A stretch of DNA of 34,931 nt, taken from positions 1-34,931 of the forward strand of contig JAGHVK010000077.1 of assembly GCA_018064345.1 (NCBI GenBank). The letters run 5' to 3'. Each line of letters opens with the position of its first letter. The stretch's first letter is position 1. The stretch is from Candidatus Cacconaster merdequi (GTDB lineage: Bacteria > Bacteroidota > Bacteroidia > Bacteroidales > UBA932). A program made the translations under genes and the position numbers. The notes beneath the pieces are model-generated. The model searched no databases. It worked only from the letters and a program-made list of their open reading frames with translations, and had not been told where the DNA came from. Of this stretch, positions 1 to 34,931 are shown piece by piece.

Positions 1-2
1 CA

Positions 3-1172
3 GTTGTTCCATCAAAGCCGAAGGAATCCACATCTGCAAACAAACCGATAGAAAAATCCTCATCAAAAGTGCAGAAGGCGCATACGGAGGAGAAAAAGCA
101 GCGGAAACCGTTTGCAAAGTACGGATTGATAGGAGGAATAGCCATAATCGCGATATTGTCAGTGGTGCTGTTCCTGAATCGGGACGGGCAGTCTGAACCT
201 GTCGACAGCATAATGATAGATGGGACAGCGGAGTGTGTTACAGAGTTCGAGAGCTCGGCAGCAGAGCGGGAGTTCAAGATAGAGAAGAACTTTGCAGGCA
301 GATGGACATATTCCGGTATACCCGAATGGGGTACGGCGAAAGGCGCTGAAGATAAGATTACTCTCACGATATCTGAAAACACGGCAAAAGAAGACAGAAA
401 AGCGACAATCGAATTCAAGAAAAAAGATGGTGATGATATTCTTGCCACATTGACGATAAATCAAAAGGCGAAGAAAACAACAACCCAAAATCAGCTTGAA
501 GAGAAATTCGGCTCGGTCAAATTGACAAGTAACCCATCTGGCGCCACTATTTGGATAGATGGCAAAAATACAAAGAAGACTACCCCTGATATTATTGATA
601 AATTGACTGGTGGTAATCACAAAGTGATTTTCAAACTGGCTGGATATGAAGATGCAAGTCGTAATGTTTTCATTAAAGAAAGCGGTCATTCAGAGTTAAG
701 CTGCAATTTGACCAAACTTTCCGTGAATGAACAACAGAACCCGTCCACTGTTGATGACGAGTGTATTCCGTTGAAATCCAACCTTGAACCAGAAGTACAA
801 GAGCAAGTTCCATCATCTTCTGCAGACAATTTGTGTGGAAATGATGAGGTTGCAATTCCATTAGCGTCAGTTGAGAAAGAACCATCGTTTATGGGTGGAA
901 ATCTCAGCACCTTTTCAAGTTGGGTTATCTCGAATTTGAATTACCCCGCAATTGCTAAGGAAAACGGCATTCAAGGACGCGTGATTCTGAAATTTATTGT
1001 AGAAAAGGATGGACGTGTTTCAAATGTTAAAGTTTATCGAAGCGTTGATCCTTCTCTTGACAAAGAGGCTGTCCGTGTAGTGTCAGGCTCTCCTAAGTGG
1101 ACTCCGGGTATGGTCGATGGCCGTTATGTCCGAGTTTCCATTACTCTCCCGGTTAATTTCCAACTTCGTTAA
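3..1172 (+). CDS. Membrane-anchored BACON-PEGA-TonB_C protein (5' end outside window)
   Basis: The reading frame is open from the first bases of the window, so the start and any N-terminal domain lie upstream; the GTG at 69 is unlikely to be the true start. In the visible 389 residues a Lys/Ser-rich linker leads to one transmembrane helix (about 40-60), then a BACON-like beta domain (about 80-157, ending LTINQKA), a PEGA domain (about 170-238, with SNPSGATIWIDG and KLAGY), a Ser/Glu-rich linker, and a TonB C-terminal domain (about 290-389, with NYPAIAKENGIQGRV and WTPGMVDGR). The topology suggests a cytoplasmic N-terminal part and a periplasmic C-terminal part that could contact an outer-membrane partner, as TonB_C domains do. 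In relatives such linkers often follow a kinase or zinc-ribbon domain, but that part is not visible here. The next gene starts within its stop codon. Domain calls are confident; the role is not. Confidence 0.85.
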   Translation, partial: VVPSKPKESTSANKPIEKSSSKVQKAHTEEKKQRKPFAKYGLIGGIAIIAILSVVLFLNRDGQSEPVDSIMIDGTAECVTEFESSAAEREFKIEKNFAGRWTYSGIPEWGTAKGAEDKITLTISENTAKEDRKATIEFKKKDGDDILATLTINQKAKKTTTQNQLEEKFGSVKLTSNPSGATIWIDGKNTKKTTPDIIDKLTGGNHKVIFKLAGYEDASRNVFIKESGHSELSCNLTKLSVNEQQNPSTVDDECIPLKSNLEPEVQEQVPSSSADNLCGNDEVAIPLASVEKEPSFMGGNLSTFSSWVISNLNYPAIAKENGIQGRVILKFIVEKDGRVSNVKVYRSVDPSLDKEAVRVVSGSPKWTPGMVDGRYVRVSITLPVNFQLR

Positions 1173-1210
1173 TGATTAAGAACCAAATAGACTTTTATAA
1201 ATACAAGAAT

Positions 1211-1732
1211 ATGAACATTTTGTTGAAAACTTTCTCTGCCATATCATTGATGGCTTCGATTCTGTTCCTCTCCTCTTGTGACAAAGATGACGGAGGAAGC
1301 AAGAAATCAGATTCCACTCCTACTAAATATGAAGTCGGAATAGGTATTACAGTATCTGACGGCGCTCTTGCCGTCTATGATATATCCGGTAGCTGCTCAT
1401 CTTCCAACAATGCTTTCACATCTGTCAATCTCTCTTCACTCAACACTGCGAAGAAGATCAACCAGTCTGTCATAGGCAGCAAGTTTCCTGACGATGTGAA
1501 AATTGAACTGATTGCAACTCCAAAGCCGGGACTTGACGCGTCTCGGACTTATGACGGTATCAAATTCGAATTCAACAACAACATCAACGTCTCAAGGAAG
1601 AATGGCAAGTCTGCCGGTGCAGTAGACAATGATGGCCGGGATGTTTCAGGCATTGCTGGCGATAAGATCAAAGAATACAGATACTCAGTTACTTTCAGCG
1701 TTGCTGCTGATGGAGGAGTGACCAAGCACTGA
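1211..1732 (+). CDS. Hypothetical small lipoprotein
   Basis: A 173-residue exported protein of unknown function. From the ATG at 1211 the N-terminus is a typical lipoprotein signal: two charged or polar residues, a hydrophobic stretch, and the lipobox LSSC with Cys23, followed by an acidic DKDDGG tether that favours outer-membrane retention. An in-frame ATG at 1172 overlaps the preceding stop and would add 13 residues in front of the signal, so the downstream start is preferred. The mature part is Ser/Asn-rich and probably all-beta, with no motif I recognise. It follows the BACON-PEGA-TonB_C gene closely and is followed by a terminator, so the two are probably co-transcribed and may act together in the envelope. 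Confidence 0.75.
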   Translation: MNILLKTFSAISLMASILFLSSCDKDDGGSKKSDSTPTKYEVGIGITVSDGALAVYDISGSCSSSNNAFTSVNLSSLNTAKKINQSVIGSKFPDDVKIELIATPKPGLDASRTYDGIKFEFNNNINVSRKNGKSAGAVDNDGRDVSGIAGDKIKEYRYSVTFSVAADGGVTKH

Positions 1733-1760
1733 CAATTGCATCAGGCCGGGTATTGAATCA

Positions 1761-1800
1761 AAGGCCGGAGGGGGCGTACCCTTCCGGCCTTCGATTTGTT
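1761..1800 (+). terminator. Rho-independent terminator
   Basis: A perfect 9-bp inverted repeat, AAGGCCGGA (1761-1769) with TCCGGCCTT (1783-1791), encloses a 13-base loop and is followed by a T-rich stretch. It sits between the stop of the small lipoprotein gene and the 3' end of the converging PHP phosphatase gene, and could serve both directions. Confidence 0.8.
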
Positions 1801-1815
1801 TGTCTATCTGACTGT

Positions 1816-2529
1816 TCAGAGTGTCTGTTCCTTGTTGAATTCCGGAAAATCCGGGAAGCATTTCTCGAAGGCCTTGCGGGTATGCCGGTCCATCTTTATA
1901 TCCAGTATGCGGTCCAACTGGCCGATAGTGTGGAGGTCGGTCGCTGCGAAATCATACCATCCGTTCTTGAGCAGTTTCGTAAGGATGTAAACAGATGCCG
2001 GACCATATACGCCTCCGAGTGACATCAGATTCAACTGGAAACGGCAGCCCATATCGTGCAGATGCTCGAAATCGCGTATGCTGTCCGCCATGTAACCGTA
2101 TCTTTCAGGGTGTGCGAGTATAGGCTTGTAGCCGGCCATAACCAACGAGAATACAGTGTTTTCCAGATTCTCGCTCCTGAAATAGTACGACATTTCTATC
2201 AATATGGAGTTGTCGGGATATGTCAGCAGGCTCTTCGGGTGCTCCAGTCTCTTCTCGAAGTCGCGCACCACCATATATTCCGCAGCCAATGAGGTCTTCA
2301 CTCCCCATTCAGCCGGAATGGTGGCTGAAAACGACTGATACACTTTCTTCAGTTCGGATTCAGGAACGAATGGCGCCACGTCAGGATTGAGGTGCGGTGT
2401 GAAGACCAGTTCACGGCATCCGTTCTCAGCCATCCTGTGAATGGCTTCCAATGATTCATTTGCATCGTGGAATCCGTCATCGACCCCCGGAAGGAGGTGG
2501 TTGTGTATATCTTTGCCAGCAATTACCAT
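1816..2529 (-). CDS. CpsB/YwqE-like PHP-family tyrosine-protein phosphatase
   Basis: A 237-residue enzyme of the PHP superfamily resembling the manganese-dependent tyrosine phosphatases CpsB, CapC and YwqE, which dephosphorylate capsule-regulating tyrosine kinases. The metal-binding motifs are in order: DIHNH near the N-terminus (His9, His11), GVDDG (Asp17-Asp18), FTPHLNP, an acidic AAEY, LAHPERY, and TDLHT near the C-terminus. Length fits the family and there is no signal peptide, so it is cytosolic. No capsule gene or BY-kinase lies in the window, so the substrate is unknown. It is divergent from the metallophosphoesterase gene, with a TATATTTG -7 box (complement of 2551-2558) about 20 bases before the start. 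Family assignment is strong; physiological role is inferred. Confidence 0.88.
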   Translation of the reverse strand: MVIAGKDIHNHLLPGVDDGFHDANESLEAIHRMAENGCRELVFTPHLNPDVAPFVPESELKKVYQSFSATIPAEWGVKTSLAAEYMVVRDFEKRLEHPKSLLTYPDNSILIEMSYYFRSENLENTVFSLVMAGYKPILAHPERYGYMADSIRDFEHLHDMGCRFQLNLMSLGGVYGPASVYILTKLLKNGWYDFAATDLHTIGQLDRILDIKMDRHTRKAFEKCFPDFPEFNKEQTL

Positions 2530-2550
2530 CTTTCAAAACCGTTTCTAGCG

Positions 2551-2567
2551 CAAATATACTATCTTTG
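2551..2567. promoter_or_regulatory. Back-to-back divergent promoter -7 boxes
   Basis: The plus strand carries TATCTTTG at 2560-2567, in front of the metallophosphoesterase start at 2591. The minus strand carries TATATTTG at 2558-2551, in front of the PHP phosphatase start at 2529. Both match the Bacteroidota -7 consensus TAnnTTTG and are one base apart, so polymerase binding at the two promoters should be mutually exclusive. The -33 elements are weak on both sides. Confidence 0.6.
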
Positions 2568-2590
2568 TCTCAAATTATGTATAAATTGAG

Positions 2591-3892
2591 ATGAAACGTG
2601 TCTTGTTTTTCATTTTGGCGGCTTGCATAGCGTCATTGCCTACTGTGGATGCGCAGAATATCTACAGCATTGAAACCGAACCATCAGAGGATTGTTCCAG
2701 TGGAGTGAGAATCTCCTGGGCTGCGGACACCTCTCTTTTCCAGACTTATGTACTGTATACGAAAGCGACTGACTCACAGTGGAAGAATGCTCTTCAAGCC
2801 AATGCTGAGGAGTCCTGGCGATGTGAGACTTACAACGGTATCTGGTCTGACGATGCATCCGGAAGGGAATTCTATGAAGATGCAGTATTCGTCAAGTGCG
2901 GCACTACCCTCAGCGGGCTCAAGCCCGATACTGAATACAAATATGTGATAACTGACGGTACGGAAAGGAGCCGTGAGCACCGTTTCAGGACTGCCGGCGC
3001 AAAAGAGTGGTCGGCCTGCATCATATCCGATATCCACAGCTACACTCCGCTTCCGGGCAGGCTTGCCAGCGCAATGTCGATGATTGACACCGTCCAGACA
3101 CACGGTTCTCCAGTTCATTTTGTGCTCAGCCCCGGTGACGTGGTGGCATGGGGGAGCAGCTATTCTTTCTGGAAGAGACTCTTTGAAGAGAACAACTTCG
3201 AGGAGATGATGTGGGCCCGTGTGAACGGCAACCACGACAACTGGACCAAGCAGTCGCAGGTGGACCGCAAATTCGAACTTCCGAACGACTTCTTCCTGGG
3301 CTCATCCTACTTTCCGCGCAACGGCTATGAAGGAGAGGAAGGTGTATGCTACCATTTCCGCTACGGAGACCTTATGTGCGTTATGCTGAATACCGAGGAT
3401 ATGCATTCGAAAGAAGGTTTCGAAGCAGCAAGGGATTGGCTTGAAAAAGTTGTTGCAGAGGCACGTGCCTCAAAGAACGCCCCACGCTACATAGCCGTGC
3501 TGATGCATTACGAGTGGTTCATCGGCACAAGCGGAAAGACATCCGAATATGGAAGATGGCACGACACATTCGACCGTCTGGGAATCGACCTTGCCGTTGC
3601 GGGCAACAACCACGTATATGTGCGCACTCCGGCCATCTATGACGGGGAGCCTACAGACGGCAGCAAAGGTACCGTATATGTAGTTACATCATCTTCTGAC
3701 AATGGCCGCGGCCGTTCTTTCTCGGATGCACCTATGCTCAACGACGACCTGATCCAGACACGTTGGACTGAAGGTCCGCACACTGTCAGCGCAATATATA
3801 TGAATGTGAACCGCAAGCGTATCAAGCTGACTCTTCTCAACCGCTATGGTGAGGTTATCGACAGTTGCGAGGTTGTGGCTAAGGCTCGGTAA
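2591..3892 (+). CDS. Secreted metallophosphoesterase with N-terminal fibronectin-like domain
   Basis: A 433-residue exported phosphoesterase of the purple-acid-phosphatase/calcineurin type. A signal peptide (cleavage about 21, TVDAQ) is followed by a beta-sandwich like the PAP N-terminal/FnIII domain (about 25-135) and the catalytic domain (about 140-370). Metal motifs are in order: SDIH (Asp147, His149), PGDVV (Asp183), GNHD (Asn214-His215-Asp216), VLMHYEW (His306) and GNNHVY (338-343). The last block is usually GHxH; here the first His is replaced by Asn339, so metal binding or substrate range may differ. It is preceded by a TATCTTTG -7 box. The fimbrillin cluster starts right after it but has its own promoter, so co-transcription is possible, not required. 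Substrate unknown. Confidence 0.88.
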   Translation: MKRVLFFILAACIASLPTVDAQNIYSIETEPSEDCSSGVRISWAADTSLFQTYVLYTKATDSQWKNALQANAEESWRCETYNGIWSDDASGREFYEDAVFVKCGTTLSGLKPDTEYKYVITDGTERSREHRFRTAGAKEWSACIISDIHSYTPLPGRLASAMSMIDTVQTHGSPVHFVLSPGDVVAWGSSYSFWKRLFEENNFEEMMWARVNGNHDNWTKQSQVDRKFELPNDFFLGSSYFPRNGYEGEEGVCYHFRYGDLMCVMLNTEDMHSKEGFEAARDWLEKVVAEARASKNAPRYIAVLMHYEWFIGTSGKTSEYGRWHDTFDRLGIDLAVAGNNHVYVRTPAIYDGEPTDGSKGTVYVVTSSSDNGRGRSFSDAPMLNDDLIQTRWTEGPHTVSAIYMNVNRKRIKLTLLNRYGEVIDSCEVVAKAR

Positions 3893-3900
3893 TATCTTTG
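3873..3900 (+). promoter_or_regulatory. Promoter of the fimbrillin/C10 cluster
   Basis: TTG at 3873-3875, a 17-bp gap, and TATCTTTG at 3893-3900 match the Bacteroidota promoter pattern (-33 TTTG or TTG, -7 TAnnTTTG). It overlaps the last codons of the phosphoesterase gene and lies 18 bases before the ATG at 3919, which supports that ATG over the upstream TTG at 3898, which sits inside the -7 box. Confidence 0.6.
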
Positions 3901-3918
3901 AAACAAGGCTATTACAAG

Positions 3919-4902
3919 ATGCATAGAGTATTATCAATAATTGTTCTGGCTGCATCGGTGGTGGCGGCCGTTTCCTGCGGAGGGAAGGACACTGCGGCAA
4001 CAGAACAGCCTTTGAGAATTTCCGTGAAGAGCATTGACGGGACAAAAGCAGTGATCACCAACGACGGCTTTCCTGAAAGTTCGGCTGCTGCGATGGGCCT
4101 GTTCCTGAAGGCTTCGGACGGAAACTCAGACTATGACGGGCATACTGCAGGATATTCCAACGTGAAGGCAGAGAAAGCGGCAGCGTCCTCCACCTGGGAA
4201 ATAAACCCTTCCATAATGCTCTCTGAAACAAAAGGCACTCTTTTCGCCTATTATCCGTATTCTTCATCTGCAACAGACTTTGAGCAGGTGCCGGTGGTCT
4301 CTTCAATAAACGGTGCCGATTATCTGTATTCTGTGCCTTTTACCGGGTTGAATGCATCAACCAATGCAGCCACGCTCAATCTCAAACACGCACTTGCACT
4401 GGTGAGCATCAACTTCATAAGAAACTCAAGCTATTCCGGCCCCGGAAAGCTTTCATATCTTTCGCTCTCCAGCGATGCAATAGCTCCAACCGGCAGGATG
4501 GATATCCGTGACGGCTCACTTACTGCATCTTCCTCACCGATAGTCTTTTCTGGATTCGAGGAGACGATAGGTGAGTCCGGTCTTACTGAGTATCTGCTTG
4601 TGGTCCCTGCTCTCTACTCCACTGAAAAGCGTGATGTGGAACTCACCTGCGTGATTGACGGTGTTCAGTACAATCTTTCAATGACGGGTAAGGGAGCTGA
4701 CGGAAACGGAGTGATAATACGTCAGGGTGTACACTCCAAAATCAATCTTACCCTCAAGGACAAGGACCTTCAAGTCGGTAACGTGGCGGTCGAGGCCTGG
4801 AACACTGCATCCGGGTCGGGCAGCAGCATAGGATTCGGCGGTACAGGCATTTATCCGGTTGATGTCAATCCGGCTGAATATGGTGGTTCCTTCGATATTT
4901 AG
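3919..4902 (+). CDS. Fimbrillin-like lipoprotein (Mfa-like)
   Basis: A 327-residue lipoprotein, first gene of the five-gene surface cluster. From the ATG at 3919 the signal ends in the lipobox AVSC (Cys20) followed by GGKD. The mature part is one fimbrillin-like (Mfa-like_1 type) beta domain with blocks shared with the next two proteins: GLFLKASDG, YDGHTAGYSNV, GTLFAYYPYSS, GADYLYSVPFTGL, LKHALALVSI and MDIRDGSLT. Fimbrillins build type V fimbriae of Bacteroidales, where lipoprotein precursors are exported, processed and polymerised. Unlike its neighbours it ends after the fimbrillin fold in a short Gly-rich tail and has no amidotransferase-like domain. The next gene starts 13 bases after its stop. 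Fold assignment by motif; role as stalk or accessory subunit is inferred. Confidence 0.82.
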   Translation: MHRVLSIIVLAASVVAAVSCGGKDTAATEQPLRISVKSIDGTKAVITNDGFPESSAAAMGLFLKASDGNSDYDGHTAGYSNVKAEKAAASSTWEINPSIMLSETKGTLFAYYPYSSSATDFEQVPVVSSINGADYLYSVPFTGLNASTNAATLNLKHALALVSINFIRNSSYSGPGKLSYLSLSSDAIAPTGRMDIRDGSLTASSSPIVFSGFEETIGESGLTEYLLVVPALYSTEKRDVELTCVIDGVQYNLSMTGKGADGNGVIIRQGVHSKINLTLKDKDLQVGNVAVEAWNTASGSGSSIGFGGTGIYPVDVNPAEYGGSFDI

Positions 4903-4915
4903 AACCTGTTCGCTT

Positions 4916-7378
4916 ATGAAATATAGTCTCCATACAATAGTACTCGCACTTGCGGCCTGTGTCCTGTGCTGTTGCTCGCACTCCGATTTCGGAAAGGATT
5001 CAGCCACGTTGCAGATTGACGCAGTCTTCACAGGAGAAATGCAGTCAAAGACGGTAGTGGAAGGTGTGACACTTCCTGATGCTGATGCATCGACAGGTGT
5101 CGGATTGTTCCTCACGGCCTCGAACGGCAATGAATATGACGGTCTTGAAAACGGATATTCCAATGTGCGGTATTCATACGACGGTAAAGGCTGGGCATCT
5201 GCTTCTCCAATCAAACTCTCCGGTACGAAGGGTACTCTTTACGGCTATTTCCCATACAGTTCCAATGTGTCCGGAATTGGCAGCATACCTGTTGAATCTT
5301 CCATTGACGGTACGGATTATATGTTCGCAAGCCCTGTTGAAGGACTCGACTCCGGAAACCGTAACGCATCCCTCCTTCTGAAGCACGCTCTCTCCAGAGT
5401 AACGGTGAAATTCGTAAAGAGCGGGTCATTTACCGGGAAAGGGCTTCTTTCATTCCTGTCGCTTGAAGGTGAGGGCATTGCAGACAAAGGCACCCTTGAC
5501 ATCAGAACCGGAAAGATTACTGCTGACGGCAAATCTTCCAAAGTTGCTTTCAATCTTGCAGAACCTGCCACAATCACAACTTCAGGCATCGTGGAGGAGT
5601 GCCTTGTGGTTCCTTCCGCAGTTTCGGAAGAGCCTCAGCGTGTAGTCCTCTGTTGCACCATTGACGGTACGGACCATTCTCTGGTACTTGACGGAGATAA
5701 CGGTGTTGTGGTTGAACAAGGGGTGAAGTCGGTCGTCGTCGTATCCGTGGACAACAACGAAGTAAAAGTACTGGATGTGTGGGTGGCACGTTGGGAACCC
5801 GGTCCGGAGCTGGCTTTCTCAATCGACGGAACGAAGAATGTGACCGTCAAGCTTGAAGATGACGTCAATGCTGACGATTTGATATATTCTGCATACCCGG
5901 ACGGAGACAAACTTACGGTGAGTGCTCTTTCAAAGATCGGTAAAGCCTTGTTATGCAATGTACCTGACAACTTCGTATGTGTTTCGGATCTGGATTGGAA
6001 TACCGGTATCTACACTTTCACGATATCAGGCATAACTGAAGATGCCACGGTATATATCGGATATCCTCACGATGAAGCGGTGTGGGAGGACATAAGGAAG
6101 GTGAAGGTTCCGAATGACGCCTATTTCCGAGACATCATAATGGATGCCGGATATATGCTTGATGACGGCGTTTCAGATGGCTATACAAAGAGCCTGCCGA
6201 GGGTGTTCAAGGAATTTTATCCCGACAGCTGGGATGCCTTTATCCTTGACAGCAAGGTCCCTGGCGATACCGTGATGCAGAAAAAGTTCTTCAGCGGTTC
6301 TACAGAAGACCTGAACGGACGATTGTTGTATCCTGACGGTTCTCCACGTTTCAAGGCACTGTTCATCATCGGAGGGGATGCCCAAAACTCAGATAATGCA
6401 GAGGCCCACGTCCGTACTCTCGGTGAGGAAGCCTGCGGATATATCCGTTCTTTCCTTGAGAAAGGCGGAAGCGTCGTCACTTCAGGGGGCGCCGGCAGTG
6501 TCCTTGCCGGAACAATCTTCAACGGTGTTGAAGGAGAGTTCCTCGGTCTGTACAACGTGAATTCCTTGCCGAACAATTCCATATCTTCAATTAACGTGAA
6601 TGTCGCCGGTGATTCTCCGCTGACGGCCTATATGTCCGACTTTTCAAATCCGATAAGTGTGAAGAACAAGTATGGGGTTTACCTTGATGAATCAAAATTA
6701 CCGGACGGACTTGAAGTTCTGGCCAGATACTCCAGCTCAAAAAGTGCTTACAGCCTTGCCCCTGCGGTATGGGCTTACAAGAATTCCGAAACATCCGGAC
6801 GTATCGTCGCTTGTGGTGGCAGGCCTGAGGCAGGCAACGATTCCACAAAAGGACCTTACAAACTCTTCAGGGCTGAACTCGAATATGCGATAGAGGGAAG
6901 GGGGCTTGCAGAAGTGAAGGATGTAATCCATAACGGTGAGACCAGATTGATGAATCTTCACGAAGGCGATCCTTCTCATTGCGCAATCGGAGACTTGCAG
7001 TGCCACCATTTCGTTGTCAAGCTTGACAAAAAGGCTTCAACATTCAAGCTCGCTCTCAAATGGGAGGGTGATTCTGACCTTGAACTTTATTTCAAGAAAG
7101 GCTCGTTTGCTTTTCCTGGAGCATCCCCGGACTATTCCTGCTCTGCAAAGGTGAAGGATGGCTCCGCATCATCCGTTGAACTGGCCGTCAATGACGTTCC
7201 TGCCGGATTGTGGTTCGTGACTGTAAGATGCGCCACTTGTCCGGATGTCGTACAGAAAACCACGTCAGGACCTACTGCATACGATTGGAGCAAGTATTAT
7301 GCATATCAAGGTACTGCGGCACAGATGGCTGCCTTGAACGGTATTCCATATTCAATCTCTGCTTTATGGACTTATTAA
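4916..7378 (+). CDS. Fimbrillin / BPL_N-like (inactive) / PPC-like fusion lipoprotein
   Basis: An 820-residue lipoprotein (lipobox LCCC near residues 17-20). An ATG at 4859 in the same frame would bury the signal peptide, so 4916 is chosen. Residues about 35-300 form a fimbrillin-like domain (GLFLTASNG, GTLYGYFPYSS, LKHALSRVTV). Residues about 400-650 match the biotin-protein-ligase N-terminal (BPL_N) fold of the class I amidotransferase superfamily: FRDIIMDAGYMLDDG, LNGRLLYPDGSPRFKA, FIIGG. At the nucleophile elbow the sequence reads VVTSGGAGS, with Gly524 in place of Cys, and the later HPE motif reads RPE with Arg636 in place of His. It therefore looks catalytically dead. The C-terminal part (about 680-820) is PPC-like, contains CATCP and ends MAALNGIPYSISALWTY. 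It is tandem with an apparently intact paralogue. Confidence 0.82.
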   Translation: MKYSLHTIVLALAACVLCCCSHSDFGKDSATLQIDAVFTGEMQSKTVVEGVTLPDADASTGVGLFLTASNGNEYDGLENGYSNVRYSYDGKGWASASPIKLSGTKGTLYGYFPYSSNVSGIGSIPVESSIDGTDYMFASPVEGLDSGNRNASLLLKHALSRVTVKFVKSGSFTGKGLLSFLSLEGEGIADKGTLDIRTGKITADGKSSKVAFNLAEPATITTSGIVEECLVVPSAVSEEPQRVVLCCTIDGTDHSLVLDGDNGVVVEQGVKSVVVVSVDNNEVKVLDVWVARWEPGPELAFSIDGTKNVTVKLEDDVNADDLIYSAYPDGDKLTVSALSKIGKALLCNVPDNFVCVSDLDWNTGIYTFTISGITEDATVYIGYPHDEAVWEDIRKVKVPNDAYFRDIIMDAGYMLDDGVSDGYTKSLPRVFKEFYPDSWDAFILDSKVPGDTVMQKKFFSGSTEDLNGRLLYPDGSPRFKALFIIGGDAQNSDNAEAHVRTLGEEACGYIRSFLEKGGSVVTSGGAGSVLAGTIFNGVEGEFLGLYNVNSLPNNSISSINVNVAGDSPLTAYMSDFSNPISVKNKYGVYLDESKLPDGLEVLARYSSSKSAYSLAPAVWAYKNSETSGRIVACGGRPEAGNDSTKGPYKLFRAELEYAIEGRGLAEVKDVIHNGETRLMNLHEGDPSHCAIGDLQCHHFVVKLDKKASTFKLALKWEGDSDLELYFKKGSFAFPGASPDYSCSAKVKDGSASSVELAVNDVPAGLWFVTVRCATCPDVVQKTTSGPTAYDWSKYYAYQGTAAQMAALNGIPYSISALWTY

Positions 7379-7392
7379 GAAGTTGTTTTGAA

Positions 7393-9921
7393 ATGAACAG
7401 GTCAAATCGGATAATATCAATTTTTACCGCAGCACTGCTGCTTGCGGGCTGCGTGACCGATATTGCTGTTGAATCAGACTCTCTTGCCGTACTCCGGATC
7501 AAATCTGTGGCGATGTCGGATATCAATTCCAAAGCAGTGATTGAAGGTCCTCTCTTTCCTGCGGCAGATGCCGAAAAAGGTATAGGCCTCTTCCTGCTTG
7601 CCGAAGATGGCTCCGACTATGACGGGGTTGCCGCTGATAACAGAAATGTTCTCTACAAAGATTCCGGAAAGGGATGGGAATCCGACAAGCCGCTTGAGCT
7701 TTCCTGCTCCAAGGCTGTATTGTACGGCTATTTCCCATATTCTCAAGGTACGGCTGCAATAGACAGAATTCCGGTATCTTCTTCTTTGAATGGAACCGAT
7801 TATCTGTATGCTGCACCGGTCACCGGGTTGTCCAACTCATCCCCGGTGGCTAATATTGAAATGAAGCATGCGCTTGCGATGATATCGGTAAGATTTGTCA
7901 AGGATGGGTCTTATCCCGGAAAGGGCTTGATCAAGTCTGTCGGGTTGTCCGGTGACGCGATAGCTTCTGAAGGACTGCTTGACATCAGGGACGGCTCGAT
8001 TTCCTCAAGTGCGGATCCAATTGATTTCGCTGTCCCGGATGCCGCTGTCACTGAAAGCGGATGGGTGAGCGATTTTCTGGTTGTGCCGGTCGAAGGCGCA
8101 GATGAAGGAAGCGACATTCAATTGAAATGCAACATCGACGGTATTGACTTCAGTCAGACTATTAGCGGGCTTGACGTGGTTTCCGGTATGAAGTCTGAAG
8201 TCGTGGTTTGCGTGAAGAACATAGGATTGCTGGTTGCCCGCGCAAGCGATGGCGGCGCTATGAACGATATCACAGTTACGCTCGCTGATGGGAAGAAAGT
8301 GAATCTGATACTTTCAAATGAGTTGTATGACAGGGATTTGATTATCAGCGCAAGAGCCAATGGCTCTTCAGCTGTCTTCGATGCTGTGTCCAAATCCGGA
8401 CTCCCTCTGCTGTGTGAGATTGAGGATGGGAAAGGCTACTGCAACTGCATCAACGACCCTCTTTCAAGGTATGTGTCGTTTGAGATTTCCAATTTTGTGG
8501 ATGATGTGACCGATGTTACTTTGGGATATGACGTGCTTAAGATGGTCCGTACCGACGTTCCCGAAAAATCTTTCTACAAGGATGTCTTCATCGACGCGAC
8601 AATGTATCTTGACAATATGCGTACTGAACTGGGCTCCAATACAATAACCGGGGGTCAGATTCCTCTGATTCCGCAGGCCTACTATGACCTCTACGGGAAA
8701 GATACCTGGAGCGATAATGTGGAGTATGCCTGGGCTTTCAACAATGGCGCAAGCGACTCCCTTCTTATGAGAAGCATCATCTGTGGAAATGAGTCTGACT
8801 TGAACGGCGCTCTTCTATATCCTGACGGAGAACCTCGTTTCAAGATGATGTTTTCGTACGGTGGGAAAGCGAGCAATCACGGAAGGGCTGTCGGTGAGGA
8901 CGGCCGCAACAATGTCAGCACTTTCTACGCCAACGGCGGATGTTACGTAGGTTCCTGTGCCGGTGCATATCTTTCTGTACCAATATGGAACAACAGCCCT
9001 GCTGAATACAGCTACGGTCTCATGGACGGAGGTGTGGCGCGTTTCTCCGGGATGTATATCTCAAATGAACCGTACTACAATACCTTGACTGTCACCGGCG
9101 GGACGCGTTTTTCCGAACTGTGCGGCTTCGGGGCGGGGGATGTGGCGGTCGATTCCGTGCAGCACAACGGTGGATGCTACCTTGATGAGAAGCAGTTACC
9201 GCCGCGTGGGGAGATTCTTGCTCTCTTCAGCAGCACTGCCTATCCTGAAGAGAATCTTCAGATAGATGTCACCCATTCGAATCCGAAGACTTGCCTCAAT
9301 CACCCGTGCATCTGGGCATACAAGAGGAACGATATCTCCGGCCGTCTGGTCTCCTGCGGCTCACATCCTGAAAGGTGCAATACAGAGAAGGTCAATTCCC
9401 TGTACAAGGCTGAGGTCCTGTATGCTATGGAGGGATTCGGAAACGCTTCGGCAAAAGCCGTACTCAAGAATGGAGAGACAAGGTTGATGAACCTTCATAA
9501 AGGGGATCCGGCTCATTGCGGTATCGGCGACAAGCAGTACCATCACTTTGTGATTTTCCTTGCCAAGGATGTGAAAGAACTTACGGTGATACTCGATTGG
9601 GACAGCAAGGCAAGGCTTGACCTTGGATTGAGACACGAATCCTTCGCCTTCCTTGATGAGATTGAACAGCCGTTCAGCAGGATAAGTCCTTATGAGAACG
9701 CTTTTGTGGAATCTCCGCTTTCCATAACGCTAAAGGATGTTCCTGCCGGAATGTGGTTTGTGTCAGTACATTGTCAGGAATGTCCGGGAACCGTTATCCA
9801 AACCTGGGCCAATTTGAGTCCGAGGCGGATAGGTGGCTATTTCGAGTATAAGGGAACAGATGAACAGATGGCAGCCTTGAATGGTATTCCGTACCGCATC
9901 ACCGCACAATGGAAATATTGA
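7393..9921 (+). CDS. Fimbrillin / BPL_N-like (catalytic residues kept) / PPC-like fusion lipoprotein
   Basis: An 842-residue paralogue of the preceding protein. The ATG at 7393 gives a clean lipoprotein signal (MNRSNRIIS, lipobox LAGC with Cys20), so longer in-frame starts inside the upstream gene are rejected. The order is fimbrillin domain (about 35-310), BPL_N-like domain (about 390-690) and PPC-like domain (about 705-842). Here the nucleophile elbow is intact, GGCYVGSCAGAYLS with Cys522, and a GSHPE motif supplies His658 and Glu660, as expected of a Cys-His-Glu amidotransferase-type triad. Further shared blocks are FYKDVFIDA, LNGALLYPDGEPRFK, NGETRLMNLH, GDPAHCGIGDKQYHHF, CQECP and the tail MAALNGIPYRITAQWKY. 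The enzymatic activity of BPL_N domains on exported proteins is not known to me. The gene follows 14 bases after its paralogue. Confidence 0.83.
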   Translation: MNRSNRIISIFTAALLLAGCVTDIAVESDSLAVLRIKSVAMSDINSKAVIEGPLFPAADAEKGIGLFLLAEDGSDYDGVAADNRNVLYKDSGKGWESDKPLELSCSKAVLYGYFPYSQGTAAIDRIPVSSSLNGTDYLYAAPVTGLSNSSPVANIEMKHALAMISVRFVKDGSYPGKGLIKSVGLSGDAIASEGLLDIRDGSISSSADPIDFAVPDAAVTESGWVSDFLVVPVEGADEGSDIQLKCNIDGIDFSQTISGLDVVSGMKSEVVVCVKNIGLLVARASDGGAMNDITVTLADGKKVNLILSNELYDRDLIISARANGSSAVFDAVSKSGLPLLCEIEDGKGYCNCINDPLSRYVSFEISNFVDDVTDVTLGYDVLKMVRTDVPEKSFYKDVFIDATMYLDNMRTELGSNTITGGQIPLIPQAYYDLYGKDTWSDNVEYAWAFNNGASDSLLMRSIICGNESDLNGALLYPDGEPRFKMMFSYGGKASNHGRAVGEDGRNNVSTFYANGGCYVGSCAGAYLSVPIWNNSPAEYSYGLMDGGVARFSGMYISNEPYYNTLTVTGGTRFSELCGFGAGDVAVDSVQHNGGCYLDEKQLPPRGEILALFSSTAYPEENLQIDVTHSNPKTCLNHPCIWAYKRNDISGRLVSCGSHPERCNTEKVNSLYKAEVLYAMEGFGNASAKAVLKNGETRLMNLHKGDPAHCGIGDKQYHHFVIFLAKDVKELTVILDWDSKARLDLGLRHESFAFLDEIEQPFSRISPYENAFVESPLSITLKDVPAGMWFVSVHCQECPGTVIQTWANLSPRRIGGYFEYKGTDEQMAALNGIPYRITAQWKY

Positions 9922-9936
9922 TGAAACTGTTTTGAA

Positions 9937-11151
9937 ATGAATAAGATACTGAAATACTTGTTACTGTCCCCGCTTGTCGTGATACTTTCCGTCGCCTGCC
10001 ACAGCGAAGCGGACAGCTTGAAGACGGGCGTTCTCGCCGGAGTGGATGATCCTGTGTGCGGCAATGAGGTGACCAAGGCTCTTTCCTCCGATTTTGTTTT
10101 TTTCTTTGAAAATGAGGACCGCATAACGGTGTTCCCATCTTCCGGCTCTGAGTATATGACATATCTTCTGACTCCTGCCAAAGGTGTGAAGAACAGAGCT
10201 TCGTTCACTGTAGAGAGCTTCAGCCTCAAGGATGGAACATACTATGCGATGTATCCTGCGCTCACGGCTGCCGCTTCCAATCCTGAAAAGATCGAGCTTT
10301 CATTCCACGGACAGGCTCAGAGTGAAAACGGCTCCACCGGACATCTTTCTGCATACGACTATTGCCGTTCCGAGGCTGCGGTCAAGGACAACTCCGGATA
10401 CTTTTCCTTTTCCCACAAAGTGGCCTGGGTGAGGATTTCCATCCCTGCCGGAAAGAAAAACACTTCCTTCGCCGAAGTGTCTGTTTCTGCGGATGAAGGA
10501 GTTCCCGGCTCTGCAAACCTGAATGTCAGGACAGGCGGTGTTTCTTTTGCCGGAAGATCATCTTCAGATGTTCTCTGTCTCTCCCTTGGCGGTGAGGATG
10601 GCATTTCAATCAGTGAAAAGGATACTCTCGTGGCTTATCTTACAATTCCTGCTGAAAAGTACAGCAATCTTTCCATAGAGAGCATCAGCCCTGACGGTGT
10701 AAGATATATATACAGCTTCAAAGGAGAACACGAACTGAAGGAGGGACACTACTATCTTATGAATGTATGGCAGTCCGATGTGGTCAGTCTTGGGGAGTTG
10801 AGTGATTTCGGCCTTTACAAGTGTTATGGCGAAGCTGATGTGCACACATGGGAGCCTATGCTGCTCAAATACAGAAAGGGGATTGAACAGATATCCTGGT
10901 ACAGGAGTACGGACAGGACTCTGTTCCAGTTCTTTGAACTCGGCACCACCTGTTTCGCATCGTTTGAGTTTCTGTCAGTCTCATTGAATGAAGGAGAAAT
11001 ATGCAAGGGAAAGATTATGAGCGGTGACGGAACCGTCTGCAGTGATGCTGATTTCAAGGTGATCAAGAGAAATGAATCCGTGGCTTGGCTTTTTGACAGT
11101 CAGGACGGATTGGGATGTATTGTCAAAACAGGGGAACAAACAGTGGAATGA
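9937..11151 (+). CDS. Fimbrillin-like lipoprotein with unassigned C-terminal domain
   Basis: A 404-residue lipoprotein with lipobox SVAC near residues 18-21. The region about 40-270 has the layout of a fimbrillin-like domain, more diverged than the three upstream proteins: TYYAMYPALTAAAS, YFSFSHKVAWVRIS, GSANLNVRTGG, VAYLTIPAEKYS, ELKEGHYYLMNVW. The last 120 residues (starting near GELSDFGLYKCYG) form a separate Cys-, Phe- and Trp-containing module I do not recognise, possibly a tip or recognition domain. The leader CTGTTTTGAAATGAA around its start is nearly the same as at the start of the previous gene. Its stop overlaps a possible start of the C10 peptidase gene (ATGA), which implies coupled translation and a shared job. 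Confidence 0.75.
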   Translation: MNKILKYLLLSPLVVILSVACHSEADSLKTGVLAGVDDPVCGNEVTKALSSDFVFFFENEDRITVFPSSGSEYMTYLLTPAKGVKNRASFTVESFSLKDGTYYAMYPALTAAASNPEKIELSFHGQAQSENGSTGHLSAYDYCRSEAAVKDNSGYFSFSHKVAWVRISIPAGKKNTSFAEVSVSADEGVPGSANLNVRTGGVSFAGRSSSDVLCLSLGGEDGISISEKDTLVAYLTIPAEKYSNLSIESISPDGVRYIYSFKGEHELKEGHYYLMNVWQSDVVSLGELSDFGLYKCYGEADVHTWEPMLLKYRKGIEQISWYRSTDRTLFQFFELGTTCFASFEFLSVSLNEGEICKGKIMSGDGTVCSDADFKVIKRNESVAWLFDSQDGLGCIVKTGEQTVE

Positions 11152-11153
11152 TT

Positions 11154-12947
11154 ATGAGAAAAGCATTTGCGATATTGTTGTGTATCTCTTTGTACACAGT
11201 CTCTTACGGCAGGATTGTCGGACAGTGGGAGGCCCGGTCGTTCGCTGAAGAGTATCTGGGATCACACGCATCCCTTTCCTGGAGTGCAGGTGACGGTGAC
11301 GGAGCCAAGGTGTCATCCGCCGATGCACCTGCCTTTTACGTATTTCAGTCTGAAAACGAGTGGGTTATCATATCCGGTGACGATATTGCGGTTCCAGTGC
11401 TCGCTCACGGGGAAGGCCGTTTCCCTTTCCACGATGGAATGCCGGCAAATATGCGCGCATACCTTGACGGACTCGGCTCTCAAATCCTGAGAGCAAGGAC
11501 TGAAAACCTTCATGCTGATTCCCGTACCAAGTGGCAATGGGAGCATATATCATCATTGCGTGCTGCCACAAAAGCAGGGAATGGTACAAAGGGCCCTCTT
11601 ACAGCCGATATCAAATGGACTCAGGATTCTCCTTTCAACGGTTTGACTCCTACTTTCTCCGGTTCCCACGCACCTGCCGGATGTGTCGCTACGGCTATGG
11701 CGATAGTGCTGCGCTACCACAGGTGGCCCGAGACTGGAAAAGGTGTCATCCCGGCATATACCACACGAAGTCAAAAGATTAAAATCGATGAAATCAATAT
11801 TGACGGGTACAAGTATGACTGGAGCAAGATGCCTCTCTCTTTCTCCAAGAGTTCAACCGCTGAAGAGAAAGAGGCTGTGGCGAATCTTCTCCTGCACATT
11901 GGTGCGATGGTAAAGATGGATTATGAAAGCGGCTCTTCCGGAGCCTATCCTTCAGACATACTGCCGGCCCTCACCAAGTATATGTCGTACAAAAAATCAG
12001 CGGCATATCTCTATGCTGCCGATTATTCTCACGATGAATGGTTTGCGATGATCAAACGTGAGATAGATGCTGACAGGCCTGTCATATATGGCGCCTCGTC
12101 TGCCACTTCTGGCCACTGTATGGTTTGCGACGGTTATGACGAGTCCACAAGGATGATAAGTGTGAATTGGGGCTGGGGAGCCGGTGGCCGTGGATGGTAT
12201 GTGCTGAATACTATGAACGGCATCCATCAGGGATGGCCTGTGGAACACGATGCCATATTCGGGCTTGAACCCGACCGTGACGGAGATTCATCACCGGCGG
12301 GCAGAATCGCTTTCCGTCAGGGAACAGGTACGAAGTATGGATTCCAACTCGATGACTCTTGCACCGATATTCGCAAGGATGGCGTTTTTACGCTTCGCTT
12401 CGACAAGTTGTACAACAGGGACACTCTGGCGAACATTCAGTACAAATGTGTCCTGTACGACCGTGACAACCGTGAAAAGGAGACTCTTGTCGCTCCTGAG
12501 ACCATTGATTTCAAGGATTCAAATACCAACAAGATTGCAAGCTATGTCACCAGATCGATATCGTGTTCCATCAAGGGTGACTGCGTGATAGGGGACAAGA
12601 TAAAATGTATGCACCGACTTGGTGAAGGCTATCAGTGGCTTCCTGTCGGGAGATGGACGATGAGCTGGTACACCAATGAAGCAAAAGCTATGTATGAGAT
12701 GGGAGCGTATGACCTTGACATAATAGCGCTGCCGTCGTCGATGAAGCCCGGACAAGTCTTTTATCCTCAGTTCCTTTATGGCGGCCACAAAGCCTACAAG
12801 ACGGTCGTGTGGTATTATGATGGAGAGGCTATGGAAGAACGTTTCCCGAGTGTCATACTCGAAGAGGGAAGGCACACGGTGAAGGCAGTCGTCACTTATG
12901 TGGATGATACAGTGCGGACTATCGAGGCTGAATTTGAAGCGAAGTGA
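11154..12947 (+). CDS. C10 family (streptopain-like) secreted cysteine peptidase
   Basis: A 597-residue exported papain-like peptidase. The signal peptide is MRKAFAILLCISLYTVSYG; a second ATG at 11148 forms an ATGA overlap with the upstream stop and would add two residues. An N-terminal propeptide of the Spi/C10 type (about 20-150, with AFYVFQSENEWVIISGDD and PVLAHGEG) precedes the catalytic domain. Catalytic residues are Cys177 in HAPAGCVATAMA, His321 in SATSGHCMVCDGY, and Asn338-Trp339 in SVNWGWGAGGRGWY; the Cys-His spacing of 144 fits the family. About 220 more residues follow, probably beta-sandwich domains for anchoring or substrate binding. C10 enzymes are made as zymogens and self-process. 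Position at the end of the fimbrillin cluster suggests it may process those lipoproteins; that is inference. Confidence 0.92.
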   Translation: MRKAFAILLCISLYTVSYGRIVGQWEARSFAEEYLGSHASLSWSAGDGDGAKVSSADAPAFYVFQSENEWVIISGDDIAVPVLAHGEGRFPFHDGMPANMRAYLDGLGSQILRARTENLHADSRTKWQWEHISSLRAATKAGNGTKGPLTADIKWTQDSPFNGLTPTFSGSHAPAGCVATAMAIVLRYHRWPETGKGVIPAYTTRSQKIKIDEINIDGYKYDWSKMPLSFSKSSTAEEKEAVANLLLHIGAMVKMDYESGSSGAYPSDILPALTKYMSYKKSAAYLYAADYSHDEWFAMIKREIDADRPVIYGASSATSGHCMVCDGYDESTRMISVNWGWGAGGRGWYVLNTMNGIHQGWPVEHDAIFGLEPDRDGDSSPAGRIAFRQGTGTKYGFQLDDSCTDIRKDGVFTLRFDKLYNRDTLANIQYKCVLYDRDNREKETLVAPETIDFKDSNTNKIASYVTRSISCSIKGDCVIGDKIKCMHRLGEGYQWLPVGRWTMSWYTNEAKAMYEMGAYDLDIIALPSSMKPGQVFYPQFLYGGHKAYKTVVWYYDGEAMEERFPSVILEEGRHTVKAVVTYVDDTVRTIEAEFEAK

Positions 12948-12969
12948 TGTGATGTGTCAGAAAATCAGA

Positions 12970-13008
12970 TAAGAAGCAGGCGTTCCATTACGGAGCGCCT
13001 GCTTCTTA
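12970..13008. terminator. Strong bidirectional terminator
   Basis: A perfect 13-bp stem, TAAGAAGCAGGCG (12970-12982) with CGCCTGCTTCTTA (12996-13008), continues inward by four more pairs (TTCC with GGAG, one of them a wobble) to a five-base loop. It ends the fimbrillin/C10 cluster and lies directly beyond the stop codon of the converging small minus-strand gene. Confidence 0.85.
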
Positions 13009-13009
13009 G

Positions 13010-13168
13010 TTATAAATCCATATCTGTCTGAGAACCGTCTTCTTCGTCCCACGTATCGATTTTAGGGGGCCTGAACCAGGGTCTTCCAAGCGGGCTGTAG
13101 CTCAGCAAGGGCCTTTTGCAGTTGAAACAGATAACGGTTGTTTCAGGTATGGTATATTTACGTGACAT
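13010..13168 (-). CDS. Small CxxC peptide, hypothetical (52 aa)
   Basis: A 52-residue open frame starting four bases after the stop of the DUF3089 hydrolase gene and ending two bases from the strong terminator, which is the layout of a real last gene in an operon. The product begins MSRKYTIPETTVICFNC. It has one CxxC pair (Cys15, Cys18), a Pro-rich middle (SPLGRPWFRPPK) and an acidic tail (DTWDEEDGSQTDMDL). The pattern K-Y-x-x-P near the start, a central LL-x-x-SP, and an acidic end resembles a class of short unstudied Bacteroidales peptides that I recall; no family name is claimed. There is no signal peptide. It could bind metal or be a peptide precursor. Reality of the gene is likely, not certain. 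Confidence 0.55.
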   Translation of the reverse strand: MSRKYTIPETTVICFNCKRPLLSYSPLGRPWFRPPKIDTWDEEDGSQTDMDL

Positions 13169-13172
13169 CTTG

Positions 13173-14201
13173 CTATTGCATCTGACCTTCAAATATAGTG
13201 ATTTTTCCGTCAAGTTGTGCTGCTCTGTATGCGCGGAGCCTTGTTTTTACGTTCTCTTTGAGAAAGTCACCGTAGAGTGAGAGCTCCATCAGGTGGAGGT
13301 TGCCGAAAGGTATGAGTACTGCGAGCTTTTCACGGTAGCAGGATGCTGGGTCAAATCCGTCGGCTATGAGCACCTGGCTGACGCTGTCGATGTGGACGGA
13401 AACGGTGTCGTTCACCCTGCAGGAGAGTGTATCGGTGCTCCAGGATGCCGGATTGATTGCCACGGCATTGATTCCGCTGATTGTTCTTGATATGGCTGAA
13501 GTGTCAGTGACTGTGTTGAATACGATGGTTGTTCCGATATCGTCCGCTCTTTGCGCAGGAACAATCTTCGGACATTCGTCAAGTTCATCTTCAGAGATGC
13601 CGTAGCCGCAGACGTATGCCGCAACCATCCTGCCGTAAGTGGTGGAATCCATCTCCTTGATGAGTTCCACGACACATTTTCCACCCTGGCTGTACCCTGC
13701 GAGAACGAAAGGCCTTCCGTTGTTTAATTTGTCAAGATAGTATCTGAAGGCAGAACGAATGTCGTTCATCGCCAATGAGAAACGCTCTTCTACGATATCG
13801 TTTCCCTCAATCCAGGAATCAAGGGAAATCTGTCTGTAGTACGGTGAGAAGAAATTGGCGCTGTCAGCGAAAATCTGCTGTGCAATGACGGATGAACGAT
13901 CCATCCTGACCCGCTGGGTTGAATCCTCCACGTTTGCGTGGTGGTGAACTGTGCCGCAGCTGTCAGTCCAGTCGTAGATGCAGGTTGGAAGGATGTAAAA
14001 TACGTCCGCCTTTGTGGTGTCGATGCCGCTGGCGTTTGCGTACCAAAGTTGCGGATTGTTGTATGAGAGAGTATCTTCGCAGCAAGCCTGTGCATCATTG
14101 TGGTTGATGCGACCGCGTTCGTGGAAAATGACAGCAATGGCAACAACCGCTGCAACGGCAACAGTTGCAATCGCTATTCTTGTCTTTATGGATTCTTTCA
14201 T
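13173..14201 (-). CDS. DUF3089 alpha/beta-hydrolase-fold protein
   Basis: A 342-residue protein whose ATG at 14201 gives an N-terminal hydrophobic helix (about 8-25) that acts as a signal anchor or signal peptide; longer in-frame starts would run into the promoter of the divergent gene. Residues about 60-330 match the DUF3089 family: ADVFYILPTCIYDW near the start of the fold, MDRSSVIAQQIFADSANFFSPYYRQ in the middle region, and the nucleophile elbow FVLAGYSQGGK with Ser171. Members are predicted lipases or esterases of the periplasm or surface. The substrate is unknown. It is followed at four bases by the 52-residue CxxC peptide. A TATCTTTG -7 box for this gene lies at 14232-14225 on the minus strand. 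Confidence 0.85.
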   Translation of the reverse strand: MKESIKTRIAIATVAVAAVVAIAVIFHERGRINHNDAQACCEDTLSYNNPQLWYANASGIDTTKADVFYILPTCIYDWTDSCGTVHHHANVEDSTQRVRMDRSSVIAQQIFADSANFFSPYYRQISLDSWIEGNDIVEERFSLAMNDIRSAFRYYLDKLNNGRPFVLAGYSQGGKCVVELIKEMDSTTYGRMVAAYVCGYGISEDELDECPKIVPAQRADDIGTTIVFNTVTDTSAISRTISGINAVAINPASWSTDTLSCRVNDTVSVHIDSVSQVLIADGFDPASCYREKLAVLIPFGNLHLMELSLYGDFLKENVKTRLRAYRAAQLDGKITIFEGQMQ

Positions 14202-14251
14202 TTCTTGTGAATGATTTCCTTCCGCAAAGATAAGAACCTGTTTTGATTTGG

Positions 14252-14281
14252 TTGCACTTTGTCGCGTTTTATGTAATTTTG
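14252..14281 (+). promoter_or_regulatory. Promoter of the cysteine desulfidase-like gene
   Basis: TTG at 14252-14254, a 19-bp spacer, and TAATTTTG at 14274-14281 match the Bacteroidota promoter consensus well. The start codon follows about 30 bases downstream at 14311. Confidence 0.6.
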
Positions 14282-14310
14282 TGTCCGATTCCTGAAACAA
14301 CTGATTCGGT

Positions 14311-15618
14311 ATGATGACAGATAATATCATTGCCTTGATAAAGCAGGAGGTCAAACCTGCTCTTGGCTGTACGGAGCCCATTGCAGTAGCGGTTGCCGCT
14401 GCGAAGAGCTGTGAGGTAATACGCTCAACAGGAGAGGAGCCTCTCTCCATTGAGGCATCGGTAAGTGCGAACATTCTCAAGAACGGAATGGGTGTCGGTA
14501 TTCCGGGAACCGGAATGGTCGGGATGAACATAGCGGTGGCCTTGGCAGCAGTTTGTGGAAAGTCGGAATACGGCCTTGAAGTGCTTAAGGACTTGGATGA
14601 AGCCGCTGTGTGTGAGGCAAAGGAACTTGCAAGTAGCGGGGCCATAAGGATTTCACTGGCTGATACTGAAGAAAAACTTTACATACGCGCCACTGCCGTT
14701 TCTGCAAGACATACCGCCGTGGCCGTAGTCAGCGGAAGTCACGACACAGTCACGGGAGTACTTCTTGACGGAAGACACTTCGAAGAAGTATCAAAGAACG
14801 GGAATGTCGGAAAAGATTCGTCCGAAATCAGCCACATGCTTGCTCCGCATTTTGCGAAAGATTTGAAAGTCAGTGAGATATTTGATTTTGTGAAGAATGT
14901 TCCCCTTGAGCGGATAGAGTTCATAATGGAAGCGGCAAGGCTGAACGGCGCACTTGTCGATGAGGGGCTCAGAAATGATTATGGGCTCAGAGTGGGGCGG
15001 ACAATACTTGCTTCGCATAACAAGGAGATCTATGGAGATTCTCTGCTTGTTCACGCAATGGCTTGTACTGCAGCGGCATCCGATGCCAGGATGGCCGGAT
15101 GTACATTGCCTGCTATGAGCAATTCCGGCAGCGGGAATCAGGGCATTACGGTAACTGTCCCGGTAATTTCGGTGGCTGAGAAACTCAATTCCTCGCACGA
15201 AGACCTTGTCCGGGCACTGACTTTGTCGCATCTCATAGCTATCCATATCAAGGGACATCTCGGTAAGCTGTCCGCTCTTTGCGGGTGTGTGATAGCCTCC
15301 ACCGGGGCCGCCTGCGGAATCGTATATCTGAAGGGTGGGGGATATGTCCAGGTATGCTCGGCCATCAAGAATATGATAGGGAACATTACAGGAATGGTAT
15401 GCGACGGGGCTAAAGTCGGATGTGCCCTGAAGGTGGCATCGGGCGTTGCCTGTGCCATGCAGTCAGCCGTCCTCGCTCTTGACGGAATCTGTGTTTCATC
15501 AAATGACGGAATCATCGAAGATGGCATTGAAAAGACCATCTCCAATCTTGGAAAGATAGGGTCAATGGGAATGCAGACTACTGACAGGATGATACTTGAC
15601 ATTATGGTCTGCAAGTAG
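14311..15618 (+). CDS. cyuA: L-cysteine desulfidase / UPF0597 serine-dehydratase-alpha-like enzyme
   Basis: A 435-residue cytosolic protein of the CyuA/YhaM (UPF0597) family, related to the iron-sulfur serine dehydratase alpha subunit. It would convert L-cysteine to pyruvate, ammonia and sulfide using a [4Fe-4S] cluster. Diagnostic blocks are KPALGCTEPIAVAVA at the N-terminus (Cys20), GIPGTGMVGMNIAVALAAVCG, GCTLPAMSNSGSGNQGITVT, LSALCGCVIASTGAACGI and MVCDGAKVGCALKVASG; the conserved Cys residues supply cluster ligands. Length fits the family and there is no signal peptide. It has its own promoter and stands alone between a divergent hydrolase gene and a converging DUF2461 gene. The alternative substrate is L-serine. 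Family assignment is strong, and the symbol rests on homology only. Confidence 0.88.
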   Translation: MMTDNIIALIKQEVKPALGCTEPIAVAVAAAKSCEVIRSTGEEPLSIEASVSANILKNGMGVGIPGTGMVGMNIAVALAAVCGKSEYGLEVLKDLDEAAVCEAKELASSGAIRISLADTEEKLYIRATAVSARHTAVAVVSGSHDTVTGVLLDGRHFEEVSKNGNVGKDSSEISHMLAPHFAKDLKVSEIFDFVKNVPLERIEFIMEAARLNGALVDEGLRNDYGLRVGRTILASHNKEIYGDSLLVHAMACTAAASDARMAGCTLPAMSNSGSGNQGITVTVPVISVAEKLNSSHEDLVRALTLSHLIAIHIKGHLGKLSALCGCVIASTGAACGIVYLKGGGYVQVCSAIKNMIGNITGMVCDGAKVGCALKVASGVACAMQSAVLALDGICVSSNDGIIEDGIEKTISNLGKIGSMGMQTTDRMILDIMVCK

Positions 15619-15649
15619 CCCTTGCTGTATCATATTCCTTGTCCGGGTT

Positions 15650-16333
15650 TCAATTCTCTTCTCTGGAGTATTCTATGGCCCTGTTGATGTAGCGGATGAA
15701 AGGCATTGCTGACTTGAAGATTGCCACCAGCCGTTCCACAAGGTCGTCTGAGGTTACGAAGGCATCGTCCGGCTCGCAGCTGAGACAGAATCTTTTAAGC
15801 CGGAAGTATTCAGCGTCCGGAGAGTCTTTCGGAAAGCCTGCAGGTACGTTTTTCAAAGAGCCTTCCCGATCCAGTGTGAGATGCGGGTCGGCATTTTCGA
15901 TTATCTTTCTGAAATCACCGTTGCCAAGTTCTATGTCTTCACGAAGTATCTTCAGTACTTTCGGGTCTGTCATATAGTCGCCGGCAGCAATGATGTGGCC
16001 GCACTCCCAGGTACCGTTGTCCGCTGCACTGACGTGGAAGTAATAGCCGCTGTAGCCTGATTTCTTACCGCCCGGGCAGATGAAGACACCCATATGGCAT
16101 TTATATGGGGATTTGTCTTTGGAAAAACGTACGTCGCGGTATATGCGGTATGTTATATCCTTGATTGTCAGGTCTCCTATTGAATCGTCGAATTTTCTGA
16201 CCCCTTCGAGGAGATTCAAAGCGAATGCTTCAAAAGTGTTCTTTGCCTGAAGATATTCACTCTTGTGTGCAAGGAACCATTCACGGTTGTTGTTCTCGTT
16301 CAGGGCGCGGAGGAATTTCAGAACGTCTTGCAT
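15650..16333 (-). CDS. DUF2461 (TIGR02453) family protein
   Basis: A 227-residue cytosolic protein of the DUF2461/TIGR02453 family, common in Bacteroidota and without a known reaction. The N-terminus MQDVLKFLRALNENNNREWF followed by HKSEYLQAK, then YRIYRDVRFSKDKSPYKCHMGVF, GYYFHVSA and the late LKRFCLSCEPDD are the family hallmarks, and the length fits. The ATG at 16333 is chosen over one nine codons upstream because it begins at the conserved N-terminus and has a TATATTTG -7 box (complement of 16350-16357) 17 bases before it. The first codons overlap the last codons of the truncated acyl-CoA ligase gene, so the ligase's 3' end is now formed by this gene's promoter region. Confidence 0.85.
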   Translation of the reverse strand: MQDVLKFLRALNENNNREWFLAHKSEYLQAKNTFEAFALNLLEGVRKFDDSIGDLTIKDITYRIYRDVRFSKDKSPYKCHMGVFICPGGKKSGYSGYYFHVSAADNGTWECGHIIAAGDYMTDPKVLKILREDIELGNGDFRKIIENADPHLTLDREGSLKNVPAGFPKDSPDAEYFRLKRFCLSCEPDDAFVTSDDLVERLVAIFKSAMPFIRYINRAIEYSREEN

Positions 16334-17364
16334 AATGTGTCTGTTTCTGCAAATATACACATTATGTCGTTATTCCGCGGCAACAAGATGAATATCCTGA
16401 CCCTGCCTCCCAATGACCTGACCAGCCTCCTTCGTACTGACCGATGAACGATTTTGTTCATCAACGGTGTGTGCAACAGCGTTTTGATATGCTTTTTCTC
16501 AAGTGATGGTTTGATTGAGGACAGGTATATGTTCTCAATTACTGAGGGTATTGTGCAGACCATATACGGCCTTACTGACTTCATTGCGTTGAGCAGAACT
16601 GTCGGTGAAGGTGTACTGTCCATCAAATAAACCGTTTTCCCGTTGCAAAGAGGATAAAGAAATCCGAATATCAGACCTTGAATGTTACCCATCGGAAGCA
16701 TCGAGACAGCGGTTTCCTTCCGGTTGCATTCCGGGCCGTCTGTGCCATAATCGATTGCGGCGCAGATTGATTCGTGCCTTATGACCATTTGGTCGCTCTC
16801 ACTTTCCAATGCGTAATGAAGCAGGGCGATATCATTCAGGTTGTCAGTCGGATAGTGTATGTCATCTGCAGTGAAATTCCCTGGATGACGTGCGTTGAAA
16901 TCTATGTAGATATTATTGAATGCATCCTCCAGCATCCTGCTGCGGCTGAACAGAAGACTGAAGTCGCTGCAGGATACGACACCTTCAATAGATGGGAGTC
17001 CGCTGATGTCGAGCCGCCTGTATATTCCGTTATCAGTGAATAGGATACGCCCTTGACAGTTGGCTATCTGCTTTTCTGTGTTTTCCGGTGTGATATCCGG
17101 GAGAATAGGTACAACTACTGCTCCGTATGTTGCGGAAGCAAGGAATGCGGCTGCCCATCTTGCTGAGTTCCCTGCACATATTACAATCCTGTCTCCTTTC
17201 ATTATGCCGGCTTTGCTGAATATGATGTGGAACCTTTCAATATGGTAGGCAAGTTGTCCGAAAGTGAAACTCTCACCATCATAGTCGCACACGGCCTTTC
17301 TGAACCAGCTCTCCGAATACTCTTTTTCCAATGTCGTGAAGTAGTTTTTCATCTTCCGCTCCAT
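16318..17364 (-). pseudogene. Truncated, degenerate AMP-dependent acyl-CoA ligase
   Basis: A 348-residue open frame matching the N-terminal 60 percent of Bacteroidales long-chain acyl-CoA synthetases, which normally run to 550 residues or more. The family start is visible (SFTFGQLA, GDRIVICAGNSARWAAAFLASATYGAVVVPI), as is the middle (AVSMLPMGNIQGLIFGFLYPL, DSTPSPTVLL). The ATP-binding loop YTSGTTGxxKG, expected near residues 181-200, reads LHYALESESDQMVIRHESI and keeps none of its Gly, Thr or Lys residues. The sequence stops after LGGRVRIFI, so the rest of the adenylation domain and the whole C-terminal subdomain are missing. It cannot be a working ligase as read. Either it is a decaying gene or a repurposed substrate-binding fragment; the long intact frame leaves both open. 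A TATATTTG box lies at 17383-17376 (minus). Confidence 0.7.
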
Positions 17365-17429
17365 TTTTCACCAAGCAAATATATTTCATCTGTTATTCAG
17401 GGAAAAGCATTTGTTGAATATAGCAGGAA

Positions 17430-17520
17430 TTTGTGATTGAATATATGTTTTATTGATTAACAGGCCGAAATTTGTGACTAAAATGGATTATTGCTATTTT
17501 TGTCATACGAAAAAATGTGA
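17430..17520 (+). promoter_or_regulatory. LytTR gene promoter with TTTGTGA-type direct repeats
   Basis: TTTGTGA occurs at 17430-17436 and 17471-17477, and a partial copy ATGTGA at 17515-17520, giving spacings of about 41 and 43 bases, close to four helical turns. The second copy supplies the TTTG of a -33 element, 20 bp before a TATTTTTG -7 box (17495-17502). The third lies just before the start codon. The arrangement suits binding by a dimeric regulator, possibly the LytTR protein itself. Confidence 0.45.
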
Positions 17521-17525
17521 CCAAA

Positions 17526-18332
17526 ATGAGTAGATTCCCTGATATATTCCTCAGATACAAGACACAGGTTCTCTTCTATCTGGCTTTGCCTTTGTTCTTT
17601 TTCGGATGGGTCTTGATCTACAATTCCGAATCCATCGTCAGCCTTCTTCGAGAAGGCCCCTCACCTGATTCCATCAATCTTAACCTTCCGATAGTCACCG
17701 CAATTATATTCGTGGTTTCGGCTCTGAGCAGATCCTTGCTCTACATTCTCCGCTCAAGAATTGTCCTGACTGCTTTCAGATATTTTCTCTGGTGTCTTGC
17801 GGAAGTGGTTGTGATTTCACTTTTCGTAGCATTGTATCTCACACTGAGAAGCCGCTCCGATCTCGTCTTCTTTGATTTCCTGCCCCGCACATTGTTGCAG
17901 TTCTGCCTGATACTGGTGTATCCTTATATTATACTTTCGCTGATATTCTACATCATCGGCATTCAGGAGGTCCGGGAAATTGACCAGGGTTCAAGAGTCA
18001 GATTCTATGATTCACGCCATCTCTTGAAATTCATAACCACCGTATCGTCTATTCTGTATGTAGAATCAAAGGAGAATTATGTGATTATCCATTATGTTGA
18101 GAATGGCCTCCTGAAACATTATCAGTTGAGAAACACGATGAAGAATGTCGAGGAACTTCTTTCAAGGAGTGGTTTCGTCAGGACTCACAGGTCGTTCTGC
18201 GTCAATCCGTCCCACATTGCAATGCTTCGCAAGGAAAAGAACGGACTTTTCTTTGCAGAACTCGATTCAGGTGCAAAAGAGAGCATCCCTGTTTCGAAGA
18301 AATATTACGAGGCATTGACTTCACTGCTATAA
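17526..18332 (+). CDS. Membrane-bound LytTR-family transcriptional regulator
   Basis: A 268-residue protein with four predicted transmembrane helices (about 15-33, 53-72, 82-105, 118-145) followed by a LytTR DNA-binding domain (about 165-265). LytTR hallmarks are ILYVESKENYVIIHY, HYQLRNTMKNVEELL, GFVRTHRSFCVNPSHIAML and IPVSKKYYEAL. There is no receiver domain, so it is not a classical two-component response regulator; the membrane part presumably senses an envelope signal or recruits a partner. The ATG at 17526 is chosen; a GTG three codons upstream is possible. Direct repeats in its promoter suggest autoregulation. The large M16 peptidase gene downstream has its own promoter and may be a target. 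Family assignment is firm, targets unknown. Confidence 0.88.
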   Translation: MSRFPDIFLRYKTQVLFYLALPLFFFGWVLIYNSESIVSLLREGPSPDSINLNLPIVTAIIFVVSALSRSLLYILRSRIVLTAFRYFLWCLAEVVVISLFVALYLTLRSRSDLVFFDFLPRTLLQFCLILVYPYIILSLIFYIIGIQEVREIDQGSRVRFYDSRHLLKFITTVSSILYVESKENYVIIHYVENGLLKHYQLRNTMKNVEELLSRSGFVRTHRSFCVNPSHIAMLRKEKNGLFFAELDSGAKESIPVSKKYYEALTSLL

Positions 18333-18366
18333 CTAAATATTTTTTTGAAATTACGATAAAAATTTA

Positions 18367-18396
18367 TTGTTTTAAGATAAATTATTATTACTTTTG
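18367..18396 (+). promoter_or_regulatory. Promoter of the M16 peptidase gene
   Basis: TTG at 18367-18369, a 19-bp spacer and TACTTTTG at 18389-18396 match the Bacteroidota promoter consensus. About 75 bases of AT-rich leader follow, including a small hairpin (GGCAT at 18413-18417 with ATGCC at 18420-18425 or nearby) and an A-rich stretch before the ATG at 18475, as seen in front of well-expressed Bacteroidota genes. Confidence 0.6.
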
Positions 18397-18474
18397 CAGT
18401 GTGGCATACGGATTGCAATGATGCCTCGGATATGTTTTTGAATTATACCACTTTTTAATTATCTAACATAAAAA

Positions 18475-21282
18475 ATGAAAAAAATCTTTACTCTTGTGGC
18501 AGTGTTGCTTGCTGGACTGTCAATGTCGGCTCAGCAGATGCCGCCGATTCCTGTTGATCCAGCCGTACGCATCGGACATCTTGATAACGGTCTGACTTAT
18601 TATATCCGTCATCACGAAGAGCCGAAGGGACAGGCTAACTTCTATATCGCCCAGAAAGTGGGCTCAATCCTCGAAGAAGAAAGCCAGAGAGGTCTTGCTC
18701 ATTTCCTTGAGCATATGTGCTTCAACGGAACACAGCATTTCTCCGGTAACGGTGTGATTCAGTATTGCGAGAGCATCGGCGTCAAGTTCGGCGCAAACCT
18801 CAACGCCTACACTTCAGTTGACGAGACCGTTTACAATATCGACAATGTCCCAGTTGGAACGACTCCGAGTGCAATCGATTCCTGCCTTTGGATTCTCCAC
18901 GACTGGGCTGACGGACTTCTTCTCACAGATGAGGACATCGACCACGAGCGTGGTGTGATCCACGAAGAGTGGCGCAGCCGCAGCGGCGCACAGATGCGTA
19001 TGCTTGAGAAGTCTCTTCCTGTGATGTATCCTGGAAACAGATATGGTGAAAGGCTTCCTATCGGGTTGATGGAAGTGGTTGACAATTTCCCGTATCAGGT
19101 CCTGAGAGACTATTATGAAAAATGGTACCGTCCTGATCTTCAGGGAATCATTGTTGTAGGTGACATTGACGTGGATGAGATCGAGGCGAAGATCAAGGAG
19201 ATTTTCTCAACAATCGCCACCCCTGTCGATCCTGCTGAAAGATACTACGTTCAGGTTGAAGACAATGCGGAGCCTATCATTTGTATGATTACCGACAAGG
19301 AGCAGCCTTATGCCCTTTCATATGTGTTCTGCAAGCACGACGCATATCCTGACAATATGAAGGACAATCTCGGATATCTGGTATATTCATACGCCAAATA
19401 TGCTGCTCAGCTGATGCTCAACACTAGGCTCCAGGAACTTGAGCAGAGTGCGAACCCTCCTTTCATACAGGGTATTGCCACAGACGGTGAGTTCTTCATT
19501 GCAAAGACAAAAGACGCATTTACTGGAATTTGCGCCTCTTCAGAGACCGACATCCTGAAGTCTGTCACCACAGTATACCGTGAACTTCTCAGGGCTGCCC
19601 GCGGAGGCTTCACTGCAAGTGAATATGAGCGCGCCCGTGCTGAAATCCTCAGCCAGTATGAGACTGCATACAACCAGCGCGACAAGAAGAAGAGTTCTGA
19701 GTTCTGCTCCGAGTATGTACGTCATTTCCTTGACAACGAGCCTATCGCCGGTGATGAGAATATGTATCTGCTTTCACAGCAGCTTGCTCCGAATATTCCT
19801 GTCGAGGCTGTCAATCAGATTGTTGCATCTTTCGTAGGTGAAGGTACTTCAAATCTTGTGCTTCAGTGCATGCTTCCTGAGAAAGAGGGCGTAACTTATC
19901 CGACTGCTGACCAGATGAAGGATGCTCTTGCTGCTGTTGCCGCAGAGAACATCGAGCCTTATGTAGATGAGGTTTCAAACGAGCCACTCATCTCTGAACT
20001 TCCTGCTCCGGGCAAGGTGAAGAAGGTCAAGGAGAGTAAGTTCGGCTACCGCAAGTACACTCTTTCAAACGGTGCGACCGTATATTTCAAGAAGACTGAC
20101 TTCAATGCGGATGAAATCATTATGACTGCAATAAGCGAGGGAGGAACATCACTCTATCCTGTATCTGAATCTCCTGTCCTCCGTACATTGAACGAACTTC
20201 TCTCAATCGGTGGCGTCGGGAACTTCAGCAAGACAGCTCTTTCCAAGGCTCTTTCAGGAAAGCAGGTCAGCGCTGTACCTGTCGTAGGAACCAACAATGA
20301 AAGCATCATTGCCAGAGGAACACCTAAGGATTTCGAGACAATGCTCCAGCTTGTGTATCTCAATTTCACTGCCCCTCGTCAGGACGATGAGGCTTTCACT
20401 TCCTGGAAGACACGTTCTGCGGCTGCGATAGCAAACCGCGCAAAACAACCAAGTTCTGCATTCCAGGATACTCTTGTAACATCTGTTCACTCTGAGCCGG
20501 AACGAGCATTGGCTCTCAGCCTTGAGGACCTTGAAAAGGTTGACTACAACCGTGCAATAGAGATAGCAAAGGAGCGTTTTGCAAATGCTGCTGACTTCTC
20601 GTTCATCTTCACAGGAAACATTGATGAACAGGTTGCAATTCCTATGTTTGAGCAATATATCGGCTCACTTCCTTCTATCAAGGGAAAGAAAGAGAAGCCG
20701 CTCGCTAAGAATCCTTTCAAAAATGGAGAAATCAACAAGCTGTTCGACCGCCAGATGGAAATACCAATGGTGAGCAACTGCTTCTTGTACCACGGAACAG
20801 CAAAGGCTGACCTGAAAGAGTCAATCGCATTCGATGTCGCTCTCAATGCTCTGACTGAGGTCCTTCTTGCTGAGATTCGTGAGAAAGAAGGTGGCACATA
20901 CGGTATTGGAGCATACGGCGCAATGGAAGCATACCCTATCAAGGAAGCTTTCGTGCAGATTCATTATCAGACCAATCCGGAAAAGTATGAATACCTCAAC
21001 CAGCGTGTTCGCGAGATTGTTGCTGACTTTGTTCAGAACGGACCATCCGAGGCCAGCCTTTCAAAGGCCAAGGAATACTTCATCAAGAACTATAAAGAGA
21101 ATCTGCGTGAGAATTCATACTGGTCAGGTGTGATATCAGACTATATCTTAAGCGGTGCCGACAATGACACCGAATACGAGGCTATCCTCAATGGCCTTGA
21201 TTCAGAAACCGTACGTAAGGTGTTTGCGTCAATATTCAACCAGAACAATCATTCAGAGGTGATTATGCATGGCGTGAAATAG
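18475..21282 (+). CDS. M16 family zinc metallopeptidase (two-lobed, secreted)
   Basis: A 935-residue exported peptidase of the pitrilysin/insulinase family. A signal peptide (cleavage about 19, SMSAQQ) precedes the N-terminal M16 domain with the inverted zinc motif HFLEH (His76, Glu79, His80) in GLAHFLEHMCFNGT and a downstream acidic block ERGVIHEEW (158-166) supplying the third ligand. The middle carries the PYALSYVFC region, and the second half (about 520-930) is the inactive M16-C lobe with KEGGTYGIGAYG. Such enzymes cleave short peptides in the periplasm inside a closed chamber. The full two-lobe length and motifs argue for an active enzyme. Codon use appears more uniform than in neighbours, which with the A-rich leader suggests high expression. 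It follows the LytTR regulator by 142 bases. Confidence 0.93.
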   Translation: MKKIFTLVAVLLAGLSMSAQQMPPIPVDPAVRIGHLDNGLTYYIRHHEEPKGQANFYIAQKVGSILEEESQRGLAHFLEHMCFNGTQHFSGNGVIQYCESIGVKFGANLNAYTSVDETVYNIDNVPVGTTPSAIDSCLWILHDWADGLLLTDEDIDHERGVIHEEWRSRSGAQMRMLEKSLPVMYPGNRYGERLPIGLMEVVDNFPYQVLRDYYEKWYRPDLQGIIVVGDIDVDEIEAKIKEIFSTIATPVDPAERYYVQVEDNAEPIICMITDKEQPYALSYVFCKHDAYPDNMKDNLGYLVYSYAKYAAQLMLNTRLQELEQSANPPFIQGIATDGEFFIAKTKDAFTGICASSETDILKSVTTVYRELLRAARGGFTASEYERARAEILSQYETAYNQRDKKKSSEFCSEYVRHFLDNEPIAGDENMYLLSQQLAPNIPVEAVNQIVASFVGEGTSNLVLQCMLPEKEGVTYPTADQMKDALAAVAAENIEPYVDEVSNEPLISELPAPGKVKKVKESKFGYRKYTLSNGATVYFKKTDFNADEIIMTAISEGGTSLYPVSESPVLRTLNELLSIGGVGNFSKTALSKALSGKQVSAVPVVGTNNESIIARGTPKDFETMLQLVYLNFTAPRQDDEAFTSWKTRSAAAIANRAKQPSSAFQDTLVTSVHSEPERALALSLEDLEKVDYNRAIEIAKERFANAADFSFIFTGNIDEQVAIPMFEQYIGSLPSIKGKKEKPLAKNPFKNGEINKLFDRQMEIPMVSNCFLYHGTAKADLKESIAFDVALNALTEVLLAEIREKEGGTYGIGAYGAMEAYPIKEAFVQIHYQTNPEKYEYLNQRVREIVADFVQNGPSEASLSKAKEYFIKNYKENLRENSYWSGVISDYILSGADNDTEYEAILNGLDSETVRKVFASIFNQNNHSEVIMHGVK

Positions 21283-21511
21283 ATTCACATCAATCTTTCA
21301 GTGGAAGAGGATGACCAAGTCGAGAGAGACAAGGCCATCCTCTCTCATTATGCCTTCCCCGCACGGTACATCTGCTTCCGCGCGAGATACAGAAGCACAA
21401 GGCTGCTGTGGCGCTCAGGCTCAGCGTCAGCTGGGGTAAATTGAGGAACACTTTGACGATTTGCCGTATCTGCGTATTCAAAACGCGGACACTAATGTTT
21501 CAAAATTGCAT
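21283..21511. other. Unassigned intergenic stretch, possible gene remnant
   Basis: 229 bases with no convincing gene. An imperfect hairpin (AGAGGATGACC at 21306-21316 with GGCCATCCTCT at 21333-21343, one mismatch) could end the M16 transcript but has no T-run. A 63-codon minus-strand frame (21290-21481) starting MNTQIRQIVKVFLNLPQL reads like the beginning of some larger protein, then turns into Arg/Cys-rich sequence without character. I think it is a decayed fragment, possibly of a mobile element, but cannot name it. Confidence 0.4.
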
Positions 21512-23257
21512 CTAACGTTCTTGGCTGATAAGCGTCATTCCGGAAAGTTCAAGAAGTCTCTTTGAAACTCCGAGGTCATCTGGCCTGATTGTAAATTTCG
21601 GTGGTATGTAACCTCTTACATTTGATTTCTTGTAAGGAGCTGCCGCACCAGGATAGATGAGTCTGAGATCAATCGTGGATGTGACTGTTTTATTGTCAGG
21701 AATGTCAAGGACACCATCGCAGGATGTGATTCCCCATGGATTCCTCATGGAGAACAGGAACTCTCCAGACGTGTTGGCTGTATACATAAGGGTAAATGCG
21801 TGGGCTGTTACACTCGTAAGCTGGCCACATTGCAGACCACCCACAGTAAATCCTCCGATGCCGATCATTCCATTGTCAACGCCCCATTCAACAGCCATTT
21901 TCAGTTCGCTTGCCCATAAGCAGTTAGGGTAGAAAGAAAAGCTCCTGCCGTCTCCAGTCAAAAGAGGCGCTGCAAACTCGGAGCCTATCCCCCAAAGGTT
22001 ATCCACTTTGTATATTGTCTCCCATTTCATAAGTGCTTTTTCAAGTACTGTTGACCATGTTGGGAGATTGTTCTTTCCTGTAACTTGAGCTAAGGAGCCG
22101 CTGTTGTCGCATAGGAAATTGGAATTGACGGAAACAGAAACAGCTTTTCCTTGTGTATCATAAAGTGATACGGAAAAAGTCCCGTCATTGTTATCCTTGA
22201 TGATATGCTTTATGTAATCCGGGTATATGTATGCAAATGATGCCAAGACGGAGCAGAGACTGCAATCTCCAATGGAATGCTGGTTCACATCCGCAGGAAC
22301 AGGATCTCCGAAAGGATACAGAGTAACGCTGAAATGTCTCCATGTCGTCAGGGTCGGAGCCTGGGGGTTTTCGTTAGCATATCTGTAATCAGGCTCGTTG
22401 TTCGGATTTGCAAGCCATAGTCTGTCCTCCTCTGTAGTGACATGCCCGTTGAGAAAATGAATACCCATCGGGTTATTGTCTGAATCAGTAGTACCACCCC
22501 GGAGAGTAAGGATGAAATCGATATCGGTTGATTCCTTATGGGACGGGTCTGTAATATTTGTTTCAGGTTCCGGTGCATTTATTGCAGCCATTGCAGACGT
22601 ATACCAATAACGTAAAGCACCGGCTTCACCTTCTCTCAATATTATCCTATCTTTTGTGTTTTCAACGATATACATCGTTTTTTCAGGACTACCACTCTTC
22701 CTGAAAGTGAAACTGGTACCATCCTCCGAGTATTTTATCGCATACTCACCATTGCCATTTGGATCCTGCTGACCGGCCCAGACCAGCACATCAGGTTTGA
22801 ATGTAATGGTTTCCTCACCATTGAAGTGTATGACAAGGGAGCTGCTGACATAATAGCCAAGATACCATTTTCCTCCAATAATCATATCCTGGGTTTCAAT
22901 TCCGCTCTGCTTTATGGAGAAGTTCTGGGTCATTCCTTTGGACGTTATTGAGACAGTACCGGTCCGGTCAGACTTGCCCTCATTCTCAGATAGGGTAACA
23001 ATCAATATATTAGCTCCGGCAGGTCCGTTAGATTGAGACAAGGATATCCACGTAGCTGTAGAACTCGCTATCCAGGAATCAGGAGCTATGAAATGTATCA
23101 CATAGCTTTGTTGTTCACAAGTAAATTCCATGTCTGAAATATCGACAGAGAATTCTATCTTTTCCGAATCCTTCTCCATTTTGTCACAGGAAAGGAGAAG
23201 AAACGAAAAAGCGAACGTTGAAAGCAAAGTCAGCAGTTTGGATATGTTTTTTGACAT
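21512..23257 (-). CDS. BACON-calpain (C2 family) cysteine peptidase lipoprotein
   Basis: A 581-residue lipoprotein (lipobox LLSC, Cys24). Residues about 33-118 form a BACON domain (SWIASSTATWISLSQSNGPAG, RTGTVSITSKG, FSIKQSG), followed by a lipocalin-like or DUF-type beta region (about 120-225) and a calpain-like catalytic domain (about 310-545). The catalytic set is visible: Gln326 six residues before Cys332 in NQHSIGDCSLCS, His486 in TAHAFTLMY, and Asn506 in MRNPWG. The spacings 154 and 20 are close to those of calpains, and SVSLYDTQGKAVSVSV matches the strand after the Cys helix. The best-known bacterial relative of this kind is Tpr of Porphyromonas. A role in protein degradation at the cell surface is inferred. 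Upstream 258 bases are shared with the divergent DUF937-like gene. Confidence 0.85.
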   Translation of the reverse strand: MSKNISKLLTLLSTFAFSFLLLSCDKMEKDSEKIEFSVDISDMEFTCEQQSYVIHFIAPDSWIASSTATWISLSQSNGPAGANILIVTLSENEGKSDRTGTVSITSKGMTQNFSIKQSGIETQDMIIGGKWYLGYYVSSSLVIHFNGEETITFKPDVLVWAGQQDPNGNGEYAIKYSEDGTSFTFRKSGSPEKTMYIVENTKDRIILREGEAGALRYWYTSAMAAINAPEPETNITDPSHKESTDIDFILTLRGGTTDSDNNPMGIHFLNGHVTTEEDRLWLANPNNEPDYRYANENPQAPTLTTWRHFSVTLYPFGDPVPADVNQHSIGDCSLCSVLASFAYIYPDYIKHIIKDNNDGTFSVSLYDTQGKAVSVSVNSNFLCDNSGSLAQVTGKNNLPTWSTVLEKALMKWETIYKVDNLWGIGSEFAAPLLTGDGRSFSFYPNCLWASELKMAVEWGVDNGMIGIGGFTVGGLQCGQLTSVTAHAFTLMYTANTSGEFLFSMRNPWGITSCDGVLDIPDNKTVTSTIDLRLIYPGAAAPYKKSNVRGYIPPKFTIRPDDLGVSKRLLELSGMTLISQER

Positions 23258-23468
23258 TATGTTATTGTTTTGTAATAAGTTAAATACCTGAGTCCAACAA
23301 CCGAAGGCAATCGTTGGTAGTATTTGGAGTTAGTCTATGAAGCTAAGGTAATGCTTTTTTTCGGAAACTGTAATATTTGCATTCAATGAAAGAAGATCAT
23401 CTGCAGGCGCACAGACGGTTGTTATTTAAAAATATTTGTCTGATTGAACAAGTTTGTCGATTTGTTGT

Positions 23469-23476
23469 TAAATTTG
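23469..23476 (+). promoter_or_regulatory. -7 box of the DUF937-like gene
   Basis: TAAATTTG matches TAnnTTTG and lies 40 bases before the ATG at 23516. A TTG at 23444-23446 is 22 bp upstream, slightly long for the -33 element. The rest of the 258-base divergent intergenic region (23258-23515) is AT-rich, with no gene visible and no clear promoter for the minus-strand calpain gene. Confidence 0.45.
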
Positions 23477-23515
23477 TAGAGATTTGAAATTTCTTTAATC
23501 TAAATACTTATAGTT

Positions 23516-23986
23516 ATGGCTAACATTGCTGACATCATTTCACAAGCGGTAAGCGCTTCTGCGGGGAAAATTGACATCCCTTCAAACGTCAAGAACCAGG
23601 TTCTCGGCGGACTTTCTGACTCTATTTTCGGAAGCCTTACTCAGACTGCCGCCAAACCGGGTGGAATCGATATGGTAAAATCCCTTCTTACCGGGAAAAC
23701 AGCTGCTGCAAGCAGCCCTATCACTGCTCTTGCAGGCAATCTCTTTACCAACAATGTCGTGAAGAAACTTGGCCTTGGTGGTGGCATTGCTTCTGCTCTT
23801 TCAGGCATTGTTCCTTCAATTATGGGAAAGCTCAGTGGTGTTCTCAAAGATCAGGATGGCGACGGTGACGTCGATTTCCAGGATATTCTCATCGCTCTCA
23901 AGGGCGGTGGCGCAAAGCAAAGCGGTACTTCATCTATCCTTGGTGCTGCCACCGGCATTCTCGGCGGCTTGCTGAAGAAGAAATAG
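23516..23986 (+). CDS. DUF937-like protein with an EF-hand/dockerin-type loop
   Basis: A 156-residue protein, rich in Gly, Ala, Leu and Ser, without a signal peptide. The N-terminal part (IADIISQAV, IPSNVKNQVLGGLSDSIFGS) and repeated Gly-rich helices resemble the DUF937/YidB type. Residues 112-123 read DQDGDGDVDFQD, a complete calcium-binding EF-hand loop with Asp at positions 1, 3, 5, 7, 9 and 12, followed by ILIALKG as in dockerin or excalibur repeats. The C-terminus is a Gly-rich helix ending in three Lys. Calcium binding is predicted from the loop; function is unknown. It is a single-gene unit with its own -7 box and a strong terminator. The Gly/Ala content suggests a self-associating protein, which is inference. 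Confidence 0.75.
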   Translation: MANIADIISQAVSASAGKIDIPSNVKNQVLGGLSDSIFGSLTQTAAKPGGIDMVKSLLTGKTAAASSPITALAGNLFTNNVVKKLGLGGGIASALSGIVPSIMGKLSGVLKDQDGDGDVDFQDILIALKGGGAKQSGTSSILGAATGILGGLLKKK

Positions 23987-23988
23987 AC

Positions 23989-24050
23989 GAAAGACTGGCT
24001 TTTTGTCTTTCATATCCTGAGCCGTTCACTTGCAGGTGAGCGGCTCTTTT
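23989..24050 (+). terminator. Tandem hairpin terminator
   Basis: Two hairpins follow the DUF937-like gene. The first is GAAAGAC (23989-23995) with GTCTTTC (24005-24011). The second is GAGCCGTTCAC (24019-24029) with GTGAGCGGCTC (24036-24046), 11 bp with one G-T pair, followed by TTTT (24047-24050). The second is a classical rho-independent terminator and may also serve the converging sugar kinase gene. Confidence 0.82.
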
Positions 24051-24993
24051 ACATACTCTTCCAGAAGTCTTCGTCGATGTAGTTGTAGGGGCTGCGGCAG
24101 ACGTTGGCGGAGAAAAGGCCGGCTTTGGCGACGAGGTCGTCCCAGAGGGCAGGGGAGAGTGCCGGTACGGCCTCTTTCCGGATATCCTTCTCAATAAGTG
24201 AGAAGATGAATCCGGCGTTGAAGTTGTCGCCTGCACCGATTGTGGATACAGTCTCGACCTGAGGAGCTTCGAATGTCAGATGCATTGAAGGGGTGAAAAT
24301 GTGTACCGGCTTTGGACCGCAGGTGCAGATGAAATTCCGGCACCATTTGGAAATGTGTTCACGATAGATGGTTCCGGGATCGCTTGTTCCGAAAAGATAT
24401 CCGAAATCCTCAGCTGAGCCTCTGACGAAGTCGCTCAAGCGGCAGTTCTCTTCAATGTTTCCGATGGTATCGGGAAGGTCGGAAAGATGGTTGCGGCGGA
24501 AGTTCACGTCGTAATAAAGAATTGCTCCCGCATTGTGTGCTGAGCGGAGAAGAGAGGACGTGTAATTGCGGATTTTGGGATTTATTGCGAAATATGACCC
24601 GAAAAGAACAATGTCATCAGAATTGAACTTGCAGACTGAAACCTTGCTTTCCTGAAGCGAGGCGTTGGAGTGGTCCTTGTAGAACTGGTACTGAGCATCG
24701 TTGTTGGCATCGAGAAAGGCAAGGGAGAGGTGACTCTGTGTGCCGTTGTTGCGTGTTACGGCAGTGGTGCAGACACCGTTGCTTTCCATAAAGTCTGTGA
24801 TGATGTCGCCCACGTGGTCGTCACCGGTTTCCGTCACCATCAATATCTTCGTATCAGGCCATTTCTTTCCGACGCTCCTTCCCAGGGAGATCATTGAATT
24901 GAAAGTTGAGCCTCCCGGAGTGGCAAGCTGGGGCTTGTCGTTACGGAAGATTATGTCAAGCACGGTTTCGCCGATTCCAACTATCTTTCTCAT
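24049..24993 (-). CDS. PfkB-family carbohydrate kinase (fructokinase/ribokinase-like)
   Basis: A 314-residue cytosolic sugar kinase. The N-terminal PfkB signature is present as MRKIVGIGETVLDIIF and PGGSTFNSMISLGR (the GG substrate-binding site), with TETGDDHVGD after it. The C-terminal signature STIGAGDNFNAGF contains the anion-hole GAGD and the catalytic Asp. The insertion-free length and GETVLDI start fit fructokinase-like members of Bacteroidales better than adenosine kinases, but the sugar cannot be read from sequence. Its start is five bases downstream of the TSCPD gene's stop, so the two form an operon. It converges on the DUF937-like gene across a shared terminator. Confidence 0.9.
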   Translation of the reverse strand: MRKIVGIGETVLDIIFRNDKPQLATPGGSTFNSMISLGRSVGKKWPDTKILMVTETGDDHVGDIITDFMESNGVCTTAVTRNNGTQSHLSLAFLDANNDAQYQFYKDHSNASLQESKVSVCKFNSDDIVLFGSYFAINPKIRNYTSSLLRSAHNAGAILYYDVNFRRNHLSDLPDTIGNIEENCRLSDFVRGSAEDFGYLFGTSDPGTIYREHISKWCRNFICTCGPKPVHIFTPSMHLTFEAPQVETVSTIGAGDNFNAGFIFSLIEKDIRKEAVPALSPALWDDLVAKAGLFSANVCRSPYNYIDEDFWKSM

Positions 24994-24998
24994 ATCAA

Positions 24999-25298
24999 TT
25001 ATTTGATGAAATACGTTTTGATGGCCTTCGCCAGCTGGTCCGGGCAGCTTGTACCTTTTCCTGCACAGGATATGCCTTCCAGACGCTCAACCACATCCCT
25101 GACGTTCATACCCTTGACGAGTCTGGCAATTCCCTGTGAATTGCCGTTGCACCCTCCTTCGAAAGCTGCTTCCAGAATGATGTCGTCCTTCACGGCAATT
25201 CCTATCCATTGCGCGCAGACAATCCCTGACGGGGCAATTTGTATGACTCTTGTACCATCCGGTGTGGTCTGGTCGCTCAATAATCTCTGTTCGTTCAT
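24999..25298 (-). CDS. TSCPD domain-containing protein (TIGR03905-like)
   Basis: A 99-residue protein carrying the TSCPD domain. The hallmarks are EAAFEGGCNGNSQGIARLVKG followed by GISCAGKGTSCPDQLAKAI, with three conserved Cys that probably bind metal. The domain also occurs at the C-terminus of class II (B12-dependent) ribonucleotide reductases; free-standing copies are widespread in gut Bacteroidales and Firmicutes with no assigned function. It lies upstream of, and five bases from, the PfkB kinase gene. A small zinc- or iron-binding regulator is possible. Confidence 0.88.
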   Translation of the reverse strand: MNEQRLLSDQTTPDGTRVIQIAPSGIVCAQWIGIAVKDDIILEAAFEGGCNGNSQGIARLVKGMNVRDVVERLEGISCAGKGTSCPDQLAKAIKTYFIK

Positions 25299-25614
25299 TT
25301 TTCGAAATTCAATAACTTAATCCATTCATCCGGCCAATGCACAATTTCTTTGCCAAAGAGCCCTGTGACAGTCTCAGTCTCTTACCAAAGCCATTCTGTC
25401 AGTGGATGTGTCAGGAATTTCTCTTTGATATCCATTTCTCTCTTTCCTTTGAATCCCCGCAGGTTGCTCTCTGAAACAAGTGTTTTCAGGGCTGGTTTCA
25501 CCCCGTTTTCAGGCTTTTTGCAGAATGGACGGAAGAATTGCCGTTTTTTGAGTAACTTCGTATCTGTGAATGTCCTCTTATAAGGACAGTGGTTTGAATG
25601 TAATATTTATCTAT
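25299..25614. other. Divergent intergenic region
   Basis: 316 bases between the TSCPD gene (minus) and the DUF5107 gene (plus). I see no gene. It holds a near-consensus -7 box TAACTTCG (25553-25560) for the plus-strand gene and an 18-base palindrome, TGTCCT-CTTATA-AGGACA (25571-25588), between that box and the ATG at 25615; the palindrome could be an operator or a leader hairpin. The middle part is C/T-rich with a repeated GTTTTCAGG. Confidence 0.45.
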
Positions 25615-28467
25615 ATGAAATTCAGTAATTTATCCGTTATCTCTTTGAAAATCCTTCTGGCACTTGCCACTGTTACTTCCGCAGGTGCTGTCTCAAATGC
25701 ACAGACGGTTGTCAGTGTGAAGGATACGGTGATGCGTACTTATCCTTTCGCTGACCCTGATCCTGTGCCTCAAATGGGAGAGGTCTACCCATATTGGCGT
25801 TTCCAGCACTTCACCAAGGAAGGAGAAGAGTGCAGATGGACTTTGGTAGTCCTTGAGAATGATTATCTCCGCGTGAAAATCTTCCCTGAGATTGGAGGCA
25901 AGGTCTGGTCGGTGTTCGACAAGAGTGCCGGCAAGGAGATGTTCTACGACAACGATGTTGTGAAGTTCCGCGACATATCGCTGCGCGGCCCGTGGACAAG
26001 CGGAGGCATTGAATTCAACTATGGCGTAATCGGTCACGCTCCATCCTGCGCTTCGCCTGTGGACTGGAAGGTCGAGAACAAACCTGACGGCAGTGCCAGC
26101 TGCTATATCGGTGTGTTCGAGATGCTGAGCAGAAGCCATTGGACAATAGAAATAAATCTTCCCAAAGATGCAGTCTGGCTCCGCACTACTTCTACCTGGC
26201 ACAACGACAGCGGTGAATATCAGCCATATTACTCCTGGGCCAACTCTGGTATGAAGACTTCCGATGACCTGATGCTTGTCTATCCGAGCGACAATGCGGT
26301 CAGCCATTGGGGAGAGAAGATGCTCTATCCTTTGGACGAGCAGAACCGGGATCTGTCCCTATACAGCAACCAGGCTTTCGGCCCGGACAAATCGTATCAT
26401 ATGGTCGGTTCCCATAAGTCTTTCTTCGGCTCTTATTACAAGGATGATGACTGGGGAGTGATGCACTGGGCCCTGCGTGACGAGAAGCTTGGCCGCAAGT
26501 ATTACACTTGGGCCTTGAGCGACCAGGGCGGTATATGGATTGACCTGCTCACCGACACCCGTCCGCAATATATCGAGATGCAGAGCGGCAAGCTCTACAA
26601 TCAGAATTTTGAGAAGAGCTCCCGTATTTCGTCGTACCGTCAGATTCTCTTCACGCCGTACGGAACTGACAGATGGTCGGATTTCTGGCTGCCGTACTCC
26701 GGCATAGGGCCTGCTGACAATGTCACTCTGGACGCTGTGACTTCGGTCGTCAAGGATGGAAAGAAGGTCAAGGTGGGTATCTATCCTCTTCATTCAGAAA
26801 AAGGTATGCTCGTGGTTTCTGATGAGGGCGGCAGAACGCTCCATAAGCAGGAATGTACTCTTGAGCCTGCCAGGACTCTTTCTTTTGAATTCAAGACCAA
26901 GGAAGAGCCTGCTGTCCTTTCGATTGCAGGTAAAGTCCTGTGGCGTGCAGATGAGGAAATCGTTGACCGCCCTCAGGACCGCAATCCTCAGTTCAATGCG
27001 GATTCTCCGTCAGGACAGATGCTTATGGCAAGAGACTATGTCGGGCTGAGGAAATTCAATCGTGCAGAGGTACTTGTTGACAGTGTGCTTGCTGCAGAAC
27101 CGTCAAGGATTGATGCACTGACTCTCAAGGCTGACCTTCTCTACCGCAGGATGTGCTACGGTGAAGCATACGACTTTTCCGGCAAGGCTCTTGCTGTTGA
27201 CCAGTACGATGCTGATGCCGGCTATATTGGTGGACTTGCCGCTGTGGAACTTGGAAAATATAACGATGCTTTCGACCGCTTCGAGGTCGCTGCAATCAGC
27301 AATGGCGCTCTCCGTACTGCCGCATATACAGAACTTGCGAGGCTGCATTTCAAAAGAGGCAATATAATGTTTGCGAAGGAGTATGCAGAAAAGGCTCTGA
27401 TGTACAACTGCAACAATTTCACTGCATTGCAGATTCTTTACAAGGCAGGGGGCTGCCCGTTGGAATCCCTCGAAAGTGTAAATCCTCTCTCTCACTTCTG
27501 CGCTGCCGAGAGAATGCTTTCCGGAACTGTGGATGCCGGGGCTTTCGCCGATTCCTTCCAGGAAGAGCTTCCGTGGGAAGATTATCTTGAACTTGCGGTT
27601 TTCTACAACAGCCTGGGCCTGACAAACGATGCGGTTGCCATATTGGAGGCTCTTCCGTCAAAGAACTCACTGACTGCTCTTTGGACTGCATATCTTGAAG
27701 GTGATACGAAGGCGGTCTCTTCTGCGGAAAAGTGCGATGTCAAATTCGTCTTCCCTTTCCGCAGGGAATCCTGCAAGCCTCTTGAGTGGGCAGTGAACAA
27801 TGGTGGAAAGTGGCAGTCACACTATCTGCTCGCCATGCTCAAGGATTTCTACGGCTATAAATCTGAAGCTTCTGCGCTTATGCAAGGTTTGGATTCCGAT
27901 TATGCTCCGTATTACGCTTACCGGTACAAATTCAGCAAGGATGCCGCGGATCTTGAAAAAGCCATCGGAATTGACCCGGATGAGTGGCGTTACTGCAAGA
28001 TGCTTTCCGATGACCTTATGGCCTGCGGCAAACATTCCGATGCTGTTTCTCATCTTGAGAAGTTCTACGCTTCGCATCCTGACAACGTGCAGATTGGGGA
28101 CGCTTTGATTGATGCCTATCTTGCAGCGGATATGTTCCCTGAGGCTGAAAGGATTCTCGATACGATTGAGTATCTGCCATTTGAGGGGCTTAAGGGAAGC
28201 CACGACAAATATCGTCACACAAAACTGCATCTTGCGGCCGAGGCGATTGACAAAGGGGACCTGACCAATGCTGAACGGCTTTTGGAAGAGGCTCTGCTGT
28301 GGCCTGTGCGCCTTGGCGTGGGCAAGCCTTATGACGATATGATTGACACATCCGTCGAGGATTGGATGCGCAGGGAAATTGATGCGCGCAAGGCAGGGGA
28401 TACTTCCCGCGAGAAAGTTCTGCCGCGTCTCGGCAACCTTCTTTCGAAGGACAGCAGGCTGTTCTGA
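25615..28467 (+). CDS. DUF5107 and TPR protein, secreted
   Basis: A 950-residue exported protein. The ATG at 25615 opens a signal peptide (about 1-30, ending VSNAQ); an upstream ATG at 25570 would add an unlikely prefix. Residues about 35-390 form the DUF5107 domain, a galactose-mutarotase-like beta-sandwich, with LENDYLRVKIFPEIGGKVWSV, GPWTSGGIEFNYGVIGH and YYSWANSG. Residues about 470-940 are tetratricopeptide-type helical repeats (YVGLRKFNRAEVLVDSVLA, AKEYAEKALMYN, LERLLEEALL-like segments). Proteins of this layout sit in carbohydrate-utilisation settings in Bacteroidales and may bind or cleave glycans; no activity can be claimed here. The palindrome in its leader hints at regulation. It ends eight bases from the converging glutamine synthetase gene. 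Confidence 0.88.
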   Translation: MKFSNLSVISLKILLALATVTSAGAVSNAQTVVSVKDTVMRTYPFADPDPVPQMGEVYPYWRFQHFTKEGEECRWTLVVLENDYLRVKIFPEIGGKVWSVFDKSAGKEMFYDNDVVKFRDISLRGPWTSGGIEFNYGVIGHAPSCASPVDWKVENKPDGSASCYIGVFEMLSRSHWTIEINLPKDAVWLRTTSTWHNDSGEYQPYYSWANSGMKTSDDLMLVYPSDNAVSHWGEKMLYPLDEQNRDLSLYSNQAFGPDKSYHMVGSHKSFFGSYYKDDDWGVMHWALRDEKLGRKYYTWALSDQGGIWIDLLTDTRPQYIEMQSGKLYNQNFEKSSRISSYRQILFTPYGTDRWSDFWLPYSGIGPADNVTLDAVTSVVKDGKKVKVGIYPLHSEKGMLVVSDEGGRTLHKQECTLEPARTLSFEFKTKEEPAVLSIAGKVLWRADEEIVDRPQDRNPQFNADSPSGQMLMARDYVGLRKFNRAEVLVDSVLAAEPSRIDALTLKADLLYRRMCYGEAYDFSGKALAVDQYDADAGYIGGLAAVELGKYNDAFDRFEVAAISNGALRTAAYTELARLHFKRGNIMFAKEYAEKALMYNCNNFTALQILYKAGGCPLESLESVNPLSHFCAAERMLSGTVDAGAFADSFQEELPWEDYLELAVFYNSLGLTNDAVAILEALPSKNSLTALWTAYLEGDTKAVSSAEKCDVKFVFPFRRESCKPLEWAVNNGGKWQSHYLLAMLKDFYGYKSEASALMQGLDSDYAPYYAYRYKFSKDAADLEKAIGIDPDEWRYCKMLSDDLMACGKHSDAVSHLEKFYASHPDNVQIGDALIDAYLAADMFPEAERILDTIEYLPFEGLKGSHDKYRHTKLHLAAEAIDKGDLTNAERLLEEALLWPVRLGVGKPYDDMIDTSVEDWMRREIDARKAGDTSREKVLPRLGNLLSKDSRLF

Positions 28468-28475
28468 ACCTGTTC

Positions 28476-30653
28476 TTAGAAGAAGAGCAGTTCGCGGTAT
28501 TTAGGGAGAGTCCAGTGCTCATCGTCCACCATCAGTTCGAGGTGGTCGATACGATAGCGGATATCTTCCAACATAGGCGCGATGCCATCGTGGTAGGCGA
28601 CGGCCCTCTCTCTTGCCGATTCTATCTTGTTGGCTACCTTGCGTCTGCTCACAAGCTCTTCAACAAGACGTCTGATGTCAGCTACGTTCTTCGCTATCTC
28701 CTTGACCGATTCGATGTTCTCTTTCGAGAGCATGTCACCCTCTTCCTTGCCGAAAACGGTCTCCATCTTGATGATGTTGTCAAGAAGAGTACTCTGGTAC
28801 CGGGTGGCAATAGGAATGATGTGGTTGAGCGCCATATCACCGATTACGCGTGCTTCAATCTGTATCTTCTTCGTATAGGTACTCCATTTGATTTCATTGC
28901 GGGCGCGCAGTTCGCTTTCGTTCATCACGTTCTCGCTCTGGAACATAGCGATGGTATCTTCAGAAAGATAATTGTCGTAGATCAGAGGAACGCTTGTCTC
29001 GCAGTCGAGTCCGCGCCTGAGGGCTTCGTCCACCCATTCGCCTGAATACCCGTTTCCGTCGAAACGGATTGGTTTGCTGTACTTTATGTATTTCCGGAGT
29101 ACCTTGACAATGGCGAATTCCTTTTCCTCCCCGTTTTGGATGAGTTCGTTCACATCCTTACTGAACATCTCAAGCTGTTCGGCCACAGCGGTGTTCAATG
29201 CAATCATCGAAGGGGCGCAGTTTGCTTCCGAACCTACTGCCCTGAATTCGAACCTGTTGCCTGTGAAGGCGAACGGGGAGGTGCGGTTCCGGTCGGTATT
29301 GTCAATCAGGAGTTCCGGAATCTGTGGGATGTCGAGCTTCAACTCTCTCTTGCTGAGAATCTTCACAAAATCATCGTTGTACTCAATATGGTCGAGGACG
29401 GAAGATACTTCAGAACCGAGGAAACTTGAAATGATTGCCGGTGGCGCTTCGGCTGCGCCGAGTCGGTGGGCGTTGGCGGCACTCATGACACTTGCCTTAA
29501 GAAGCCCGTTGTGACGATAGATTGCTGCAAGGGTGTTCACGACGAATGTAATGAAGCGCAGGTTGTCCTTGTCGCTCTTTCCTGGCGCCATCAGCTGTAC
29601 TCCGGTATCGGTGCCCAAAGACCAGTTGCAGTGCTTTCCTGATCCGTTCACGCCCTTGAATGGTTTCTCGTGCAGAAGGACTCTGAAGCCGTGACGGCGT
29701 GCAACGTCTTTCATTATCGACATCAGAATCATATTGTGGTCCACGGCAAGATTGCACGATTCGAAGATAGGTGCAAGCTCGAACTGGTTCGGAGCCGTTT
29801 CGTTATGGCAGGTCTTGGCGGGGATGCCGAGTTTGAGAGCCTCTATCTCAAGGTCCTGCATAAAGGCGGAAACTCGCTCCGGGATTGCACCGAAGTAGTG
29901 GTCGTCGAGCTGCTGGCTCTTGGCGCTTTCGTGGCCCATAAGGGTACGGCCTGTCAGGATAAGGTCAGGACGGGCCATGTAAAGATCTTCATCCACAAGG
30001 AAATACTCCTGCTCCCAACCGAGATAGGAGTGCACTTTCTGCACTTTTTCATCGAAAAGGCGGCATACTTTGGTGGCAGCTTTGTCGATGGCGCTTATCG
30101 ACTTGAGAAGTGGAGCCTTATAGTCGAGTGCCTCTCCCGTGTAAGCAACGAATATCGTTGGGATACAAAGAGTGTTGCCTATGATGAATGCTGGTGAGGT
30201 CGGGTCCCAGGCACTGTACCCTCTCGCTTCGAAGGTGCTCCTGATTCCTCCGCTTGGGAAAGAAGATGCGTCCGGCTCCTGCTGTCTGAGCAGTTTTGCA
30301 GAGAAGTTCTCGATGACCCCGCCTTTGCCGTCCAGCTCTATGAAAGCGTCGTGCTTTTCTGCAGTGTTTCCTGTAAGAGGTGAGAACCAGTGGGTGTAGT
30401 GGGTGACTCCGCATTCTATCGCCCATCTCTTCATTCCTTCAGCAACGCTGTCTATGACAGAACTGTCAAGCTGAGCTCCGTTGTCGATGACTTCCACCAT
30501 CTTGTCGTATGACTTCTGTGGAAGATACTTCTGCATCTTGACCTTGTCAAACACTTTGCTCGCGAAAATCTTGTCCGGACGGGCTTCAAGTTCCACATTG
30601 ACGGGAACTTTTGAAAATGCAGCCTCCACGGCATCGAACCTTAACCTGCTCAT
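28476..30653 (-). CDS. glnN: Type III glutamine synthetase (GlnN)
   Basis: A 725-residue cytosolic enzyme that makes glutamine from glutamate, ammonia and ATP. Length is typical of GSIII (about 730), far longer than GSI. Signatures include the N-terminal MSRLRFDAVEAAF, GVTHYTHWFSPLTG, CHNETAPNQFELAPIFE, LLHEKPFKGVNGSGKHCNW and ANAHRLGAAEAPPAIISS. The ATG at 30653 is chosen because it starts at the conserved N-terminus; it follows a TACTTTTG -7 box and TTTG -33 element (both on the minus strand, 30701-30673). GSIII is the main or only glutamine synthetase in many Bacteroidales and is usually nitrogen-regulated. It is divergent from the nucleoside kinase gene. Confidence 0.96.
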   Translation of the reverse strand: MSRLRFDAVEAAFSKVPVNVELEARPDKIFASKVFDKVKMQKYLPQKSYDKMVEVIDNGAQLDSSVIDSVAEGMKRWAIECGVTHYTHWFSPLTGNTAEKHDAFIELDGKGGVIENFSAKLLRQQEPDASSFPSGGIRSTFEARGYSAWDPTSPAFIIGNTLCIPTIFVAYTGEALDYKAPLLKSISAIDKAATKVCRLFDEKVQKVHSYLGWEQEYFLVDEDLYMARPDLILTGRTLMGHESAKSQQLDDHYFGAIPERVSAFMQDLEIEALKLGIPAKTCHNETAPNQFELAPIFESCNLAVDHNMILMSIMKDVARRHGFRVLLHEKPFKGVNGSGKHCNWSLGTDTGVQLMAPGKSDKDNLRFITFVVNTLAAIYRHNGLLKASVMSAANAHRLGAAEAPPAIISSFLGSEVSSVLDHIEYNDDFVKILSKRELKLDIPQIPELLIDNTDRNRTSPFAFTGNRFEFRAVGSEANCAPSMIALNTAVAEQLEMFSKDVNELIQNGEEKEFAIVKVLRKYIKYSKPIRFDGNGYSGEWVDEALRRGLDCETSVPLIYDNYLSEDTIAMFQSENVMNESELRARNEIKWSTYTKKIQIEARVIGDMALNHIIPIATRYQSTLLDNIIKMETVFGKEEGDMLSKENIESVKEIAKNVADIRRLVEELVSRRKVANKIESARERAVAYHDGIAPMLEDIRYRIDHLELMVDDEHWTLPKYRELLFF

Positions 30654-30672
30654 ATTGTCACCTTTTGTTCTG

Positions 30673-30701
30673 CAAAAGTAAGTATTTTGTACCATTCCAA
30701 A
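30673..30701 (-). promoter_or_regulatory. Promoter of glnN
   Basis: On the minus strand TTTG (30701-30698), a 17-bp spacer and TACTTTTG (30680-30673) match the Bacteroidota promoter consensus, 20 bases before the glnN start at 30653. Confidence 0.6.
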
Positions 30702-30725
30702 ACAGATTTTTCGCTGCTTTTTGAC

Positions 30726-30733
30726 TATATTTG
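30726..30733 (+). promoter_or_regulatory. -7 box directly before the nucleoside kinase start
   Basis: TATATTTG matches the TAnnTTTG consensus and ends only four bases before the ATG at 30738. Transcription from it would begin at or next to the start codon, giving a leaderless or almost leaderless mRNA. No good TTG is seen 17-20 bp upstream. Confidence 0.5.
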
Positions 30734-30737
30734 CACT

Positions 30738-32417
30738 ATGATACAGGTCTATTGCAAGAATACCAAGACTTCCAAGCGTTTTGCTGAAGGCACCACGCTG
30801 ATGGATATGCTCACCGAGTTCAAGTTCGAAGCCCCTTACCAGATTGTGTCCGCAAAGGTGAACAATGTGTCGGAAGGGCTGAAATACAGAGTGTTCAACA
30901 ATCGTGACATCGAATTTCTCGATGTGCGTGAGGCGAGTGGGATGCGTGTATATACACGCTCTCTATGCTTCCTTCTGGTCAAGGCGGCGCACGATATCTT
31001 CAAGGGGTGCCGTCTGTATATCGAACATCCGATCTCAAACGGGTATTTCTGCAATCTGAGACGCACGAAGAATGACCGCAAACCGGTAACCAGCCAGGAT
31101 ATCGACAGGCTTCGTGCAAGGATGCAGGAGATTGTGGACAAGGATATGCCTTTCCACAGATATGAAGTCCAGACCGAAGAGGCAATCCGTATCTTCAAGG
31201 ACCGTGGCTATGAGGACAAAGTCAAGCTGCTTGAGTCAAGCGGACAGATATATACTGACTATTACACGCTCGGGGACACTGCTGACTACTACTACGGACG
31301 GCTCGTCCCTTCTGCAGGTTATCTTAACGTATGGGGTCTTGAGCCATACCACAATGGAATCCTCCTTCGTGTCCCGGACAGGCACGACCCTTCACAGCTG
31401 TCGCATTTCATCGATCAGCCGAAGACCTTTGCAATGTTCAATGAGAACCGTCGCTGGAACAATATAATGCACCTTTCCAATGTCGGTGACGTGAATCTCG
31501 CCTGCCAGAGCGGTGCTGCAAGTGAACTTATACAAGTGGCTGAAGCATTGCAGGAAAAGAAGATTGTCCAGATTGCCGAAGAGATTGACCACCGTTATCA
31601 TCGTCGTGAGAATCCTGTACGTCTCGTGCTTATCACAGGCCCGAGCAGCAGCGGTAAGACCACTTTCTGCAAGAGGATAAGCGTACAGCTGAAGGCTTGC
31701 GGGCTGCGCCCTGTATCTTTCTCAACTGACGACTACTTCGTGAACAGGGTAGAGACTCCCAAATTCCCGGACGGCAGCTACGATTTCGACAACTTCGATA
31801 CCGTGGACCACGATATGCTTCAGAATGACCTTCTCAAGATTCTTTCCGGTGAAGAAGTCGATATCCCTGAATACAACTTCGTGACCGGACTCCGCGAATA
31901 CAAAGGAAAGAAACTGAAGCTGGGCAAGGGGAGCATCCTACTTGTGGAGGGCCTTCACGCCCTGAACGAAAGGCTTACTGACCAGGTGCCTGACGCCTGC
32001 AAGTTCCGTATCTTCATCAACACTCTAACCGGTAATTCACTCGATAACCACAACGTGATTCCGACAAGTGACAACCGACTGCTGCGCAGGATAATACGCG
32101 ATTACAACAAAGGATCGTTCTCTGCTCAGGAGACGATTGATCAGTGGCCTAAAGTGATGGATGCAGAAGAGAAGTGGATATATCCGTATCAGGAGAATGC
32201 AGATGCAATGTTCAACTCTGCATATCTGATTGAATTCGCCGTTCTGCGCAACCACGCAGAGCCTATTCTACAAAGCATACCGAAGAATACCACAGCGTAC
32301 GCCGAAGCTCACCGTCTGCTGAAGTTCACACATTATTTTGCTCCGGTTTCAGACAAGGAGATTCCACCGACATCACTCCTCCGTGAGTTCGTTGGAGGCA
32401 GCAGCTTCACATATTGA
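30738..32417 (+). CDS. Uridine-kinase-like nucleoside kinase with TGS/ThrRS-like N-terminal domains
   Basis: A 559-residue cytosolic protein. Residues about 1-65 look like a TGS-type beta-grasp domain (FAEGTTLMDMLTEF). Residues about 75-230 resemble the second accessory domain of threonyl-tRNA synthetase (IEHPISNGYFCNL, TSQDIDRLRARMQEIVDKDMPF, EEAIRIFKDRG). Residues about 295-530 are the P-loop kinase of the uridine kinase family: Walker A GPSSSGKT (301-308), FSTDDYFVNR, YDFDNFDTVDHDML and LVEGLHAL. The enzyme should phosphorylate a nucleoside with ATP or GTP; the ThrRS-like part may sense or bind RNA, which is inference. The ATG at 30738 is chosen for the conserved start; longer in-frame starts lie inside the promoter. 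The gene's end overlaps the converging LD-carboxypeptidase gene by 45 bases. Confidence 0.92.
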   Translation: MIQVYCKNTKTSKRFAEGTTLMDMLTEFKFEAPYQIVSAKVNNVSEGLKYRVFNNRDIEFLDVREASGMRVYTRSLCFLLVKAAHDIFKGCRLYIEHPISNGYFCNLRRTKNDRKPVTSQDIDRLRARMQEIVDKDMPFHRYEVQTEEAIRIFKDRGYEDKVKLLESSGQIYTDYYTLGDTADYYYGRLVPSAGYLNVWGLEPYHNGILLRVPDRHDPSQLSHFIDQPKTFAMFNENRRWNNIMHLSNVGDVNLACQSGAASELIQVAEALQEKKIVQIAEEIDHRYHRRENPVRLVLITGPSSSGKTTFCKRISVQLKACGLRPVSFSTDDYFVNRVETPKFPDGSYDFDNFDTVDHDMLQNDLLKILSGEEVDIPEYNFVTGLREYKGKKLKLGKGSILLVEGLHALNERLTDQVPDACKFRIFINTLTGNSLDNHNVIPTSDNRLLRRIIRDYNKGSFSAQETIDQWPKVMDAEEKWIYPYQENADAMFNSAYLIEFAVLRNHAEPILQSIPKNTTAYAEAHRLLKFTHYFAPVSDKEIPPTSLLREFVGGSSFTY

Positions 32418-33395
32418 TACACTTGTGCCGGTTACTTGAAGTGTCACTTCCGCTCCTTCGATGAGCGGAAGGTTCAGGTCTGCGTGCCCGCCGTGGAAGC
32501 CGAAACATACCGGAATGCCCATATCCTTGAGCCTGCTGTGAATCATTCCTTCAACTCCACGTTCAAAGCCGAACTCTTTTCCGCAATCCACGAAATCCCC
32601 TACAATCACCCCTTTGATCCTGTCGCTGTGATGCAGCAGTATCGCACTCAGCTGACGTTCGATGCAATGCATGCTTTCACCCACTTCCTCTATGAACAGT
32701 ATGCAGTCGTGACCTTCAAAGCAGTCATATTCCGTACCGAGAAGCGGGACGATGTTTGTCATATTGCCTCCGACAAGCATTCCCTTTGCCTTGCCATTGA
32801 TGTTCAGGGAATCAGCAGGCAGTTCATAATTCGGGAAAATACCCTTGAGCGCATCGAGGACCGCTATGTTCCCGGCGTCTTCCATACCTTTCTGGGCAAA
32901 TGCGATGCACATATTGCCGTGGATGCTCATAACACCGGCATCCACTGATGCCATCAGGAGGGTCGTTATGTCGCTGCAACCGACAAACCATTTGGGATTG
33001 TTGCGGAAAGCATCCGCCACCTCCTTGGAAACCAGATGGACGGATCCATAACCGCCGGTAAGGCAGATGATTCCCTTGACCTGCTTGTCATTGAGAGCCC
33101 ACAGCAAGTCTTCCTTGCGCTCTTCGATGCTGCCGGCAAAACTTGAATAGCCTTCAACGTCAGGATATCTTTTCAAAGCGTTCTTTCCGAGAACAGGAAC
33201 AAAGCCGTATTCCTTCAGCAGTTCACAACTGACCGCTACAAGTGAATCGTTCATATGGTATGCAGGTGCAACAAGTGCAACGGTGTCACCGCTGCATAAA
33301 GGGGATGGCATGACAGGGCAAGAGACTCTCTCTTTGCAGCCAGTCATTATCAGGAGCATAAACGCTGCTGAAACGAAAGATAAAAATCGGTTCAT
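32373..33395 (-). CDS. LD-carboxypeptidase (S66 family) lipoprotein
   Basis: A 340-residue serine peptidase of family S66, which trims the terminal D-alanine from peptidoglycan tetrapeptides, or related microcin-immunity substrates. The signal ends in lipobox IMTGC (Cys20), so this copy is a periplasmic lipoprotein, unlike the cytosolic LdcA of E. coli. Family motifs are LVAPAYHMN, LTGGYGSVHLV, the nucleophile block FVGCSDITTLL, IHGNMCIAF, ILFIEEVGES (catalytic Glu) and FGFHGGHADLNLP (catalytic His). Length fits. It converges on the nucleoside kinase gene with overlapping 3' ends and is divergent from dtd. A one-mismatch -7 box (TAACTTTA, complement of 33420-33427) precedes its start. Confidence 0.92.
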   Translation of the reverse strand: MNRFLSFVSAAFMLLIMTGCKERVSCPVMPSPLCSGDTVALVAPAYHMNDSLVAVSCELLKEYGFVPVLGKNALKRYPDVEGYSSFAGSIEERKEDLLWALNDKQVKGIICLTGGYGSVHLVSKEVADAFRNNPKWFVGCSDITTLLMASVDAGVMSIHGNMCIAFAQKGMEDAGNIAVLDALKGIFPNYELPADSLNINGKAKGMLVGGNMTNIVPLLGTEYDCFEGHDCILFIEEVGESMHCIERQLSAILLHHSDRIKGVIVGDFVDCGKEFGFERGVEGMIHSRLKDMGIPVCFGFHGGHADLNLPLIEGAEVTLQVTGTSVSICEAAASNELTEE

Positions 33396-33450
33396 AGGGT
33401 GGTGTATTTCAAACTGCTGTAAAGTTAAGAATCTGTTTTGAAATAATGAG

Positions 33451-33458
33451 TATCTTTG
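33451..33458 (+). promoter_or_regulatory. -7 box of the dtd operon
   Basis: TATCTTTG matches the TAnnTTTG consensus and lies 50 bases before the ATG at 33508, in the divergent region shared with the LD-carboxypeptidase gene. No correctly spaced TTG is seen. Confidence 0.5.
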
Positions 33459-33507
33459 CTGCTACGAAAGGATATTGTGGAAGTTTTTATTCAAAACAGG
33501 TTCTCAT

Positions 33508-33960
33508 ATGAGGTTAGTGATTCAGAGAGTCAGGGAAGCATCCGTTTCAATTGACGGAAAGACAGTCTCTGCCATCGGCAAAGGCCTGCTGGTTCTTGTC
33601 GGTGTGGAAAATGGAGATACGGAAGAAGATATGCGATGGCTTGTCGGGAAGACTGTGGGGCTTCGCATATTTGATGATGAAAACGGCGTGATGAACCGCA
33701 GCGTATTGGACTGCAATGGAGAAATCCTTGCTGTGTCGCAGTTCACCCTGACTGCTTCCACCAGAAAGGGAAACCGCCCGAGCTATATCCGTGCGGCAGG
33801 TCACGACGTGGCAGTCCCGCTTTATGAGAAGTATTGTGAAGATGTGTCTGATGCCATTGGAAAACCTGTAGGAAGAGGAGTCTTCGGAGCGGATATGCAG
33901 GTGTCTTTGGTCAATGACGGCCCTGTAACTATAATTATCGATTCACGTATCAAGGAATAG
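33508..33960 (+). CDS. dtd: D-aminoacyl-tRNA deacylase
   Basis: A 150-residue cytosolic enzyme that hydrolyses D-amino acids (and glycine mischarged on tRNA-Ala) from tRNA. It starts MRLVIQRVREASVSIDG at the conserved family N-terminus; an in-frame upstream ATG at 33475 is rejected. Catalytic motifs are AVSQFTLTAS (the SQFTL block with the active-site Thr region) and NDGPVTIIIDS (the Gly-cisPro motif that excludes L-amino acids). Length is standard. It is followed six bases later by the prolyl-tRNA editing gene, forming a proofreading operon. Confidence 0.96.
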   Translation: MRLVIQRVREASVSIDGKTVSAIGKGLLVLVGVENGDTEEDMRWLVGKTVGLRIFDDENGVMNRSVLDCNGEILAVSQFTLTASTRKGNRPSYIRAAGHDVAVPLYEKYCEDVSDAIGKPVGRGVFGADMQVSLVNDGPVTIIIDSRIKE

Positions 33961-33966
33961 CGTATT

Positions 33967-34503
33967 ATGCCTTCAGAAAAAATACAGAAAACACTTAAGT
34001 GGCTGGATGACAACGGTATCCGGTATGAGGTACATTATCATCCACCGCTCTTTACGATAGAAGAGGCACTTGCATACTGGAAGGATATTGATTCAACCCA
34101 CTGCAAGAATCTCTTTATGCGTAACCACAAAGGAAACCGGCATTATCTTGTCAGTTTCGAATGCCATAAGGAACTTGACATTCATTCGCTGGAGCATAAA
34201 CTCCATCAGGGAAAACTTTCATTTGCAAGTCCTGAAAGGATGGAAAGATGTCTTGGTGTGTCGCCCGGTTCCGTGTGCGCATTCGGTCTGATAAACGATA
34301 TCAACATAGCAGATTCGGCCGATCCAAAGGAACTCTTCGAGAACGGACACCGCGTCAAATACTTTCTTGACAAGGAACTGCAGACTGCGGAAAAGGTCAG
34401 TTTCCACCCTTGCGACAATACGGCAAGCGTCGTACTCACTCACGACATGTTTGTTGAATTCCTTTCCATCTGGGGCGGCGAAGTGGAGTGGATAGAAGTG
34501 TAA
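33967..34503 (+). CDS. ProXp/YbaK-type prolyl-tRNA editing protein
   Basis: A 178-residue free-standing editing domain of the INS/YbaK superfamily, closest in pattern to the proteins annotated as prolyl-tRNA-synthetase-associated domain (ProXp-ala, PrdX). These hydrolyse Ala-tRNA-Pro or related errors in trans. Visible blocks are KTLKWLDDNGIRYEVHYHPPLFTIEEA, CKNLFMRNHKGNRHYLVSFE with the conserved Lys, KLSFASPERMERCLGVSPGSVCAFGL and FHPCDNTASVVL. No signal peptide. It directly follows dtd (six-base gap) and precedes the MBL-fold gene by 21 bases, so all three are probably co-transcribed. Confidence 0.92.
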   Translation: MPSEKIQKTLKWLDDNGIRYEVHYHPPLFTIEEALAYWKDIDSTHCKNLFMRNHKGNRHYLVSFECHKELDIHSLEHKLHQGKLSFASPERMERCLGVSPGSVCAFGLINDINIADSADPKELFENGHRVKYFLDKELQTAEKVSFHPCDNTASVVLTHDMFVEFLSIWGGEVEWIEV

Positions 34504-34524
34504 TTGATAGGAGTTCAATTGGTT

Positions 34525-34884
34525 ATGAGGATTGTAGTATTGTCGGACAATATCGGTGACGGTGACCTCAAAGGAGAGTGGGGGCTCTCTTTGTTCATTG
34601 AATATGAAGGGAAGAGAATCCTGTTGGATACGGGAGGGTCCGGATTGTTCCTGACCAATGCCAAGCTGCTCGGAACCGATATCGCTTCAGTGGATGCCGC
34701 CGTCCTCTCCCACGCACATTATGACCATTCCCTCGGAATGGATGATTTCTTCGAGGCAAACAGCAAAGCATTTTTCTACATCAGTCCTTACGCGGACGAA
34801 GACTGCTATTCCGGGTGGCGATTCTTCAGCCATTATGGGCTCAATGCCAAACATCCGTGGATAAATTTTATACATAGTGCGTAA
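34525..34884 (+). CDS. MBL-fold metallohydrolase, 3' truncated
   Basis: A 119-residue frame matching the N-terminal part of MBL-fold enzymes of the dihydropterin-ribofuranosyl-aminobenzene-phosphate-synthase-like group (COG1237 type), normally about 250 residues or more. The start MRIVVLSDN is preceded by GATAGGAG, a clear ribosome-binding site. The strands GLSLFIEYEGKRILLDTGGS and the metal motif SHAHYDHSLGMDDF are intact, and YISPYADEDCYSG follows as in the family. After about residue 110 the family sequence stops and a stop codon follows in AT-rich DNA that soon carries a new -7 box. The remaining metal ligands are missing, so it should be inactive. Insertion of a mobile element is the simplest explanation. 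Confidence 0.8.
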   Translation: MRIVVLSDNIGDGDLKGEWGLSLFIEYEGKRILLDTGGSGLFLTNAKLLGTDIASVDAAVLSHAHYDHSLGMDDFFEANSKAFFYISPYADEDCYSGWRFFSHYGLNAKHPWINFIHSA

Positions 34885-34891
34885 ATAGGGG

Positions 34892-34931
34892 TATCTTTGT
34901 AGCAACAGAGACCCTTTATTTATGTCAACAA
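34892..34931 (+). other. -7 box and first codons of a gene running off the window
   Basis: TATCTTTG at 34892-34899 is followed 22 bases later by ATG at 34922 and three further codons at most (Met-Ser-Thr) before the window ends. Because it interrupts the MBL-fold gene, it may be the left end of an insertion sequence and its transposase gene; the visible sequence is too short to name it. Confidence 0.4.

Follow-up and report, generated by a model that had tools for sequence, protein, structure and literature searches.

A conserved amidotransferase-like module mounted repeatedly on fimbrillin-like and leucine-rich-repeat surface proteins, with one tandem pair that combines an intact copy and a copy lacking the catalytic residues

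The gene run and the two fusion proteins

The window (the whole stretch of DNA analysed here) consists of the first 34931 bases of contig 7 of a 1.9-Mb assembly (120 contigs, 84% complete, 6% contaminated), which to judge by its relatives is a Bacteroidales metagenome assembly. Near its start lies a tight run of plus-strand genes: a metallophosphatase, four successive fimbrillin-like lipoproteins (A, P1, P2 and D) and a C10 cysteine peptidase, with only 13 bases between A and P1, 14 between P1 and P2 and 15 between P2 and D. The features are:

2591-3892, plus strand: metallophosphatase gene, first of the tight plus-strand run
3898..4902, plus strand: gene A, Mfa_like_1 fimbrillin-like lipoprotein without payload (Pfam Mfa_like_1, E 4.5e-20)
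4916..7378, plus strand: P1, lipoprotein of 820 amino acids with fimbrillin-like, catalytically dead BPL_N/GATase-like and PPC-like parts (ATG at 4916, stop ending at 7378)
5084..5794, plus strand: P1 fimbrillin-like domain, amino acids 57-293 (Pfam Mfa_like_1, E 7.8e-22)
6107..7375, plus strand: P1 GATase-like and PPC-like module, amino acids 398-820 (40% identical to the P2 module, E 7.3e-71)
6485..6490, plus strand: P1 Gly524-Gly525, site of the nucleophilic Cys (by alignment)
6821..6823, plus strand: P1 Arg636, site of the catalytic His, with Glu638 kept (by alignment)
7393..9921, plus strand: P2, lipoprotein of 842 amino acids with fimbrillin-like, intact BPL_N/GATase-like and PPC-like parts (ATG at 7393, stop ending at 9921)
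7567..8220, plus strand: P2 fimbrillin-like domain, amino acids 59-276 (Pfam E 2.4e-15; Foldseek 3sy6, E 1.8e-10)
8575..9447, plus strand: P2 class I GATase-fold domain, amino acids 395-685 (fold searches)
8956..8958, plus strand: P2 Cys522, nucleophile elbow (Cys in 176/177 modules)
9364..9372, plus strand: P2 His658-Pro659-Glu660, His658 codon at 9364-9366 (His 176/177, Pro 177/177, Glu 177/177)
9460..9918, plus strand: P2 C-terminal PPC-like part with invariant G712, D713, Q715 and H717 (each 177/177 modules)
9937..11151, plus strand: gene D, Mfa_like_1 fimbrillin-like lipoprotein (Pfam E 2.1e-10)
11151..12947, plus strand: C10 cysteine peptidase with Spi prodomain, exported-looking, next gene after D (C10 E 9.8e-58, Inhibitor_I69 E 7.7e-10)

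P1 and P2 share one three-part layout and are 40% identical. Gene A is 39% identical to the N-terminal part of P1; gene D carries a different C-terminus (about 130 amino acids) and shows weak similarity (E 1e-4 to 1e-3) to the genes immediately 3' of related modules at four other loci (L108, L131, L132 and L144). Elsewhere in the window, the minus strand encodes a protein with BACON and calpain-type C2 protease domains (21512-23257), and two open frames (1172-1732 and 23516-23986) have no Pfam match.

The Mfa_like_1 profile is above its cut-off of 27 bits in both P1 (78.9 bits) and P2 (57.7 bits), and the fimbrillin fold that the first-pass annotation had proposed for the N-termini is supported by Pfam and, for P2, also by Foldseek. 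The Pfam matches to the remaining parts are weaker or lacking: BPL_N (PF09825) reaches 19.7 bits in P2, below its cut-off of 24.2, and has no match in P1, and PPC (PF04151) has no match in either protein up to E 1. The predicted structure of P2 matches the class I GATase fold in fold searches, as anticipated, and the predicted model of a genus relative (L108) matches GATase and PPC folds, with the PPC part resembling 5sv5 and collagenase domains. Among the 50 fused homologues described below, 46 match BPL_N at E 0.01 or better (best 8e-15) and 41 match PPC at E 0.01.

The motifs of P2 are those of a class I GATase-like protein, with an elbow Cys nucleophile (Cys522 in GSCAGAY) and a His-x-Glu (His658 and Glu660 in GSHPE). 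P2 shares the fold of PdxT/YaaE and HisH over nearly all of PdxT: its elbow aligns weakly (E 0.11) to the GTCAG of PdxT and its HPE aligns to the HPE of PdxT in a second, also weak segment (-0.3 bits). Judging from secondary structure and this alignment, Cys, His and Glu of P2 would lie close to each other. P1 has TSGGAGS at the place of the Cys and GGRPE, with Arg636, at the place of the His; it therefore has neither nucleophile nor catalytic His and retains the Glu. The residues named by the first-pass annotation are confirmed, with one shift: the Cys site of P1 is occupied by Gly524 and Gly525, the elbow of P1 has one residue more than that of P2, and the alignment places Gly525 on Cys522 where the first-pass annotation had Gly524.

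In contrast to the class I glutamine amidotransferases, the family of P1 and P2 is exported, has no visible synthase partner and adds both further invariant residues and the PPC-like part. Profile comparisons are not significant: probabilities are 1.4 for the module profile against HisH/PdxT, 8.7 against PdxT and 0.4 against five neighbouring C26-like proteins (hhalign). Gamma-glutamyl hydrolases and peptidases (C26, plant GGP1) have the same fold. Sequence searches of the PDB returned nothing at E 0.1 with the alignment of the fused proteins and only three weak, unrelated matches with the N-terminal alignment.

A conserved module repeatedly mounted on surface proteins

Homologues were collected from three sources: a search of 61 genomes with the P2 module (37 of the window's genus and 24 of other genera), a scan of genome contigs that gave 70 loci, some of them from Bacteroidales possibly not of the genus, and another 60 stretches of genus genomes. 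The 243 BLAST hits were reduced to 177 distinct full-length modules by dropping 17 partial and 49 duplicate sequences; 87 are from genus genomes, counting the window, and the remaining 90 from genome contigs. All 29 genomes with matches in the first search belong to the 37 of the genus (0/24 in other genera), and when up to six candidates from each of 295 genomes of the order were scored with the module profile, only the window's genome matched at E 1e-20. One 1.9-Mb genome (G022) has the highest copy number, with 27 scored matches out of 38 first-look candidates, and the family is amplified in some gut Bacteroidales (samples labelled goat, sheep, buffalo and horse). One locus (L057:8875-15523) has five consecutive module genes on one strand; L107 has the same five-gene array, with Cys and HPE motifs in 5/5.

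The Cys-His-Glu set is conserved across phyla: Cys and His are each present in 176/177 modules and Glu in 177/177, and P1 is the only exception for both Cys and His. Further columns are invariant or close to it, namely D478, R482 and K688 (each 177/177), G490 (176/177), G491 (175/177) and H496 (171/177), while H591 is present in 166/177 and is Asn in P1. Since every module keeps G712, D713, Q715 and H717, the working unit seems to include the PPC-like part. P1 and P2 fit the description as pseudoenzyme and enzyme, but the dead copy stands alone in a family that is otherwise conserved. By the criterion of the first-pass annotation itself (homologue pairs intact in both copies), a general rule that active and inactive copies occur together is refuted: of 58 adjacent module pairs on the same strand, both members of 27 are in the non-redundant set (for the other 31, with duplicates or cut frames, only the motifs were viewed), and 26 of these 27 are intact in both members, the exception being P1-P2.

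An N-terminal extension of at least 150 residues, measured from the previous stop, is present in 50 of the 177 modules and absent from 127. BLAST links 40 of the 50 extensions into one group. A profile of 32 of its members matches the profile of the window's four fimbrillin-like proteins with 96% probability (E 3.4e-9), at 14% identity across 256 columns that include the signal peptides; Pfam itself recognises Mfa_like_1 in just 2/50, P1 and P2. The N-terminal halves of leucine-rich-repeat (LRR) neighbours of the DUF285 type gave a profile that matches 35/50 fused proteins, P1 and P2 not among them, and a fimbrillin-LRR gene lies directly 3' of 18 of the 48 fused modules outside the window. 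Seven modules carry a DUF285-type LRR at their own C-terminus (L105, L110, L117, L137 and L145) and these have no N-terminal fimbrillin-like domain. By simple patterns, 42/50 fused modules have a lipoprotein-like start and 100 of the 127 others a signal-peptide-like start without lipobox. Modules labelled Neomarinimicrobiota, Calditrichota and others have a C-terminal end that resembles a T9SS-type sorting tail; Pfam names such a tail on module neighbours in L069 and L072. Three of the 50 fused proteins (probably L007, L018 and L159) match glycosyltransferase family 2, and the module may be joined to glycosyltransferases too.

Fusion is a habit of the genus: the module has been mounted repeatedly on fimbrillin-like or LRR surface proteins, and P1 and P2 are one local case. 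In the literature searched we found no description of a fimbrillin fused to BPL_N, as the first-pass annotation had supposed, or joined to a glutamine amidotransferase, and none of DUF285 with fimbrillin, of a Cryptobacteroides surface protein, of a gamma-glutamyl hydrolase with a pre-peptidase C-terminal domain or of BPL_N in Bacteroidetes (in this last search the term was read as 'bpln'). PF09825 is named in one paper.

Genomic context and putative function of P2

Some module neighbours point to glutamate. In three Prevotella-labelled genomes that are close relatives (L034, L035 and L043; genes about 80-88% identical), two modules lie between genes for a C26 gamma-glutamyl hydrolase, an Asp/Glu racemase with a Na/glutamate symporter, and a C69 dipeptidase; these identities come from Pfam for some genes and from BLAST at about 80-88% identity for the rest. 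In L034 (1231-4080) and L043 (4667-7516) a signal-peptide-like start, the racemase and the symporter form a single frame of 950 amino acids; in L035 racemase and symporter parts are in two frames. A racemase adjoins the module in the nearly identical L051 and L052, and L040 has SusC, SusD, an AAT-type amidase, an FGase-like protein, the module, an M14 carboxypeptidase and a glutamate symporter. Together with the fold, these neighbours suggest a gamma-glutamyl chemistry. They stem from three lineages and are a small minority: among the matches listed, Glt_symporter and SusD were each found in 3 and Asp_Glu_race in 2 of 66 upstream neighbours (of 93), and C69 and M14 each in 3 of 68 downstream neighbours (of 90). 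Neighbours elsewhere are unlike these (a sulfatase in L087, a beta-lactamase and an amidase in L090), and Pfam names no glutamate-uptake or racemase gene adjoining P1 and P2 in the window.

The explanation that we favour, tentatively and at somewhat less than even chances, is that P2 is a surface hydrolase of GATase fold on a fimbrillin base and P1 its dead sister with a ligand-binding or structural role, within a family that is repeatedly mounted on surface proteins; we rate it no higher because the glutamate-type neighbours are such a small minority. P2 would be a cell-surface lipoprotein in which a fimbrillin-fold base carries the class I GATase-fold hydrolase and an integral PPC-like domain. 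Hydrolysis would be performed by the triad Cys522-His658-Glu660: Cys522 would attack a gamma-glutamyl (or similar) amide or isopeptide bond and glutamate or an amine would be freed.

A rather doubtful alternative is that P1 and P2 are tip subunits of a type V pilus (FimA/Mfa type) with the GATase and PPC parts as adhesive, gene A as a plain pilin and the C10 protease as the enzyme that matures the pilins; catalysis would then be secondary. Four successive fimbrillin-like lipoproteins, joined in the same run by a C10 protease, argue for a pilus, as does a Lys common to all four, 23-27 residues past the lipid Cys, with Arg or Lys at the corresponding column in 28/32 N-termini of the genus. This position presumably corresponds to the Rgp-processed site of FimA and Mfa1, which likewise have Lys/Arg near the mature N-terminus. 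FimA and Mfa1 pilins need Rgp processing (PMC5954841), and it is Rgp proteases that mature type V pilins (PMC5954841, PMC7616799). C10 relatives are found within six other fetched module loci (weakest E 1e-5), but there they are not always next to the module, and to our knowledge C10 proteases have no known specificity for Lys/Arg. A triad in all modules but one is unexpected for a mere adhesin, and the 127 modules that have no N-terminal extension speak against a pilus too. P1 and P2 share N-terminal fold and lipobox with the fimbrillin-like proteins of Bacteroides (Mfa_like_1; BF1861, BACOVA_04980) but differ from these and from FimA/Mfa by their large enzyme-like C-terminal payload.

The copy without catalytic residues

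Whether P1 is a kept pseudoenzyme or a decaying copy was assessed on 48 columns, those with at least 95% conservation among the 175 rows other than P1 and P2. P1 keeps 41/48 and P2 44/48; the other rows have a median of 48/48 and the worst (L097) 41/48. The P1 losses include the Cys, the His and the elbow G520, and because G520 and H591 are changed as well, the pocket of P1 is altered. In a quick tree, P1 and P2 are sisters (support 100) with long end branches (0.77 for P1, 0.63 for P2), about which the tree program warns. In 39 other genus genomes P1 has no match at E 1e-80, and 40 genus genomes and viral contigs contain no close relative of P1 beyond P1 and P2 of the window. The loss of the active site may be recent. 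An assembly error is unlikely as its cause, since two codon sites, G520, H591 and the inserted residue all differ.

It is unlikely, and slightly less probable than the pilus, that P1 is a by-product, an inactive duplicate kept by chance or on its way out with no role linked to P2. Its being the sole dead copy among 177 modules, the lack of matches in other genomes, the slightly longer end branch and the loss of 7/48 conserved columns, which ties with the worst of the other rows, all favour a by-product. On the other side, P1 retains most of the conserved columns, its frame of 820 codons is open while 0/200 runs of a crude simulation with 0.1 random substitutions per base remained stop-free, and its codon-position G+C resembles that of the neighbouring genes; by its sequence, P1 does not look decayed. 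Because most other invariant residues are kept and the chemistry is lost, the simplest functional reading is that P1 binds but does not cut. As the tandem sister it most likely holds the ligand of P2 uncut or serves as a structural partner.

For a role of this kind SGBP-lev (Bt1761) is a precedent from Bacteroidetes, a ThuA-like surface binder: a lipoprotein of beta domains with a ThuA-like end domain that binds levan, for which the excerpted text describes no fimbrillin or PPC domain (PMC7618045); P2 also differs from it by an intact triad. That the whole module is such a glycan- or peptide-binding surface protein with a structural triad is the least probable alternative, as a Cys-His-Glu set kept across phyla is unneeded for binding alone.

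If the favoured hydrolase reading is extended, exported gamma-glutamyl-type hydrolases on pilin-like and LRR stalks could form a large surface arsenal in a Bacteroidales genus, with as many as 27 copies in a genome, and the lineage of the window would have paired an active enzyme with a substrate-capturing dead sister as an enzyme-tipped pilus or surface complex; we regard this extension as improbable, about on a par with the by-product. P1 is a test case for a pseudoenzyme, one dead copy among 177 beside an intact sister on the same kind of anchor. The larger finding goes beyond this single copy: an enzyme-like family, exported and strictly conserved, that has been mounted on surface proteins again and again, for which no paper turned up in the literature searched and whose substrate class can be tested.
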